Positions 1 to 64,000 of a stretch of 64,000 nt of DNA are shown here, in pieces; position 1 is the stretch's first letter, and the number at the start of each line of letters is the position of its first letter. Source of the stretch: Actinomycetes bacterium (GTDB lineage: Bacteria; Actinomycetota; Thermoleophilia; RBG-16-64-13). The stretch spans positions 1-64,000 of the forward strand of contig JAGXFW010000004.1 of assembly GCA_024637035.1 (NCBI GenBank). Reading direction: 5' to 3'. A model generated the notes under the pieces. The model had not been told where the DNA came from and searched no databases. It worked only from the letters and a program-made list of their open reading frames with translations. A program made the translations under genes and the position numbers.

Positions 1-1
1 G

Positions 2-268
2 AACAAGATCTACCTGCGCAACGGAGCGAACACCGCCTGGCTCAACGGGACACCCGGCGCGGTGGGCACTCTCGCGAACGAGCGCGTCGTCCTCGATCTC
101 GCCGGCACCTCCGTTCAGAAGGTGGGGGGCACACTCACCCTGACGGTGTCCCTCAGCTTCACCGAGAGCTTCGTCGGAGCGAAGAAGGTGTGGCTGCGGG
201 CGACGGACGGCGGCGGACTGAGCTCGGGGTGGGTGAAGAAGGGCACGATGACGGTGGCGACGCCCTAG
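2..268 (+). CDS. C-terminal fragment of a secreted/surface protein (Ig-like or fibronectin-like fold suspected); 5' end outside window
   Basis: Open frame from window start (NKIYLRNGANTAWLNGT...) to TAG at 268; beta-rich residue pattern. Confidence 0.5.
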   Translation, partial: NKIYLRNGANTAWLNGTPGAVGTLANERVVLDLAGTSVQKVGGTLTLTVSLSFTESFVGAKKVWLRATDGGGLSSGWVKKGTMTVATP

Positions 269-486
269 CGCGCGGACTCGAACCTCGGGCGGGTTACCCG
301 GAGTGACCCGCCCGAGGTTCCGGGGGCACGCCCGCCTCCCTTGGGGCGTCCTCCGCGGCCATGACGGAGTGCGTGCTCAGTCGCTCCGTGGGCGTCCGCG
401 GGTCTGATCGGACGGCACCAGGCACGGAGGAAGGGTGGCCGCACCGGCGGGCGGAGCCGCTGTCGACTCCGGCCCGCACCCGACGA

Positions 487-1647
487 TCAGGTGGCCGGAG
501 CCACCTCCTCCACCACCCGGTTCGCCGCCACGAACTTGGCCATGATCAGCGCGTAGACGAAGGCGCCGAAGTAGACGCTCACGTAGTTGAGCGCCGACAG
601 AGCTGTGTACTGGTAGAAGAAGGCGTATACGTATACTCCCAGGACCTGGGAGCCGACGAACGCTCACACGAACCCCCATTGGGGCGGCGCGAAGGGGCTC
701 TTGACGAAGTACCTCGTGAAGTAGTCGCGAATGAGGTAGACGGAGCCGATTCCCCACACCACCGCGAGGGCGTAGGAGGCAGTGATCAGGAGCGCGGGCG
801 GGCCGGACGAGCCCGACGCCACCTGTGGTTGCAGGAAACCCGCCACCCGGTAGGCACTCAGACCGAACAGGCACGATATCGGGACGATCAAGAGGAACGC
901 GGGCAGGATCGGGTCGGCCGGGAGCTTCCCCGCCTTGACGTGGTTGTACGTCAGATAGGCGACCTTGTAGAGCAATACCGCCAGCCCGACGACAAGGGCG
1001 AACACGGTCCCGACCACCGCGATGTCGTCGATAAGGGGGTTGGTGGCCGTAGCGACGATGCCCGATCCGGTCAGAGCCACCAAGCCGAACGCGAAGGTAT
1101 CGAGCAGCCAGATGAAGTTGAACTTCGTGCGGTCCACACCCTCCGCGAACCAGGTGAGCCCGAACGTCACCTCGAGGTAGACGAGGACCGCCAAGAGCGC
1201 GACGAAGACTCCGAGCGACGGCACCATCATGGCCTGCATGCTGGAAGACATCTGGGGAACGAAGAAGCCGAATGGAGCCCAGATCACGTTGACGGTCATA
1301 GCCAGCGAGGCGACGATGGCAAAGATGCCGGCGTTCTGGTTCCCGTGCCCGTTATTCCTGAAGGTGCTGTAGGCGCCCGCTTCCCCGAGCCACCCCGCCA
1401 GGCGATAGAGGAAGTACACGGTCAGGGCGAAGTTGAGGAGGGTGAAGGCCAGCATGACGGCCGTGAGGGGCGCGTAGAGCGCCAGTTGGCCCCCTGTCAT
1501 GGCGCTCCAGGAGATATCGGCCCACGTGATCGGACCCTCGCCGTGGGGAAGGGCGAACTGCAGATAGTTGAAGGCCATCAGTGCGACGCCCCCCGCCGCC
1601 AATGACGATTGGAACAGCAATGGATGGAACTTGATACTCAGCTTCAC
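487..1647 (-). CDS. Multi-TM membrane protein, candidate selenoprotein read through UGA at 664-666 (386 residues if decoded)
   Basis: GTG start at 1647. The 327-codon ORF ends at TGA 664-666, but the same frame continues AFVGSQVLGVYVYAFFYQYTALSALNYVSVYFGAFVYALIMAKFVAANRVVEEVAPAT to TGA 487-489. Hydrophobic helices lie on both sides of the UGA, and a SECIS-like hairpin follows it. Confidence 0.7.
636..652 (-). promoter_or_regulatory. Bacterial SECIS-like hairpin
   Basis: Minus strand CTCCCAG-GTC-CTGGGAG, perfect 7-bp stem beginning 11 nt after the in-frame TGA; AGGTC at the apex as in the E. coli fdhF SECIS (AGGUCU). Confidence 0.65.
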
Positions 1648-1737
1648 GGTTGCACCTCACCCCGGTGAGTCGGGCTATTCGATGGGCTTCCAGCGGAGTC
1701 GACAGGCCCCCAGGGGCACATCTCCCTGCGTAGGAAT

Positions 1738-1975
1738 AGTACAGGTCGGGCCTCCGACCGAAAAGCCCATGGGGGAGATCCGGGAGGGGATGCGATGTCA
1801 CCCGCAGACCGGGTTCCGGTACCACACGCCCGCTCCTAGGGAAGTCGGCCAGCCGCTCGACCGTGTCGAAAAGCTCAATCGCCCACCGAGCGGCGGCGTC
1901 AGGGTCGTCCAGGGCGATGTACACGGCGATCTCACCGACGCGCTCCAAGGCGGGGTCGGTCCAGACTACCTGCAT
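1738..1975 (-). pseudogene. ParE/RelE-type toxin, C-terminus apparently lost
   Basis: MQVVWTDPALERVGEIAVYIALDDPDAAARWAIELFDTVERLADFPRSGRVVPEP is ParE-like, but the expected C-terminal REL...YR..Y motif is absent and the frame runs on into the antisense of the next gene. Confidence 0.5.
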
Positions 1976-2253
1976 TCATCGACTCGCTTGAGGTTGCGGG
2001 CCCTGGCCTCCTCTTGTGGGATGCCTTCGCCGGCGGCTAACTGCGCCTCCGCACGCGCGATGTCCTCGAGCAACGCCAATCGCTCCCGCATCGCTTCGAA
2101 CTCGCGGATGTCCAGGACCACGGCCACTCCGCGACCACGCTGGGTGAGCACGAGTGGGCGACCCGTCTCATTGACCTGTTTGACGAAGGACGCGACTCCG
2201 GCCCGGAACTCCGAGAGCGGGCGGATGTCCTCATCGAGCTTGAGCGGCCGCAT
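1966..2253 (-). CDS. Phd/YefM-family antitoxin
   Basis: IRPLSEFRAGVASFVKQVNETGRPLVLTQRGRGVAVVLDIREFEAM; overlaps the ParE-like ORF. Confidence 0.85.
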   Translation of the reverse strand: MRPLKLDEDIRPLSEFRAGVASFVKQVNETGRPLVLTQRGRGVAVVLDIREFEAMRERLALLEDIARAEAQLAAGEGIPQEEARARNLKRVDECR

Positions 2254-2264
2254 GCAGCCTCCTA

Positions 2265-2280
2265 GTACAGTTTACTGTAC
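2265..2280. promoter_or_regulatory. Palindromic TA operator GTACAGTTTACTGTAC
   Basis: Perfect inverted repeat (GTACAGT/ACTGTAC) 12 bp upstream of the antitoxin start; near-identical site at 29555-29570. Confidence 0.7.
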
Positions 2281-2340
2281 GACAGAGAGTACAGTACGGA
2301 TGGATCGGGCGCAAGCCGTGAGCCCGCGGTTGAGATCTGC

Positions 2341-2598
2341 CTAACGGCCGTGTTGCACATGAGCGACGGCCGATGCGTGAGCCAGGACTGAGAACTTGAC
2401 GGCTTCTTCGCCCATCATCGCGAGAACGACGCCGGCCACCACGGACAGAGGGATCGGAAGCACCATGATCCCGCCCAAGTATCGGGCATTGGTCCCCTGC
2501 AGTCGGAACTTGCTGCCGGTCACGGCGGCTGGGACCCGACCCGTGACGAGGGTCCATATCCCGCAAAGAAGCAGAACGATCTCAGCTATGAAGACCAT
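2341..2598 (-). CDS. Small membrane protein (immunity-protein-17/DUF-like), unknown function
   Basis: MVFIAEIVLLLCGIWTLVTGRVPAAVTGSKFRLQGTNARYLGGIMVLPIPLSVVAGVVLAMMG; two TM segments. Confidence 0.55.
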   Translation of the reverse strand: MVFIAEIVLLLCGIWTLVTGRVPAAVTGSKFRLQGTNARYLGGIMVLPIPLSVVAGVVLAMMGEEAVKFSVLAHASAVAHVQHGR

Positions 2599-2713
2599 CA
2601 ACCCTCCTTCTGGAGCCGCGTCGCCATTGCGCGACGAAGCTAGCATGCCATCAGAGCGGAAGAAAGAGTGCGGGCACGAGCGCGGGGCGGAAGGAAGCGC
2701 AAAAGCCCCGGCA

Positions 2714-3037
2714 TCACAAGGGCCCGAACACGCCAAATAGCCCCAGGATGCCGAGGAATGTGAGGAACACGGCGCCGATGTAGCCCCCCGCTTTCTGGCG
2801 TGCCACGTACAACTCTATGTCGTCTTTTCGGAGAAGCTCCTCGTCGTAGAGCGTTCTCGGTAGGCGCTTCTCGTTCCGGCGTTCGTACGTGAACATGGTG
2901 CGGCTGAGGCGTAGGGAATCCCGACCCCATGGGATGAACTTCAGCGACAGGTGAGCCAGGTAGTCTCCCGCCCAGCGGGTGAGAGCGAAGTTGAGAAGCC
3001 CCAAGACGATGAGACCAGCTGAAATAGCGACACCCAT
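2714..3037 (-). CDS. Small membrane protein, unknown function
   Basis: MGVAISAGLIVLGLLNFALTRW...GYIGAVFLTFLGILGLFGVFGPL; N- and C-terminal TM. Confidence 0.5.
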   Translation of the reverse strand: MGVAISAGLIVLGLLNFALTRWAGDYLAHLSLKFIPWGRDSLRLSRTMFTYERRNEKRLPRTLYDEELLRKDDIELYVARQKAGGYIGAVFLTFLGILGLFGVFGPL

Positions 3038-3130
3038 GGCGGCCACGATAGCGCGTGACGATCTTGAGGCACAGCACCGGCGCGGGGATGTATCATGGGG
3101 ACGGGTCCAAAGACCGAACAAGGGGCCGGA

Positions 3131-3355
3131 ATGACCGAGTACCGCTTCAGCGCAGTTATCGGGCACGACGAGGACGGCTACTGGGGGCAGTGTCCCGAGC
3201 TTCAGGGCTGCTACACGCAGGGGATCACCTTCGAAGAAACGGTGGAGAACCTGAAGGAGGCGATCGCGCTTCACGTGGAAGATCGCGTCGCATGCGGTGA
3301 AGAGATCCCTCAGAACGACACGGTGAGCCTGCTCACCCTCGATATAGCAGTATGA
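3131..3355 (+). CDS. hicB: HicB-family antitoxin
   Basis: YRFSAVIGHDEDGYWGQCPELQGCYTQGITFEETVENLKEAIALHVED is a typical HicB partial RNase H fold. Confidence 0.9.
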   Translation: MTEYRFSAVIGHDEDGYWGQCPELQGCYTQGITFEETVENLKEAIALHVEDRVACGEEIPQNDTVSLLTLDIAV

Positions 3356-3570
3356 CCCCACGCGCTCCTCGCGTGACGGCGGTGCACGCCATCCGAGTCC
3401 TCGAGTCACACGGTTTCGAGATCGCGCGTCAGAAGGGCAGCCATGCCATCCTGCGCGACGAGACTGGGAAGAGAGTCACGGTCCCGGTGCACGCAGGGAG
3501 GACCCTTCATCCCAAGGTCCTTGCCTCCATCATGCGTGACGCTGGATTGAGCGCGGACGATTTCGCGTAG
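3352..3570 (+). CDS. hicA: HicA-family mRNA interferase toxin
   Basis: RVLESHGFEIARQKGSHAILRDETGKRVTVPVHAGRTLHPKVLASIMRDAGLS; ATGA overlap with hicB. Confidence 0.9.
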   Translation: MTPRAPRVTAVHAIRVLESHGFEIARQKGSHAILRDETGKRVTVPVHAGRTLHPKVLASIMRDAGLSADDFA

Positions 3571-3620
3571 CCAATGGCGGAATCCCCGGTTTCCATTCGG
3601 CACGATGGGACCGCACGAAG

Positions 3621-3651
3621 GAGAAAGGCCGCCACGCGGGCGGCCTTTCTC
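3621..3651. terminator. Strong hairpin GAGAAAGGCCGCC-ACGCG-GGCGGCCTTTCTC
   Basis: 13-bp perfect stem just after hicBA with T-run in the distal arm. Confidence 0.75.
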
Positions 3652-3912
3652 ATGTGAGGTGGGCCGTGGTGGAAGTGCTTCGAACGTTGGACCCGGCGTT
3701 TCCGGAGCTTCACTCGCGTCGTTGTCGAAAGAAGAAGCGATCTCCGTCGCCTGATTAATCCTGGTATGCTGCGCAGAATCCTGCGGAATGGACCGCGGGC
3801 GGGTTGGGGGCTCAGGTGATTCGTCGCGTGCTCTGGGGAGGTGCGCGAGCGCAGCGAACGCCGATGCTGTCGACTCCGGGGCCGGTGGGAATCCGCCGGG
3901 ATAGGGGGGGTA

Positions 3913-4470
3913 ATGTCGAAGGAGTCAGTGAAGGTTGCCTTGGGCCAAGCCATGGCAGGGATCGAGAAGAACCCCAATTCAGCTAAGTTGGTGTTCCGGG
4001 CTGAGACTCGTTGGGAGGAAGACGTACGCTGCTCGGCCCAGGTGCGCGAGTTCCCGCGCATGACGGTGGATGAACCGCCGGAACTCGGAGGCGGCGATCA
4101 GGCTCCGAACCCGGTTGAACTCCTGCTCGTCGCACTCGGAACGTGCCAGGAGATCATGTACGCGGCGTACGCCGCCGTGATGGACATCCAATTCGACGAA
4201 GTGACCGTCGATTGCAAAGGGAATCTTGACCTCCGCGGCTTGTTCCCCTTGGACGAGACGATTCCGCCGGGCTACACGAGCATCAAGTTCGAGACGAACA
4301 TCAAGAGCACGGAGAGCCCCGAGAAGATAGCGGCCTTGATCGGGATGGTCGAAGCACACTGCCCCGTGCTTGACACGTTGACACGTGCCGTCACGATATC
4401 AGGGAACGTACTTCTCAACGGTGAGCAACTCCACCGGCACACGTGGCCTCCGGAAGCAGCGGTCCTCTAG
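3913..4470 (+). CDS. OsmC-family protein
   Basis: ETRWEEDVRCSAQVREFPRMTVDEPPELGGGDQAPNPVELLLVALGTCQEIMYAAYAAV...HCPVLDTL; G-rich RBS before ATG. Confidence 0.85.
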   Translation: MSKESVKVALGQAMAGIEKNPNSAKLVFRAETRWEEDVRCSAQVREFPRMTVDEPPELGGGDQAPNPVELLLVALGTCQEIMYAAYAAVMDIQFDEVTVDCKGNLDLRGLFPLDETIPPGYTSIKFETNIKSTESPEKIAALIGMVEAHCPVLDTLTRAVTISGNVLLNGEQLHRHTWPPEAAVL

Positions 4471-4536
4471 ACCGATCCCTCCGGATCAGGGGGACACGTG
4501 AAGTCCCGCGTGACCTGTGCGCAAAGGTTGGTCAGA

Positions 4537-4572
4537 AGACAGCAAGGCCCGCCTACGCGGGCCTTGCTGTCT
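4537..4572. terminator. Hairpin AGACAGCAAGGCCCGC-CTAC-GCGGGCCTTGCTGTCT
   Basis: 16-bp perfect inverted repeat between the osmC-like gene and the tRNA-Ala. Confidence 0.75.
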
Positions 4573-4577
4573 TGCTA

Positions 4578-4653
4578 TGGTGGAGGTAAGGGGATTCGAA
4601 CCCCTGGCCTTCGCGATGCGAACGCGACGCTCTCCCATCTGAGCTATACCCCC
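4578..4653 (-). tRNA. tRNA-Ala (CGC), CCA encoded
   Basis: Cloverleaf GGGGGTATAGCTCAGATGGGAGAGCGTCGCGTTCGCATCGCGAAGGCCAGGGGTTCGAATCCCCTTACCTCCACCA; anticodon loop TTCGCAT. Confidence 0.95.
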
Positions 4654-4812
4654 GCGGAAACTACCGGGCGGTATATATAGCCTATCCCCGCGACCGCTGC
4701 AAGCCCGGTGGGCCATCGAGGACTCCACGGGCGCGGGGTCCCGTAGGCACAGGGACGCCCGGTCGCGGGCGTCACCTCACTTTCCTGCCGCGCCGTGGTG
4801 ACCGACCGCCGT

Positions 4813-5607
4813 CTACCGAAGGGCGACCAAGGTGACAACCAGGGAGGTGGCGTTGATCGTGGCGTGGGCGGCGATCGGGGCCCACAGCGACCCGGTGCGC
4901 CAGAACAGCCACGCGAAGGCCAGGCCGAGCACGAAGACCGGCAGGAACAACTGCCACCAGACGTGAGCCAGGGCGAACGCCCCCGACGTCAGGATGGCTG
5001 CCGGCCAGAACGGCATGCGACGGGCCAGGCCCTGCAGGATGAACCCCCGAAAGAGCGTTTCCTCGGCCAAGGGCGCCGCGATCACCACGAGCGCGCCGAT
5101 CAGGATGAGGTCGATGGTGCCCGAACCGATGTCGAGCGGGCTCCGCGACTGCGGCACGTGAGCCACAAGTCTCAGAACGACGTTGGCCCCCACCACCGTG
5201 AGCGAGAGGGCGGCGAGCAGACCCACGAGTCCGCGAAGGTCGAGAGGACGGAAGCCGAGATCCACCCACGACGACCGATGCCGTAGTACGCCCAGGAGCC
5301 AGACGATCGCCAGGGTGAGCGAGTACGACGAGACGGCGGCGAGGAAGAAGGGGAGGCTGGCCGGGTCCGGCGAGGGCGTGGCCAGGTGTGCGAAGCCCAC
5401 ATAGCCCATCGGCGTGAATATCAACTGCACGACGGCGCAGAGCAGGCTCGCCAGGACGACGTCCCAGATGCTCCAGGGGATCGCTCCGAAACCGCGGCGC
5501 TCCCCCGGCGTCGGCTGCCGGCGCCCCGTGGGTTCGAGCAGCTGGCTCAGAAGTGGCTTCTCGTCCATGCGCTTCCGGCAGTCGCCGCCGTGGCCGCCGC
5601 GCCGCAT
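4813..5607 (-). CDS. CPBP-family intramembrane glutamic endopeptidase
   Basis: APLAEETLFRGFILQGLARR...ILTSGAFALAHVWW...HATINAT motifs. Confidence 0.9.
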   Translation of the reverse strand: MRRGGHGGDCRKRMDEKPLLSQLLEPTGRRQPTPGERRGFGAIPWSIWDVVLASLLCAVVQLIFTPMGYVGFAHLATPSPDPASLPFFLAAVSSYSLTLAIVWLLGVLRHRSSWVDLGFRPLDLRGLVGLLAALSLTVVGANVVLRLVAHVPQSRSPLDIGSGTIDLILIGALVVIAAPLAEETLFRGFILQGLARRMPFWPAAILTSGAFALAHVWWQLFLPVFVLGLAFAWLFWRTGSLWAPIAAHATINATSLVVTLVALR

Positions 5608-5657
5608 TCGGGGCGCGCCAGTGCAGGCGCTCCCTCGAGGATGCGGCGGAGGCGCGC

Positions 5658-5891
5658 TTAGGCCGCGCCCTCCTCGAGGATGCGGCGGAACTCCTCGAAG
5701 GTCTCGAGTCCGAGCTGGGCCTGCTCCTCGTCGATCACGCTGATAGCGAATCCCGCGTGGACCAGGGCATACTCACCCACCTGTGCCTCGGGGCACAGGA
5801 TGAGTGAGATCTCCCGGCGCACACCCTCGAGATCGATGACGCCCTTGATGCCCTCGATGCTGATGATGCGGGCCGGGATTGCGAGGCACAC
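5658..5891 (-). CDS. hypC: HypC/HybG/HupF-family hydrogenase maturation chaperone
   Basis: Starts MCLAIPARI, then GVRREISLILCPEAQVGEYALVHAGFAISVIDEEQA; canonical HypC. Confidence 0.93.
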   Translation of the reverse strand: MCLAIPARIISIEGIKGVIDLEGVRREISLILCPEAQVGEYALVHAGFAISVIDEEQAQLGLETFEEFRRILEEGAA

Positions 5892-5897
5892 GTGAGG

Positions 5898-6668
5898 TTA
5901 CTCCTTGGCGGCCGGGGTGAGCGCACGCTGCAGGAACGGCGTCACCAGATCGATCGGGATGGGGAAGACGGTGGTGGTGTTCTTCTCGGCGCCGATCTCC
6001 ACGAGTGTCTGCAGGTAACGCAGCTGGAGGGCCGTGGGGGTCTGGTCGAGCACCTTGGCGGCTTCGGCCAGTTTCGTGGAAGCCTGGAATTCGCCTTCGG
6101 CAGCGATGACCTTCGCGCGGCGTTCCCGCTCGGCTTCGGCCTGCCGGGCCATTGCGCGCTGCATGCTGGAGGGGATCTCGACGTCTTTGACCTCGACGAT
6201 GGACACCTTCACGCCCCACGGGTCGGTCTGCTCATCGATGATCTCCTGCAGGCGGGCGTTGACGCGCTCCCGCTCCACGAGCAGGTGGTCAAGGTCGGAC
6301 TGGCCCAGCACGCTGCGCAGGGTCGTCTGGGCGATCTGCGACGTCGCCATCACGTAGTTCTCAACCTCGACCACGGCACGTGACGGCTCGAGCACGCGGA
6401 AGTAGACCACGGCGTTCACCTTCACCGGTACGTTGTCCTTGGTGATCACTTCTTGAGGCGGCACGTCCATCGTGATGGTACGTAGGTCGATCTTCACCAT
6501 CTTGTCCACAAGGGGGATGATGACGAACAGGCCCGGGCCCTTGGCGTCGATCAGACGCCCGAGGCGGAAGATGACGCCTCGCTGGTACTCGGGTATGACC
6601 TTGACCGCCGAGCTGATGATGGCGATCGCTACCACGATGATCGCTATCGCTGACGTGAAGAACTCCAT
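5898..6668 (-). CDS. SPFH/stomatin-like (slipin) membrane protein
   Basis: [69 protein letters not shown]. Confidence 0.93.
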
Positions 6669-6711
6669 GGTGCGCCTCCTGGGGTACGTGTCGTCGAGTC
6701 GAACGGAACGG

Positions 6712-8163
6712 CTAGCTGCCGGAAATACCAGGATCGTTGGAGACACTGCTGGACGGTGCCGTGGCGGGTGGGGCGGGTGGGGCTGCGGGTTCATCCCAGC
6801 GGCGCACACGGAGGCGCAGGCCCGAGGCTTCCACCACCTCGACGCGCGCGCCGGCCTCGATAGGATCACCGACGGCTTCCCCCTGCCAGATCTCGCCGTG
6901 AATGGCGATGGAGCCGCCGGGGGCGAGTCTCGAGCGGGCCGTTCCCGTCTCGCCGACCATGCCCTCGCTGCCCGTCGCCGGCTTCCGCCTGTGCGCCGCC
7001 GCGACCGCGCGTATGACGAGCATGAAGAACGCCAGGGTCACCAGGGCGACGATCGCGATGACGGTCCAGTCCACTCTGAACACCGACCCTTGCACGTTGA
7101 AGAGGAGAAGTCCGCCGAGCACCAAGGCGACGGTGCCGCCCAGTGCCATGATACCGCCGCTCTGCACCTTCACTTCCGCGACGTAGAGTATCACCGCCAC
7201 GGCGAGGAGGAGCAGCCCCACGTAGCTCACCGGGAGCAACTGTAGGCCGTAGGCGGCTAGGAGCAACGAGATCGCGCCGGCGATGCCGGGCACGCCGAGC
7301 CCCGGGTTCTGGAACTCGAAGATGATGCCGTAAACGCCGAGCGCCATGAGGATGAAGATGATGTTGGGATCGACCAGGGTGCTCAGGAGGCGCTCGCGCC
7401 AACTCATCGAGATCTCCACCACCGGGGCGCCGGCCGTGCTCAGCGTCACGCCCTTGGGTTTGGTGGTGTAGCCGTCCATCTGCTGGAGCAGGTCGTCGAG
7501 GTCCGCGGCGACGAACTCGATCACGTTCATCTCCAGGGCCTCTTCGGCCGTGAGCGACACCGCTTCCCGCACAGCCTCTTCGGGCCACTCGGTGTTGCGG
7601 CCGTGTTCAGACGCCAGGCCGCGGATGTAGGCGGCCGCGTCGTTGACCACCTTCTTCTGCATCGCCTCGTCCATCTCGCCCGTGAGCGACACGGGGGTGG
7701 CCGAGCCGAGGTTGGTCTGCGGCGACATGGCGGCGACGTCGGCTCCCATCATCATGTACACGCCGGCAGAGGCCGATCGGGCCCCCTGCGGATACACGAA
7801 GATCACAACCGGCATGGGCGTGTCGATCTCGGCTTGGATGATCTCCCGCATGGAGCTGTCGAGGCCGCCGGGGGTGTCGAGTTGGATCACCAGAGCCTCG
7901 GCGCCCGCTTTCTCGGCCTTCTCGATGGTGCGGGTGAGGTAGGCCGCCAGCGGTGGGACGATAGCTCCCTCCACCGTGGTCACCCAGACGGGGGCTCGGG
8001 TCTCGTCCTGTGCCACCGCGGCAGTCGGGGCGCCACTGGGCACACCGAGGAGCGCGCCGGCCAGGATGCCGGTCGCGAGCACCACGGCCGCCAGAGCAGG
8101 CAGAACCAAAGGGCGCAGCCCCGGGCGGCGCCGGGCGCGTAGACGTCGCGATAGGGTGTGCAT
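6712..8163 (-). CDS. NfeD-family protein with ClpP-class serine protease domain
   Basis: [64 protein letters not shown] plus TM and OB-like C-terminus. Confidence 0.92.
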
Positions 8164-8345
8164 GATTCTCACATGACCATTGTATCCGGAACCCACTCAC
8201 GTCGAACCCACGTCCGCGCGCTACGTCCGCAGGGTCCTAGCCGCGTGGGGCGGTCTGTGGGTGCCGGCCTCCTGCGCCTGAGGGCGGCACGCGGAAGACC
8301 TGGGGGCGTCATGCCGGCGGTCTGCGGAGGACCTGCCGGGGCGGC

Positions 8346-9635
8346 CTACCGGTATCGGCGCGCGCCCGCGTAGTCGGAGCGGCCCAGCGAGGAGATCTTC
8401 ACCACCGAGCCCGTGTACGGCGCGTGCAGGTAGTTGCCGCCGCCCACGTAGATGCCCACGTGGTGGACGGGATTGCCGAAGAACACCAGGTCTCCGGGGG
8501 CGAGGTCGCCGTACGAGATCGAGGTCCCCATGCCGAACTGCATGCGCGAGGAATGCGGTAGCGATATCCCGACTTTGGCATACACGTACTTCGTCAGTCC
8601 GGAGCAGTCGAAGCCGCTGGGGGATTCACCCGCCCACACGTACGGGATGCCGAGGAGGGTCTTGGCGATCTCGACGACACGACCCCCGACCGAAGAGGGC
8701 GGCGGGGAGGGTGGGTCGGTGGTAGTGGGCGTGGGAGGTTGGGTGGTCGCGGTATCGGAGGGCGAGGTCGTGCCGGTAGTGCCCGCGGTCGTGCGGGTGG
8801 TGGTCGATGGAGGGGATGCGGCCGTGGTCGTGGTCGGCGCGGTCGTCGCTGGGGCCTTGGTGGTGGAGGTGGCGGCCGCGGCGCGCCTCTCGGTTTCGGC
8901 CGCGGCGGCGGCCCGCAATCTGGAGGCTTCCGCTGCCAGCGCCGCCGCTCGCTCGGCCTCTTCGCGAGCCCGCTCTTCCTCGACCAAGCGCACCACGTCC
9001 TTCTCGGCGGAGGCCAGCTCCTTCTGACGCTTGTCGAGCAAGGTGACCACCCGCTCTCGCTTCACCTCGAGTTCGGCGGCTATCCTCTCGCGTTCCTCGC
9101 GTTCGGCGCTGAGTTCCTGTTCGCGGCGTACCAGTTCTTCGCGCCTGGATTCCAGGTCTACGAGCGCGTCTCGGTCGGCGGCCAGGATGTCGCGGAGGCC
9201 GCGGGCTCGGGCCATCAGCTCAGGTATGTCGGAGCTGGTGAGGATCAGCTCGAGGATGCCGAGCCTGTCGGTCATGTAGGCGCCGCGCAACCTCACCGAG
9301 GCGTCGTCCTGGGACTCGCGGAAATCGTCCTTTGCCTGCACGACGGCGGCCACGGCCTTGACTTCTCGGTCTTTCGCCTCCTCGAGGAGCACCTGAGCCT
9401 CGTCGTAGTCTTCCACCACGTGCGAGATCTCCACGTCGAGGGCATCGATCTGAGCCTTGAGTTCGAGTACCTCAGCGCGCCGGGCCGTCAACTCCTCAGG
9501 TGTGGACCACGCGGCCGAAGGGACCATCATGAGGAAGACGACCGCCACCATGAGAGCGAGCAGGACGGGGTAGAAGCGACCTCGGTCGGTCGCGTGGAAC
9601 GAGCCGTCTGTCGTGTGGGATCGGGATCGGACCAT
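8346..9635 (-). CDS. NlpC/P60 peptidoglycan endopeptidase with coiled coil and Thr-rich linker
   Basis: VVEIAKTLLGIPYVWAGESPSGFDCSGLTKYVYAKVGISLPHSSRMQF...DLAPGDLVFFGNPVHHVGIYVGGGNYLHAP. Confidence 0.93.
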   Translation of the reverse strand: MVRSRSHTTDGSFHATDRGRFYPVLLALMVAVVFLMMVPSAAWSTPEELTARRAEVLELKAQIDALDVEISHVVEDYDEAQVLLEEAKDREVKAVAAVVQAKDDFRESQDDASVRLRGAYMTDRLGILELILTSSDIPELMARARGLRDILAADRDALVDLESRREELVRREQELSAEREERERIAAELEVKRERVVTLLDKRQKELASAEKDVVRLVEEERAREEAERAAALAAEASRLRAAAAAETERRAAAATSTTKAPATTAPTTTTAASPPSTTTRTTAGTTGTTSPSDTATTQPPTPTTTDPPSPPPSSVGGRVVEIAKTLLGIPYVWAGESPSGFDCSGLTKYVYAKVGISLPHSSRMQFGMGTSISYGDLAPGDLVFFGNPVHHVGIYVGGGNYLHAPYTGSVVKISSLGRSDYAGARRYR

Positions 9636-9693
9636 GATCAGTGCCTTCTGGTTTCGTCGGCCTCACCTGGGAATCCTGCCCAGGGGCCGCATG

Positions 9694-10311
9694 TCACGAC
9701 CGGTTGAAGGTCGCCGGACTCGGTTGGCCGCTGGCGCCGAGGAGACGGCGTACCGTCCAGCCGGCTTCGGCCACCGCCGGCGCCAGGCCTGCCAGATCGG
9801 TCTGCACCAAGTAGGCCGAGTCTATGGCCTGAACCACCGTGAAACCATTCGCTTCCATGAACTCGAGCCCGAAGAGATTGCGCATCCCACAGAGGCTCTT
9901 CGAGCCCAGCGGCCGGGCATACGCGTACGCGTGGCGCACATGTCTTCGGCGGAGGTGCATCATAGCACGGTGCAAGAGTTGCTCCGTTTCTACGCTGGGC
10001 CGACCCACCCGTCCCCGCAGGCAGAAGAGCAGCACGGATTCGTCAGGTGGGGCGACCGACGAGAGCGCGTGGGTGCGCGGGAGGGCGCTGACCGGGGCGA
10101 ATTGGATCGAGGCGAGGACCTCGCGGCCTTCCACGGCTACCAGGCCGACGCTGCCCCAACCCTGCTCCAGGTCGCGCATCCACCCCAGCCTATCGGCGAG
10201 CGCGTCATCACCCGAGATCGATCCGTCGGGCGTCTGCCACCACACGCATTGCGGGCAGGGACTCGGGAGGAGCGACTGCGATGCGGTGGTCACCTCGACG
10301 TAGGCAGGCAT
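9694..10311 (-). CDS. GNAT-like hypothetical protein
   Basis: Single long ORF, collinear with neighbours; GNAT-like pattern (VAVEGREVLASIQFAPV...LGLEFMEANGFTVVQ). Confidence 0.55.
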   Translation of the reverse strand: MPAYVEVTTASQSLLPSPCPQCVWWQTPDGSISGDDALADRLGWMRDLEQGWGSVGLVAVEGREVLASIQFAPVSALPRTHALSSVAPPDESVLLFCLRGRVGRPSVETEQLLHRAMMHLRRRHVRHAYAYARPLGSKSLCGMRNLFGLEFMEANGFTVVQAIDSAYLVQTDLAGLAPAVAEAGWTVRRLLGASGQPSPATFNRS

Positions 10312-10314
10312 GGG

Positions 10315-10725
10315 TCAGTCGAATTCGGGCGGAGCGTCGACCTCGTCCACGAAGACCGTGGTCTTGCGCACGGTGAGGTCGAGCATGGTGTTGACCTTCT
10401 GGGCGACCGCGGCCTGGACGGCGGCTGCAAGTTCAGGGATCACCGTGCACCAGGCCACCGATACGTGCACATCCACCTCGATCTCGCCCGGCGCCACTTC
10501 GCGGATCGTCACTCCTTTGCTCGGGGCGGCGATGTGTACCTTCTGGGAGAGCTCCTGCCACGCGGTTCCGTGGAGATGAGTGATCCCCGGCACGCAACGC
10601 ACGGCGTCGGCCACGTACGTGGCGATGACATCCTCCGCCACGAGGGGGTGCGAGTCCTCGACCGATTGCGTGGGGGGCACGGCCATTTCGCCGGGGAGTG
10701 TCTCGTCCGATGGCACCTGTAGCAC
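10315..10725 (-). CDS. Asp23/Gls24-family envelope stress protein
   Basis: VAEDVIATYVADAVRCVPGITHLHG...GEIEVDVHVSVAWCTVIPELAAAVQAAVAQKVNTMLDLTVRKTTVFVDEVD. Confidence 0.85.
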   Translation of the reverse strand: MLQVPSDETLPGEMAVPPTQSVEDSHPLVAEDVIATYVADAVRCVPGITHLHGTAWQELSQKVHIAAPSKGVTIREVAPGEIEVDVHVSVAWCTVIPELAAAVQAAVAQKVNTMLDLTVRKTTVFVDEVDAPPEFD

Positions 10726-10773
10726 CTCCGTAGCCTGGGCGCGCTCGGTGGCGCGCCGTCTCCTCTTGTCTCG

Positions 10774-11706
10774 CTACTCTTCCTCTACCCCATGTATACC
10801 AGAACCACCCGGGGTCAGACGGTAGAGCACGACTTGCGGGCGCGTGAACAGGCGGAACGGCAAGAAGGTCGTGCCGATGCCCGCGGAGATCACGAGCAGT
10901 CCTCGACCCCAGCGGTGTACGCCTTCGACGTAGGGGAGACCCTGCGAGTGAGGGGAGCGCAGGCCCCAGGGCGTGGGCAGACGTATCTGGCCGCCGTGGG
11001 TGTGGCCCGCGAAGGCGAGTTGGAACTTGTCCCCCAGCGGGTCCGCGGGGTCGGGGGGGAGGTGTGTGAGCAGCACGGCCAGGTCCGCGTCGGGCGCGAT
11101 CCCGTCGAGCAGAGGATGACCCCCCGTGATGTAGTCGGCGCCGCACACGGTCACGCTCGCCTTGTCACGCCCGCCCCCCGCCGGCCACACGAGCGATACG
11201 CACGTGTCGCGCAGCAGGGTGATGCCTGCACTCTCCCACGGTATCGGGCCGGGGGCGTTGGTGAGTGGGTTCTTGCTGAGTCCGTACTCGTGGTTCCCCA
11301 GCACGGCGAACACGCCGAGGGGCGCCTTCAGCCGGGAGAGGATGTCCAGGCACTTGGTCTGGCCGAGGCGACCGCCGAGGATGTCGCCGGTGAGCACCAC
11401 GAGGTCGGGATGACGCTGTTCCGCCCAGTCCACGGCTTTTCGAAGAGTGCGGAGGTTCATACCGAGCTGCCCGGCGTGAACGTCAGAGATGTGGAGGATG
11501 CGGAGTCCTTCGAGTTCCCCGGGCAATCCCCCCACGGGCAACGCGGCTTCCTGGCCGCGGAGCCACTGGGATTCGAAGAGCATGTACCCGGCAGCGCCGC
11601 CCCCGGCGAAGAGCGCGACGCGCGCCCACCGGCGGGCCTCCCGGAAGATGCCGCCCGGCCTCTCGACCGATCTACCGCAGCGCGGTCTGAGGAGGCGGCA
11701 CGTCAT
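10774..11706 (-). CDS. Calcineurin-like metallophosphoesterase (YkuE/YaeI-like)
   Basis: LRILHISDVHAGQLG...PDLVVLTGDILGGR...GVFAVLGNHEYG...AFAGHTHGGQIRLP. Confidence 0.92.
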   Translation of the reverse strand: MTCRLLRPRCGRSVERPGGIFREARRWARVALFAGGGAAGYMLFESQWLRGQEAALPVGGLPGELEGLRILHISDVHAGQLGMNLRTLRKAVDWAEQRHPDLVVLTGDILGGRLGQTKCLDILSRLKAPLGVFAVLGNHEYGLSKNPLTNAPGPIPWESAGITLLRDTCVSLVWPAGGGRDKASVTVCGADYITGGHPLLDGIAPDADLAVLLTHLPPDPADPLGDKFQLAFAGHTHGGQIRLPTPWGLRSPHSQGLPYVEGVHRWGRGLLVISAGIGTTFLPFRLFTRPQVVLYRLTPGGSGIHGVEEE

Positions 11707-12029
11707 CGATTCGAGTCTGCGGACTCCTCCGCGTCGCTCTGCGCCTGCAGTTTCTCGCGCAGCCGGCGACGTGTCGCTTCGATCTTTGCCTCGATCGAGC
11801 TGTCCTGGTCGCCGTTCGGGCTGTTCGCCTGAACCGCACCCCTGATGGTGGGCATGATGGTATCGAGGTCCAAGCCTGAGTCCTTGACGCGCTCGACAGC
11901 ACGATCAAGCGTACGGCGGCCGTGATCCGATGTGAAGTAGTACACGGCGGCCGTGCCCGCGGCGATTCCGAGAATCATCCTGAACAGTTTCTTGAACACG
12001 GGAATTCCCTTCTCTTGAAATAGCTTCAC
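11703..12029 (-). CDS. Small YtxH-like/hypothetical protein
   Basis: KKLFRMILGIAAGTAAVYYFTSDHGRRTLDRAVERVKD; overlaps the metallophosphoesterase start. Confidence 0.5.
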   Translation of the reverse strand: MKLFQEKGIPVFKKLFRMILGIAAGTAAVYYFTSDHGRRTLDRAVERVKDSGLDLDTIMPTIRGAVQANSPNGDQDSSIEAKIEATRRRLREKLQAQSDAEESADSNR

Positions 12030-12165
12030 CGTACAGAATACCGGACCCCCGGCTCAGTGGCCATGGACGGCTTCGGTGTTATGGTCTCTGCAGTCGGAAA
12101 CGTGCGGCGACGCGCCGCCGGCTGAGGCGATCGTCTTGAAGGTGGACCTTTGAAGGGAGGACCGG

Positions 12166-13077
12166 GTGACGCAGGGATACACGAGGTCGCTGAGCGCATC
12201 TGAGGCGGGGTGGCTGGAAGCACTCGAGGCTGTGGCCTACGTGGGCAGGCAGGCGGTGGCGCCGCTGGCGGGGACGCCCGCCGGCCGGGCGATCCTCGGG
12301 CGAGGCGGCGGCGGCGATCTCACTCTCGCGCTCGATGGCGTGACCGAGGACGCGATGCTGGCGGCCCTGGCTCGGTCCGCCCCGGAGCCCTACACCATCG
12401 TGTCGGAGGAAGCTGGGATCGTTAGCGGTCCCGCGGGGGCGGTGAAGGTGATACTCGATCCCGTCGACGGGAGCTTGAACGCGAAGCACGGGCTCGCCCC
12501 CTACTGCGCCGCACTCGCGGTCGCCTTCGGCGAGACCATGGCCGACGTCGCCATCGCCCACACGTCGGACTACACACGCGATGCCTCGTTCACCGCGGTC
12601 AGGGGCGCCGGCGTTGTGTGGAGCCCGGCCGCGGGAACCCCGACTGCGGGTGGCGCGGCTGCAGGGAGCGCGGCTGAGGGGGGTGCGACCAAAGGATCCG
12701 AGGTCGAGGTGGTTCTCTTGGAGGCCGGCCGTCCGCACGGCCACTCCTTCGGCTACGCGGAACTCGCGCAACTCGCCGGAGAGTCCGCCGGGCCCGAGAT
12801 GAGGGTACGTCAAATCGGCTCGCTGGCTCTGTGTTTGGGCTACCTGGCCGCCGGCGTCGCGGATGTGCTGTTCGCCCCGGTGTTGTCGCGCTCGGTCGAC
12901 GTAGCGGGCGGTCTCCTCATGGTCTGGGAGTCTGGTGGCGGCGCGGCGACGTTGGATCAGACCCGGATGCGACGCCAACCTCTCGACCTTGAGCGGCGCG
13001 CGCCGTTCGTGGCTTGGCGTGTCGGGCTCGACGGGGAGCGCATAGAGGCGGCTGCCCGCGCCATCTACGGGAGCTGA
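12166..13077 (+). CDS. Inositol monophosphatase-family phosphatase
   Basis: TIVSEEAGIV...VKVILDPVDGSLNAKHGLAPYCAALAVAF...RSVDVAGGLLMVWESGG. Confidence 0.85.
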   Translation: MTQGYTRSLSASEAGWLEALEAVAYVGRQAVAPLAGTPAGRAILGRGGGGDLTLALDGVTEDAMLAALARSAPEPYTIVSEEAGIVSGPAGAVKVILDPVDGSLNAKHGLAPYCAALAVAFGETMADVAIAHTSDYTRDASFTAVRGAGVVWSPAAGTPTAGGAAAGSAAEGGATKGSEVEVVLLEAGRPHGHSFGYAELAQLAGESAGPEMRVRQIGSLALCLGYLAAGVADVLFAPVLSRSVDVAGGLLMVWESGGGAATLDQTRMRRQPLDLERRAPFVAWRVGLDGERIEAAARAIYGS

Positions 13078-13159
13078 CTCGGGTGGTCTGAAGGCTCGAG
13101 GCTGAGTTGTCGCGGCGGGCGGGCGCTGTTCCCCGCGCGGTCGCGGGGGCCCGGCCGGT

Positions 13160-15346
13160 TCACATCTCTCCGAGCAGCCTCTCGGCGGCGTCCAGTGCGT
13201 AGAGCTGGACGTCCGCATCCGGATCGTCGAGGCACATGTCGAGAGCGTTCATCGCCTCGGTTGTCCCCTGGTGCGAGAGCAGATCGATCACCGAGAGCTT
13301 GAGGTGCTTCTCGGCTGTGGCGGTGAATACGCGCCCCAACTCGGCGGGGCTGAGGAAGGCGAGGGCGTCGGTCTGCTCCACCTCATCCAGGGCGAGCACG
13401 TCCTCGGCTGTCTCGAGGTGCAGCTCTAGCGGCTCCAGCGTCTCCTCCAGCGGCGGGAGCGCATGGCTCTCCTGTTCGATCCTGTCAGGAGAGATCTCGA
13501 TCACGTGCGGCTCGAGTTCGCGTGCATCGTTCCCGTCGATCCCCACGGATTCTGCGCTCGGCCAGGTACTGGTGGCCGACGTCGGACCCCCGTCGACGTG
13601 CCATGTATCTGGGATCGATCCGGGCGGGTCGAATGCTTCGATCTCGCCTGAAGGTTCGGCGAGGGCTTCGTATGTGGGCTCGCCGGGTGCGACCCATTCT
13701 TCGGCCACCGCGCCGTCGACGGACACCGGCTCACCGGGTGCGCCCCGATGCTCGTTGGGCTCGGCGGGTGTTTCGTATGCGGGTGCGCCCCGATGCTCGG
13801 CGGGCTCGGCGGGCGGCTCGCCGGGTGCGCCCCAATCCTCGTCAAGGCCGGCGGGCGTTTCGGCGGGCGGCTCGAGCGTCACCGGCTGATCATCAGGGGG
13901 TTGTTCCACCAGGGCATCGAGAGGTTCGTCCGGGGCTTGGTCGGCCGGAGCGGCCCGAACCAAAGACGCCGTGGGAAGCCAGTGGGAGTCGTTCCGCGGG
14001 GCGCCTCTCTGGAACACAGGTTCGATGGCAGGTGTGCCCTCCGCCTCCGGGTTCACCGGATACGGTGCCGGCACGATGGTCTCCGTTGGTGGTAGCGTCA
14101 GGCTGTCCTGCCACGAGGACGGCTGGTCCTGCTCCCCTCCAGGCAGCCCCTCCTGCCAGACCGGCTCCGCGAGCGTGTCCGCGATCGGTTCGCCGGGTGG
14201 TTCGGGGGCCGGCTCCGCGGGTGGTTCGGGGGCCGGCTCCGCGGGTGCCTCAGCGATCGGATCCTCCCATTCGGGCGCTACTGGCGATTGGGCGGGTTGT
14301 TCTGTTGTCGACTCCTGCCAGCCTGATTCCTCCAGCCGCTCCTCCAGCTGTTCCTCCGGCTGCTCTTCGTGGTGCTCTTCCAGCCGCTCCTCGAAATGCT
14401 CCTGCAGGGCCGGCTGCTCGGCTGCAAAGGTCGAAGCCGAGTCCATGACTGGTTCAGGCCACGCGGTCTCAGCGGCCGGCTCGCTCCACGCCGGTTCGAC
14501 CGCCGGTTCTGGCCAAGGCGGCTCCGCGGCTGAATCCACGACCGGCTCAGCGAACGGCTCAACCACCGGCTCCTGCCAGAGTTGCGCCGTGGTCGGTTGG
14601 TTGGCCGGCTCCTGCCACATCGGCTCCTCCGACGGGGTCGCCGCGGCTATCTCGGGGGCCGTTGTCGGGCCATCGGGGAGCGCGGCGGGAGCGCCGGTGG
14701 CGAGCAGTTCCGCATGCTGTCGGATCTTCGCGAGCCGGGCGAGGGTCAGGCCCTTGTTGCGTCCGGTGATTGTTGGCTCAAGTTCACTGATCGCTTGCAG
14801 GACCCTCTCCGGGCGGAGGAGTTCGAGCCTTCGCATCTCGGGGCCACTGAAGTCACCTTGTCCTTCGAGTAGGCCGGCCACGATCTTGCGCACGTGATCG
14901 CCGCTTGTAGATGCCGCGGTCCGCGTCGGAGCACTCGCGAAGGGTGAGGTCACAGCCACTACTGCCTCCGCTCCGCGCTTCGGGAAGGCGGCGGCCTGGG
15001 TTGGCGGGAGTGGATCCTCGAGCTCCGACGGAGGGATCGCCGGCGACTGAACGCGACTCGAATCGGAGTCGGGAGTGGATCCAGGTGGGAGGTTCGGGGC
15101 ATCGTCCACTTCAAAACCGCGGGGCAGTCCGACTCGGCCGGCCGTGTCCGGGTCTACGTACTCCTTGGCAGTGGCGTCGTGCATGGGAGGTCCGAACGCG
15201 CTCTCGATCGACGGCGCCTTCTGCTTACGCCTGCGCATCATCAACAGCAGGACTGCGAGCGTGATGAGGAGCGTCGCCCCGACGGCTCCGCCCACGATAT
15301 ACAGATTCCCAAGGACCCAATCGAAGATCGCTTCGGTATCAAACAA
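13160..15346 (-). CDS. Membrane-anchored Pro/Glu-rich low-complexity protein with C-terminal HEAT-like segment
   Basis: N-terminal TM, long AEP/EHRGAP/WQEP repeats, C-terminal LLSHQGTTEAMNALDMCLDDPDADVQLYALDAAERLL. Confidence 0.7.
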   Translation of the reverse strand: MFDTEAIFDWVLGNLYIVGGAVGATLLITLAVLLLMMRRRKQKAPSIESAFGPPMHDATAKEYVDPDTAGRVGLPRGFEVDDAPNLPPGSTPDSDSSRVQSPAIPPSELEDPLPPTQAAAFPKRGAEAVVAVTSPFASAPTRTAASTSGDHVRKIVAGLLEGQGDFSGPEMRRLELLRPERVLQAISELEPTITGRNKGLTLARLAKIRQHAELLATGAPAALPDGPTTAPEIAAATPSEEPMWQEPANQPTTAQLWQEPVVEPFAEPVVDSAAEPPWPEPAVEPAWSEPAAETAWPEPVMDSASTFAAEQPALQEHFEERLEEHHEEQPEEQLEERLEESGWQESTTEQPAQSPVAPEWEDPIAEAPAEPAPEPPAEPAPEPPGEPIADTLAEPVWQEGLPGGEQDQPSSWQDSLTLPPTETIVPAPYPVNPEAEGTPAIEPVFQRGAPRNDSHWLPTASLVRAAPADQAPDEPLDALVEQPPDDQPVTLEPPAETPAGLDEDWGAPGEPPAEPAEHRGAPAYETPAEPNEHRGAPGEPVSVDGAVAEEWVAPGEPTYEALAEPSGEIEAFDPPGSIPDTWHVDGGPTSATSTWPSAESVGIDGNDARELEPHVIEISPDRIEQESHALPPLEETLEPLELHLETAEDVLALDEVEQTDALAFLSPAELGRVFTATAEKHLKLSVIDLLSHQGTTEAMNALDMCLDDPDADVQLYALDAAERLLGEM

Positions 15347-15470
15347 GGTGGTCGCCCATCTCCTCGCCCCGCGCTCTCACGCTATCCACGCCGCGTTTCC
15401 ACTATACTTGGAACGTCGGCACACCCGTGACCGATACTATCCATCACAAACAACCAGACGGTTCCTTTCT

Positions 15471-16295
15471 ATGATCGACACGCATTCACATCTACTCCCC
15501 GGGCTCGACGATGGTGCCGCCAGCATGGCCGAAGCGCTCCATCTCGCCCGTGCCGCCGCCGAGGCGGGCGTCCTCGAGGTCATCTGCACCCCGCACGTGC
15601 GCGACTGGGGCGACCCAGCTTTGTCCATCGGACCTGAGGTCCTGGTCGAGACCCAGGCTGCGATCGACCTCGCGGGAATACCCGTCCGCCTCCATCTTGG
15701 CTACGAACTCACGTTTTCCTTTGCGGCCTCGCTTGAGAATGAGGATCTTCCCGCCATGACCATGGCTGAGGGCACACGCGCACTCCTGGTAGAGATGCCT
15801 CACAGCGGCTGGCCCATGCGGGCCGAGGATGCGGTGTTCCGCTGGCGCCTGCAGGGATACCTTCCTGTGCTCGCGCACCCGGAACGCAACGACCGGGTCC
15901 AACGGGAGCCTGAGAAGCTCGAAGCGCTCCTCAAGATGGGAGCGGTGGCTCAGGGTACGCTTCCGAGCGTTCTCGGCATGTTCGGGGGCGCGGTTCGGAA
16001 GTCGTTCCTACGCTTGGTGGCCGACGGCAACATGGCTCTGGTGGCGAGCGACGCGCACTTCAGTTCGCGCCGGCCACCGAGTCTCACGGAAGGATTGGAG
16101 GCGCTCGTCAAGTGGGCGCCGGACGCGGACGTGGCCCTACTGGCGCACGAGAACCCGCAGAGACTGCTTCGCGGAGCGCCCCTGCGGGAACCTCAGCCGA
16201 TTAGGGTACGTCGTGCTTGGGAAAAGTATCTGTTACGACCTAATAAGGACGCTCGGCCCCCTGCGCGGGTGGACGAGCGACGGGGGCATGTATGA
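15471..16295 (+). CDS. PHP-type tyrosine phosphatase (YwqE/CpsB-like)
   Basis: MIDTHSHLLPGLDDGAASMAEALHLARAAAEAGVLEVICTPHVRD...VLAHPERND...ALVASDAHFSSRRPPSL. Confidence 0.92.
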   Translation: MIDTHSHLLPGLDDGAASMAEALHLARAAAEAGVLEVICTPHVRDWGDPALSIGPEVLVETQAAIDLAGIPVRLHLGYELTFSFAASLENEDLPAMTMAEGTRALLVEMPHSGWPMRAEDAVFRWRLQGYLPVLAHPERNDRVQREPEKLEALLKMGAVAQGTLPSVLGMFGGAVRKSFLRLVADGNMALVASDAHFSSRRPPSLTEGLEALVKWAPDADVALLAHENPQRLLRGAPLREPQPIRVRRAWEKYLLRPNKDARPPARVDERRGHV

Positions 16296-17053
16296 AACAG
16301 CGGTCGCGCCGCTCGCGCGGATGGAAACGGGTAGTCTCGAACCTGCTCATAGTGGGCGGGCTGTTGGTGCTCGCCTATCCTGTGGGCACGTGGGGTGTCA
16401 CGTGGTGGGAGCAGCGTTCACTTGAGCGCGAACTCCTAGACGCGGCGCCGGGACTCGATGCGGCACCGGCCGACATGCTCCAAACCGGCATGGTCGTCGT
16501 CGATACGTTCGATCCGGACGAGAAGCAAGAACTGCTGGACGCGGCCAGGGAAGCGGAGCGTCGAGCGGTCATGGGCGATCTCGCCCGTCGCGCACAGGAG
16601 TTCGCTGAAGCATCGAATGGGAAGGGCGGCACGCCCTTGGGGCGTCTGGTGATACCCCAGATCGGCGTCGACGTGATCGTGATCGAGGGCACCGGCCGTG
16701 GCGATCTGCGTGAGGGCCCGGGCCACTGGCCCGAGACTCCCATGCCTGGAGCGAGCGGCAACTTCGTGATCTCAGGTCATCGCACCACGTACGGGGCGCC
16801 TTTCTTTAGCTTGGATAAGCTTGTCGAAGGCGACATAATCGAGTTCGCTGCACCCTACGCCGTGTTCAGATACAGGGTCACGCGTGTGGTCATCGTGTTC
16901 CCCGATCAGGTCGACACCGTGAAGCAGCGTGGGATAGAGGAGATATCGCTCGCCACCTGCCACCCGATCTACAGCGCGAAGCAGCGGTTGGTGGTGCAGG
17001 CGGAACTTGAGGGGTTCAAGATCATCGATGGGGCTGCGGTCTCGGGTCTGTAA
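16292..17053 (+). CDS. Class D/E-type sortase
   Basis: LVIPQIGVDVIVIEGTGRGDLREGPGHWPETPMPGASGNFVISGHRTTYGAPFFSLDKL...SLATCHPIYSAKQRLVV. Confidence 0.93.
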   Translation: MKQRSRRSRGWKRVVSNLLIVGGLLVLAYPVGTWGVTWWEQRSLERELLDAAPGLDAAPADMLQTGMVVVDTFDPDEKQELLDAAREAERRAVMGDLARRAQEFAEASNGKGGTPLGRLVIPQIGVDVIVIEGTGRGDLREGPGHWPETPMPGASGNFVISGHRTTYGAPFFSLDKLVEGDIIEFAAPYAVFRYRVTRVVIVFPDQVDTVKQRGIEEISLATCHPIYSAKQRLVVQAELEGFKIIDGAAVSGL

Positions 17054-17077
17054 GTGTAGACGAGCAAGGGGGGCGGC

Positions 17078-17350
17078 GTGGCACAATTGGATGAGGAGTT
17101 CTCGCGGAGAGCGGAGGAACTCAAGAAGACGGCGACTGAGTTGACGAAAGAATTCCGCAAGATCGCATCCGACTTCCGCGACCAGACCGAGGTGTTCACC
17201 GACGATCTGCGCAAGCGGGCACGCGGGGCCTCACCGTTCGAACGGTCCGCGATCGAGAAGATCCGCGATTTGGCCGTGCTCCGTGATGACGGTATCATCA
17301 CGGATGAGGAGTTCCAGCAGCAGAAAATCCGGTTGCTCGACCAAGTGTGA
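17078..17350 (+). CDS. SHOCT-domain protein
   Basis: SAIEKIRDLAVLRDDGIITDEEFQQQKIRLLDQV. Confidence 0.8.
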   Translation: MAQLDEEFSRRAEELKKTATELTKEFRKIASDFRDQTEVFTDDLRKRARGASPFERSAIEKIRDLAVLRDDGIITDEEFQQQKIRLLDQV

Positions 17351-17420
17351 GCAACCGTGCCGGGCACCATGGCCCGTTCGCTCCGCGGAGTTCTGCACGG
17401 GAGGGGCGCAGGGTCCATGC

Positions 17421-17918
17421 ATGGTCGCGTTGGCACAGACGCAGGAGATGAAGATGATGGCAAAGACACCCGACACGGGCGATCTGGTAGTGAATGAAGT
17501 GCTGAGGCTGGTGCCGGAACTGGGGCGCACGTTGAGTTCCAGTATCCCGAGCAAGGTGATGCACCAAGGGGTCTCCACCGCGCAGGTGCGGGCTCTCGTA
17601 CATCTGGCCGAGCACGGTCCGCTGAAGATGGGCGACTTGGCTCGCGGCCTGCGCATCACCACGCCGTCGACCACCGGTCTCATAAACCCACTGGCGCGCA
17701 TGGGTCTCGTCGAGCGTGATCGTGACGACGACGACCGGCGCGTAGTGCGGGTCAAGCTGACCGGCAAGGCCAAGACCATGGCCGGGCAAGTGGTCGCGCA
17801 GAGGCGCGCTGAAGTCCAGCAAGCGCTGGAAGGCATGGATGGGTCCGCGCAGGAGGATCTCCTGCAAGGGCTCCGTCGCCTTGCGGCCGCCTACGACTTG
17901 GACTCCGAAGAGGAATAG
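17421..17918 (+). CDS. MarR-family transcriptional regulator
   Basis: LVHLAEHGPLKMGDLARGLRITTPSTTGLINPLARMGLVERDRDDDDRRVVRVKLT; start codon ambiguous (17421 or 17448). Confidence 0.9.
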   Translation: MVALAQTQEMKMMAKTPDTGDLVVNEVLRLVPELGRTLSSSIPSKVMHQGVSTAQVRALVHLAEHGPLKMGDLARGLRITTPSTTGLINPLARMGLVERDRDDDDRRVVRVKLTGKAKTMAGQVVAQRRAEVQQALEGMDGSAQEDLLQGLRRLAAAYDLDSEEE

Positions 17919-17950
17919 CCCTGGGGCACGAGACCACCGAACCCGGGGAC

Positions 17951-19669
17951 GTGGCCCCCGTCGCCGACGACATCCGCACCAGCCGCCGGCGCTGGCACGT
18001 CTTAGCCATCCTTTGTATCGGTCTGTTCATGCTCCTGCTGGACGGCACTATCGTCAACATCGCCATCCCCAGCATCATGGAGGACTTCCGCACCGGGTTC
18101 TCCGAGGTCGAGTGGGTGATGAACGCCTATCTCCTGGTGTTCGCCGTGCTGCTGATCACCTCGGGCCGTCTGGGCGACCTCTACGGCCGCAAGCGCCTGT
18201 TCATGACCGGCATCTCGATCTTCTCGTTGGCGTCCCTGGCCTGCGGGCTCGCCCCCTCGGTCCAGTGGCTCATCGCCTCTCGGGCCCTGCAGGGGCTTGG
18301 CGGTTCGATGATGATGCCTGCCACGCTCTCGATCATCGCCGTCGTGTTCCCCCGGGAAGAGCGGGGGATGGCCATGGGTATCTGGGGCGGTGTCACGGGC
18401 ATCGCGGTAGCGGTGGGTCCGACGCTCGGCGGCCTCATCGTGGAAGCGGCTTCGTGGCCGTACATCTTCTTCGTGAACGTTCCCGTCGGCCTTCTCGTGT
18501 TAGTGCTCGCGTTGCGGGTGGTCCCTGAATCGAAAGACCCATCCTCGGTGCGTCAGATCGACTACGTGGGGGTGGTCCTGGTGAGCGCGGCGCTCTTCGC
18601 ACTCACCTTCGCTCTCATCGAAGGCCAGAAGTTGGGGTGGACGTCTGTCACCATCCTCGGGCTCTTCTCGGCTTTCGTCATCGGGCTGGTGGTGTTCGTG
18701 TTGTGGGAGCGCCGGCAGGAGGAGCCGCTCGTGCAACTCAGTCTGTTCCGCTCGCGCACGTTCACCGTGGCGAACATCTCAGGCTTGATTCTCACCTTCG
18801 GCATGATGGGGGTGTTCTTCCTGCTGCCCATCTTCTTCCAGGCCATCCTCGGCTACGGGGCCGTGAAGGCCGGGTTGCTCATGACTCCTCTGGCCGGCGT
18901 GGTGGTGTTCGCGGCGCCGCTCTCGGGCTGGCTCTCCGACCGCATCGGCAGCCGTTGGCTGATCTCGGGGGGCATGTTCGTCGCGGCCGTCGGCTTCTAT
19001 CTGATGCGTCAGGCCATGAGCCTCGACGGGGGGTGGCACCCGCTGGTGTTCCCCTTCATGGTGTCGGGGTTCGGCATCGGCATCGTCATGGCGCCGATGA
19101 CCTCGGCCGTGATGGCCTCGGCGCCCGACGACAAGGCCGGTTCGGCCTCCGGAGTGCTCTCGACCATGCGTCAGTTGGGCTCGGTGCTCGGCATCGCGGT
19201 CATGGGAGCCGTTCTACAGAACCGGGCCATCGCGTACCTCGAGCAGACCGTGACCGCGAAGCTCGACGCGGTGCCCTTCATCCCGGCGGCGGCTAAGGAG
19301 CAGATCATCACGGGGGTCACCTCGGCAGTGACGAACATGGGCGAGATGAGGGCCGGCGGCTCCGCCGCGGGCCAGCCGCCTGAGGCGGTGCGGAACATGT
19401 TGGCCCAGGCGCCGGCCGAGGCCGTCGCCTTCGTCACCAGCTTGTTCAGTCGCGACCTCGTGATGGGCGAGTTCGTGCGGGCCATGAAGACTACCTTCTT
19501 CGCCTCCATGGCAGTGCTCCTGGTGGGGGCGCTCGTGGCGCAGCTCATCCAGAGCCACGTGCGGAAGCCGGATGAAGCCCCGGCCGCCGCGGATGACGCC
19601 GGCGGCGAGGTATCCGCCGCGGACACCCGCGTCGCGTTGGCCGATGCGGAGGTCTCCGCAGCCGAGTAG
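17951..19669 (+). CDS. DHA2-family (EmrB/QacA) MFS drug transporter
   Basis: LLLDGTIVNIAIPSIMEDFRTGFSEVEWVMNAYLLVFAVLLITSGRLGDLYGRKRLF. Confidence 0.93.
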   Translation: MAPVADDIRTSRRRWHVLAILCIGLFMLLLDGTIVNIAIPSIMEDFRTGFSEVEWVMNAYLLVFAVLLITSGRLGDLYGRKRLFMTGISIFSLASLACGLAPSVQWLIASRALQGLGGSMMMPATLSIIAVVFPREERGMAMGIWGGVTGIAVAVGPTLGGLIVEAASWPYIFFVNVPVGLLVLVLALRVVPESKDPSSVRQIDYVGVVLVSAALFALTFALIEGQKLGWTSVTILGLFSAFVIGLVVFVLWERRQEEPLVQLSLFRSRTFTVANISGLILTFGMMGVFFLLPIFFQAILGYGAVKAGLLMTPLAGVVVFAAPLSGWLSDRIGSRWLISGGMFVAAVGFYLMRQAMSLDGGWHPLVFPFMVSGFGIGIVMAPMTSAVMASAPDDKAGSASGVLSTMRQLGSVLGIAVMGAVLQNRAIAYLEQTVTAKLDAVPFIPAAAKEQIITGVTSAVTNMGEMRAGGSAAGQPPEAVRNMLAQAPAEAVAFVTSLFSRDLVMGEFVRAMKTTFFASMAVLLVGALVAQLIQSHVRKPDEAPAAADDAGGEVSAADTRVALADAEVSAAE

Positions 19670-19760
19670 GACGCGGCGCTGACCTCGGCAGAACGCGCCG
19701 CTGGCAGGGATCCGTTCTGCTCTCGCCGGCACTGGCGCAGCCTGAAGAAGCGCGGAACCT

Positions 19761-20873
19761 GTGTGTTATCATCCTTGCCTGCGGTCGCGGCCTCCCTGGT
19801 GCGTAGGCGCGCGGCCTCCGAAGCCCGCTTTTCGAACCACGGAGGCAACCCAGCTCTTGGAGCTGTTCCTGGACTACGTCACGCGATCACGGCCCGTCAT
19901 CGACGGCCGCCTCCGCGAATATCTCGATGTGGTTGTGAAAGGAAGCCCCCTTCACACCTACCTCTACGGTGTGCTCGACGAGTTCGTGGCCCGCGGGGGC
20001 AAGCGCGTGCGGCCGGTGATGGCCATGATGGCCTGTGAGGCCGTGGGCGGCGACCCCCTCCGCGCGGTCCCCAGCGGTTGCGCCATCGAGTTCTTCCATG
20101 CCGCCGCACTCATCCACGACGACATCATGGATGCGAGCGTGCTCCGCCGCGACGAAGAGTGCGTGCACGTGACCCACGGCATCCCCCTTGCGATCAACAC
20201 GGGCGACTTCGCCCTGGGCCTGGTGTGCACCATCGTGGTGCGCGATGAGGGACTCGACGACCGCACCAAGATCGCCGTGCTCGACGCCATCGGCGAGATG
20301 AGCGCGCGCACCATCGAAGGTCAGGCCCTGGACGTGGGCTGGGTGCGCGACGACGTGTACGACCTCACGGCCGACGACTACCTCTTCATGGCCCTCGGCA
20401 AGACCGGTTACTACTCGGGCATCTCGCCGCTGAAGATCGGCGCGCTCGTGGGCGGCGCCTCCGAGGTCGAGAGGGAGGCACTCGAGCGTTTCGGCAAGAA
20501 CGCGGCCATCGCGTTCCAGATCCAGGACGACCTGCTCAACATCCTCGGCGACGGCGCTACCCTGGGCAAGGACCACCTCAGCGACGTGGTCGAGGGCAAG
20601 CGCACGCTGATGATGATCCATTGCCTCGACCACGTGCCGCCCGCCGATCGCACCCGTCTGATCGAATTGCTTGGGCTGGGTATGAAGAAGACGTCCGACC
20701 AGGTGGCAGAGATCGTTGGCTTCATGACGGCGAGCGGCTCGCTCGACTACGCCCGTGAACTGGCCCGCGGCCTTATCGTCGAAGCCCGCGACTACCTCAC
20801 CGTGCTACCGGAGACCGAGGCCAAAGAGTCACTGGTAGCGATGGCCGACTTCTTCCTCGCGCGGGAGAGCTAG
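19761..20873 (+). CDS. Polyprenyl synthetase family protein (true start probably near 19857)
   Basis: GGKRVRPVMAMMACEAVGGD...AALIHDDIMD (first Asp-rich motif)...AFQIQDDLLNILGD. Confidence 0.92.
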   Translation: MCYHPCLRSRPPWCVGARPPKPAFRTTEATQLLELFLDYVTRSRPVIDGRLREYLDVVVKGSPLHTYLYGVLDEFVARGGKRVRPVMAMMACEAVGGDPLRAVPSGCAIEFFHAAALIHDDIMDASVLRRDEECVHVTHGIPLAINTGDFALGLVCTIVVRDEGLDDRTKIAVLDAIGEMSARTIEGQALDVGWVRDDVYDLTADDYLFMALGKTGYYSGISPLKIGALVGGASEVEREALERFGKNAAIAFQIQDDLLNILGDGATLGKDHLSDVVEGKRTLMMIHCLDHVPPADRTRLIELLGLGMKKTSDQVAEIVGFMTASGSLDYARELARGLIVEARDYLTVLPETEAKESLVAMADFFLARES

Positions 20874-20885
20874 AGGCTTCCGCGA

Positions 20886-22025
20886 ATGGGCGACCGCGAC
20901 CGGGGGGACTCGAAAGCGGTCGGCACGACCATGCACGCCGTCGTCACCGACGGCACCGGCGGATTGCGTCCGGCTGAGGTGCCCCCACCCGTTCCCCCTT
21001 CCGATGGAGCTCTGGTGCGCGTTCTGGCCTGTGGATTCTGCGGCAGCGACCTCGAGAAGCTCACGCCACCCGGCGCAGTCGAGCCCGGTCGCGTACTGGG
21101 GCACGAGGTGGTCGGCGTGCTGGAGCGACCGGGGGAGACGCCGCGGCGGGTGGCCCTCGCTCATCACGTGCCCTGCGGGCGGTGCGACCTCTGTCTTGCC
21201 GGCCACTCCTCTCTGTGTGCGCAGTTCGTGGCCACCGACCTCGACCCAGGTGGTTTCGCCGAACACCTCGCCGTGAGTGTGTCCCACCTGCACGACGCCG
21301 TGTTCGACCTGCCCGATGACGTCGACGATCTCACCGGCACCCTGCTCGAGCCGTTGTCGTGCGTGTTGCGGGGCCTGGACGTGGCCGCCGCGGCGCTGCG
21401 GCACACGTTCCCCGGGCCGGACGTGCGGAGGGCCGGCGGATCGGCAGCGGCTGTGTATCCGAGTGTTGCGTCCGACGCCCCCGCCGCCGGCGCCGCCCCT
21501 ACGGCGCCACCCGCGTCGCCCACCGTCTTGGTGGCGGGGTGCGGATCCGTCGGCCTTCTGTTCTTGAGCGTCGTGGCCGCCGCCGAAGCCGACCTTCCGC
21601 CCTGGGCCGGCGCGCGGATGCTCTTCCTGGAGCGCGACAGGGAGCGCGCCGCGTTGGCCACGGGCCTCGGAGCGCGCGCCGCAGGGGTGGGAGACCGGGC
21701 GGATGTGGCCATCGTGACCGCCCCGGCCGCGCTGGGCGACGTGGTGGCCCGCATGGCTCCGGGGGGCGTGGTGGTTGTGTTCGCGGCCGGGGATGATGCC
21801 GCCGGCGCCGACTTCGAGCTCGATACCCTCTATCGCCGCGAGTTGACGCTGGTGGGTGTGCGCTCGGGGTCGCCGGGTCACCTGCGGCGGGCCCTCGCGC
21901 TGCTCGCGAGTGGGCGGCTTCCCCTGGATTGGTTCCGTCCGGAAGTGGTGAGCATGGAGGGATTGGCGGACGCTGTGCTCAGGTACGCGCGCGGGGAGAC
22001 GTTGAAAGTGGTGATGAGGCCGTGA
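20886..22025 (+). CDS. Zinc-type alcohol dehydrogenase-like (MDR) protein
   Basis: ACGFCGSDLEKLTPPGAVEPGRVLGHEVVGVLERPGETPRRVALAHHVPCGRCDLCLAGHSSLC. Confidence 0.9.
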   Translation: MGDRDRGDSKAVGTTMHAVVTDGTGGLRPAEVPPPVPPSDGALVRVLACGFCGSDLEKLTPPGAVEPGRVLGHEVVGVLERPGETPRRVALAHHVPCGRCDLCLAGHSSLCAQFVATDLDPGGFAEHLAVSVSHLHDAVFDLPDDVDDLTGTLLEPLSCVLRGLDVAAAALRHTFPGPDVRRAGGSAAAVYPSVASDAPAAGAAPTAPPASPTVLVAGCGSVGLLFLSVVAAAEADLPPWAGARMLFLERDRERAALATGLGARAAGVGDRADVAIVTAPAALGDVVARMAPGGVVVVFAAGDDAAGADFELDTLYRRELTLVGVRSGSPGHLRRALALLASGRLPLDWFRPEVVSMEGLADAVLRYARGETLKVVMRP

Positions 22026-23194
22026 CGGGCGCGACCGACCCGCGACCGGGCGCGGAAGGTGCCGATCGCTCCGCCGTCTCAGGGAGGCCAGGCGGTGCCG
22101 CCGCGCCGGGCGGAGCCGCGGAGACGCTGGGCACCCTGCCCGCCGTGATGCGCCAGGCGTTGTTCTACGCTCCTGGGGACGTGCGGATCACGCAGGTACC
22201 CGTGCCTACCCCGGGGCCGGGCGAGTTGCTCGTGCGCGTCGAGGTGGCCCTAGTGTGCGGCACCGACGTGAAGACCTACCGGCGCGGTCACCCCGTCTTG
22301 CTCGCCGAGGCGCCGGCGCCGTTCGGTCACGAGTACTGCGGGGTGGTGGCCGCGGTGGGTGCCGGCGCCGAGGGGTTCGCGGTGGGCGACCGGGTCTCCA
22401 GCGCCAACTCCGCCCCCTGTGGGCACTGTTTCTTCTGCCGCCGCGAGCAGCTCTCGCTGTGCGAGAACCTCCAACCCTTGCTGAACGGCGCCTACGCCGA
22501 CTACCTCCTCGTGCCGGCGCGCATCGTCGAGGTGAACATGTTCCGTGTGCCGTATGGCATGGAGCCCGAGCGGGCCGCTCTGCTGGAACCGCTGGCCTGC
22601 GTTTTGAAGGGCCTGGAGGTGGGCGACGTCGGCCCGGGCACCACGGTGGGTGTGGTGGGGCTTGGCCCCATCGGTCTGATGATGACGTACGCGGCGGCTG
22701 GTCGCGGGGCCCGGGTGATCGCGGTGGGACGCAACGACGGGAAGTTGGCCGCGGCACGGGCGGTGGGCGCCGCCGAGGTGGTCGATCTGCGCACGGCCGG
22801 CGGCGACGCGCCGGCAGTAGTGCGGGCCCTCACGGAGCAAGGGAAGGGGGTCGACGTGGCCGTGGAAGCGGTCGGTCGGCCCGAGGTGTGGGACTTCGCC
22901 GTCGCCATGGTGCGCCGCGGCGGCGTGGTCAACTTCTTCGGCGGCTGCGAGCAGGGGAGTGTGGCCACCATCGACACGTACCGCCTGCACTACGAAGAGC
23001 TCTGCCTCACCGCGGCGTTCCACCACACCCCGCGTCACGTGCGCATGGCGGCGGAGGTGCTGGCTCGCGTCGACTTCCCGCACCGGACCCTCGTGACGCA
23101 CCGGTATACTCTGGATGAACTCACCAAGGCATTGCGGGCCGCCGGCAGGGAGACCGAGGTGAAGGGTCTGATCAAGGCGGCCGTGATCCCCTGA
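22022..23194 (+). CDS. Zinc-type alcohol dehydrogenase-like (MDR) protein
   Basis: VALVCGTDVKTYRRGHPVLL...GHEYCGVVAAVG...APCGHCFFCRREQLSLC; GTGA overlap with the preceding gene (alternative ATG at 22148). Confidence 0.9.
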   Translation: MTGATDPRPGAEGADRSAVSGRPGGAAAPGGAAETLGTLPAVMRQALFYAPGDVRITQVPVPTPGPGELLVRVEVALVCGTDVKTYRRGHPVLLAEAPAPFGHEYCGVVAAVGAGAEGFAVGDRVSSANSAPCGHCFFCRREQLSLCENLQPLLNGAYADYLLVPARIVEVNMFRVPYGMEPERAALLEPLACVLKGLEVGDVGPGTTVGVVGLGPIGLMMTYAAAGRGARVIAVGRNDGKLAAARAVGAAEVVDLRTAGGDAPAVVRALTEQGKGVDVAVEAVGRPEVWDFAVAMVRRGGVVNFFGGCEQGSVATIDTYRLHYEELCLTAAFHHTPRHVRMAAEVLARVDFPHRTLVTHRYTLDELTKALRAAGRETEVKGLIKAAVIP

Positions 23195-23215
23195 CCGAAG
23201 CGAGAGGAGGCCGGT

Positions 23216-24679
23216 ATGGACGAAGACGTGCGACAGGCGTTGCGACGACTACCGGGCGTGGACGAACTCCTCGGCCACGACGATCTTGCTCCTCAGATCG
23301 ACCGCTACCCTCGGGAGCAGGTGGTCGAGGCTCTGCGCACGGCGCTCGAGACCGCCCGTGGCCGGGTGTTGGGCGGGGAGTATCCGGAGACATGGGGCGA
23401 GATCACCAGCGCGCCCGCGATCGTCGGGGAGGCGGGCAGGCTCCTTGGATCCTGGGCGCGTCCTCATCTGCGTCGTGTGCTGAACGCCTCGGGTGTGGTC
23501 ATCCACACCAACCTCGGCCGATCGACGCTGGCGCCGGCGGCCGTCGAGCGTGTGATCGAGGTGGCCCGGCACTACAACAACCTGGAGTACGACCTCGAGG
23601 CCGGAGTGCGCGGCTCGCGCCACGACCACGTGTCGGAGCTCCTCGCGCGGCTCACCGGGGCCGAGGCCGCCCTGGTGGTGAACAACAACGCGGGTGCCAC
23701 GCTTCTCATGCTGGCCGGCCTGGCCGGCGAGGGCGAAGTGGTGGTGTCGCGCGGACAACTGGTGGAGATCGGCGGGTCCTTCCGCATCCCCGACATCATG
23801 CGCATGAGCGGCTGCCGCCTGGTGGAGGTGGGCACCACCAACAAGACCCGCATCGACGACTATCGCGCGGCGATCACCTCGGAGACCACCCTGCTCTTGC
23901 GCGTCCATACCTCGAACTTCAAGGTGGTGGGGTTCACGGAGGAGGCATCCATCGCCGATTTGGTGGGATTGGGTCGTGAATGGGGAGTGCCCGTGGCCGA
24001 CGATCTCGGCAGCGGCGCTCTGATCGACCTGCCGGCCTTCCGCGACGAGCCACCGGTCACCGCCTCCCTGCGTGCCGGGGCCGACGTGGTCTCGTTCAGC
24101 GGCGACAAGTTGCTGGGCGGACCGCAGGCCGGCATCCTCCTGGGCACCCATGACGCCATCGCCCGTTTGAAGAAGCATCCGCTCACCCGGGCGCTTCGTG
24201 TGGACAAGATGACCTTGGCCGCCCTCGAGGGCACCCTGCAGCTCTATCGTGATCCTGCTGCCGCCGTTCGGGAGATCCCTACCTTGCGTTTCCTCGACCG
24301 GTCGTCGGCCGAGACGGAGGCGCTCGCCGGCGAGCTGCTCGTGCTGCTCGACTCCCGCTTTGCGGCCGCGGGGGTGGAGGCGCCGAGTCACGTGGAATCG
24401 AGCACGGCGCGGGCGGGCGGTGGGTCGCTCCCTCTGCTCGAGTTGGCGTCGCATGCAGTGGTGGTGCGGCCTGGCCCGGGAGTGGTGGTGTCGCTGGAGG
24501 CGGCGCTGCGGGAGGCCCCGGTGCCCGTGGTGGGTCGCGTGGCGCAGGACGCCTTGCTCCTCGACGTGCTGGCTTTGGAGCGCGACGAGCTGCCGTTGGT
24601 GGCGGATAGCGTCGCGTGGGCGCTGGCGCAGGTGCTGCCCGGCGCCGACGGCGCGGCCGACGGTGGTGTCGATGCCTGA
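23216..24679 (+). CDS. selA: L-seryl-tRNA(Sec) selenium transferase
   Basis: LRRVLNASGVVIHTNLGRSTLAPAAVERV...YNNLEYDLEAGVRGSRHDHV...VNNNAGATLLML...SFSGDKLLGGPQAGI. Confidence 0.96.
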   Translation: MDEDVRQALRRLPGVDELLGHDDLAPQIDRYPREQVVEALRTALETARGRVLGGEYPETWGEITSAPAIVGEAGRLLGSWARPHLRRVLNASGVVIHTNLGRSTLAPAAVERVIEVARHYNNLEYDLEAGVRGSRHDHVSELLARLTGAEAALVVNNNAGATLLMLAGLAGEGEVVVSRGQLVEIGGSFRIPDIMRMSGCRLVEVGTTNKTRIDDYRAAITSETTLLLRVHTSNFKVVGFTEEASIADLVGLGREWGVPVADDLGSGALIDLPAFRDEPPVTASLRAGADVVSFSGDKLLGGPQAGILLGTHDAIARLKKHPLTRALRVDKMTLAALEGTLQLYRDPAAAVREIPTLRFLDRSSAETEALAGELLVLLDSRFAAAGVEAPSHVESSTARAGGGSLPLLELASHAVVVRPGPGVVVSLEAALREAPVPVVGRVAQDALLLDVLALERDELPLVADSVAWALAQVLPGADGAADGGVDA

Positions 24680-26603
24680 ACGCGGGCTGACGCTCGGCAC
24701 CGCCGGGCACATCGATCACGGCAAGACGACGCTGGTGAAGTCCCTCACCGGCAAGGACACCGACCGCCTCAAAGAAGAGAAGGACCGCGGTATCAGCATC
24801 GAACTCGGCTACGCGGAACTCACGCTGCCCAGTGGGCACCACCTCAGCGTGATCGACGTCCCCGGTCACGAACGCTTCGTCAAGAACATGGTGGCGGGGG
24901 CCACCGGCATCGACATCTTCCTGCTGGTGGTGGCGTCGGACGACGGCGTCATGCCTCAGACCCGCGAGCACCTGCGCATCATCGAGTTGCTCGACATCCC
25001 TCTCGGCGCCGTGGCCCTCACCAAGATCGACATGGTCGATGAGGAGATGGTCGAGCTCGCCGCCGCCGACGTGGAGGACTTCCTCGCCACCTCCCGCTAC
25101 GCGGACGCGCCCATCGTGCCGGTGAGCGGCGTCACGGGGGCCGGCATCCCTGAGCTCCTGGCGGCCCTCGACGAATTGGCCGCGCGGGCGCCACGCCGCG
25201 GCGCCTACCCGGCGACGCGCATGCCCATCGACCGCGTCTTCTCACTCAAGGGCATCGGCACGGTTGTCACCGGCACGCTCTGGTCGGGGGAGCTCACTCC
25301 TGAGGAGACCGTGGCGATCCTTCCCAGGTTGGGCGCGACCGTGCTCGACGAGGTGCGGGTGCGGAGCATCCAGGTGCACGATCAGTCGGTGGAGGCGGCG
25401 GAGGAGGGGCAGCGGGTGGCGCTCAACCTCACCGGTGTCGACCGCGGGCAGCTGCAGCGGGGGCAGTGGGTGATCAAGGACCCCGTCGTGGAGCCCACGT
25501 ATCTGGCCGACGTGTCCCTGGTGTTGTTGGACGACGCACCCGAGCCGCTCACCCGCGTGTCGCGGGTGCGGGTAGACCATGGCACCCAGGAGGTGCTGGC
25601 CAAGGTCGTGCTGGCCGACCGGGAGCAACTCGAGCCGGGCGAGGGCTGTTACGCGCAGATCCGCTTCGAAGACCGGGCGGTGGTCTACCCGGGCGACCAC
25701 TTCATCCTGCGCTCGCTCACCCCTATCACCACCATCGGCGGCGGACGGGTGTACGACCCCGACCCGCGCAAGCACGGCACCGATCCCAAGTGGCGGGAGC
25801 GCCTCTCGGTGCTCGAGGACGGGCCGGCGGAGGCGATCGTCGACCTGCTCCTCTCCGAAGCCTTCCCCAAAGGTATCCTGCGCCGGCACTTGGAGGTGAG
25901 CCCGTACCTGTGGCGCTTCGAGGCGCTGCCCGCGATCAAGGCCACCCTGTCGGCGGCCCGCGCCGTGGAGAGCCTGCAACAGCGCGTGTTCCACGCGCCG
26001 GCTCTGCTGGTCCTCGAGGAGACGGTGGTGGCGGCGCTTCGCGCCTGGGCCGACGCCGACGCTCTCAACCCCTACCTCTCGGTGGGCGAGTTGCGCCAGG
26101 CGGTCTCGGAAGGCAAGGACTGGCCTGCCCTCGACGTGGCCCTCGAGCGCCTGCAGGCTGCGGGCACCGTGGTGCGTACCGAACACGGGTTCCGCTGGGG
26201 AGAAGCAGCCGGAGCCATGGAGGGCGACGATGCCGAGCACGCCGAGGAACTGCTCGGCGTCTACGAGCGTATCGGGTTGGAGGCGCCGGCCGTGGCCGCC
26301 GCCGCCGCGGAGTCGGGCCTGGCTGAGAAGGAGGCCATCCGCCTCATCCGCGCCCTCGAGCGTCAGGGCCGCATGGCCAAGGTGGGTGAAGACCTCTACT
26401 ACGCCACCAGCACCCTCGACGAGGTGATGGCCCGCATCGCCGCCGAGATGGAGTCCCGGGGCCAGATCACCCTGGCCGAGGTGCGCGACCTCTTCGCCAC
26501 CTCGCGCAAGTACGCCCAGGCACTGCTCGAACACATGGACTCCGAGGGCATGACCCTGCGCGTGGGCGACGCACGCCGCCTGCGCAAGCGGCGGCGGACG
26601 TGA
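24672..26603 (+). CDS. selB: Selenocysteine-specific elongation factor
   Basis: [43 protein letters not shown]...[19 protein letters not shown] plus C-terminal winged helices; ATGCCTGA overlap with selA. Confidence 0.97.
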
Positions 26604-26727
26604 TGAGGCGCCGCCGGAGGTGAGTGGCGCGGGGCGCCCGCCGGACACATCGAGCCCCCGCCGACTCTGACGAGACGCCTCCGGAAGAGACGAGGCGCCG
26701 CTGGGCGTAACGAGGCGCCGCCGGCCC
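26601..26727. repeat. Imperfect 20-bp repeat, three tandem copies plus one upstream copy
   Basis: TGATGAGGCGCCGCCGGAGG (26601), TGACGAGACGCCTCCGGAAG (26668), AGACGAGGCGCCGCTGGGCG (26688), TAACGAGGCGCCGCCGGCCC (26708). Confidence 0.7.
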
Positions 26728-26755
26728 TGCCCCGGCGCCGGAACAGGAGGAGCAG

Positions 26756-27697
26756 ATGAGCGACGTGGTGGTCCACTGGGACGAGGTCGAGGCCCGCGAA
26801 GTCGATCAGGGGCCCTTCGGTGCTCGTTGGACCGACCTGGGGAAGGCCACAGGCACCGTGTCCACGGGCGTCCGCCGTATCGAGATGCGCCCCGGGAAGC
26901 GCTCGACGCCGGCTCACGCTCACACCGCCGAGGAAGAGATCTTCTACGTGCTCGGCGGCACCGGGCTCAGCTGGCAAGACGGCGCAGTCTTCGAGGTCAG
27001 GGCCGGTGACTGTCTGGTGCACCTGCCGCGTGCCGAAGCCCACACCCTGATCGGGGGCGAGCAAGGTCTCGACGTACTGGCCTTCAGTACGCGGCGGCCG
27101 GTGGAGGCATGTCGCCTACCGCGTGCCGGCGTCTCCTGGCTCGGCCCCTCGTGGGTGACGAGTGGAGACGGCGGTCACCCGTGGGCACGGGAGATCGGGG
27201 CCGGTGAACTCGAGTGCCCCGCGCCCAGTGCGCGGCCGGCGCGCATCTCCGCGGTGGGCGATATCGTGCCGCGCCAGGTTGGCCGCGCCGGGTTCCAGCT
27301 CTCGATGCGCGACCTGGCTCGCGCGGCAGACTCGCGCGACATCGGGCTGAGGCACGTCCACCTCGAAGAGAGCATGCAGTCGTACCCGTTCCACTGCCAC
27401 TCTGCCGAGGAGGAGGTCTTCGTGGTGCTCGAGGGCTACGGCGCCTTCCTACTCGGCGACGAAGAGCACGAACTGCGGCCGGGGTGCGTCGTGGCCAGGC
27501 CCTCCGGCACCGGCACGGCTCACGCGCTGCGCGGGGGCGAGGGAGGCATCACCTACCTGGCCTTCGGCGAGCGCGACAGCAAAGACATGAGCTGGTACCC
27601 GGACTCCAAGAAGATCTCCTTCCGCGGGCTCGGGGTCATCGGCCGTCTGGAGCCGCTCGGCTACTACGACGGAGAGGTGCCTGCCGACGAGGGGTGA
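26756..27697 (+). CDS. Bicupin (two cupin domains)
   Basis: RPGKRSTPAHAHTAEEEIFYVLGGTG... and YPFHCHSAEEEVFVVLEGYGAFLLGDEEHELRPGCVVARPSGTGTAHAL. Confidence 0.88.
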   Translation: MSDVVVHWDEVEAREVDQGPFGARWTDLGKATGTVSTGVRRIEMRPGKRSTPAHAHTAEEEIFYVLGGTGLSWQDGAVFEVRAGDCLVHLPRAEAHTLIGGEQGLDVLAFSTRRPVEACRLPRAGVSWLGPSWVTSGDGGHPWAREIGAGELECPAPSARPARISAVGDIVPRQVGRAGFQLSMRDLARAADSRDIGLRHVHLEESMQSYPFHCHSAEEEVFVVLEGYGAFLLGDEEHELRPGCVVARPSGTGTAHALRGGEGGITYLAFGERDSKDMSWYPDSKKISFRGLGVIGRLEPLGYYDGEVPADEG

Positions 27698-27782
27698 GGC
27701 CGGCGCGGGCCTCCCGCCGGCGCCAACGGTTGTGGCCCGCCCCGAGGGGTGAGGCGGGCGCAGCGGGGCGCCACATCCGCCG

Positions 27783-28229
27783 CTACGCGCAGAACACGCG
27801 GATGTTGTCCCCGTTCTTGGAGTCCACGTTCACTTCCATCTCGGTGAGGCCCTCGATGAGCTCCTCGATGTCGTCGGGCTTCAGGTTGGTGAAGTCGATG
27901 TTGACGCCCTGCTCGCCCATGTGTCTGTCGAGTTCGGCCATGGCCAGGGGCGGGATCAGCGAGGTGAGCTTCAGGCCGGCACGGGCGAGCGCCAGCGGCA
28001 CCTTGACGTCGACGTTGTCGCCCTCGGTGCTCCTCACCTTCACGTACATGTACTTGGGGTTCTTGCGGGGTCCGGTGGGCGGTTCGTCGGTGGGTGCGGC
28101 CTGTGCCTGGCTGGCCGCCGACCCGGGGTCGGTCGCGGACTGCAGCGCGTCGAGCAGGCGCTCCGCTTCCTCGGCGGTGATCTTCCCCGCCGCGAGCATG
28201 TTCAGTATGCGTGGGCGTTCGTCGGTCAT
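27783..28229 (-). CDS. SHOCT-like/YvlB-type N-terminal domain protein
   Basis: ILNMLAAGKITAEEAERLLDALQ...YMYVKVRSTEGDNVDVKVPLALARAGLKLTSLIP. Confidence 0.75.
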   Translation of the reverse strand: MTDERPRILNMLAAGKITAEEAERLLDALQSATDPGSAASQAQAAPTDEPPTGPRKNPKYMYVKVRSTEGDNVDVKVPLALARAGLKLTSLIPPLAMAELDRHMGEQGVNIDFTNLKPDDIEELIEGLTEMEVNVDSKNGDNIRVFCA

Positions 28230-28238
28230 GGTGATCTC

Positions 28239-28523
28239 CTATCTGATCTCGATGTGGATGTCTGTCTCGGGGCCGTCGACCCGCACGATCGTGCCTCTGG
28301 TCTCGCCGAGCAGCGCGAAGAGGCCCGCGACCAGCCGGGTGTAGTGGTGGTAGGTGCGGCCGCTTGCGTACAGGATGGCGTCCGCCAGCGCGGCGATAGC
28401 AAGCGCCACGAGCCCCAGAGGGAAGAGGAGCGGCCAGAGCAGGAACACGGGCACCCAGAGCCCGAACCTCCTCCCGCCGGGGCGGATGAAGCGCACGCGG
28501 GTGAGAGCGGGCGGCAGCTTCAT
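28239..28523 (-). CDS. Small membrane protein in operon with DUF2089-like gene
   Basis: MKLPPALTRVRFIRPGGRRFGLWVPVFLLWPLLFPLGLVALAIAALADAILY; ATGA overlap with upstream gene. Confidence 0.65.
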   Translation of the reverse strand: MKLPPALTRVRFIRPGGRRFGLWVPVFLLWPLLFPLGLVALAIAALADAILYASGRTYHHYTRLVAGLFALLGETRGTIVRVDGPETDIHIEIR

Positions 28524-28882
28524 CGCCGCAGCCTCAGCGCCGCCTCGTCGGCGGTGATCTCGCCCCGCTCGAGCTGGTCGAGCACCTCGTCGCGGGCGAA
28601 GACCTGCTCCACGGTGACCGACGTGAGCTGCCCCGCGATGCGGTTCAGCCGGTTCTTGATGGTGGGGTAGCTGACGCCGAAGGCCTTCTCCATGTGCTTG
28701 ATGGAGCCGTGGCAGCGGACGAACTCGCCCACGAAGACCTGGTCCTCGTAGCGCAGGCCGGCCAGCGGCGGCAGCTCGAACTCCCCGGTGATGTCGATGC
28801 CGTCTTCCTCGAGCCGGACGCTCGTGACCACGAACCGCTTGTCGCGGGTGAGATCGGTGAGGGTGTGCCATTCGGCCTTCAT
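28520..28882 (-). CDS. DUF2089-like regulatory protein
   Basis: FELPPLAGLRYEDQVFVGEFVRCHGSIKHMEKAFGVSYPTIKNRLNRIAGQL...ERGEITADEAALRL. Confidence 0.8.
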   Translation of the reverse strand: MKAEWHTLTDLTRDKRFVVTSVRLEEDGIDITGEFELPPLAGLRYEDQVFVGEFVRCHGSIKHMEKAFGVSYPTIKNRLNRIAGQLTSVTVEQVFARDEVLDQLERGEITADEAALRLRR

Positions 28883-29003
28883 ATGGGGCCTCGCTCTCGG
28901 TCTGCTTCAACTCGTCTTTCGAGAGGAGTATGGCACTAGGACTTAAGAAAATCAATAACAAGATTAATATTATGAATTGTTGCGTTCGGACTCCGCGTTC
29001 GAC

Positions 29004-29246
29004 CTACTCGGCGTCTCCCATGATGTCGCTGTGATCGAAAGCGCGACGGGCGTGGAGGACCGCGAGTATGGTGACCTGGTCATCGTGCGGCACCATACGG
29101 CCACGATCGGGGAATTGCGCGAGCGACCTCGATTGCTGCATGACATCGTCGACCCACCGAAGCGCTGCCGCGGGCCGCTCCGCAGCGACGTAGTCGAAGG
29201 CCTCTGCCAGCATGGCGTCGGCCTGCTTGGTCCAGACGACCCTCAC
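29004..29246 (-). CDS. ParE/RelE-family toxin
   Basis: MRVVWTKQADAMLAEAFDYVAAERPAAALRWVDDVMQQSRSLAQFPDRGRMVP...ILAVLHARRAFD. Confidence 0.85.
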   Translation of the reverse strand: MRVVWTKQADAMLAEAFDYVAAERPAAALRWVDDVMQQSRSLAQFPDRGRMVPHDDQVTILAVLHARRAFDHSDIMGDAE

Positions 29247-29524
29247 TTGGCCAAGCGAGCCCTGATGCGGGCCTCTACCTCCTCATGGGGAATGACCTCT
29301 CCGGCGGCGAGCTGCTCCTCACCGGTCCGGACAGCTCGAACAAGGGCGACCTCGTCCAGCAATCCTTCGTAGACGTCGACGTCCATGAGAACGGCCGTGC
29401 TGCGGCCATGCTGGGTGAGGATGACGGAGCGCTTGGTGGCATGGATCTGGTCGAGAACGGTGGAGGCATTGGCTCGGAATTCTGTGACCGGCCAGATATC
29501 ACTTGATGGGCGTAGCGGCAGCAT
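29243..29524 (-). CDS. Phd/YefM-family antitoxin
   Basis: DIWPVTEFRANASTVLDQIHATKRSVILTQHGRSTAVLMDVDVYEGLLDE; ATGA overlap with toxin. Confidence 0.88.
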   Translation of the reverse strand: MLPLRPSSDIWPVTEFRANASTVLDQIHATKRSVILTQHGRSTAVLMDVDVYEGLLDEVALVRAVRTGEEQLAAGEVIPHEEVEARIRARLAK

Positions 29525-29554
29525 AGAGGACCTCCGCGGAGGATACAGTTGCAG

Positions 29555-29570
29555 GTACAGTATACCGTAC
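29555..29570. promoter_or_regulatory. Near-palindromic TA operator GTACAGTATACCGTAC
   Basis: One mismatch from palindrome; 14/16 match to the site at 2265-2280; upstream of the Phd antitoxin. Confidence 0.65.
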
Positions 29571-29748
29571 AGTCCGAAATACGCCATATTGGAGATACGT
29601 GTGCGGCGGGCTGGTCGGGACCGACCACCAACGAACCGCGCGCCGAAACGCCGGGCGCCGTGGGGCGGAAGCCCGGCGTCTCAGCCTGACTAGTGGCCTG
29701 TGGGTAGAGCCTGACAGCGTGCGCCCACCTGCTGATTGAAGCCGGCGA

Positions 29749-30252
29749 CTACGGAATCGTTACGGGCCCGCTCAACAGATCCTGGAACGCTCCCACCCGG
29801 GGCGCGTCGAGGAAGCCGTTGGCCACCCGATGCGCCTTGAACCCAGAGTCCGAGCCGAAGACGTAGCGGCCGTAGGCGCCGCCCGTGCCGGCCGCATCTC
29901 CTTCCCGCACCGCGAAGTACTACCAGTTGGAGAGGTGGGACTGGCTCGTGGGGCCGGCGAAGTAGGCGGTGTCGCCCTCGACCCGGGCCAACTTCACGTC
30001 GACCGTGAAGGTGCCGGCGCTCGTGGTTAAGGTCGCCCAGCCGGACCCCTTGTTGCGGTCCGTCAACTGGGTCACGTGGAACTCTGCGGCCACGGGGACC
30101 GCGGCGTACGGACAGACATAGGTGAGCGCACCCTCGGCGCTCTGACCCGGGGCCGCGGACGCGGTCGTCCCCCAGGCCATCATGAGGATCACTGCCAGGA
30201 GCACCGCCAGGAACACGGGCATCGTGGCGCGTCGGCGACTTGTCGTTCTCAT
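29749..30252 (-). pseudogene. Secreted protein interrupted by in-frame TAG (29920-29922)
   Basis: Signal peptide ORF ends ...GPTSQSHLSNW*; same frame continues YFAVREGDAAGTGGAYGRYVFGSDSGFKAHRVANGFLDAPRVGAFQDLLSGPVTIP*. Confidence 0.6.
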
Positions 30253-30423
30253 GTCATACCCTCCCCCTTCGTGGTCTCCGCCCCGCCGCGGCGTCGTCCG
30301 GGCCCGCGGCGAGACGTGGATTCCACCTGAGCGTAGAGCCCGTGTTCAAAGGGTGCGCAAAGAAGCGACGAAGAAACGGAGGGGGCGTGGGCGACCCAAA
30401 CCCCGCGGTGGTGTCGGCTGTGG

Positions 30424-31698
30424 CTACCCTCGACCGCCGGCGATACGTCGCGCCTCGGGAGAGGCCTTGAGCCGCAGCATCGCCACTGCGCCGAGCGCCG
30501 GCCCGGGCGCGAGGAATGCGAACGCCCAGTGCCACCCCACCCGACCCTCTAGGAAGGGCATCAGCTGGATGGTGGGCACCGTCAGCAGGAAGCCGACGGC
30601 CAGCTGGAGGGTGAGGGCGGTGCCCACGTAGGCTTGGTCGGCCAGTTCCGTGACCATGGTGGAGAACTGAGCCGAATCCGCCACTACCGCGAACCCCCAG
30701 ACGAGGGCCACGGCTAGGACGAGCCATGTCGGTCCGCCGAACAGGAAGCCGATCACCACCGCACAGGTGCCCGAGACCGCCATCATCGTGGCCGTCGTGC
30801 GCGTCCGACCCCAGCGGTCACCCAGGATTCCCCCCGCCCAGCAGCCGAGTCCCCCGATCCCGATCACAGCGAAGGTGGCATACGCGGCCGCCGTCCCCGA
30901 ACTGGAACCGCGGGCGGTGAGGGAGTCCCGGAAGAAGAGCACGAACCAGGTCCACATGGCATAGAGTTCCCACTGGTGGCCGAAGTAGCCGAAGGAGGCG
31001 AGCCGGACGCCTCGGTCGCGTAGCACCAGCCCCGCCTGCCGGGGATCGAACACCGCTCGCGGGAACGGGTAGGGCCCCTCGTGGACAAGCGCGACAACCA
31101 GCAGGCCGCCGAGCAAGGTCTGGAGCGACGTGGCGTAGATGACCACCCGCCAGTCGAGGCCGCCGAGGCCGTTCACCAGATGGGGTCCCGCCGATCCCAC
31201 CGTAAGCGCGCCTACAAGGATCCCCAGGGCAGTTCCACGCCCCTTCCGGTACCAGGTGGCCATGAGCTTCAGGGCCGGAGGGTAGACGCCGGCGAGGAAG
31301 AAGCCGGTGAGGAAGCGCAGAGGGATGGCCATCGCCACCCCACCGGAGACGCCGAGCAGGGCGTTCGCCGCCGCCGCGCCCGTCGCTCCCGCGAAGATGA
31401 CGTGCCGGGGTGAGACCACGTCGGAGAGGTTCAGGGTCGCCGAGAGCGTAGCCCCCGCGACGAACCCAAGCTGCACAGCGATGGTGAGCCAGGCGGCGGC
31501 TCCGGACCCGAGGCCCCAGAGTTCGCGTAGTTGGGGGATGACGGCCGAGGCCGAGAACCAGGTGGTCATGGAGAGTACGAGCGTGAGGGAGAGCAGGGCG
31601 AGGGCGCGCCGGCGGCCGGCTGGCGGCGCGGCGTCATCGATGCGGGCGAGTGGGCCGCTGCCAACGGGCGCAGGGGTCTCGTGCGTGCTCTCTTGCAT
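30424..31698 (-). CDS. MFS transporter
   Basis: About 12 TM segments; LSLTLVLSMTTWFSASAVIPQLRELWGLGSGAAAWLTIAVQLGFVAGA. Confidence 0.9.
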   Translation of the reverse strand: MQESTHETPAPVGSGPLARIDDAAPPAGRRRALALLSLTLVLSMTTWFSASAVIPQLRELWGLGSGAAAWLTIAVQLGFVAGATLSATLNLSDVVSPRHVIFAGATGAAAANALLGVSGGVAMAIPLRFLTGFFLAGVYPPALKLMATWYRKGRGTALGILVGALTVGSAGPHLVNGLGGLDWRVVIYATSLQTLLGGLLVVALVHEGPYPFPRAVFDPRQAGLVLRDRGVRLASFGYFGHQWELYAMWTWFVLFFRDSLTARGSSSGTAAAYATFAVIGIGGLGCWAGGILGDRWGRTRTTATMMAVSGTCAVVIGFLFGGPTWLVLAVALVWGFAVVADSAQFSTMVTELADQAYVGTALTLQLAVGFLLTVPTIQLMPFLEGRVGWHWAFAFLAPGPALGAVAMLRLKASPEARRIAGGRG

Positions 31699-31837
31699 CA
31701 GAAGATACTACCAGCGGGGCCGGCGCGGCGGGAACGAGGGCGGAGCACCTATCGGGCCGGCGCGCGGAATCGCGGCGCAGGCGGTCTCGCAAGGCCTCTC
31801 TGACCGAGGCGGACGAACCGCACGCCCTCCGGAACGA

Positions 31838-31865
31838 CGAAAGGCGCCCCGAGGGGCGCCTTTCG
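31838..31865. terminator. Hairpin CGAAAGGCGCCCC-GA-GGGGCGCCTTTCG
   Basis: Perfect GC-rich stem with A/T flanks, between divergently placed genes. Confidence 0.75.
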
Positions 31866-31892
31866 CGCAATTACTGTGTGAGGCCGGAAGGC

Positions 31893-32213
31893 CTAGATCG
31901 AGGAGTCGGCCGCCGGTGCGCCGCCGCCACAGCCACCCGCGCCGCCCGCGGTACCGCCGCAGCCTGCGCCGAACGAGTCGCCGCCGGATTCGATCGCGGC
32001 ACCCGCCGCGCCGTCAGCGCCGATGCAGCCCGCGCCGTCAGCGGCACCCGGTTGCGAACAACCGGCGCCGTCGTCGCCGAGGCCCAGGCACTGCTGTACC
32101 CAGGACGCCGCGTCATCGGCCGCTCCGGTTGCGGCCGCCGCCGGGATGGCCACGCCGATCACCAGTACGATCGCGATGATGAGAATGCCAAGAGTCTTGT
32201 TGCTTATCCGCAC
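31893..32213 (-). CDS. Small exported Gly/Ala/Cys-rich protein
   Basis: GTG start with AAGGAGG RBS; N-terminal TM/signal then CLGLGDDGAGCSQPGAADGAGCIGADGAAGAAIESGGDSFGAGCGGTAGGAGGCGGG. Confidence 0.65.
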   Translation of the reverse strand: MRISNKTLGILIIAIVLVIGVAIPAAAATGAADDAASWVQQCLGLGDDGAGCSQPGAADGAGCIGADGAAGAAIESGGDSFGAGCGGTAGGAGGCGGGAPAADSSI

Positions 32214-32458
32214 GCCGCCTCCTTGCTTGAGCTTTTCCGAAGCCAGGTGGTGAGGATCCCGGCTGGCATGGTCGATGTCGCGCAATTCTACAGGAACGAA
32301 CGTAAAGCGATTGTAAAGATGGGCCGCGAGGCCGAAAAAAGGTCCCGGCGTGCCTCAGCGGCCTCGTTGTGTCGTGCGAGTCGGACCGGTATGGGTATGA
32401 TCGATCGAGGACCGTGCACCACACCCGGCGCCCCGGCGCCGAGGAACGAGGAGACGCC

Positions 32459-32989
32459 ATGGACGGCTTCAACCACTGCTACGACCTTCTGCTCGCGCGG
32501 CGGAGCATCCGTCGCTACGAGGACCGGCCGGTGCCCGAGGAACTGGTGACGCGGCTGTTGGAGGCGGCCATGGCCGCCCCGTCGTCGAGTAACGAGCAAC
32601 CCTGGCAGTTCGTGGTGGTGACCGAACGAGCGACGCTGGACGAACTCGGCGAGCGCCACCCCTACGCGCGCATGCTCAAGGAGGCGCCGCTCTGCATCGT
32701 GCCCTGCGGCGACCTCGACCTCGTGCCCGACGGACTTGGCGGCGAGTACTGGGTGCAGGACGTGGCCGCGGCCACCCAGAACCTGCTGCTCGCCGCCACC
32801 GCGCTCGGCCTGGGCGGGGTGTGGTGCGGCGTGCACCCCGAGCCCGAGCGCGTCGACATGGTGCGCGAAGTGCTGGGTATCCCGGAGCGGGTGATCCCGT
32901 TCTGCCTCATCCCTCTGGGCTATCCGGCGGAGGAGAAGCATCCGCGCACTCAGTATCGGGAGATCCGGGTGCATCACGAGCGCTGGTAG
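32459..32989 (+). CDS. Nitroreductase-family protein
   Basis: LLLARRSIRRYEDRPVPEELVTRLLEAAMAAPSSSNEQPWQFVVVT...LGLGGVWCGVHP. Confidence 0.92.
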   Translation: MDGFNHCYDLLLARRSIRRYEDRPVPEELVTRLLEAAMAAPSSSNEQPWQFVVVTERATLDELGERHPYARMLKEAPLCIVPCGDLDLVPDGLGGEYWVQDVAAATQNLLLAATALGLGGVWCGVHPEPERVDMVREVLGIPERVIPFCLIPLGYPAEEKHPRTQYREIRVHHERW

Positions 32990-33158
32990 GAGAGAGCGGG
33001 GGGACGGGGGCGCTCTGCGCCAGTCGGGCGCTGGTCTCGCTGAGGTGCTCGAGCGCCTCGAGCCGCTCGCGCACGGTCAGGCGTAGGGCTCGTCGGATCT
33101 GGGCGCGGCGGGCACCCTCCCAGGTGGCGGCGCTCCAGTCGGGGGGGTCAGTCACCAT
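32907..33158 (-). CDS. Small partner protein of the nucleotidyltransferase gene
   Basis: MVTDPPDWSAATWEGARRAQIRRALRLTVRERLEALEHLSE; overlaps NTase stop; 3' end overlaps the convergent gene. Confidence 0.5.
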   Translation of the reverse strand: MVTDPPDWSAATWEGARRAQIRRALRLTVRERLEALEHLSETSARLAQSAPVPPLSPTSARDAPGSPDTECADASPPPDSPEG

Positions 33159-33669
33159 GGCTGTCCTTCGCGCGCTCTTCGGCGATCCAGTTCAGGTGCG
33201 TGAGGTCGTCCCTATCCATGGGGCGAGCGGCCTCTCGCTTCATGGCTATCAACGTCGACAGAGCGACCAGGGGAAGTCGCACCCCGGGGGCCAGTTCGTG
33301 GATCTCGGCTGCGGCGTACTCCGCTTCGAAGTCGAACGGTTCTCGGACGAAGATATCGACGGTGGTGTCGAGATAGGCGTCGCTCGCGAGGGAGAACACC
33401 TGCATGTTCCGGTGCTCGGCCCACTCCCTGCGCTTCGCGGGATCCGCGAACTCCTGGATCGCCACGGGCACGACGGGCGCGTATCCCAGCTCGGAGAGGG
33501 CGTCCAGCGCTCTGAGCACGTTCTCGCGCTGCAATCCGATCACCAGGTCGAGATCCTGCGTGAGGCGCTGATAGCCGTAGGCGTTGACCGCGACACCGCC
33601 GGCCACCAAGTATCGGACGCTCGCCGAGTCCAGCGCGCGGAGAATAGTCTCGAGGCTGCGTAGCTTCAC
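33148..33669 (-). CDS. AbiEii-like nucleotidyltransferase
   Basis: SVRYLVAGGVAVNAYGYQRLTQDLDLVIGL...KREAARPMDRDDLTHL. Confidence 0.85.
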   Translation of the reverse strand: MKLRSLETILRALDSASVRYLVAGGVAVNAYGYQRLTQDLDLVIGLQRENVLRALDALSELGYAPVVPVAIQEFADPAKRREWAEHRNMQVFSLASDAYLDTTVDIFVREPFDFEAEYAAAEIHELAPGVRLPLVALSTLIAMKREAARPMDRDDLTHLNWIAEERAKDSHGD

Positions 33670-34050
33670 GTCTGCCGCTCCTACCCGTGCGTCGCCATCC
33701 GACTGGAACCACCCTACAAGAAGATTCTATAACGGTCTGACCTTCATGGGCTTGGCGGCCGTCCGACGGATCGACTCACCGCTGGGTTGCCATTCGACTC
33801 CACCCGGTATCCCATGGGGACCGTTCGAAAACCCTGCCTCGTTCATGCGTCCCCCCCGCGTAAGATGATCTTCAGCGGGGAGCCATCGGGGGGAATCCTG
33901 TGCATCCGCGCTTTCTCTGCCACGTCGGCGCGTCAGCGTCTGCGCTTCGAGCAAGGAAGGCGGCGAGTGCTTCATCCCCCCGCTGCAAGTCGAAAGGAGC
34001 GGCATGGGGGCACAGCGCAGGCTTCGTCGAAGGATGCGGAAAGGAGCAAC

Positions 34051-36042
34051 ATGGGTTTCACCGTAGATATCGACACGGGGGGGACTTTCACCGATGGCCT
34101 CTTCGGAGACGGCACCACGAGCCGGAGAGCGAAGGTCGACACAACACCGCACGATCTCACCATCTCAATGTTCAACTGCCTGTTCGCGGGTGCGACCGCA
34201 CTCGGGTTGGCGAGCGTCAAGGACCTCCTGCGGGAGTGCGACATCGTTCGGTGGACGAACACCATCGCCACGAACGTCATCGCGGAGCGCAAGGGGCCTC
34301 GCGTGGGTCTGTTCGTCACCCGGGGGCACGAGAGCTCACTCTACTCCGGCAACGGAACGAGCCCGGCCATCGGGCACGTAGTGGGCGCCGACAACATCGT
34401 CGGTGTAGCGCAGCCCCTGGACACCGAGGACCTGCTCGGGCATCTGAAGTCTCTGCTGGATCAGGGGGTGCGGCGCATCTGCATCAGCTTGAAGGACGGC
34501 CTCGAGAACAGCGCCGATGAAGTCGCCGTCAAGCGGGTGTTCGAAGACCAGTATCCCGATCACTATCTCGGCACCATCCCGCTCCTCATGGGGAGCGACA
34601 TCTGCAAGCACCCGGACGACATGACCCGCACGCACATGGCGCTGCTGAACGCCTACGTGCACGGACCGATGGCCGCGGCGATGTTCAAGGCGGAGGACGA
34701 CCTGCGCCATCAGGGCTTCACCAAGCCTCTGCTCGTGGGTCACATCAATGGGGGCGTCACCCGGGTAGCCAAGACCAAGCCCGTGGACACCATCGAGTCA
34801 GGGCCGATCTTCGGTATCCACGCCGCGGCCTTCTTCGCCGAGAAGTACGGTCTACCGCACGTGGTGACGCTCGATGTGGGCGGTACCACCACCAAGGTGG
34901 GCCTCGTGCAGGACGGCAAGCCCACGCTGACGCGGGAGGCGGATATTCTGGGCATCCCGCTGCGGCAGCACATGCTCACCCTCAAGAGCATCTCGCTCGG
35001 CGGGGGGACGGTCGCTCGGGTGGCTTCCGGAAGTCTGACTCTGGGCCCGGACAGCATGGGTGCCTACCCAGGGCCCGCTTGCTACGACCTGGGAGGGACC
35101 GAGGCCACGGTGACCGATTCGTATCTGGTGAGCGGCTTCCTCGATCCCGACTACTTCGCGGGCGGCACGAAGCGGGTGGTCATGGATCGGGCCAAGAAGG
35201 TTTTGTCCGATGCCGTGGGTGGCCCGCTAGGGATCGATGAGCACCAGGCCGCCGCCAAGGTGGCCGAGGTGGCTGCGGACATGGTCGCAGCCGACGTGCA
35301 GCGCGCGGCGGCCACCATCCACGCCGATACCGCCGACCAAGTGCTCTTCGCCTTCGGAGGCAACGGAGGCCTCGCGGCCGCGCGAGTCGCCGACAAGGCC
35401 CACATCAGGAAGGTGGTGGTCTTCTCGCTCGGCTCGGTGTTGAGTGCGTTCGGCTCCTCCGTGGCCGACGTGGCGCACACCTACGAGTACGCGCCTTTCG
35501 TGCCGGTGGACGACACCGCCTCGATCGAGGCTCTCATCGACGAGATGTGGGCGGAAGCGTGTCGGGATTTCAGTGGCGAAGGCTTCAGCGAGGAAGACAT
35601 CGTCGCCGAGGTGGAGTTCACCGTCACCCAGTCCCGCGATCATCACGACGTCGACGAACTGGTGTGTGGTTTCGGCGTGGACGGCGTACCGGAGCAGGGT
35701 CAGACCGGTCCGTGCCTGGAAGACGCCGGTGTGAAGCCGGGCCAGGACTCCTTGGTGGAGATCGTTCGCCTGCACGCCCGGGTGCCTGCGGTCAAATCCG
35801 TCTTGGTGGAACAGCCTGCCGGCGGCGGCGACGCGACCGCCGCGCGAAAAGGCAGTAGGACGGTGTGGTGGAACGCGACCGGCGGAATAGAGACCCCGGT
35901 GTACGAGTGGGATCGCCTCGAGTCGGGCGCCCAAGTCGCGGGCCCGGCAGTCATCGAGGGAATCGACACCACCTACCTGGTTCCGGAGCATTGGGACCTG
36001 AGCATCGACAAGTTCGGCAACGGACAGATGGAGAGGAGGTAG
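34051..36042 (+). CDS. Hydantoinase A/ketone carboxylase beta-type subunit (Apc-like)
   Basis: VDIDTGGTFTDGLFGDG...TLDVGGTTTKVGLVQDG...LFAFGGNGGLAAARVA. Confidence 0.88.
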   Translation: MGFTVDIDTGGTFTDGLFGDGTTSRRAKVDTTPHDLTISMFNCLFAGATALGLASVKDLLRECDIVRWTNTIATNVIAERKGPRVGLFVTRGHESSLYSGNGTSPAIGHVVGADNIVGVAQPLDTEDLLGHLKSLLDQGVRRICISLKDGLENSADEVAVKRVFEDQYPDHYLGTIPLLMGSDICKHPDDMTRTHMALLNAYVHGPMAAAMFKAEDDLRHQGFTKPLLVGHINGGVTRVAKTKPVDTIESGPIFGIHAAAFFAEKYGLPHVVTLDVGGTTTKVGLVQDGKPTLTREADILGIPLRQHMLTLKSISLGGGTVARVASGSLTLGPDSMGAYPGPACYDLGGTEATVTDSYLVSGFLDPDYFAGGTKRVVMDRAKKVLSDAVGGPLGIDEHQAAAKVAEVAADMVAADVQRAAATIHADTADQVLFAFGGNGGLAAARVADKAHIRKVVVFSLGSVLSAFGSSVADVAHTYEYAPFVPVDDTASIEALIDEMWAEACRDFSGEGFSEEDIVAEVEFTVTQSRDHHDVDELVCGFGVDGVPEQGQTGPCLEDAGVKPGQDSLVEIVRLHARVPAVKSVLVEQPAGGGDATAARKGSRTVWWNATGGIETPVYEWDRLESGAQVAGPAVIEGIDTTYLVPEHWDLSIDKFGNGQMERR

Positions 36043-36047
36043 GCACG

Positions 36048-36422
36048 ATGGGTAGACGAGTCGCCATCACCGAGTACCTCGACGTCGACATCGACGAGAT
36101 GAAGTGGCTGTGCTCCGCCTGCGGCGCGCAGCTCATCGACGCCGCCGCCAACTACAAGAAGGGGTGCCTGGTGCACGCGCGTAATCCGCGCGAAGTGCAC
36201 AACCCCGTCTTCGAAGCCGAGTTCAACTTCGCCCCCGATCCCGCCTGGGTGCGCATCATCGAGTTCTACTGCCCGGAGTGTGGCGTGCAGATAGAGACCG
36301 AGTACCTGCCCCTGGGCCATCCAGTCACTCACGACATCGATCTGGACGTGGCCGCGCTGCGCGATCGTGTCGACGGCGGCGAACTGACGATCGTCGACAA
36401 GCGCATGGAGGTGAGTCGGTGA
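36048..36422 (+). CDS. Ketone carboxylase gamma-like small subunit
   Basis: WLCSACGAQLIDAAANYKKGCLVHARNPREVHNPVFEAEFNFAPDPAWVRIIEFYCPECGVQIETEYLPLGHPVTHDIDLDV; two CxxC pairs. Confidence 0.82.
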   Translation: MGRRVAITEYLDVDIDEMKWLCSACGAQLIDAAANYKKGCLVHARNPREVHNPVFEAEFNFAPDPAWVRIIEFYCPECGVQIETEYLPLGHPVTHDIDLDVAALRDRVDGGELTIVDKRMEVSR

Positions 36423-38542
36423 ACACCATTGACATCGACGCGGGTGGCACCTTCACCGACCTGGTTCTGCGGGTGGACGGCGCGACCGTGATGAAGAAGG
36501 CACCCACCACTCAGTACGACCTCTCGGTCTGCTTCCTCAACGTCATCGAGGAGGGCGGCCGCGAACTGGAGATGGAACTCGACGAGCTGCTGCCGAAGAT
36601 CGACCTGGTGCGCTACTCCACCACGGTCGCCATGAATCGGTTGATCGAGCGCAAGGGCCCGGCCCTCGGCCTGATCGCAACCGAAGGCCAGGAGGACTGC
36701 ATCCTCATCGGCCGTGGGGCCCAATGGGTGGACGGCACCACTCCCACCGAGCGGCGGAACCTGGCCGTTCAGAACAAGCCTCGCCCCCTGATCCCGCGCG
36801 ACATGATCGTGGGAGCCAAGGAGCGCATCGACAGCTTCGGCCAGGTGGTCCGCCCGTTGAATGAGGCGGCCCTGCGCGAGAGCATCCACTACCTCGTCGA
36901 CAAGGGCGTGCGAGGATTTGTCGTCTCGCTCCTCTGGTCGCACGTGAACCAGGTGCACGAGAAGCGGATCAAGGAGATCATCCGCGAAGAGTACAAGGAC
37001 TACACGCTGGGCTATCTGCCGGTCGTGCTCGCCAGCGAAGTGATCGGCCGGTCGGGCGAGTATCAGCGCACCATGACAGCGGTGCTCGATGCCTACCTCT
37101 TCCGCGCCATGCAGATCGAGCTCTCCGGCATGTGGGACACGCTGCGTGGATACGGCTACCGCGGCCCGTTCATGATGGTGCACAACTCGGGCGGCATGGC
37201 CGAGGTGTTCAAGACGGATGCCGTGCGCACCTACAGCGCGGGGCCCGTCGCGGGCCTCATCGGCTCGCACTATCTGGCCAAGAAACTCGGCTATCGCAAC
37301 GTGATCGCGAGCGACGTGGGCGGCACGAGCTTCGACGTGGGCGTGGTCGTGGAACAGAACGTGCGCAACTACGAGTTCCGTCCCATCATCGACCAGTGGA
37401 TGGTGGGCATGACCATGCTGCAAACCATCTCCGTGGGTGCCGGAGGCGGCTCGATCGCCTGGATCAACGAGTTGGTGGGCAAGCGGCTCGAGGTGGGTCC
37501 ACAGAGCGCCGGCTCGTATCCGGGCCCGGCCTGCTACGACCAAGGCGGCGAGGACCCCACGGTCACCGACGCCGACGTGGTGCTGGGCTACCTCGACCCC
37601 GACTTCTACTTCGGTGGGCGCATGCTGCTGGACAAGGCCCGCTCGGCGGAAGCCATCAAGACCAAGATCGCCGACCCCCTTGGCCTGCAGGTGCACGAGG
37701 CCGCTCATCTGATCCGCAAGATCGTGGACAGCAACATGGGAACGGCCATCCGGAAGCAGATCCATCTGCGCGGCTTCGACCCGCAGGATTTCGTGCTCTT
37801 CGGTTTCGGCGGGGGCGGCCCGACCCACGTGGCCGACTACATGGGCGACATCCCCACGGCGGTGGTGTTCCCCTTCTCGCCGGTCTTCTCCGCCCAGGGG
37901 TCGTCGGTGATGGACATCGTGCACGTGTACGAGCATTCGCGCCGCTTCATGTTGATGGAGCCGAACACCCGGAAGTTCGCTACCGAGTTCGCCCCCTTCA
38001 ACGAGGCCGTCGAGACGTTGATCGAAAAGGCAAAGAAGGAGCTTGCCGGCGAGCTGCTGCCGGTGGAGCAGGCCGTGTTCCGCTTGGAGCTCGACATGCT
38101 CTACGGAGGGCAGGTGCACAGGAAGCGTGCGAGTTCACCACTGATGGCCGTGAATACGGAGGCTGATGCCCGGCTCGTGTACGAGGAGTTCGAGCGGGAG
38201 TTCAGCGAGACGTTCAGTCCATTGGTGGTGCATCCCGAGGGCGGCGTGTACGTGGAGAACTTCGTGGTCACCGTGAGCATCCCCACCGAGAAGCCCGCCA
38301 TCGCCACCTACACCGGCAACGGTGCGGGCGTGGAGACGGCGCTCAAGGGCAGCCGGAAATGCTACTGGGGCGAAACGGGCGGCTTCGAAGACACGCAGGT
38401 GTACGAGTACACCAAGCTCGCCCCGGGTCACGTTGTAACGGGGCCCGCCGTGCTCGAGACCGAGTACACCACCGTGGTGGTGCCCCCGGCCTTCCTCTGC
38501 AGCATCGACGAGCACCTATTCGGCCACATCACACGGGCCTGA
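36419..38542 (+). CDS. Hydantoinase A/ketone carboxylase beta-type subunit (second paralogue)
   Basis: IDIDAGGTFTDLVLRVDG...SDVGGTSFDVGVVVEQ...FGFGGGGPTHVADY; GTGA overlap with upstream gene. Confidence 0.9.
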   Translation: MNTIDIDAGGTFTDLVLRVDGATVMKKAPTTQYDLSVCFLNVIEEGGRELEMELDELLPKIDLVRYSTTVAMNRLIERKGPALGLIATEGQEDCILIGRGAQWVDGTTPTERRNLAVQNKPRPLIPRDMIVGAKERIDSFGQVVRPLNEAALRESIHYLVDKGVRGFVVSLLWSHVNQVHEKRIKEIIREEYKDYTLGYLPVVLASEVIGRSGEYQRTMTAVLDAYLFRAMQIELSGMWDTLRGYGYRGPFMMVHNSGGMAEVFKTDAVRTYSAGPVAGLIGSHYLAKKLGYRNVIASDVGGTSFDVGVVVEQNVRNYEFRPIIDQWMVGMTMLQTISVGAGGGSIAWINELVGKRLEVGPQSAGSYPGPACYDQGGEDPTVTDADVVLGYLDPDFYFGGRMLLDKARSAEAIKTKIADPLGLQVHEAAHLIRKIVDSNMGTAIRKQIHLRGFDPQDFVLFGFGGGGPTHVADYMGDIPTAVVFPFSPVFSAQGSSVMDIVHVYEHSRRFMLMEPNTRKFATEFAPFNEAVETLIEKAKKELAGELLPVEQAVFRLELDMLYGGQVHRKRASSPLMAVNTEADARLVYEEFEREFSETFSPLVVHPEGGVYVENFVVTVSIPTEKPAIATYTGNGAGVETALKGSRKCYWGETGGFEDTQVYEYTKLAPGHVVTGPAVLETEYTTVVVPPAFLCSIDEHLFGHITRA

Positions 38543-38553
38543 GAGGAGGAACT

Positions 38554-40614
38554 ATGTCGTTCCCCAGTTCAGAAGAGAAACTGGCCATGATCAAAGTGGA
38601 GCCGGCAGATCCGGACGAACTCCGTTGCGTGTACGCGCTCGGTCAGGGTGAGTACGAGGTGGGCTTCGAGCGCACCAACAGCATCCTCGACGAGGCCATG
38701 GAGGTGTTCGTGCGGTCGTCCCGCAGCTCCATGGGAGTGGCCGGCGACTCGATGGTGGCCATCCTCACGGCGAAGGGCGACCTGGCCAACGCCAGTTGCG
38801 GCACCTATCTGCACGCCGTGATCCAACCGATCATCATCAAGTACATCTTGCAGAAGTACGGCGAGAATCCGGGCATCAAGGACGGTGATGTCTGGTTCAC
38901 CAACGATGCTCTGTACGGCGGCATCCACAACCCGGACATGGTGGTGCTCACCCCCGTCTTCTACGAGGGGGAGCTCATCGCCTGGACCAGCGCCGCCATG
39001 CACACCACCGAGACCGGCGCCATCGAGCCTGGCGGCATGCCGGTGACGGCCACCTCGCGTTTCAGCGAGGGCATGAACTGCCCGCCCATCAAGATCGGCG
39101 AGAACGGCCAGATCCGCGAGGACTTCGGCGAGATGATCGCCGCCTTCGGCATCCGGGCGCCGCAGATGGTGGTGATCGACCTGAAGGCAAGGGCCACGAC
39201 CGCCGACCGGTCGCGTCGGCGGTTGGTGGAACTGGCCGACGAGCGAGGCCGCGACTACGTGGTGGGCCTGCTGCGCAAGATGTTGCTCGTAGCCGAGGAA
39301 GGCGCGCGCAAGCGCATCAGTTCCTGGCCCGACGGCAACTTCACCTGCGTGAACTTCGCCGACAGCGCCGGCATCGAGATGGGCCTCATGCGCACGAGCC
39401 ACCTCACGCTGCGCAAGAAGGGAGACCACCTCACCTTCGACCTCACCGGCGTCTCGCCCGAATCACCCTACTCCTACAATGCCCACCCGCAGGCGGTGGT
39501 GGGGCACATCTCCAACTTCGTCTACGAGTACATCTTCCACGACCTGCCCATCTCGAGCGCGTCCTTCGCGCCCATCGACTTCGTCTTCCCGCCCAACACC
39601 TGCCTGAACCCGGACGCCAGGGCAGCCACCAGCTGCTCCGTGATGATCTCCACCGGAGTCATGAGCGGGGTGCACAACGCTTTCGGCAAGATGATGTACT
39701 GCACCGAGGAGATGTGGGGACAGGTGTCGGCCTCACAGGGGAACGCGGGGAACGCCATGGTGCTCGCCGGGCTCTCCCAGTGGAACCTGCCCTTCGCCGA
39801 CATGTTGGCGTACTCGCTGAACAGCGAGGGCCAGGGTGGCCGTCCCGCGATGGACGGCGTCAACGCCTTCGGCTTCCCCTGGTGCGTGTACGGCCGTACG
39901 CCGGACGTGGAAGAGATGGAGAACGACCTGCCGATGTTGATCCCCCTCTCGAACCACTGGACCGACTCGTGCGGCCACGGCAAGTACCGCGGAGGCGTCG
40001 GCACCGTGCAGATCTGGGTGACGCACCACGCGCCGGCCGTGTACTTCATGGCCATCTCCGACAACAGCAAGATACAGACCCCGCAGCCGCTCTTCGGTGG
40101 CTACGCTCCGGCCACCGTGCCCGGCATCAGCGTGCGGGGCGCCGACATCATGCAGAAGATGGCCGCCGGGGACGGTTTCTCCCTCGATCCGACCGAGATC
40201 CTCGCCGACAAGACCGTGGAGGGGAACTGGGAGTACGAGTTCTTCGGACGCAGCGTCCGCCCCTACGAACAGGGCGACATCATCACCTTCGGCTTCGCCA
40301 CGGGTGGAGCCGGCTACGGCGACCCGCTCGACCGCGACCCCGAGGCAGTGATGCAGGACCTCAGGGACAAGATCGTCTCTGACTGGTCGGCCGTGAACGT
40401 GTACAAGGTGATCTATGACACTGAGACCAGGCGCTTGGACGAGGCGGCGACCACTGAGGCACGCGACGCCGAGCGCCGGGCTCGTATGTCCAGGGGTGTC
40501 TCGTACGACGAATTCGAGTCGGAGTGGCTGGCCAATCCCATCGACGAGTCCCTGCTGAAGTTCTACGGCACCTGGCCGGACGCCGAGATGGTGGCGCCCG
40601 TGTTCAGGCCGTAA
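38554..40614 (+). CDS. Hydantoinase B/ketone carboxylase alpha-type subunit
   Basis: DVWFTNDALYGGIHNPDMVVLTPVFYEGELIAWTSAAMHTTETGAIEPGGM...RGGVGTVQIW...TGGAGYGDPLDRDPEAV. Confidence 0.92.
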   Translation: MSFPSSEEKLAMIKVEPADPDELRCVYALGQGEYEVGFERTNSILDEAMEVFVRSSRSSMGVAGDSMVAILTAKGDLANASCGTYLHAVIQPIIIKYILQKYGENPGIKDGDVWFTNDALYGGIHNPDMVVLTPVFYEGELIAWTSAAMHTTETGAIEPGGMPVTATSRFSEGMNCPPIKIGENGQIREDFGEMIAAFGIRAPQMVVIDLKARATTADRSRRRLVELADERGRDYVVGLLRKMLLVAEEGARKRISSWPDGNFTCVNFADSAGIEMGLMRTSHLTLRKKGDHLTFDLTGVSPESPYSYNAHPQAVVGHISNFVYEYIFHDLPISSASFAPIDFVFPPNTCLNPDARAATSCSVMISTGVMSGVHNAFGKMMYCTEEMWGQVSASQGNAGNAMVLAGLSQWNLPFADMLAYSLNSEGQGGRPAMDGVNAFGFPWCVYGRTPDVEEMENDLPMLIPLSNHWTDSCGHGKYRGGVGTVQIWVTHHAPAVYFMAISDNSKIQTPQPLFGGYAPATVPGISVRGADIMQKMAAGDGFSLDPTEILADKTVEGNWEYEFFGRSVRPYEQGDIITFGFATGGAGYGDPLDRDPEAVMQDLRDKIVSDWSAVNVYKVIYDTETRRLDEAATTEARDAERRARMSRGVSYDEFESEWLANPIDESLLKFYGTWPDAEMVAPVFRP

Positions 40615-40627
40615 CCGGGACCTGGGC

Positions 40628-41659
40628 GTGCGCGAGCGCGGCGTCTCACGGGTGAGGGAGCAGCGTCTGCGGCAAGGCGGCTTGTTCGTGCCGCTGGTGT
40701 TCTCGTTCGCGGCTTCGTTGGAGGGGTTGACCCCCGAGGAGTTCCTCGGGTCGCCGACGAAGCTGTCGAACGGGTTGCGGACGGTGTTCGCATCGTTCGG
40801 CGTGGACGGGGTGGCGGGTTGGTGCGACAACACCGCACCGGCCGCCACTCTGGGCTGCAGGCTCGATTGGGCCGACTACCCTCCGGTGGTGGAAGCGCCA
40901 TCGGAGGGTGTGCCCGGCCTCGACGGCATCGGTGTGGAGGGCGCCACCGGGGTCGCGGCCGAGGTGGTGCGCCGGTTGGGCACCCTGCTGCCCGACACCG
41001 TTCTGTTGGGCACCATGCCCGGCCCGGTCGCCTTGGCGCGACAGTTGGCGGGTGTTGGTTCGAGTGGCGGTCTGGCGGATGACTCGCCGGATCTCGAGCA
41101 GGTGCGCGCAGCCGCGAAGGTCTGCCTTGCGTACGCCAAAGCACTCGGGGACGCGGGCATCGACGTGCTCCTCGTGCGCGAGGATCACCTCCTGGCTCCA
41201 GACGATGGCGCGTCGCCCGGCGATATCGCCCGCGTGTACTCCTCGATTTGGAACACCGCTCGCTTCTACGGTCTGGCGGCTTTGCTCGCGTTGGGCGACG
41301 AAAGTGACCACGGCGGCACCGGCGGTGCCGGTGACCGCGCGGCCCGCCTCGAACCGCTCGCCGGAGTCGTCGACGGCATCGTCGCACCGCCCGCGTGGGC
41401 GGCGGGATACGCCGCCGCGCTCGGCTCGGGTGTCAAACGGATGGGTCTGGCGCTCCCGCCTGGCCTGCTTGCCGCTCCTCGCGGGTCGATCCGCGAATAC
41501 CTCGAGGAACACCTAGCTGGCGAGCGCATGCGCGAAGGCAGGCCGTTCCTGATCACCACCGACGGCGAGGTGCCCCCCGACGTCGACCGGGCTGCCTTGA
41601 TCGTGGGGATCGAGACCACACGCGACCACGTGAGAGAGGAGCTGTCGAGTGGCGCCTGA
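40628..41659 (+). CDS. Uroporphyrinogen decarboxylase (URO-D)-like protein
   Basis: FVPLVFSFAASLEGLTPEEFLGSPTKLSNGLRTVFASFGVDGVAGWCDN...LGTMPGPVALARQLAG...AGIDVLLVREDH. Confidence 0.7.
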   Translation: MRERGVSRVREQRLRQGGLFVPLVFSFAASLEGLTPEEFLGSPTKLSNGLRTVFASFGVDGVAGWCDNTAPAATLGCRLDWADYPPVVEAPSEGVPGLDGIGVEGATGVAAEVVRRLGTLLPDTVLLGTMPGPVALARQLAGVGSSGGLADDSPDLEQVRAAAKVCLAYAKALGDAGIDVLLVREDHLLAPDDGASPGDIARVYSSIWNTARFYGLAALLALGDESDHGGTGGAGDRAARLEPLAGVVDGIVAPPAWAAGYAAALGSGVKRMGLALPPGLLAAPRGSIREYLEEHLAGERMREGRPFLITTDGEVPPDVDRAALIVGIETTRDHVREELSSGA

Positions 41660-42974
41660 GCGGAGATACTGGAACGAGCGGATGGAGACACTGGCCCCCG
41701 AGGCCTTCCTGCAGGTGCAGGAGGCGGCGCTCACCCGCGAACTCGACTACCTGTGGGCCCACTCCGACTTCTACCGGGCCAAGTGGGCGGCCGCCAGCGT
41801 GGAGCGGGGTGATGTGGCAGGCCTCGACGACCTGGCCAAGCTCCCCTTCGCCGAGAAGAGCGAGTTGCGCGACAGCCTAGCGCAGCATCCGCCGCTCGGA
41901 AGCCACCGGGCCTGTTCGCTGGGCGACGTCATCCGGGTCTACTCCACGAGCGGCACGACCGGGAACCCCACCTACATCGGCCTCACCTCGCACGATCGCG
42001 ACGTGTGGAGGGAGGTCGCGTGCCGGGCCATGTGGACCGGACGCATGCGTCCAGAGCACGTGGTGCCCCTGCCCATCGGGACGTTCTTCATCGCCGCCTC
42101 GTACGGAGAAGCCATCGAGCACCTGGGCGCCATGCTGGTGCCGGTGGGCGTTGGAGCCACCGATCGCTTCCTCGGCGCCGTGCGCAACCTGTCGGCTGAC
42201 TTCGTGCTCTCCACCGCGTCGTTCCCCCTCTACCTCATCGACTACTGTGAGGGCAAGGGCATAGACACCCAGGCGCTGGGCATCAAGGGGTTCTTCGTGG
42301 GCGGCGAACCGGGTGGCGGCATCCCGCAAGTGAGGAGGCGCATCGAGGACGCGTTCGGCTGCACGGTGCGCGAGTGCATGGGCAACGGCGACATGCTCGG
42401 CCTCATGTGGGCGCAGTGCGACGAGGGCCTGGGCATGCACTTCGTCGGCCAAGGTGCCTGTCACCCCGAGATCATCGATCCGGAGAGCGGGGAGCCTCTC
42501 GAGATCCGCGAAGGAGTCACCGGCGAGCTCGTCTACACGTCGCTCGACCGGGAGTGCCAGCCCCTCATCCGCTTCCGCACCCGCGACCACGTGCTGGTGG
42601 TGCGCACCGAGTGCGGGTGTGGGCGCACGGGCTTCGTGGTCAGCTGCATCGGCCGCACCGACGACATGCTCATCGTGTCCGGGGTGAACGTCTATCCGGC
42701 GGCGGTGCGCGACGTGCTCGGCGCCTTCCAGCCGCGCATCACCGGCGAGCTCGTCATCGAGCTCTACGAGAAACCGCCCACGGTGAGACCGCCCATGAAG
42801 ATCCGCGTGGAGCACGGCCCCGACCCGGGTGACCTCGCCAGTCTCAAGAAGGAGATCGAGCACCTCCTGCGCGAGAAGCTCATCTTCCCCAGTGATATCA
42901 CGCTGGTCCCGCCGGGGAGCCTGCCCACCTACGAGTACAAGGCGAAGCTCACCGAGAAGCACTACGAGGAGTGA
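41649..42974 (+). CDS. Phenylacetate-CoA ligase-like (PaaK) AMP-forming acyl-CoA ligase
   Basis: VYSTSGTTGNPTYIGLTSHDRDVW...GRTDDMLIVSGVNVYPAAVRDVLG...YEYKAKLTEKHYEE. Confidence 0.93.
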   Translation: MAPERRYWNERMETLAPEAFLQVQEAALTRELDYLWAHSDFYRAKWAAASVERGDVAGLDDLAKLPFAEKSELRDSLAQHPPLGSHRACSLGDVIRVYSTSGTTGNPTYIGLTSHDRDVWREVACRAMWTGRMRPEHVVPLPIGTFFIAASYGEAIEHLGAMLVPVGVGATDRFLGAVRNLSADFVLSTASFPLYLIDYCEGKGIDTQALGIKGFFVGGEPGGGIPQVRRRIEDAFGCTVRECMGNGDMLGLMWAQCDEGLGMHFVGQGACHPEIIDPESGEPLEIREGVTGELVYTSLDRECQPLIRFRTRDHVLVVRTECGCGRTGFVVSCIGRTDDMLIVSGVNVYPAAVRDVLGAFQPRITGELVIELYEKPPTVRPPMKIRVEHGPDPGDLASLKKEIEHLLREKLIFPSDITLVPPGSLPTYEYKAKLTEKHYEE

Positions 42975-42983
42975 AGCGGAGCA
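42951..42983. repeat. 33-bp direct repeat, left copy
   Basis: ACCGAGAAGCACTACGAGGAGTGAAGCGGAGCA; 31/33 identical to 43844-43876. Confidence 0.85.
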
Positions 42984-43816
42984 AGACCGGCCCGACCGGG
43001 ATAGTCCAAGTATCTAGCGAGAGGGGACGCAAAGTGAACGTGATGCAGATGTTCGACCTGACCGACCAAGTCGCGGTGATCACTGGGGCCGCCAATGGCC
43101 TCGGGTATGTGATTGCCGAAGCCATGGCCGAGGCGGGGGCCCACGTGGTCTGCGGCGACATCGACACGGACGGGAACGAGAGGACGGCCGAGCGCGTGCG
43201 CGCCCTGGGCCGGAGCGCACTGGCGGTGCGATGCGATGTTACGAACGAAGCCGACGTGGCTGCCCTATTCGAACAGGCAGACAAGGAGTTCGGTCGGGTG
43301 GATATCGCCTTCGCCAACGCGGGCATCGCCGATCCCGTGCCGGGTCCCGTGCACGAGTATCAGACCGAGCATTGGAACAGCGTGCTTGCAGTGAATCTTC
43401 AGGGTGTGTTCTTCACCGATCGCGAGGCTCTGAAGATCATGGTGCGTCAGGAGAGGGGCAAGCTCATCAACGTCGCCTCGATGTGGGGCCTTGCGGGAGC
43501 GTCGAGCGTATTCCCGATCCCGGCATACAACGCTACCAAGGGCGCGGTCGTGAACCTCACGCGCGAGTTGGCGTTGGAGTACGCGCCGCACAACATCCAG
43601 GTCAACGCCATCTGTCCCGGGTTCTTCCGGACTCGGCTAGCCGGCGGTGCCTACGATGACCCGGACTTTGTTGCTGCGATCACGGCCTTTACGCCCATGG
43701 ATCGGGTAGCGGAGGCGGAGGAGATGAAGGGCACCGCCCTGTATCTGGCTTCGGCCGCATCGAGCTATACCACAGGTCTGATGATGGTGAGTGATGGTGG
43801 TTGCATGGCGAAGTAG
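42971..43816 (+). CDS. Short-chain dehydrogenase/reductase (translation start may be 43034)
   Basis: VAVITGAANGLGYVIAEAMAEAGAHVVCGDID...SMWGLAG...YNATKGAVVNLTRELALEYAPHNIQVNAICPGFF. Confidence 0.94.
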   Translation: MKRSKTGPTGIVQVSSERGRKVNVMQMFDLTDQVAVITGAANGLGYVIAEAMAEAGAHVVCGDIDTDGNERTAERVRALGRSALAVRCDVTNEADVAALFEQADKEFGRVDIAFANAGIADPVPGPVHEYQTEHWNSVLAVNLQGVFFTDREALKIMVRQERGKLINVASMWGLAGASSVFPIPAYNATKGAVVNLTRELALEYAPHNIQVNAICPGFFRTRLAGGAYDDPDFVAAITAFTPMDRVAEAEEMKGTALYLASAASSYTTGLMMVSDGGCMAK

Positions 43817-43843
43817 CCAGTCGGCCTCGGTCGCAAGGGATCC

Positions 43844-43876
43844 ACCGAGAAGCACTACGAGGTGTGAGGCGGAGCA
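43844..43876. repeat. 33-bp direct repeat, right copy (vestigial ligase 3' end TEKHYEV*)
   Basis: ACCGAGAAGCACTACGAGGTGTGAGGCGGAGCA. Confidence 0.85.
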
Positions 43877-43942
43877 GTGGACCTGTCTCGCGAGGCAGTA
43901 TCCCTGGGGTCCACAGGGGATCGCGTAGGATGTCCGAGGACC

Positions 43943-44716
43943 CTATAGCCGCAGCGCGTTCTTCAGGTCGGGCAGCGCCCGCCGTGACACGGGCACCTCG
44001 CGCAACCCGCCCGCGCGCAACCGCAGCTCGTACTTGGACGGGCTCACCACCTCGATCTTCTCGATCATGCGTAGGTTGATGATGAAGGAGCGGTGGACGC
44101 GGAGGAAGGGCGGGTTGGGCAGCAGCCCTTCGAGTTCGGCGAGGGAGTAGCTGCTCGAGAGCAGGGATTCGGTGGACGTGTGGACCCGACAGTACTGCCG
44201 CTCGGCCTCGAAGACCACGATGTCTTCCAACGCCAGAAGCTTGATCGTGTCGGCCGAGTGCCGCACCGGGAAGAGGTCGATGAGACCCTTGCGGGGTGGA
44301 GCGAGGTCGGCTTCGGCTGCGTGGAAGAACTCCAGGAGATGCGCCATGGACAGGCCGAAGCGTTGCGGCATCACGGGCTTGAGCAGGTAGTCTTGGGCCG
44401 CCACTTCGAATGCCCGCAACGCGAACTCTTCGTAGGCCGTCACGAAGATGATGTAGGGGCGGGGGCGCAGGTGGCTGGCCGTCTCGGCAACCGAGATGCC
44501 GCTATCCCCGGGCAGGTTGACATCCAGGAAGAGGATGTCGAAAGGCCTCTCCCGGAGCAGCCGCTGTGCCTCCGCAGCGTTCCCGGCCTCGCCAGCCACT
44601 TCGATCATGGGGAACGAGAGGAGTAGGTGCCCGATCTCCCGACGGGCGAAGGGCTCGTCGTCAACGACGAGCGCCGTCAGCGTGCGCAAGATCCCTCCTC
44701 GGGCGGCCGTCCACAC
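43943..44716 (-). CDS. LytTR-family response regulator
   Basis: LTALVVDDEPFARREIGHLL...FDILFLDVNLPGDSGI...DYLLKPVMPQR...LRVHRSFIINLRMIEKIEVVSPSKYELRL. Confidence 0.93.
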   Translation of the reverse strand: MWTAARGGILRTLTALVVDDEPFARREIGHLLLSFPMIEVAGEAGNAAEAQRLLRERPFDILFLDVNLPGDSGISVAETASHLRPRPYIIFVTAYEEFALRAFEVAAQDYLLKPVMPQRFGLSMAHLLEFFHAAEADLAPPRKGLIDLFPVRHSADTIKLLALEDIVVFEAERQYCRVHTSTESLLSSSYSLAELEGLLPNPPFLRVHRSFIINLRMIEKIEVVSPSKYELRLRAGGLREVPVSRRALPDLKNALRL

Positions 44717-46064
44717 CGGCTCGCGTCGCGGGCAGTGAAACGATCAGCCGGAGCCCGGGGGCCCGGTTCTCGATGGTGAGACTCCCGCGCTCGCCGGCGA
44801 TCGCTTGGAGCCGGCGTCTCGTGTTGCGCAGGCCCACTCCTTCGTGCAGATCGTTGGACTGATCGAGGAGTCCGGCTAGCTCGGCGTCGCTGAGCCCATG
44901 CCCGTCGTCTTCCACCTCGATCCTCAGGTCGTGCCCGACAAGGTTCGCCCGGACTACGATCCGGATGTGGCTCTCGCGCAGTCCATGGATGATGCAGTTC
45001 TCCACCAAGGGTTGCAGCACGAGCACCGGGACGAGGCAGTGCATCGTCTCGGAGTCCACCTCCTCGTGGTAGCTGATCATGTCGGGGAAACGGATGCTCT
45101 CGATCTCGAGGTACTCGCGCACGAGGGCGAGTTCTTCCTGCAGCGTGATGAACTCCGTGCGGATGCGGAACGTGCGTCGGAGCAGAGAACTGAGTCGTAG
45201 CACCACCGTCCTGGCCACCTGGGGGTCGACTACGCAGGCCGAGCTGATCGTGTTGAGGACGTTGAAGATGAAGTGCGGATGGATCTGCGCCTTCAACGCT
45301 CGCATCTTCGCCTCGATGGCCATCTGCCGCTGGACCTCGACCTCGTTGAGTTCGAGCTGGGTGGAAAGGAGGCGCGACAAGCCGGCCGCCAGGGTGCGGT
45401 CGTCCTCGCCGATGGTGTCCGCGGCAGTGCGGTAGAACTTCATCGCACCGACCGCCGCGCCCGATACCACCAGCGGGGCTATGACCCCGCAGGCGAGGCG
45501 GCATCCCGGGTGGCCGCAGCGGATGTCGGTAGGTTTATCGGCCACCGCCACGCGCTTGTCGCGCAGAGCCGTGCGGGTCGCTTCGGTCGCGATCGGGTCA
45601 CCGCTGAGGTGGTGCTCCGCCTCGGCACCCTCGAACGCCAAGATGCGCTCGGTATCGGTGATGGCGATCGCGTCGAAATCGAGTTCGCTGAAGAGCACGT
45701 GCACGAGGTCTGCGGCGGACGCCCGATCGAGTCCGATCCTCAGGATCGGCAACGAACGATCGAGGATGGAGAGTATGGAGCGCGCCCGCCTGTCGCTGTC
45801 GTCCGCGACCGTAGGCGCGGCGGGCTGCGAGATCTCCCGGTGTGGCGGCAGGGTGAGGGCGGCGAGGATCAACAGTACCAGCGGAACGGCGACCACGAAG
45901 AAGACACCCGACGACCCGCGGGCGGCCACGAGCAGCAGCACCGTCACCGCCGCGACGACGACGAACGTCCCCCAGCGGCCACGAGGTGTGTGGCGCAGAC
46001 TATCCAGAGCGTCGAGGATCTTCGGCACAGGCCCCCCTGGCAGTGCGGATCGTCGGCGATTCAC
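44661..46064 (-). CDS. LytS-family sensor histidine kinase (GTG start at 46028 likely)
   Basis: ALKAQIHPHFIFNVLNTISS...LQEELALVREYLEIESIRFPD...LQPLVENCIIHGL...VGLRNTRRRLQ. Confidence 0.93.
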   Translation of the reverse strand: MNRRRSALPGGPVPKILDALDSLRHTPRGRWGTFVVVAAVTVLLLVAARGSSGVFFVVAVPLVLLILAALTLPPHREISQPAAPTVADDSDRRARSILSILDRSLPILRIGLDRASAADLVHVLFSELDFDAIAITDTERILAFEGAEAEHHLSGDPIATEATRTALRDKRVAVADKPTDIRCGHPGCRLACGVIAPLVVSGAAVGAMKFYRTAADTIGEDDRTLAAGLSRLLSTQLELNEVEVQRQMAIEAKMRALKAQIHPHFIFNVLNTISSACVVDPQVARTVVLRLSSLLRRTFRIRTEFITLQEELALVREYLEIESIRFPDMISYHEEVDSETMHCLVPVLVLQPLVENCIIHGLRESHIRIVVRANLVGHDLRIEVEDDGHGLSDAELAGLLDQSNDLHEGVGLRNTRRRLQAIAGERGSLTIENRAPGLRLIVSLPATRAGVDGRPRRDLAHADGARR

Positions 46065-46136
46065 CCTATTGCCTCGAACCCGATGATTGTACAGTACCGC
46101 CCGGCACCGACGGGCGTTACCCCGGGGTCGCGTGCG

Positions 46137-46382
46137 TCAGTCGTCATCCCCTTCGTCATCGTCGTCGCCGGAGTCGTAGACGCAGTCCTCGTCGTAGTCG
46201 CCGCGGAGGTACCCCTCGAAGTCGATGCCGAGCTCGGCCTCGATCTGTTCGACGGGGACTTCTGGGTCGAAGCAGGGGTCGTAGAAGTCGTGGGGTTGCG
46301 GGTCGAGCCCTTCCTTCATGCGCTCGAGTGCGATGGCCCGGCAGTGCCGCACCGCGTGGAAGTCGATCTCGCCGCAGCTCAT
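46137..46382 (-). CDS. Small acidic protein with Asp-rich tail
   Basis: MSCGEIDFHAVRHCRAIALERMKEGLD...DSGDDDDEGDDD; ATGA overlap with upstream ORF. Confidence 0.6.
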   Translation of the reverse strand: MSCGEIDFHAVRHCRAIALERMKEGLDPQPHDFYDPCFDPEVPVEQIEAELGIDFEGYLRGDYDEDCVYDSGDDDDEGDDD

Positions 46383-46846
46383 CGCGCGCCCTTCTTCGGG
46401 CCGGCTTTCTTCGTGTCAGCTTTCTTGCGGACCGTGCTCTTCCGGTCCGTGCTCCTGCGGGCGATGCGCTCGTCCTTCTCGCCTTGGCGGAGGAGGCCCC
46501 GCACCATCGCCTCGAGGTCGTCGTCGGTGGCGGTGCGAGGGTCCACGAGGAGCGACTCACCGCCGGTGGTGGGGTCGTCGCCGGGGTCGGGTCCGCCGAA
46601 GTAGAGCTCGCAGGCCCTGCAGTAGTAGTCGTGGGGCACCATGCTCGGCAGCAGGCGGATCTTGGTGGTGGCGCACAACACGTGGATGCTGCGGCCGATG
46701 ACACCCGCCGACACGGCCGCGGTGTTGTCGGACCCGCACGCCGGGCAGGGCGGCAGGTCGAGGCGTTCGTAGTAGTCGATAGAACCCCTGATGCCCGGGT
46801 AGAGCTTCTCCGCCCGATCCAGCCACCCTTGGTCGACCTTGAGCAT
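46379..46846 (-). CDS. Zinc-ribbon protein with basic C-terminal tail
   Basis: CPACGSDN...YYCRACELYFGG; tail RKSTVRKKADTKKAGPKKGAR; RBS GGGAGGCAGTGCG before ATG. Confidence 0.65.
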   Translation of the reverse strand: MLKVDQGWLDRAEKLYPGIRGSIDYYERLDLPPCPACGSDNTAAVSAGVIGRSIHVLCATTKIRLLPSMVPHDYYCRACELYFGGPDPGDDPTTGGESLLVDPRTATDDDLEAMVRGLLRQGEKDERIARRSTDRKSTVRKKADTKKAGPKKGAR

Positions 46847-46959
46847 CGCACTGCCTCCCTTCGGGTCGCGAGAGCCCGGAGGGGGAGCCAGCAGATGGGT
46901 GTGCCGCAGCCGTCGCTGCGCCACAGGGGGAGACCTTCTTTCGGGACTCCTACATCCCG

Positions 46960-47061
46960 CTCATCGAGGCACCGCCCTCATGCGAGGACGTCGCGCTCAA
47001 GCACCGCTGGCGTCTCCTGCCCGGTTGCCGGATCCCCTTCCGGGATCGCTCTTGATGATGT
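46960..47061 (-). ncRNA. S-box-like (SAM-I/SAM-IV clan) riboswitch candidate, copy 1
   Basis: Minus strand TCATCAAGAGC-GATCCC[GGAAG]GGGATC-CGGCAACCGGGCAGGAGACGCCAGCGGTGC...CGATGA; P1, P2, P3 stems can be drawn; upstream of 46379-46846. Confidence 0.6.
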
Positions 47062-47203
47062 ATCCGAGTGTAGCAGGGGGTGCGGACGGAAAGGCGGGGG
47101 CGCTGGAGGCCAGGGGTACGGACTCGCGCCTCGAACGGAATGCTCGTGGCGACGGAGGCCCGGCATTACCGGTGAGACGTGAAGGAGCCGACTGGGCCCT
47201 GCG

Positions 47204-48223
47204 CTATCGTGCGAGCTCTTCGATCCTGCGGGTGATGTCCTCCACGACTTCCAGCGGGACCTCGATCCCCCGGTTGGCCCATCCACGCATCTCGGGCAGG
47301 TGGTAATCGAAGCCTTCGGCGGCCAAGTCGGGCGCCGCCTTGACGAGAGCCTGCACCAGCCCGGAGGCTTCCGCATGACCCACATCGCCGGTCGCCGTCG
47401 GCCACATCTGCAGTCGGTGCCACAGGAGCGCCAGTCCCCTGAATGCCGCGGCCCAGTCTACGTAGGGAGCGATGGGCGTCCCCACCGCGGTCAGGCTGGG
47501 TTCGAGTCGGTACAGTACCTGTCGGCCGGTTTCTCGGCGCGCCGCGAGTCTCAATTGCGCCAGATCACTCAGGTACTGAGCCACGGCGGTCTTGGCGTAC
47601 AGGCTTCGTTGGGCGATGAGCCGGCCATGACTCCACTCGTGTGTCCACAAGTAGGTGAGTACCTCGGCCCGCGCGCCGATGCCGGTCAGCCCTCGCGCTC
47701 GGAACCTCGCGCACGCTGGGAGGGACGCATCCGGCGCCTCCGACATCCCCCGAAGCACCAACGGGCCCCGCGCGAAGCCGTGTGCCAGGAACACCGGATC
47801 TTGTTCTCCCCACCCGCTCCCGCCGTGTCCGGATTGGAACAGGGGAATTGCGGGCCGGGTGGCGGGGGGATCTGGAGCGGTATCGGGGGACTCCACGAGG
47901 GTCCGCCACTGCCGGCGGCCGCTGTGCGCCGCAACGAGATCGGCCATGGCGGCCGCCACCCGTGGTGTCTCGTCGGACGCCGAGGCGATCGACCGCTTGA
48001 GGCGGACCAGATCGACACGGGCGGCGTTCGTGACGAGCCAGTCCAGCACCTCGTCGAACAGGCGCGCGTCAAAGCGCCCGAAATCGGCTGTCGCCAGCAC
48101 GAGCGCTTCAGGATCGACGAGGGACGCCTGCGACGCCCCCACACCGGCGACGCCCACCGCCGTCCAGTGGGCCCACAGGAGGTCGAGCACAGCTTCGAGG
48201 AATCGCGTGCTAGCCGGGTGCAT
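47204..48223 (-). CDS. Uncharacterised partner protein encoded with an NTase (HTH-containing?)
   Basis: Long ORF, 14-nt overlap with the NTase ORF; LIAQRSLYAKTAVAQYLSDLAQLRLAARRETGRQVLYRLEPS resembles a winged-helix segment. Confidence 0.6.
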   Translation of the reverse strand: MHPASTRFLEAVLDLLWAHWTAVGVAGVGASQASLVDPEALVLATADFGRFDARLFDEVLDWLVTNAARVDLVRLKRSIASASDETPRVAAAMADLVAAHSGRRQWRTLVESPDTAPDPPATRPAIPLFQSGHGGSGWGEQDPVFLAHGFARGPLVLRGMSEAPDASLPACARFRARGLTGIGARAEVLTYLWTHEWSHGRLIAQRSLYAKTAVAQYLSDLAQLRLAARRETGRQVLYRLEPSLTAVGTPIAPYVDWAAAFRGLALLWHRLQMWPTATGDVGHAEASGLVQALVKAAPDLAAEGFDYHLPEMRGWANRGIEVPLEVVEDITRRIEELAR

Positions 48224-48665
48224 CGCACTGTGCCTCTTTCAGGGCGATCAGGTCGACTCGGCTGGGGAGATGCACGGCCAAGCGCGGGCCGTGGCTACGC
48301 CGGACGAGGCGCGACTCGAACCCCTGCGGCAGACCCCAGTCAAGCAGGCAGGCGGGGCCTGCGTTCAGCCAGTTGGGATTGAGCCCCAGATCGAGGGCCG
48401 TTTGCCCGGCTGCAGCCGCGAGTTCCGGAGGTAGCGGATCATGCTTCACGATCCCTGGGATGTCATGGCCGGATCGTAGCCCGAGCACATCGACATCCTT
48501 CGTGGGTCTGGAGATGAAGCCGAGGATCGTAAGCGCCGCCCCGCCAACAATCACCAACTCGAACACGGGTCCGACTTCGCCAAGCAAGATCGCGAGCGTT
48601 TGTAGGGCGCGCTCGATGTCGGGCGGTGCGACGGGAGGAACTGCCTCTGTTTCATTCCGGCTCAT
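48210..48665 (-). CDS. Nucleotidyltransferase-like protein (DUF6036-like)
   Basis: GPVFELVIVGGAALTILGFISRPTKDVDVLGL...PSRVDLIALKEAQ. Confidence 0.75.
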   Translation of the reverse strand: MSRNETEAVPPVAPPDIERALQTLAILLGEVGPVFELVIVGGAALTILGFISRPTKDVDVLGLRSGHDIPGIVKHDPLPPELAAAAGQTALDLGLNPNWLNAGPACLLDWGLPQGFESRLVRRSHGPRLAVHLPSRVDLIALKEAQCDAPG

Positions 48666-48667
48666 GC

Positions 48668-48695
48668 GGACATTATGTCCTGTCTATGAGGACAT
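48668..48695. promoter_or_regulatory. Operator-like cluster of GGACAT half-sites
   Basis: GGACATTATGTCC followed by GGACAT at 48690-48695, immediately upstream of the NTase start. Confidence 0.55.
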
Positions 48696-48790
48696 AGTAA
48701 GAGTGACTTCCAACGTCACGTCTCCGAGATACCTCCAACGGAAGAGCGCCTTGGGGTTTCAGTTGGGGGTGCGGACGGACAGGCGGGGGG

Positions 48791-49069
48791 TTACTCTTGG
48801 GCCAGCTCTGCTCCGTGCCAGTCGGCGATCGAGTCGGCCAGGTAGGCGTCGTGGCGTCGAGTCACGTCGGCCTCGGCCCCGGGGAAGGCGCCCACGGTGG
48901 CGCAGGCTCGCGTGCGCAGGGTCGCACGATCTGGACCTGGCCGGGCTCCGACGTGCGCGTCCACCGCCCGACGAACCACCTCCGACATGGAAAGGCCCTG
49001 CTCTCGGGCGGCCCGTCGCAGCGCGACGGCCTGCTGTTCCGTGAACTCGATCTGTCTACGGATCATCAT
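48791..49069 (-). CDS. Ribbon-helix-helix (CopG-like) protein
   Basis: IRRQIEFTEQQAVALRRAAREQGLSMSEVVRRAVDAHV. Confidence 0.8.
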   Translation of the reverse strand: MMIRRQIEFTEQQAVALRRAAREQGLSMSEVVRRAVDAHVGARPGPDRATLRTRACATVGAFPGAEADVTRRHDAYLADSIADWHGAELAQE

Positions 49070-49086
49070 GGCCTCCTTCTGGTGCG

Positions 49087-49770
49087 TTACGCGTTCTGGT
49101 CGGGCCAGGTCATCAGGTCGATCTCGCCCACCACGCGGCGCAGTTCGAGCACGAGCCGGGTGTAGCCGGTCGGGTCGGGGGTGGCGTCGGGTGCGGCCGG
49201 GGTGCCGGGGGGCTGGTCCTCCACCGACTCCTGGAGCACGGCCACCAGGGAGCGGAAGTACCAGAGCACGTCGGCGGGGCCGGCGTTGAAGCGCTGCCAG
49301 AGGAGGGAGCCGTGCACCTGGTAGTCGTCGCGGATCGAGCGGGCGTTGTGGAGCTTGTCGGCCGCGGCCACCAGGAGCACCGAGCGGTCGGCGGTGAGGA
49401 AGTGTTCGAGGTAGGCGTCCTTGCGGGCGCGCCACTCCGCCTTGGGACGGTCGACCTCACCCGGCTCGGCCACGTGGTCGGAGCAGCCGAGCACGATGTC
49501 GGCCACCCGGTCGCCGAACTCGGCCCTGATGGCGTCCAGGGCACCACGGCCCCCACCGTCTTCGACCACGTCGTGCAGGAGCGCGGCGATGGCTTCGTCC
49601 TCGTCGGCCCCGTGCTCGAGGACCAGGGCGGTGACTGCCAGGGGGTGCGAGAGGTAAGGGATGCGCGTGCCCTTGCGGAGCTGCCCGTCGTGGGCGCGGC
49701 GGGCTACCTCGAGGGCGCGCGTGAAGCGCCCGGTGAGGGTGGCGGCGGCGGGCTGGGTGCTTTGGTCCAT
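49087..49770 (-). CDS. HD-domain phosphohydrolase (MESH1/RelA-hydrolase-like)
   Basis: RRAHDGQLRKGTRIPYLSHPLAVTALVLEHGADEDEAIAALLHDVVEDGG. Confidence 0.9.
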   Translation of the reverse strand: MDQSTQPAAATLTGRFTRALEVARRAHDGQLRKGTRIPYLSHPLAVTALVLEHGADEDEAIAALLHDVVEDGGGRGALDAIRAEFGDRVADIVLGCSDHVAEPGEVDRPKAEWRARKDAYLEHFLTADRSVLLVAAADKLHNARSIRDDYQVHGSLLWQRFNAGPADVLWYFRSLVAVLQESVEDQPPGTPAAPDATPDPTGYTRLVLELRRVVGEIDLMTWPDQNA

Positions 49771-49807
49771 GGGGCGATCATACCGCCCCCGGGGGCCTCT
49801 GGTTGGG

Positions 49808-49981
49808 TCAGCCGAAGCGCAGGAGGCGCGTGACGTCCACCATGATGAAGAGCACGGCGCCGATGAGGTAGCCGAGGGAGAGGTTGGGCTCGCTGAAGTA
49901 GAGGGCGACCTTGGACGCACCGATGGCCCCGAGCCCCAGGAAGATCATGGCAGCGCCTTGGATGTACGTCGTAGGTAGCAT
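49808..49981 (-). CDS. Small two-TM protein
   Basis: MLPTTYIQGAAMIFLGLGAIGASKVALYFSEPNLSLGYLIGAVLFIMVDVTRLLRFG. Confidence 0.55.
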   Translation of the reverse strand: MLPTTYIQGAAMIFLGLGAIGASKVALYFSEPNLSLGYLIGAVLFIMVDVTRLLRFG

Positions 49982-50094
49982 AGTGACTTCATCGGCGGGA
50001 AGTCGGCGGGGCTTGAGGGGAGAGGGGGCGGGGCGCCTTGGGGGCGCGGGAGTTTCCCCGGCGCCGCGGATGCCCTCCGCCGGTTCGCCCTCGA

Positions 50095-50154
50095 TCACCA
50101 TTCAATGGCTGGGCCTAGCTCTTCCTCGGCTTCGGGGTGAAACGAATAGTTCAT
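50095..50154 (-). pseudogene. ParE/RelE toxin stub (19 codons)
   Basis: MNYSFHPEAEEELGPAIEW then TGA; ATGA overlap with the antitoxin stop. Confidence 0.65.
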
Positions 50155-50378
50155 TTCTCGAGACGGCCACGGATCCTATCGAACACGTCGTTCCCGGGAA
50201 CGGCTTCAACGCGACCTGATCGCAACTCGGACAGGCGGCGATTGGCGACCTTGAGCCACTCGATCTCGACTTCAGCCAACGGAGGATTGATTGATAGGAG
50301 CAGAGAATCGATGACCATGACCCTCTCTTCAACAGGCAGGCTCTTGGCCTCTTCGATGATCTCCTTCATTCCGTGCAC
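50151..50378 (-). CDS. Addiction-module-component-type antitoxin
   Basis: MKEIIEEAKSLPVEERVMVIDSLLLSINPPLAEVEIEWLKVANRRLSELRSGRVEAVPGNDVFDRIRGRL. Confidence 0.82.
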   Translation of the reverse strand: MHGMKEIIEEAKSLPVEERVMVIDSLLLSINPPLAEVEIEWLKVANRRLSELRSGRVEAVPGNDVFDRIRGRLEK

Positions 50379-50588
50379 TGAATGACCACCTTTCCGACCT
50401 GAGCCAGCACATCAAGCCTGAGCAGTCCTTCGCCAACCAAACTAGCATCTCAAGGCCGCTTGAACTTGTATCCTACCGGTCACCTCGGACGGCCGTCACC
50501 CAACGGTGTTCCGGCAGGGTATCGGTTTCGCGGACGTGCGCATGTCTGCGTATCTCTCGCCAGGGGACGTCGGGCCGTCGAGCAGTGC

Positions 50589-50867
50589 CTACACCGCACG
50601 GATGGCCGCGGCCATGACTTCCTCGCGTATCTCAGGCCTCAGACCACCTACTGTTACCAAATCGACCTTCTCGCCCAAGATCTCCTCGAGGAAGTACCGA
50701 AGACGACAAACCCTGAAGAAGCTTAGCGGGGCACTGGGCTGGTGTCGGACAAGCACGTCTACATCGCTGCCGGGTTCTGCTTCGCCTCGTGCCACCGAGC
50801 CAAAGATAGAGATCTCCTCGACGCCTAGGGCCAGAAGCTCTTCTCGATGTGACGCCAGCAGCCGCAA
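50589..50867 (-). CDS. MNT-type minimal nucleotidyltransferase
   Basis: LGVEEISIFGSVARGEAEPGSDVDVLV...FFRVCRLRYFLEEILGEKVDLVT. Confidence 0.88.
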   Translation of the reverse strand: MRLLASHREELLALGVEEISIFGSVARGEAEPGSDVDVLVRHQPSAPLSFFRVCRLRYFLEEILGEKVDLVTVGGLRPEIREEVMAAAIRAV

Positions 50868-51099
50868 AGCCTCGTCGCGCAGTATGGTCGATCACCCCCT
50901 CTATTCGGCTATTGTCGCATTCCCTCCGATGAGGCGCTACGAATCCGGGTTCTGGTCGGGAGGGCGATGCGGGTTGGTGGTGTGCGGAGTCAGTGCGAGT
51001 GGCCCGCCAGGTGCGTGAGAACTCGCTAAGCCGGCATATCCTGTTCCTATCCGAGTTTCTCGGGGCGCCGAGATGCGCTAGAATCGTGGTCCTCCGCGC

Positions 51100-51196
51100 G
51101 GAGTGGCATCCGGTCTGGTGGCCGGCCCGGTCTTCAAAACCGCTGTTCGGCGGTGATCCCGTCGAGGGTGGGTTCGATTCCCACGCCGCTCCGCCA
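51100..51196 (+). tRNA. selC: tRNA-Sec (UCA)
   Basis: GGAGTGGC...GCCGCTCC 8-bp acceptor stem (one G-U), anticodon TCA at 51134-51136 in loop CTTCAAA, long variable arm, GTGGG-TTCGATT-CCCAC T-arm, G discriminator and encoded CCA. Confidence 0.95.
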
Positions 51197-51208
51197 TTCG
51201 GTTTGCAG

Positions 51209-51240
51209 TTGCGATATGCAAGCTGGCCAATCCTTGCTAG
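51209..51240. repeat. Direct repeat copy 1: TTGCGATATGCAAGCTGGCCAATCCTTGCTAG
   Basis: Matches 52666-52717 apart from an internal expansion; begins 12 bp after tRNA-Sec. Confidence 0.75.
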
Positions 51241-51290
51241 CCCGACTCCTCCCTTGCGCGTCGTCGGTGGCGTACGGCGATTGCGCTTGC

Positions 51291-51306
51291 GTATCCTAAG
51301 GGATAC
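51291..51306. promoter_or_regulatory. Palindrome GTATCC-TAAG-GGATAC (operator over -10-like TACAAT)
   Basis: Perfect 6-bp arms, 9 bp before the GTG start of the toxin ORF. Confidence 0.6.
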
Positions 51307-51315
51307 AATGGTGCC

Positions 51316-51606
51316 GTGATCGAGATCCGGCAGACGGAGGCGTACGCGTCGTGGTTCGAGGGGCTCCGTGACCGAGAGGCCAAGTCCCGCATCCTCATCC
51401 GCATCCGCCGGCTCTCGTTGGGTAACCCCGGGGACGTCAAACCGGTGGGGGAGGGTGTCTCCGAACTGCGAATCCCCTACGGCCCCGGCTACCGGATCTA
51501 CTTCACCAAGCAAGGGGAGACGATCGTCGTCTTGCTGGCCGGCGGCGACAAGTCAACCCAGAAGCGCGATGTCGAGCGAGCCAGAGATCTCGCCAGCGGT
51601 CTTTGA
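51316..51606 (+). CDS. RelE/HigB-like killer protein (phage-derived Gp49-like/addiction killer)
   Basis: FEGLRDREAKSRILIRIRRLSLGNPGDVKPVGEGVSELRIPYGPGYRIYFTKQGETIVVLLAGGDKSTQKRDV. Confidence 0.92.
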   Translation: MIEIRQTEAYASWFEGLRDREAKSRILIRIRRLSLGNPGDVKPVGEGVSELRIPYGPGYRIYFTKQGETIVVLLAGGDKSTQKRDVERARDLASGL

Positions 51607-51617
51607 GGAGGTCTACT

Positions 51618-51917
51618 ATGCCTGAGAAAGAGACGAGAACCCGACCCTGGGATCCGGCCCGCTACCTCAAGAGCGACGAGGACATCGCATCCTACCTGGA
51701 TGCCGCCTTGGAGGAGGAGGACCCCGCCGTCCTGGCCGCCGCGTTGGGCGATGTGGCCCGGGCAAAGGGCATGACCGAACTCGCGCGGGAGACCGGACTG
51801 GGGCGGGAGAGCCTCTATAAAGCCCTCTCTCTGGACGGCAACCCGGAGTTCGGTACCGTGCAGAAGGTGGTTCGCTCGCTCGGGCTAGAGCTGCACGTTA
51901 CGGCGCGATCGGGCTAA
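51618..51917 (+). CDS. Cognate HTH antitoxin (addiction module antidote)
   Basis: IASYLDAALEEEDPAVLAAALGDVARAKGMTELARETGLGRESLYKALSLDGNPEFGTVQKVVRSLGLEL. Confidence 0.92.
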   Translation: MPEKETRTRPWDPARYLKSDEDIASYLDAALEEEDPAVLAAALGDVARAKGMTELARETGLGRESLYKALSLDGNPEFGTVQKVVRSLGLELHVTARSG

Positions 51918-52021
51918 CAGGCGCATCGACCCGACTCGCCAAGGCTCGCGGGTCATGCGCAAGGGCGTCAGCCACAGCGCCCCCTATGGTATCGTTGGTT
52001 GTACCTTAGGAGGTTCTTCCA

Positions 52022-52297
52022 ATGAGTAGTCTGCCCGTCATCATCCCCATCTCCGATTTGCGTCAGGACGCTGCCGGCATCATCAAGCGCATGTCCGCTT
52101 CGGACGAACCCGTCGTCATCACACAGCGTGGACGTGCCTCTGCCGTGCTCGTGAGCGCGGAAGCCTATGGGCGCATGCAGCACGAGAACGAGATCCTACG
52201 CATCCTCGCGCAGGGTGACGCGGAGATCGCGGCGGGCGTCGGGCGCGATGCAGACGAGGTGATGGCTGAGGCGCGCGCGTTGCTCGCGGCGGAGTAG
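52022..52297 (+). CDS. Phd/YefM-family antitoxin
   Basis: IIPISDLRQDAAGIIKRMSASDEPVVITQRGRASAVLVSAEAYGRM. Confidence 0.9.
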   Translation: MSSLPVIIPISDLRQDAAGIIKRMSASDEPVVITQRGRASAVLVSAEAYGRMQHENEILRILAQGDAEIAAGVGRDADEVMAEARALLAAE

Positions 52298-52301
52298 CCA
52301 G

Positions 52302-52604
52302 ATGCGAGTACGGTTCACGCCGCAGGCGGAGCGTCAGTACTTCAGCGCGCTGAGCTACCTGCGAGCGAAGAACCCATCCGGGGCGGCTACCGTGCAGCAA
52401 CGCGCTGAGACGGTGATCGCCCAGTTGCGTGAGCATCCTCACTCCGGTCACGCGATACCGGAATTCCCCGATCTCCCGCATCGCGAGCTCCCAGTTCCGC
52501 CGTATCGCTTCTTCCATCGAGTGGTCGACGACACGGTCTGGATAGTCGGTGTGTGGCATGCCCGACAGCTGCCCGAGCGGCCTGGCGACGTGGCGCGCGG
52601 CTAA
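52302..52604 (+). CDS. ParE/RelE-family toxin
   Basis: MRVRFTPQAERQYFSALSYLRAKNPSGAATVQQRAETVIAQLREHPHSGHAIPEFPDLPHRELPVPPYRFFHRVVDDTVWIVGVWHARQ. Confidence 0.9.
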   Translation: MRVRFTPQAERQYFSALSYLRAKNPSGAATVQQRAETVIAQLREHPHSGHAIPEFPDLPHRELPVPPYRFFHRVVDDTVWIVGVWHARQLPERPGDVARG

Positions 52605-52665
52605 GAAGCGGCCAGCCGTTGGCTCCATCGTGCATTCCCTTCCCGCCTTCCGCGAGAACATGCAT

Positions 52666-52717
52666 TTGCGATATGCAGACTGATGCAGACTGATGCAGAC
52701 TGGCCAATCCTTGTTAG
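52666..52717. repeat. Direct repeat copy 2 with internal 10-bp tandem expansion (TGATGCAGAC)
   Basis: TTGCGATATGCAGAC-TGATGCAGAC-TGATGCAGAC-TGGCCAATCCTTGTTAG. Confidence 0.75.
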
Positions 52718-52721
52718 ATTC

Positions 52722-52752
52722 ATGACGCTTGACGTATGACGTAACGCGTCAT
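52722..52752. promoter_or_regulatory. higBA operator/promoter: ATGACGC...GCGTCAT
   Basis: 7-bp inverted arms with internal TTGACGTATGACGTA, 12 bp before the higB start. Confidence 0.6.
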
Positions 52753-52763
52753 AGACTCGTCAC

Positions 52764-53045
52764 ATGATCAAGTCGTTCGCCGACAGCGAAACTGAGAAGG
52801 TGTTCGGCCGGCGGTTCTCCAGGAAGCTGCCCGGCGACATCCAAGTTGTCGCGTTGCGCAAGTTGAGGATGCTCAACAACGCCCGCGTCATCAACGACCT
52901 CAGGAGCCCTCCCGCGGATCGGCTCGAGAAGCTGTCAAGAGACCGCGAAGGCCAGCACAGCGTCCGCATCAACGATCAATGGCGCGTCTGTTTCGTCTGG
53001 AACGATGGCGACGCGTACGACGTGGAGATCACGGACTACCACTAG
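52764..53045 (+). CDS. higB: HigB-family toxin
   Basis: MIKSFADSETEKVFGRRFSRKLPGDIQVVALRKLRMLNNARVINDLRSPPADRLEKLSRDREGQHSVRINDQWRVCFVW. Confidence 0.95.
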   Translation: MIKSFADSETEKVFGRRFSRKLPGDIQVVALRKLRMLNNARVINDLRSPPADRLEKLSRDREGQHSVRINDQWRVCFVWNDGDAYDVEITDYH

Positions 53046-53059
53046 AGAGGAGGCCTGTC

Positions 53060-53365
53060 ATGGCAGACAAGATGCTTGCACCTGTGCATCCCGGCGAGGT
53101 GCTGCTCGAGGAGTTCTTGAAGCCGCTCGAGCTTAGCCAGAACCGCCTGGCTTTGGGTATTGGCGTGTCCCCGCGGCGGATCAACGAGATCGTTCTGGGC
53201 AAGCGCCGTGTCACGGCAGAGACCGCGCTTCGGCTCGGTCGCTATTTCGATACGACGCCTCAGTTCTGGCTCGGCCTGCAGGCTGACTATGACTTGGATG
53301 TCGCGTCGGACGAACTGGGCGGAAGACTGGACCGCGAGGTCCATGGCCGCGCTGTTGCGGAGTAG
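53060..53365 (+). CDS. higA: HigA-family antitoxin
   Basis: PVHPGEVLLEEFLKPLELSQNRLALGIGVSPRRINEIVLGKRRVTAETALRLGRYFDTTPQFWLGLQADYDL. Confidence 0.95.
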   Translation: MADKMLAPVHPGEVLLEEFLKPLELSQNRLALGIGVSPRRINEIVLGKRRVTAETALRLGRYFDTTPQFWLGLQADYDLDVASDELGGRLDREVHGRAVAE

Positions 53366-53612
53366 GCTCAGAATTCAACAATGAATCCGTTGGTCACATT
53401 GTCGACGCTCGAGCGTGCCGCACACGCCGTGGGCAAACGATTGAAGATACTGCTGACGGCGTAGGGCGGCTGTCCTAACAATGCGTGACTCATTCACGTG
53501 CGTGCGGCTCGGTACGCAGTTCGGGCATCCGGGGGGGACTGCCTGTCCAGCGGACACCGCCTCTTCGGCCGCCGCAGCGGGTTGTCGTTCCACCCGGCGT
53601 ATCTCGCACGCC

Positions 53613-54164
53613 TCATCGCGGCTCCTCGCCCACCAGCAACCCGCTCCCCGCAAGTCCGTGCTTCTCTCGGACCTCATCGATCGTCGACCGAGAGATACCG
53701 GCCACGGTCCGAGGGGGCCGGTCCCAGGGGATGATGCGCATGATCATCCGGTCCTTACGAGAGCCGCTCTCGGCCCGCAGGGCGTCCGTCACTCGGCGGC
53801 GCTCGGTCGTGGGGCTGTCCCGCACGGTCGCATCCCCGGTCCGCTTGGCGTAGAGCCAGGGGTCCCAGCGGTAGGTCACGAGGCCGATCTGGACGGTGGT
53901 CGGGCTCCCCGGTACCTCCAGGAGGAGTCCCCACCGCGTCCGCCATTCGCCACCGAGGGCTTGCTCCTTCCCCTCGACCAAGATGCCCGTGGCCCGGGGG
54001 CCGGCGAGGAGGAAGAGGTGGCTCCCGTCCTTCAGGCGCTCGAGCGGCTGGTAGCTGATCGGTCCATCCCCGAGGACCGAGTGGCAGAGGGCGATGAACT
54101 GCCTCCCCTGGGGACTCTCCTCGATGATGTTCACGCCGGGGTGCTTGCGTCTCGGTTTGCTCAT
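53613..54164 (-). CDS. Hypothetical protein downstream of the second structured leader
   Basis: GAGGAGGCGGCC before ATG at 54164; VNIIEESPQGRQFIALCHSVLGDGPISYQPLERLKDGSHLFLLAGPRATG... Confidence 0.6.
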   Translation of the reverse strand: MSKPRRKHPGVNIIEESPQGRQFIALCHSVLGDGPISYQPLERLKDGSHLFLLAGPRATGILVEGKEQALGGEWRTRWGLLLEVPGSPTTVQIGLVTYRWDPWLYAKRTGDATVRDSPTTERRRVTDALRAESGSRKDRMIMRIIPWDRPPRTVAGISRSTIDEVREKHGLAGSGLLVGEEPR

Positions 54165-54280
54165 GGCCGCCTCCTCGGGGTGCGTGCGACCCAATGAGGG
54201 GGGGCGGGCGAGGGGCGGGCCACGTATGCAAAGCCGTGACTCGGTGGAGACTGGTAGTTCAGGACGTTGCTTGTGTCCCG

Positions 54281-54366
54281 CACATCGGGGGCTACTGCCC
54301 TCAAGGCACCGTTGGCGTCTCCTGCCCGGTTGCCGGACCCCTGTTTGGGGTCGCTCTTGATGATGG
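54281..54366 (-). ncRNA. S-box-like (SAM-I/SAM-IV clan) riboswitch candidate, copy 2
   Basis: Minus strand CCATCATCAAGAGC-GACCCC[AAACA]GGGGTC-CGGCAACCGGGCAGGAGACGCCAACGGTGCC-TTGA-GGGC[AGTA]GCCC-CCGATG. Confidence 0.6.
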
Positions 54367-54524
54367 ACTAAGTGTAGCAGGAGGGTCGGACGGAAAGCCG
54401 AGGTCGCCGCTCAGTCCAGTCCGCGTGTGATGCTCCACCCCGTCGCCGGCCTCGACGGTAACGGGCAAGTGTCCCCTGCAGCGGCTAGCCAGGCGGCAAC
54501 CGCACCTTCAATGCCAGCGCCCAC

Positions 54525-54995
54525 TCATCCAGACTGAACGATCCTACGGTTGCGCGCCTCGATGAACTCCATAGCGAGGCGCATGTACCCGACATAGGAT
54601 TCCTTCGTGGAAGGAAGCGGTGATGTCTTGAATCCATCGAAAGCCGTGAAGAACACCACTGCGGAGAAATCCTCGTTGACCAGGTCTTGCAGTAGGAAGA
54701 ACTCCACGTATCCACGGAAGTCCTCAAATAGGCTGAAGAAGTCAGCGTAGCGCTCCAGCACTTCGCTCAGAGGACTGATTTGGCCGAGATAGTATCTCCT
54801 GATGCACTCCACTGTGAGGTCGAATCGGTCCTTGATTCGCGGGTGGAACCCGCGTGCGCCGTTGATCGCCATCTTGCGCCCGATACGATTGCCGGGGAAT
54901 ACCATCATGCCGCCGATGGTGTAGCCGATCGTGCCGAACGCATCCAAATCATCAGGCGGTATCTGTCCGATGATGTGCGCGATCTTGGGCTCTCG
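54525..54995 (-). pseudogene. DUF6994-like protein fragment, N-terminus replaced
   Basis: AHIIGQIPPDDLDAFGTIGYTIGGMMVFPGNRIGRKMAINGARGFHPRIKDRFDLTVECIRRYYLGQISPLSEVLERYADFFSLFEDFRGYVEFFLLQDLVNEDFSAVVFF; upstream frame not protein-like. Confidence 0.5.
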
Positions 54996-55337
54996 CCTGA
55001 ACGCGGTTTCTGGGGCTACGGCATCAATAGCTACGCCTTCTACTACTGTACCGTCACGCCGAACTCGAGGATCTTCCTGCGGCTGCCCTACGGTGGGGTC
55101 TACATGGGGGAACCGGAGCGTGAGGCCCTCTTCACGTTCTTCGAGCGTTTCACCCCCTTCTTGGAGCGGACGCTCCCTCTCGTTTCCTCGTTGACGCTGG
55201 TCGAGTCCATGGGTCGTGCCTTTCGGCAGTTCAATCTGCGAGCCGGCGCTGTAGTAGAGGAAACCGAGCCCTCTCTCCACCGCGACGTATCCCACTGGGA
55301 GGCGTTGGAGGCGAGGCTGGGCGCGTCTGCTCGTTGA
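54990..55337 (+). pseudogene. C-terminal fragment of an unidentified protein
   Basis: FWGYGINSYAFYYCTVTPNSRIFLRLPYGGVYMGEPEREALFTFFERFTPFLERTLPLVSSLTLVESMGRAFRQFNLRAGAVVEE looks coding; no plausible start. Confidence 0.45.
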
Positions 55338-55416
55338 GGCACCTGGCACGCAATGTCTTGACAGACTAGACACGACTAAACGAGCAGCGATAAGATACGT
55401 TTAGTCTGTAAAGGGG

Positions 55417-56616
55417 GTGGTCATGGATCCGCGCAAGAACCCGTTTGCACCGGGCGCAGGCACGAAACCTCCGGCTCTCGTCGGTCGCGATGATCAGATC
55501 GAGTCGTTCGACGTGCTGCTCGAGCGTCTAGAGAACGGCTACGCTGAGCAGTCGATGATCATTACCGGTCTTAGGGGTGTCGGCAAGACCGTGCTGCTCG
55601 ACGTCTTCAGGGAGAAGGCCGAAGCGCGGGAGTGGGCCACCGTTGAGTGGGAGGTGGAGAAGAACTCCCCATTTGGTTCGAAGATGGCGTCTCAGGTCCG
55701 ACGTGCGCTCCTCCAACTCGCGCCAAAGGCTCGGTGGACGAATCGTTTGGCCAAGGCGGCCTCGATTCTCAAGTCATTCACCGTCACGTTCAATCCGGAT
55801 GGCGCGATGACGGCCGGCCTCGATATTGACGCGCTCGTAGGTGTGGGAGACAGCGGTACGCTCTCCGAGGATCTGTCGGACTTGTTCGTCGCGACCGGTG
55901 AGGCTGCTCAGGAGCAGCGGACGGGTGTCATCTTCCTCGTGGATGAGATCCAGTACCTGCGGCCCGGCGAGCTCGAAGCTCTGATCACGGCTCTCCACAA
56001 GTGTGCCCGGAGGTCTCTGCCGATCACCCTCGTGGGGGCTGGTTTGCCTCAGATTCCTCGCCTTGCCGGAGAGGCAAAGTCGTATAGCGAGAGACTCTTT
56101 CGCTTCCCCGCTATCGGGGAGCTAGACCCCAAGACAGATGCTCGAGATGCTCTCGTGCTGCCCGCTCGCAATCTCGGAATCGAGTTCGAGGGCAACGCTA
56201 TCGACTTCATCGTGGACTACACGCGAGGTTACCCATACTTCCTGCAGGAGTACGGCAAGATCGTGTGGGACGAGTCACCGGGGTCGCCTATCTCCCATGC
56301 CGACGCCACGTCCGTCCTTCCCCTTGTGGAGGCGAAACTCGACGAGAGTTTCTTCCGCGTTCGGGCCGAGCGGACTACCGAGCTGGAGCTTCGGTACCTC
56401 TACGCGATGGCCGAACTTGGTCCTCACGCCCATCGGGCAAGCGAGGTCGCCCGCAGGATCGACCGAACGACGGAGCAAGCGGGGCCCGTGCGCTCGAGGT
56501 TGATCGACAAGGGCCTTCTCTACACCCCCGGCCATGGGTATGCGGCGTTCACCGTTCCCCAGTTCGACAGATACATGCTCCGGCGTCACTCGGATCTTGC
56601 GGAAGTGCAGGAGTAG
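55417..56616 (+). CDS. AAA-family ATPase (Orc/archaeal-ATPase-like)
   Basis: MIITGLRGVGKTVLLDVFRE (Walker A), GVIFLVDEIQYLRPGELEALITAL (Walker B), C-terminal winged helix. Confidence 0.88.
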   Translation: MVMDPRKNPFAPGAGTKPPALVGRDDQIESFDVLLERLENGYAEQSMIITGLRGVGKTVLLDVFREKAEAREWATVEWEVEKNSPFGSKMASQVRRALLQLAPKARWTNRLAKAASILKSFTVTFNPDGAMTAGLDIDALVGVGDSGTLSEDLSDLFVATGEAAQEQRTGVIFLVDEIQYLRPGELEALITALHKCARRSLPITLVGAGLPQIPRLAGEAKSYSERLFRFPAIGELDPKTDARDALVLPARNLGIEFEGNAIDFIVDYTRGYPYFLQEYGKIVWDESPGSPISHADATSVLPLVEAKLDESFFRVRAERTTELELRYLYAMAELGPHAHRASEVARRIDRTTEQAGPVRSRLIDKGLLYTPGHGYAAFTVPQFDRYMLRRHSDLAEVQE

Positions 56617-56621
56617 GTAAC

Positions 56622-57293
56622 GTGGTCGCCCCCGTGCCCCGCGAATCCTGGGCCGATCTCCTCGTGGAGGGGGTCATCGCGGGCTATGACCCGGGCGGCA
56701 ACGACAACCACGGGTTGGCGCTCCTGACGATTCGCGACGGGAAGGCGACGGCACTGGTGACCGAGACTCTCCGAACGGCCGAGGACGTCATCGCGCAACT
56801 CGCACGCGTGGATCGCCTGATCGGAATCGGCGTCGACACCCTCACCTGTTGGAGTACGGGCCCGAGCGGATGGCGCCCGGCGGACCGGTGGCTGCGTGAT
56901 CACTATCCGGAAGTAGAAAGCAGCGTGGTGTCCCCCAACAGCCTCTTCGGCTCCATGGGACTGAACGGGATGGCGGTCTTGGTCGTCACTCAACGGAGTC
57001 GCCCATCACTGCTGATCACCGAGACGCATCCGAAGGTCCTCTGTAGGCATCTGCTTGGCGAGAAGTATGACTATGTGAACAAGCGGACCGTCATGGATGA
57101 GGAGCTCACACGTGGGCTGGGCATTCCGGTCGATACCGCCAACGACCACGAATGGGATGCTGCTGTCTCGACGCTGGTCCTATTGAAGCGCCTGTCGGGT
57201 TGCTGGTCGCACGACTTGCATACCGAGCCTACGGAAGGCGCGGAGCGCATCGTGACGCCGTGCGGTCCGACGCACTACTTCTGGCCGGTGTAG
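56622..57293 (+). CDS. DUF429-like/RNase H-fold protein
   Basis: VIAGYDPGGNDNHGLALLTIRDGKATALV...RLIGIGVDTLTCWSTGPSGWRPADRWLRDHYPEVESSVVSPNSLFGSMGLNGMAVL...ETHPKVLCRHLLG; GTG start 5 nt after the ATPase stop. Confidence 0.7.
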   Translation: MVAPVPRESWADLLVEGVIAGYDPGGNDNHGLALLTIRDGKATALVTETLRTAEDVIAQLARVDRLIGIGVDTLTCWSTGPSGWRPADRWLRDHYPEVESSVVSPNSLFGSMGLNGMAVLVVTQRSRPSLLITETHPKVLCRHLLGEKYDYVNKRTVMDEELTRGLGIPVDTANDHEWDAAVSTLVLLKRLSGCWSHDLHTEPTEGAERIVTPCGPTHYFWPV

Positions 57294-57350
57294 CTGGCGA
57301 GGCCGTCTCGGGCTCGACGACTTCCTCGTCTACCGAGGCCAAACACCGTT

Positions 57351-58298
57351 CTACTGCTCCAGGCAGTCACGAAGCCGGCGTCTGAGGAGCCACGTGTAGC
57401 ATGCCTTTTCGTAATCCGCTTGCCTTGCAATAGGCTCAAGGAACTCCTCTGGTGTCAGCCTAATGAATCCATCGGACTTATGATCCTTACGGTATAATAT
57501 CCCTCCTTTGTCGACGTATGTGCCTAATCTAATCTTCCAAACACGGCGTATTGACTGATATAGACCGCCACCGCCACGCATCTTTATAATCTTTGGTGGT
57601 CGCATCGCTCGACTTGTTTGCACGAACTCAGCGAGTATTTGAGGAAATACCTCCTCTATGAACTTATCGTACTCTCTGCGTGTGATCTCCCTTCGCTCTG
57701 CAATGCCTTGTTGGTCGCGTCTTCCATTGTTTTCCGGGTACTCCAGAAACAGGCGCAGCTGGTGGGCGTGCCAGGCTATTTCGCCATCTCTATCGATGTC
57801 CAGTTGTGGTTCGATTCTTCCTGGTCGTACGGGTGGTGTATATGGAAACATATTCAAGATAGAAGTCTCGCAGGCAAGAAGCCCCTGTTCATAGTATAGT
57901 CGACCGGTTTCGTCAATGTAGTAGTAGGTATCGTCTTCGTGGTGGAAGCCTGGAATATACTTAATCTTCCAAACATTGACTCTGGTGTGTTGTCCGTCGA
58001 TCTCCAGCGCCAGTGATTCTGGCGGTATGGTTTCGCGTGCCTTCCGGAGGAACTCGCTCAAGACCGCCGACAGATCATCGATCACGAACTCCTGCCAGAT
58101 GCCCAGGTTCCGCTCGTGCGCTTTCCTCTCCGCCCGGGAGGGTTCTCTGGCCTGCCTTCCGGGCCAGCGAATGGCGGGTGCATCCTCGTATGCTGCGAAC
58201 TCCGGCTCGCGCGCTCTCTTCTCCGCCCGGGAGGGTCCGACAACCTTGCTCGTGGCCCAGCGAGCGACGTGCTCATGGAAGTCGTGGAAGCGCCCCAT
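57351..58298 (-). CDS. Hypothetical protein with internal duplication; low-GC 3' two thirds
   Basis: Single ORF; two VWKI...Y...G-LYY/LYRK modules; many AT-rich codons at 57400-58000. Confidence 0.6.
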   Translation of the reverse strand: MGRFHDFHEHVARWATSKVVGPSRAEKRAREPEFAAYEDAPAIRWPGRQAREPSRAERKAHERNLGIWQEFVIDDLSAVLSEFLRKARETIPPESLALEIDGQHTRVNVWKIKYIPGFHHEDDTYYYIDETGRLYYEQGLLACETSILNMFPYTPPVRPGRIEPQLDIDRDGEIAWHAHQLRLFLEYPENNGRRDQQGIAERREITRREYDKFIEEVFPQILAEFVQTSRAMRPPKIIKMRGGGGLYQSIRRVWKIRLGTYVDKGGILYRKDHKSDGFIRLTPEEFLEPIARQADYEKACYTWLLRRRLRDCLEQ

Positions 58299-58483
58299 CG
58301 TGCCTCCTCACTCCAGCCATCGATCGAGACGGGAACCACCGATCAGTCGACGCGTAGCGCCCGGCAGGCTCACTGTAGCAGTCGGTCTATTGGGCGACCA
58401 GCCGGCTGCGGGGACCCGGCGAATGCCGTGTCTGTGTCGGTCCGCTCATTCAGCTCCGGGGACCCCTGGACCTTTCCGCCGAC

Positions 58484-60361
58484 CTACCCTATGTCGAACT
58501 CCACAAACCGGTCGAACAGCGTCGTCCGCCGCACTTGGTAGTATCTGTAGGGCGCGCTGCGGAATCGACTCTGGTCGTCGGGAGGATCCGGGTGGGCCCG
58601 GCGCTCCAGGAGCCCGAAGGCCACCAGCGGTTCGATGAGGCGGAATTCGAAGCGCCACAGGGATTCGTCGAAGGTGCTCTCCTCCGCTATCGGGTCGCGC
58701 GCCTCGTCGAGGAGCACGCGGTCGCGAAGCTCCTTCGGCGAGAGCCAGTCCCCGGCCTCGCGGCTCATCATGAAGAGCGTGTAGGGGAGGGTGGCCTGGA
58801 GGAGGAAGTCCTCGTCCATCCGGTCGAGGAACGAAAGGTCGAAAGGCCCGAAGCAGGTACGGAAGAGCAGCGCCTGCAACTCCCCCGCGGCGTCGTCGGA
58901 CAAGAGGCGGGATCCTTCGTCGGTCACGGCGAAGGCGCGGGGTTTCTGCTCGACCAGGCCGGCGAGGGTGAGCACCGACCGCAGCGTGTGGAGGGAGGTG
59001 AAGTCGTCCTCCCGCTTGGGTCGCCCATACGTGAACCAGTGTCGCTCGACCTCCGAGAGGTGCATCTCCGTGACCATGTAGGCGACGAACGCCGTGTTGA
59101 GGTTGCCTTTGGCGGTAGCCCGTAGGTCTTCAGACGCCGCTTTCGCCAGGAAGAGCCGGGCGTTGAAGAGAAAGGCGGATTCGGTGAGTTCCGGGAGGGT
59201 GAGGTCGTCGCGCAGGACGACGGCGCAGCCGGGCGTGCCCACCGGATGTTGGATCAGGCGCAGCAGGCTGTCGCCTTCGAGGCCGGAGGGGTCGTCGGAG
59301 GGCTGTCTCCCACGGACGCCGGCGTGGTCGGCGCGTCCGGCGGCCTCGCGCAGCGGCTCGATCTCGTCCTCCAGCCACCACATGGCGGAGATGTCCCGGA
59401 TCCACGCCCTTCCGAGGTGGTCGGCGGCGTGTTGCGCGTCGATGGCGAGGCGGTCATCCGGCCCAGGTTCCTCGTCATCCTCGCCGAGGAGGAACTCGGG
59501 CACCAGGGGGTTATCGCGGAAGGCCTTGCGCAGCTTGGCGCGCGCCGCCGCCGGGCCCTTCTCCTTGAACGTGAGAAGGGCGTCGCCCCAGAGCCACACG
59601 GAGGTCGTCTCGCGGAACCCGCCCAGTAGTTCCCGGGCCAGGACCCGGTCGTCGATGTCCAGCAACCAGCCGAGGAGGTGGTAGCGCACGCCTTGGGTGT
59701 CCTCTTCGGTCAGCGTCAGGATACGGCGCAGGTGACCCACCGCGGCCAGGCGTGCTCCCCGCGACCATTCCGCCAGGGCGAGGCCGAAGAGGGATCGCAG
59801 GAGGGGGCGCGCGGGCACGTGTCCCCAGAGGTGAGGCAGGTGTTCCTCGTAGCCGGTGCCGTCCAAAGCCCGCTCGGCCGCCACCAGCGCCTTGCGGAAG
59901 AGGTCGAGTTCCTCGTCGCGACCGCGGGCCGTCTCGGTGGCGAGGAGGATGTACGCGTCGGCGCAGTCCGTGCTGATGGCGAGGGCCTTCCGGGCCAGCG
60001 CCACGGTCTCTTTGCCGTCGGTATCCATGGCTCGGTAGATGAGCTGCTGGGCGCGGGCGAGGGGGGTCGCCGGGAATGCGGAGGGAAGCGGACCCGCGGT
60101 AGTCACCTCCCGTATGAAGGCGTTCGCGTCGTCGATGTCCTTGAACTCCCGGCCGTGGATGAGGGCCGAGACATCGGCCATGATCGCCTCAGTCGGACTG
60201 GGGAAGAGCGGGTCGGGGCCGACGATGGTGGGCAGCCCGTCCATCTCGAGCCGCGGGGCGCCCCATGCGACCTTACCGCTCCCGCCGGTGCTCGAAGGTC
60301 CCCGGCCACTCTGTCCCTGACCTTGGGTTCGGGATCGTTTGTCGCGCTTCTTGCGGGCCAT
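58484..60361 (-). CDS. TPR/ST7-like repeat protein
   Basis: RAQQLIYRAMDTDGKETVALARKALAISTDCADAYILLATETARGRDEELDLFRKALVAAERAL...HLWGHVPARPLLRSLFGLA. Confidence 0.75.
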   Translation of the reverse strand: MARKKRDKRSRTQGQGQSGRGPSSTGGSGKVAWGAPRLEMDGLPTIVGPDPLFPSPTEAIMADVSALIHGREFKDIDDANAFIREVTTAGPLPSAFPATPLARAQQLIYRAMDTDGKETVALARKALAISTDCADAYILLATETARGRDEELDLFRKALVAAERALDGTGYEEHLPHLWGHVPARPLLRSLFGLALAEWSRGARLAAVGHLRRILTLTEEDTQGVRYHLLGWLLDIDDRVLARELLGGFRETTSVWLWGDALLTFKEKGPAAARAKLRKAFRDNPLVPEFLLGEDDEEPGPDDRLAIDAQHAADHLGRAWIRDISAMWWLEDEIEPLREAAGRADHAGVRGRQPSDDPSGLEGDSLLRLIQHPVGTPGCAVVLRDDLTLPELTESAFLFNARLFLAKAASEDLRATAKGNLNTAFVAYMVTEMHLSEVERHWFTYGRPKREDDFTSLHTLRSVLTLAGLVEQKPRAFAVTDEGSRLLSDDAAGELQALLFRTCFGPFDLSFLDRMDEDFLLQATLPYTLFMMSREAGDWLSPKELRDRVLLDEARDPIAEESTFDESLWRFEFRLIEPLVAFGLLERRAHPDPPDDQSRFRSAPYRYYQVRRTTLFDRFVEFDIG

Positions 60362-60516
60362 GCGTCCTCCATCCGCCGGGCTGTGAAGTGGAGGATAGCG
60401 CAGAGAGAGCCGACACTTCTATCACCGCCGCAGACTCCGAACGGCGCCACTGTCGTTCGCGGTGAATCGTGCCGCGATCGCACCCTGGGTCCCGCTTGCC
60501 TAACTTGCCTCTAAGG

Positions 60517-60593
60517 TCTATCCACGATAGATTACGAGATATGATTCAGCAATCGTCCTTGCCGAGCACGCCGTCCAACGCTATTCAGGATAG
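60517..60593. promoter_or_regulatory. Paired operator-like inverted repeats upstream of abiE
   Basis: TCTATCCACGATAGA (60517-60531) and CTATTCAGGATAG (60581-60593) before the AbiEi-like start. Confidence 0.6.
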
Positions 60594-60605
60594 AGTTCGA
60601 GCATC

Positions 60606-61421
60606 ATGAACGCAACATCCACACGTTCGGAGCCGCTGACGCGGGAGTACCTAGAGCGTACCGCGGTCTTCACCACCGCCGAGTTCCGTGGTGCGTTGGC
60701 TCCAGGGACCAAGGTCTCCACCGTCAACAACCGCCTCCTCCAGGCGTACCGCCGAGGCTATGTAGAGCGGGTCACCAGGGGGGTGTACGTCTCCCGACTC
60801 GGGGTGTTCCGGGAGCAGGTTCCTGACCCCTTGGTGGTAGCCTCGAAACTGGCTGCGGATGCTGTCATCGCGTATCACTCGGCTCTGGAAGCACACGGGG
60901 TCGCGCACTCGCCGTTCTCGCGGGTGACGTACTTGACGTCGGGCACACCCGCCCGAGTCGCGTACCGTGGGCACGAGTTCGTCGGCCTCAGGCCGCCGCC
61001 GCGGCAGCTGCGGGAAGGTACCTGGCGGACGTCGGTGGAACAGACACGCCGCAGCCGGGAACTCCTCTGGGCGACCTCGCGGGAGCGGACCCTCGTCGAC
61101 TGCCTCGACCGGCCGCAATGGTCCGGCGGTCCCGAGGAACTGTTCCGAAGCCTGGGGGGCTTCCCGACTCTGAGTATCGAGGCGGTAGTCCAGTACCTGA
61201 ACATACTGCGGTCGCCGGCGGTGACGGCCCGGGTGGCCTGGGTCTTGTTAGCGCGCCCGGACCTCTGGCTTCTCACGGAGTCCGATCGGGGGATCTTCCG
61301 CGGCATGTTGGGCAGGGGGCCATACTTCTTCGGTCCTCGCAAGGCAGCCACGCGCTTCGTTCCCGAGTGGTCGCTGTACGTTCCTCCACACCTCGATCCG
61401 GCGGAGTTTCTGGCAGCATGA
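60606..61421 (+). CDS. AbiEi-like type IV TA antitoxin/regulator
   Basis: AVFTTAEFRGALAPGTKVSTVNNRLLQAYRRGYVERVTRGVYVSRLGVF...DAVIAYHSALEAHGVAHSPFSRVTYLT. Confidence 0.88.
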   Translation: MNATSTRSEPLTREYLERTAVFTTAEFRGALAPGTKVSTVNNRLLQAYRRGYVERVTRGVYVSRLGVFREQVPDPLVVASKLAADAVIAYHSALEAHGVAHSPFSRVTYLTSGTPARVAYRGHEFVGLRPPPRQLREGTWRTSVEQTRRSRELLWATSRERTLVDCLDRPQWSGGPEELFRSLGGFPTLSIEAVVQYLNILRSPAVTARVAWVLLARPDLWLLTESDRGIFRGMLGRGPYFFGPRKAATRFVPEWSLYVPPHLDPAEFLAA

Positions 61422-62356
61422 GCCGGCCTATTCTCAGCTCGCTGACCGACTTTGCCCCTCAAACCAGAGACAAGGTCGAACGTCTCCTGGAGTTGCTGGC
61501 CGAGATTGGAGAGCATCGCTACCTGGGATCTCGCCTGGTGCTGCACGGGGGCACGGCCCTCAACGTGTTCCACCTCGGGTTGCCGCGCCTCTCCGTCGAC
61601 ATCGATCTCCTATATGTGGGCAGCACGAGCGTCGAAACCATGCTCGCCGAGCGCGATCGCGTGCGCGCGGAATTGGATTCCCTTGTGCGCCGCATGAAGT
61701 ATCGGCCGAGTGATCCCGTGGACGAGCATGCGGGGGTTACGTACAAGCTGGCGTACGTCGGCGACTACGGTCGGGATACGATCAAGGTCGACCTCAACTT
61801 CCTCAATCGCTCACCAGTCCTCGCGGATGAGATGAGGCCTTGTCCGCATTGCGTGCCGGATGTGTCCTTCAGGGTCGTTCCCTACCTGGAACTGGTGGCT
61901 GGGAAGCTCAAGGCTCTCCTCGAGCGCCGTCACGCCGCCATTCGCGACCTCTACGACCTGCATGGCGCGGCACTTCGCGGCATCGATGATCAGGAGCTCT
62001 TCCGTGGGCTGGCCGTGTACTACTGGTCGCTGGCCGACCCATTCCCATGCCCGCTCGAGGGTGCAGTTGTCGACCGTTTCTCGGGATTGGAACATGCGGT
62101 GGCGTCCGAGCTGTATCCGGTGCTGGCGGCGACAGATCGCCCCACGCTGTCCGAGATGCAGATATCGGTGGCGGGCTTCATCGAGACTCTCCTTCCGCTT
62201 GGGGATGGACCCGAGGAGTACCTGCGTCGCATGGCGGATTCGGGCGACTTCCTGCCGGAACTTCTGTTCGCCGGGTGGCCGGATGTGCTGGAAAGAGCGC
62301 GAAACAGCCCCGCTGCCGAATGGAAGGTTCTCAATCTGGGGCGACGGCCTCGCTGA
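61418..62356 (+). CDS. AbiEii-like nucleotidyltransferase toxin
   Basis: SRLVLHGGTALNVFHLGLPRLSVDIDLLYVG...YLELVAGKLKALLERRHAAIRDLYDLHGAAL; ATGA overlap with upstream gene. Confidence 0.92.
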   Translation: MSRPILSSLTDFAPQTRDKVERLLELLAEIGEHRYLGSRLVLHGGTALNVFHLGLPRLSVDIDLLYVGSTSVETMLAERDRVRAELDSLVRRMKYRPSDPVDEHAGVTYKLAYVGDYGRDTIKVDLNFLNRSPVLADEMRPCPHCVPDVSFRVVPYLELVAGKLKALLERRHAAIRDLYDLHGAALRGIDDQELFRGLAVYYWSLADPFPCPLEGAVVDRFSGLEHAVASELYPVLAATDRPTLSEMQISVAGFIETLLPLGDGPEEYLRRMADSGDFLPELLFAGWPDVLERARNSPAAEWKVLNLGRRPR

Positions 62357-62985
62357 GGCTCAGACTCCCACTCACAACCCGCACGCCCCCACCCTCGATG
62401 ACCGCGTAGCGATACCTCCCGGGGTCCCGCAACCCTGAACGCGGCTCCCGGTGGACCACTGGATCGACCATGTGCACGTGGCTGCCGAGACGCTCCGAGG
62501 GGGGCGAGTGACCCACCACCTGCTCGAAGCGCTCCGAGAGCCGGGTGCCCGGGCACTCGAAGCGGCGGAATCTCAGGGGACCGCAGCGGCCGAGGATGCC
62601 CTTCTCGTCCCAGAGTCCCGTGGCGAGTTCGTGCTCGATGGCCTCGCGGGCCTGGCGGTTGAGCAGGGCGGCGATTGCGGCGGGGTCGCCGCCGCACTCC
62701 TCGGTGAGGAGCGCGTCGTAGGCCGCGGTCACCCCCGCGTGCGAGACCACCACACCTTCCATGCTGGCCACGCCCTCCCACCGCCGGGCGGGGTCGTCAT
62801 CGAGGTAGAGGGCGCGCAGTCGGTCGCGGAACCCCCCGACCACGCCCTCCCACGGCTCACCCGAGTCAGGATCGTGCTCCAGCTCGGCCAGACGCTCGTC
62901 GAGCAACTGGTCCATCCAGGGTGGGAGCGCAAGCTCGGGGCTGTCCGGCGAGATGCTGTCCCAGAGATCCTCAGCTAGCTGGATG
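62331..62985 (-). pseudogene. Chimeric remnant: addiction-module antitoxin N-terminus fused to metallophosphoesterase C-terminus
   Basis: Frame reads LTDAERIQLAEDLWDSISPDSPELALPPWMDQLLDERLAELEHDPDSGEPWEGV then ...GVVVSHAGVTAAYD...LLNRQ...VVGHSPPSERLGSHVHMVDPVV; no start codon for the first part. Confidence 0.5.
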
Positions 62986-63046
62986 CGTTCCGCATCGGTG
63001 AGGGCTCGGCACGCGTTGCCGCATCAGGTACCGCCGCATACGAAGC

Positions 63047-63430
63047 CTACCCGCGCCTGCCGAGAGCTCGTTGCACAGCCTCGTCTACGGCTTCGTCGGT
63101 GACCCCAAGCAGACGCGCGTGCGCCACGAAGTCCGCTGCCTGCGATACAAGCAATCGCTGCTGTTCTTGCGGCGAGAGGGTGCGGGGAGTCTTGGCGACG
63201 GTCGTGCCGCCGCCTCGACGGCTTGCCACAAGGCCTCCCGATTCGAGCTCGGAATAGGCTCGCATGACGGTACCGGCCGCGATGCCAAGATCGGCTGCCA
63301 GTTGCCGCACGGTCGGCAGCCGAGTGCCGGGAGCCAAGGCCCCGGACATGATCGCAGTTGCGAGCTGCCGGTTCAGTTGCTCGTAGGGCGGGGTGGGGTC
63401 CTGACCGTCGACCCTCAGCGCGAGGGTCAT
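63047..63430 (-). CDS. GntR/YtrA-family transcriptional regulator
   Basis: PPYEQLNRQLATAIMSGALAPGTRLPTVRQLAADLGIAAGTVMRAYSELESGGLVASRRGGGTTVA. Confidence 0.93.
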   Translation of the reverse strand: MTLALRVDGQDPTPPYEQLNRQLATAIMSGALAPGTRLPTVRQLAADLGIAAGTVMRAYSELESGGLVASRRGGGTTVAKTPRTLSPQEQQRLLVSQAADFVAHARLLGVTDEAVDEAVQRALGRRG

Positions 63431-64000
63431 GACGGCTTCACCGTTCCGGAGCCGGGCACCAGGACGAGCACGGCGCACCATGACGCGAGTGCCAGCGCGC
63501 CCAGCGCCGCCGCGCCCAGCGCCGCCATGGCAAGCGCGTAGTTCAAGTACACCCCATACTCGGCCATCCCTTTGAGTGAGATCGCCGCGCCGACGGCCAC
63601 CCCGAGGAGGCTGATGCTCACCGCCAGGCCGACAGCGGCCATGATGCCCTCGGCGGTCTGCCTGCGCAGGGCGTCGTCGGCGGGGACGAGTCCAGGATCG
63701 GCACCGTTCCGCGGGCGCCGCGCCGTCAGCCAGAGCCCGATGGCGCCCAGAACCAGGACGATCGGCAGCCCGAGCGCAAGCATCGAAGTGTAGAAGGCGC
63801 CGGGGAAGGGGCCGCGCCTGCTCCCCACCGTGACGACTTCGTGGCCACCCGTTTCTGTCGCGATGATCTCGGTGCCTGTCACGGCGAACGCTCGGTAGAG
63901 CCCGAAATCGTCCGGGCTCGCTGCCAGAGTCGTCCAGGCTGCCGAGGCGGCAAGCACGGCCAAGAACAGCACGACGGCGACCGTGAGGCTACGGGGCAGG
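63427..64000 (-). CDS. Membrane protein co-transcribed with GntR regulator; 5' end outside window
   Basis: Frame open to window end; several TM segments; ATGA overlap with the regulator. Confidence 0.75.
   Translation of the reverse strand, partial: LPRSLTVAVVLFLAVLAASAAWTTLAASPDDFGLYRAFAVTGTEIIATETGGHEVVTVGSRRGPFPGAFYTSMLALGLPIVLVLGAIGLWLTARRPRNGADPGLVPADDALRRQTAEGIMAAVGLAVSISLLGVAVGAAISLKGMAEYGVYLNYALAMAALGAAALGALALASWCAVLVLVPGSGTVKPS

Follow-up and report, generated by a model that had tools for sequence, protein, structure and literature searches.

A gene in the stretch of 64,000 nucleotides analysed here (the window) looks truncated, but by its sequence it is in fact a full-length and ordinary further member of the already described TsoY family. 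The UGA at positions 664-666, at which gene callers stop, is with near certainty a selenocysteine (Sec) codon, judged from its conservation, and the tsoY product a selenoprotein. The annotation can be corrected, because callers that stop at residue 327 lose most of transmembrane helix 9 (TM9) and all of TM10. The best explanation as a whole, to which an even chance is given, is that selenoprotein TsoY would be a SLAC1-type channel or transporter, gated by Sec, through which a small selenium or sulfur species passes. Its computed part consists of the family membership, the conservation of the UGA and of the hairpin behind it, the fold, the alignment of Sec with the gate residue, and the neighbouring genes.

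Reading frame, UGA and hairpin of tsoY

The minus-strand open reading frame starts with a GTG at position 1647, runs through 327 codons to the TGA at 664-666 and continues for 58 codons to the TGA at 487-489. It was verified that the initial annotation, which had described a 327-aa reading frame that stays open for 58 further residues, had given the correct coordinates and frame. The features are the following:

487-1647, minus strand: tsoY, selenoprotein TsoY, 386 aa; GTG start, Sec328, stop TGA at 487-489, 10 predicted transmembrane helices (NF047643 match, AlphaFold2 model)
664-666, minus strand: in-frame UGA, predicted to be read as Sec, residue 328 in predicted TM9; same position in 19/19 full-length Sec-type sequences, UGC in L016
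636-652, minus strand: putative bacterial SECIS-type hairpin CUCCCAG-GUC-CUGGGAG, 11 nt past the UGA (folding, pairing conservation, comparison with fdhF)
23216-24679, plus strand: selA, L-seryl-tRNA(Sec) selenium transferase (TIGR00474, 549.5 bits, cutoff 267.9)
24249-26603, plus strand: selB, Sec-specific elongation factor with a SelB winged-helix domain (TIGR00475, 344 bits, cutoff 242; SelB-wing_3)
51100-51196, plus strand: selC, tRNA-Sec with UCA anticodon (RF01852, 72.6 bits)

The presence of selA, selB and tRNA-Sec in the same window had been claimed before, and all three were located by profile matches; the true start of selB is probably near 24690. The selD gene lies outside the window in the same genome (L033, G000:C7:14250-15176), and the organism thus has the Sec machinery. 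This selD contains an in-frame UGA of its own (motif GUACK); the hairpin behind it resembles that of tsoY and has GGAC as its loop. An OsmC-related protein is also encoded in the window (3841-4470, plus strand; NF041052, 98.6 bits, cutoff 95); this family includes selenoproteins, and the gene has no in-frame UGA here.

In tsoY, the UGA is followed by 11 nt, GCGUUCGUCGG, and then by the hairpin, which has a perfect 7-bp stem and a 3-nt loop, and one G-U pair lengthens the stem to 8 bp. The 51-nt stretch around it has a folding energy of -19.6 kcal/mol (z = -2.35 against dinucleotide shuffles). The exact geometry, i.e. a 7-bp stem and a 3-nt loop that start exactly 11 nt downstream, was found solely behind the tsoY UGA among the 1,518 TGAs on both strands of the window. 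The position and the perfect stem that had been claimed for the hairpin were confirmed. With a looser geometry (spacing 8-14, loop 3-6, 7-bp stem, Watson-Crick pairs only) 12 of the 1,518 TGAs qualified. The latter number is what can be said for the view that the hairpin arose by chance, that the UGA simply ends translation, as an ordinary stop or through a nonsense mutation, and that the 3′ part is dead sequence.

Conservation among TsoY homologues

The initial annotation had named TsoY tentatively and had considered a new family as well. The 386-aa readthrough product matched the NCBIfam model NF047643 "selenoprotein TsoY" with 482 bits (cutoff 250) at model positions 1-366 of 366, and NF047644 TsoY_fam with 309 bits (cutoff 150). 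The tentative name was therefore right, and a new family was ruled out by the full-length match to NF047643. Both models were also matched by all 17 aligned homologues. The protein has one Sec near the C-terminus, and the motif at this residue, UAFV, fits the family motif UxxV. A 2026 review lists TsoY with this motif, credits it to Haft and Tolstoy 2025 and gives no function (PMC13188914). No link between tsoY genomes and TsoX (NF045809) was found in a search in which no positive control responded.

Homologues were collected in two scans, one over genome contigs and the other over the window's phylum, and the relatives came from records of Actinomycetota, Bacillota, Deltaproteobacteria/Desulfobacterota, Anaeromyxobacter and Fusobacteria. 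Nineteen full-length Sec-type sequences, including that of the window, were compared. All 19 had a UGA at the aligned codon, and the stretch after it read [AG][FL]VGSQVLG. Among 397 genomes of the window's phylum four TsoY members were present, all of them with UGA. In none of the homologues did the protein end at this position; it was occupied by Sec (UGA) or by Cys (UGC).

The 7 hairpin pairs were intact in 19/19 UGA forms. When synonymous codons were shuffled, all 7 pairs were obtained with P = 0.008-0.044 per sequence, values that cannot be multiplied because the sequences are related. As complete pairing is rare under synonymous redrawing, the hairpin cannot be put down to the encoded protein alone. 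Paired cells amounted to 97.4% (Cys row included), in contrast to 21-60% in versions of the hairpin that had been slid along the alignment, and compensatory changes were found at two pairs. Downstream of the UGA dN was 0.03-0.24 and dS was 0.39-0.65, indicating purifying selection at the protein level, and third-position changes were few in the hairpin region.

The only Cys-type homologue found was that of Trichococcus (L016), which has UGC at the Sec position. Its hairpin is broken, with 3/7 pairs left, whereas all Sec forms have kept theirs. The Trichococcus genome yielded no SelB match above the cutoff; it contains a selD without UGA and, close to it, ybbB (selenouridine trait). A survey of 298 genomes of the Trichococcus order revealed no other TsoY member and no further Cys form. 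Because Trichococcus has ybbB and selD and gave no SelB match above the cutoff, TsoY seems, on the basis of this one genome, to be associated with selenium utilisation as such, not specifically with the decoding of Sec. The conservation and the Cys form rule out a nonsense mutation or a chance hairpin: the downstream protein and the hairpin are kept across several phyla under purifying selection, and the genome without a SelB match above the cutoff has Cys in place of the UGA, which leaves an ordinary stop a vanishingly small probability.

Several of the collected loci had peculiarities. In a Desulfocapsaceae MAG (L023) the tsoY frame is interrupted by a further stop, UAA or UAG, before the Sec codon is reached, which represents a broken gene or an assembly error. 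In a sister species (L002:1-300 and L006, a genome of the same genus) tsoY ends around residue 296 at the contig edge, and the adjoining sequence resembles by eye the end of a transposable element, with no match to a Pfam family.

Predicted fold and gate position

An AlphaFold2 model was built from 17 sequences. It has ten helices (mean pLDDT 83.2, pTM 0.86) and places Sec328 in TM9 (residues 321-343). The only confident Foldseek matches of the model were SLAC1, SLAH3 and TehA, and the top matches had a probability of 1.00 and a TM-score (target) of 0.57-0.78. The Pfam family SLAC1 (PF03595) matched 15 of 17 TsoY homologues with a best E-value of 1.7e-9; the window protein stayed below the gathering score (18.1-18.5 bits versus 27.9). 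When the PDB was searched by sequence, using the TsoY profile, no chain was retrieved. According to the model, TsoY very probably has a SLAC1-type fold.

For the comparison at the residue level a SLAC1 profile of 22 SLAC1-family sequences was used. The similarity of TsoY to this profile was remote (hhalign, E ~1e-4, probability 49-61%), and Sec328 was aligned with Phe262 of E. coli TehA. In four joint MAFFT alignments the Sec or Cys of every TsoY and the Phe of all 22 SLAC1 sequences shared one column. This Phe262 column is invariant in the 22 sequences and is one of only two invariant columns in that alignment. For H. influenzae TehA, Phe262 on TM9 has been described as the gate, and the pore is lined by the odd-numbered helices (PMC11050165). 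Significance was not reached when the TsoY profile was compared with TehA only or with small subsets of the SLAC1 sequences; the gate claim is accordingly based on the full set of 22 sequences, its larger subsets, the joint alignments and the W-x-F/Y-x-gate motif common to both families. Sec328 probably occupies the position of the pore-gate Phe of the SLAC1 family, which the alignments make a strong lead, not proof.

Only two positions, 259 and 328, carry invariant Cys or Sec in TsoY. As Cys259 is located on TM7 and Sec328 on TM9, and as odd-numbered helices line the pore in TehA, an Se-S pair between Sec328 and Cys259 is conceivable.

Gene neighbourhoods, possible function and comparison with known systems

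Neighbours within 5 kb of tsoY were counted across loci. ArsR-type regulators were found at 12 loci, some of them with a rhodanese-like tail, NifS/IscS-type desulfurases at 8 loci (three of these close relatives) and DsrE-like proteins at 6 loci, in addition to a YedF-like DsrE in L012 and L016. The small DsrE proteins matched TIGR03527 YedF only far below the cutoff. CGGC proteins and LysR regulators were present at 3 loci each, and SelD was among the neighbours at two loci (L012 and L022). SelD was present in 18/18 tsoY genomes examined, as is expected of any Sec-using genome. Around the tsoY gene of the window no selenium genes were found within about 20 kb, and the nearest, selA and selB, are about 22 kb away.

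In two Actinomycetota relatives an ArsR-type reading frame runs on into a stretch that is GcvH-like by eye and ends right before tsoY (L007:5087-5998, L008:5117-5998). In the window, a Phd-family antitoxin is encoded just upstream of tsoY (1966-2253, minus strand), slightly overlapping the start of another reading frame, and a SAM-I/IV riboswitch match (46926-47063, minus strand) has 43.3 bits, barely over the gathering score.

The neighbours that handle selenium or sulfur (selD, NifS-type desulfurases, DsrE/YedF-like proteins) together with the SLAC1 fold make selenium or sulfur species candidate substrates. The proposed mechanism starts with SelB, which together with Sec-tRNA would decode the UGA at 664-666, aided by the hairpin 11 nt downstream; Sec would be inserted at residue 328 in the living cell, yielding the 386-aa ten-helix membrane protein. 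TsoY would then adopt the SLAC1/TehA (TDT) channel fold, with Sec replacing the pore-gate Phe of TM9, and could let a small species of selenium or of reactive sulfur pass, as a channel or a transporter, and so feed selenium assimilation by way of SelD. Sec328 may be a redox-sensitive gate or a residue that contacts the substrate, a role in which the invariant Cys259 of TM7 might take part. Sec incorporation in vivo, the channel or transport activity, its substrate and direction, and the redox gating are what we infer. A role of TsoY in selenium supply is put at somewhat less than an even chance. More tentative still is the specific version in which Sec stands in for the gate Phe and controls the passage of selenium or sulfur, i.e. 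a selenium-supply channel that is gated by selenium itself.

TsoY might instead be a SLAC1-fold selenoprotein that acts as a membrane redox enzyme or sensor, e.g. for reactive sulfur or peroxide, with Sec and Cys259 as the redox couple. Selenoproteins are mostly thought to be redox proteins (PMC13188914), 259 and 328 are the sole invariant Cys/Sec positions, and ArsR regulators with rhodanese-like tails as well as DsrE-like proteins are general sulfur-redox genes. However, TsoY has no enzyme domain and has the predicted fold of an anion channel, and selenium supply is suggested by SelD and the YedF-like proteins among the neighbours, so that this role appears rather unlikely.

Lower still is the probability that TsoY exports or detoxifies surplus selenite, sulfite or similar anions instead of importing. 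TehA and the sulfite pumps of yeast are members of the same superfamily. The SLAC1/TehA/TDT fold would suit such a role, and so would the ArsR-type regulators in many neighbourhoods. The co-location with selD and desulfurases and the presence in selenium users fit assimilation better, and a direction cannot be deduced from a sequence.

A 2024 paper (PMC11097638) states that not one organism is known to have a transporter dedicated to selenium. If TsoY were a selenium transporter with Sec in a SLAC1-type pore gate, it would be a candidate for such a transporter, and it would be a case of Sec serving as part of a channel gate instead of acting in a soluble redox enzyme. The proposal gives the TsoY family, for which PMC13188914 names no function, a hypothesis that can be tested.

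Selenoprotein TsoY (NF047643) is the known system that is closest to the window protein: the match is full-length, the UxxV motif and the single Sec close to the C-terminus are shared, and nothing essential differs. The hairpin resembles the SECIS of E. coli fdhF, as had been noted initially. In the MG1655 sequence the fdhF UGA is followed by 11 nt and then by GGUUGCAGGUCUGCACC, so that both hairpins begin 11 nt past the UGA and both have the apex GGUC. In contrast, the fdhF stem contains a bulged U, while the tsoY stem of 7-8 bp is uninterrupted. With TehA/SLAC1/TDT proteins (PF03595) TsoY shares the predicted ten-helix fold, the TM9 motif W-x-F/Y-x-gate and a remote profile similarity. It differs from them in having Sec or Cys instead of the gate Phe, in length (386 residues in the window protein versus about 320) and in the score of the window protein below the gathering threshold. 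For the selenium-metabolism proteins YedE/YedF a selenium transport has been proposed (PMC5322559). They are similar to TsoY in that a ten-helix membrane protein is tied to SelD, and DsrE/YedF-like neighbours occur at tsoY loci; however, they belong to a different protein family, and YedE was above the cutoff in only 2 of 18 tsoY genomes, a figure that has no background rate.
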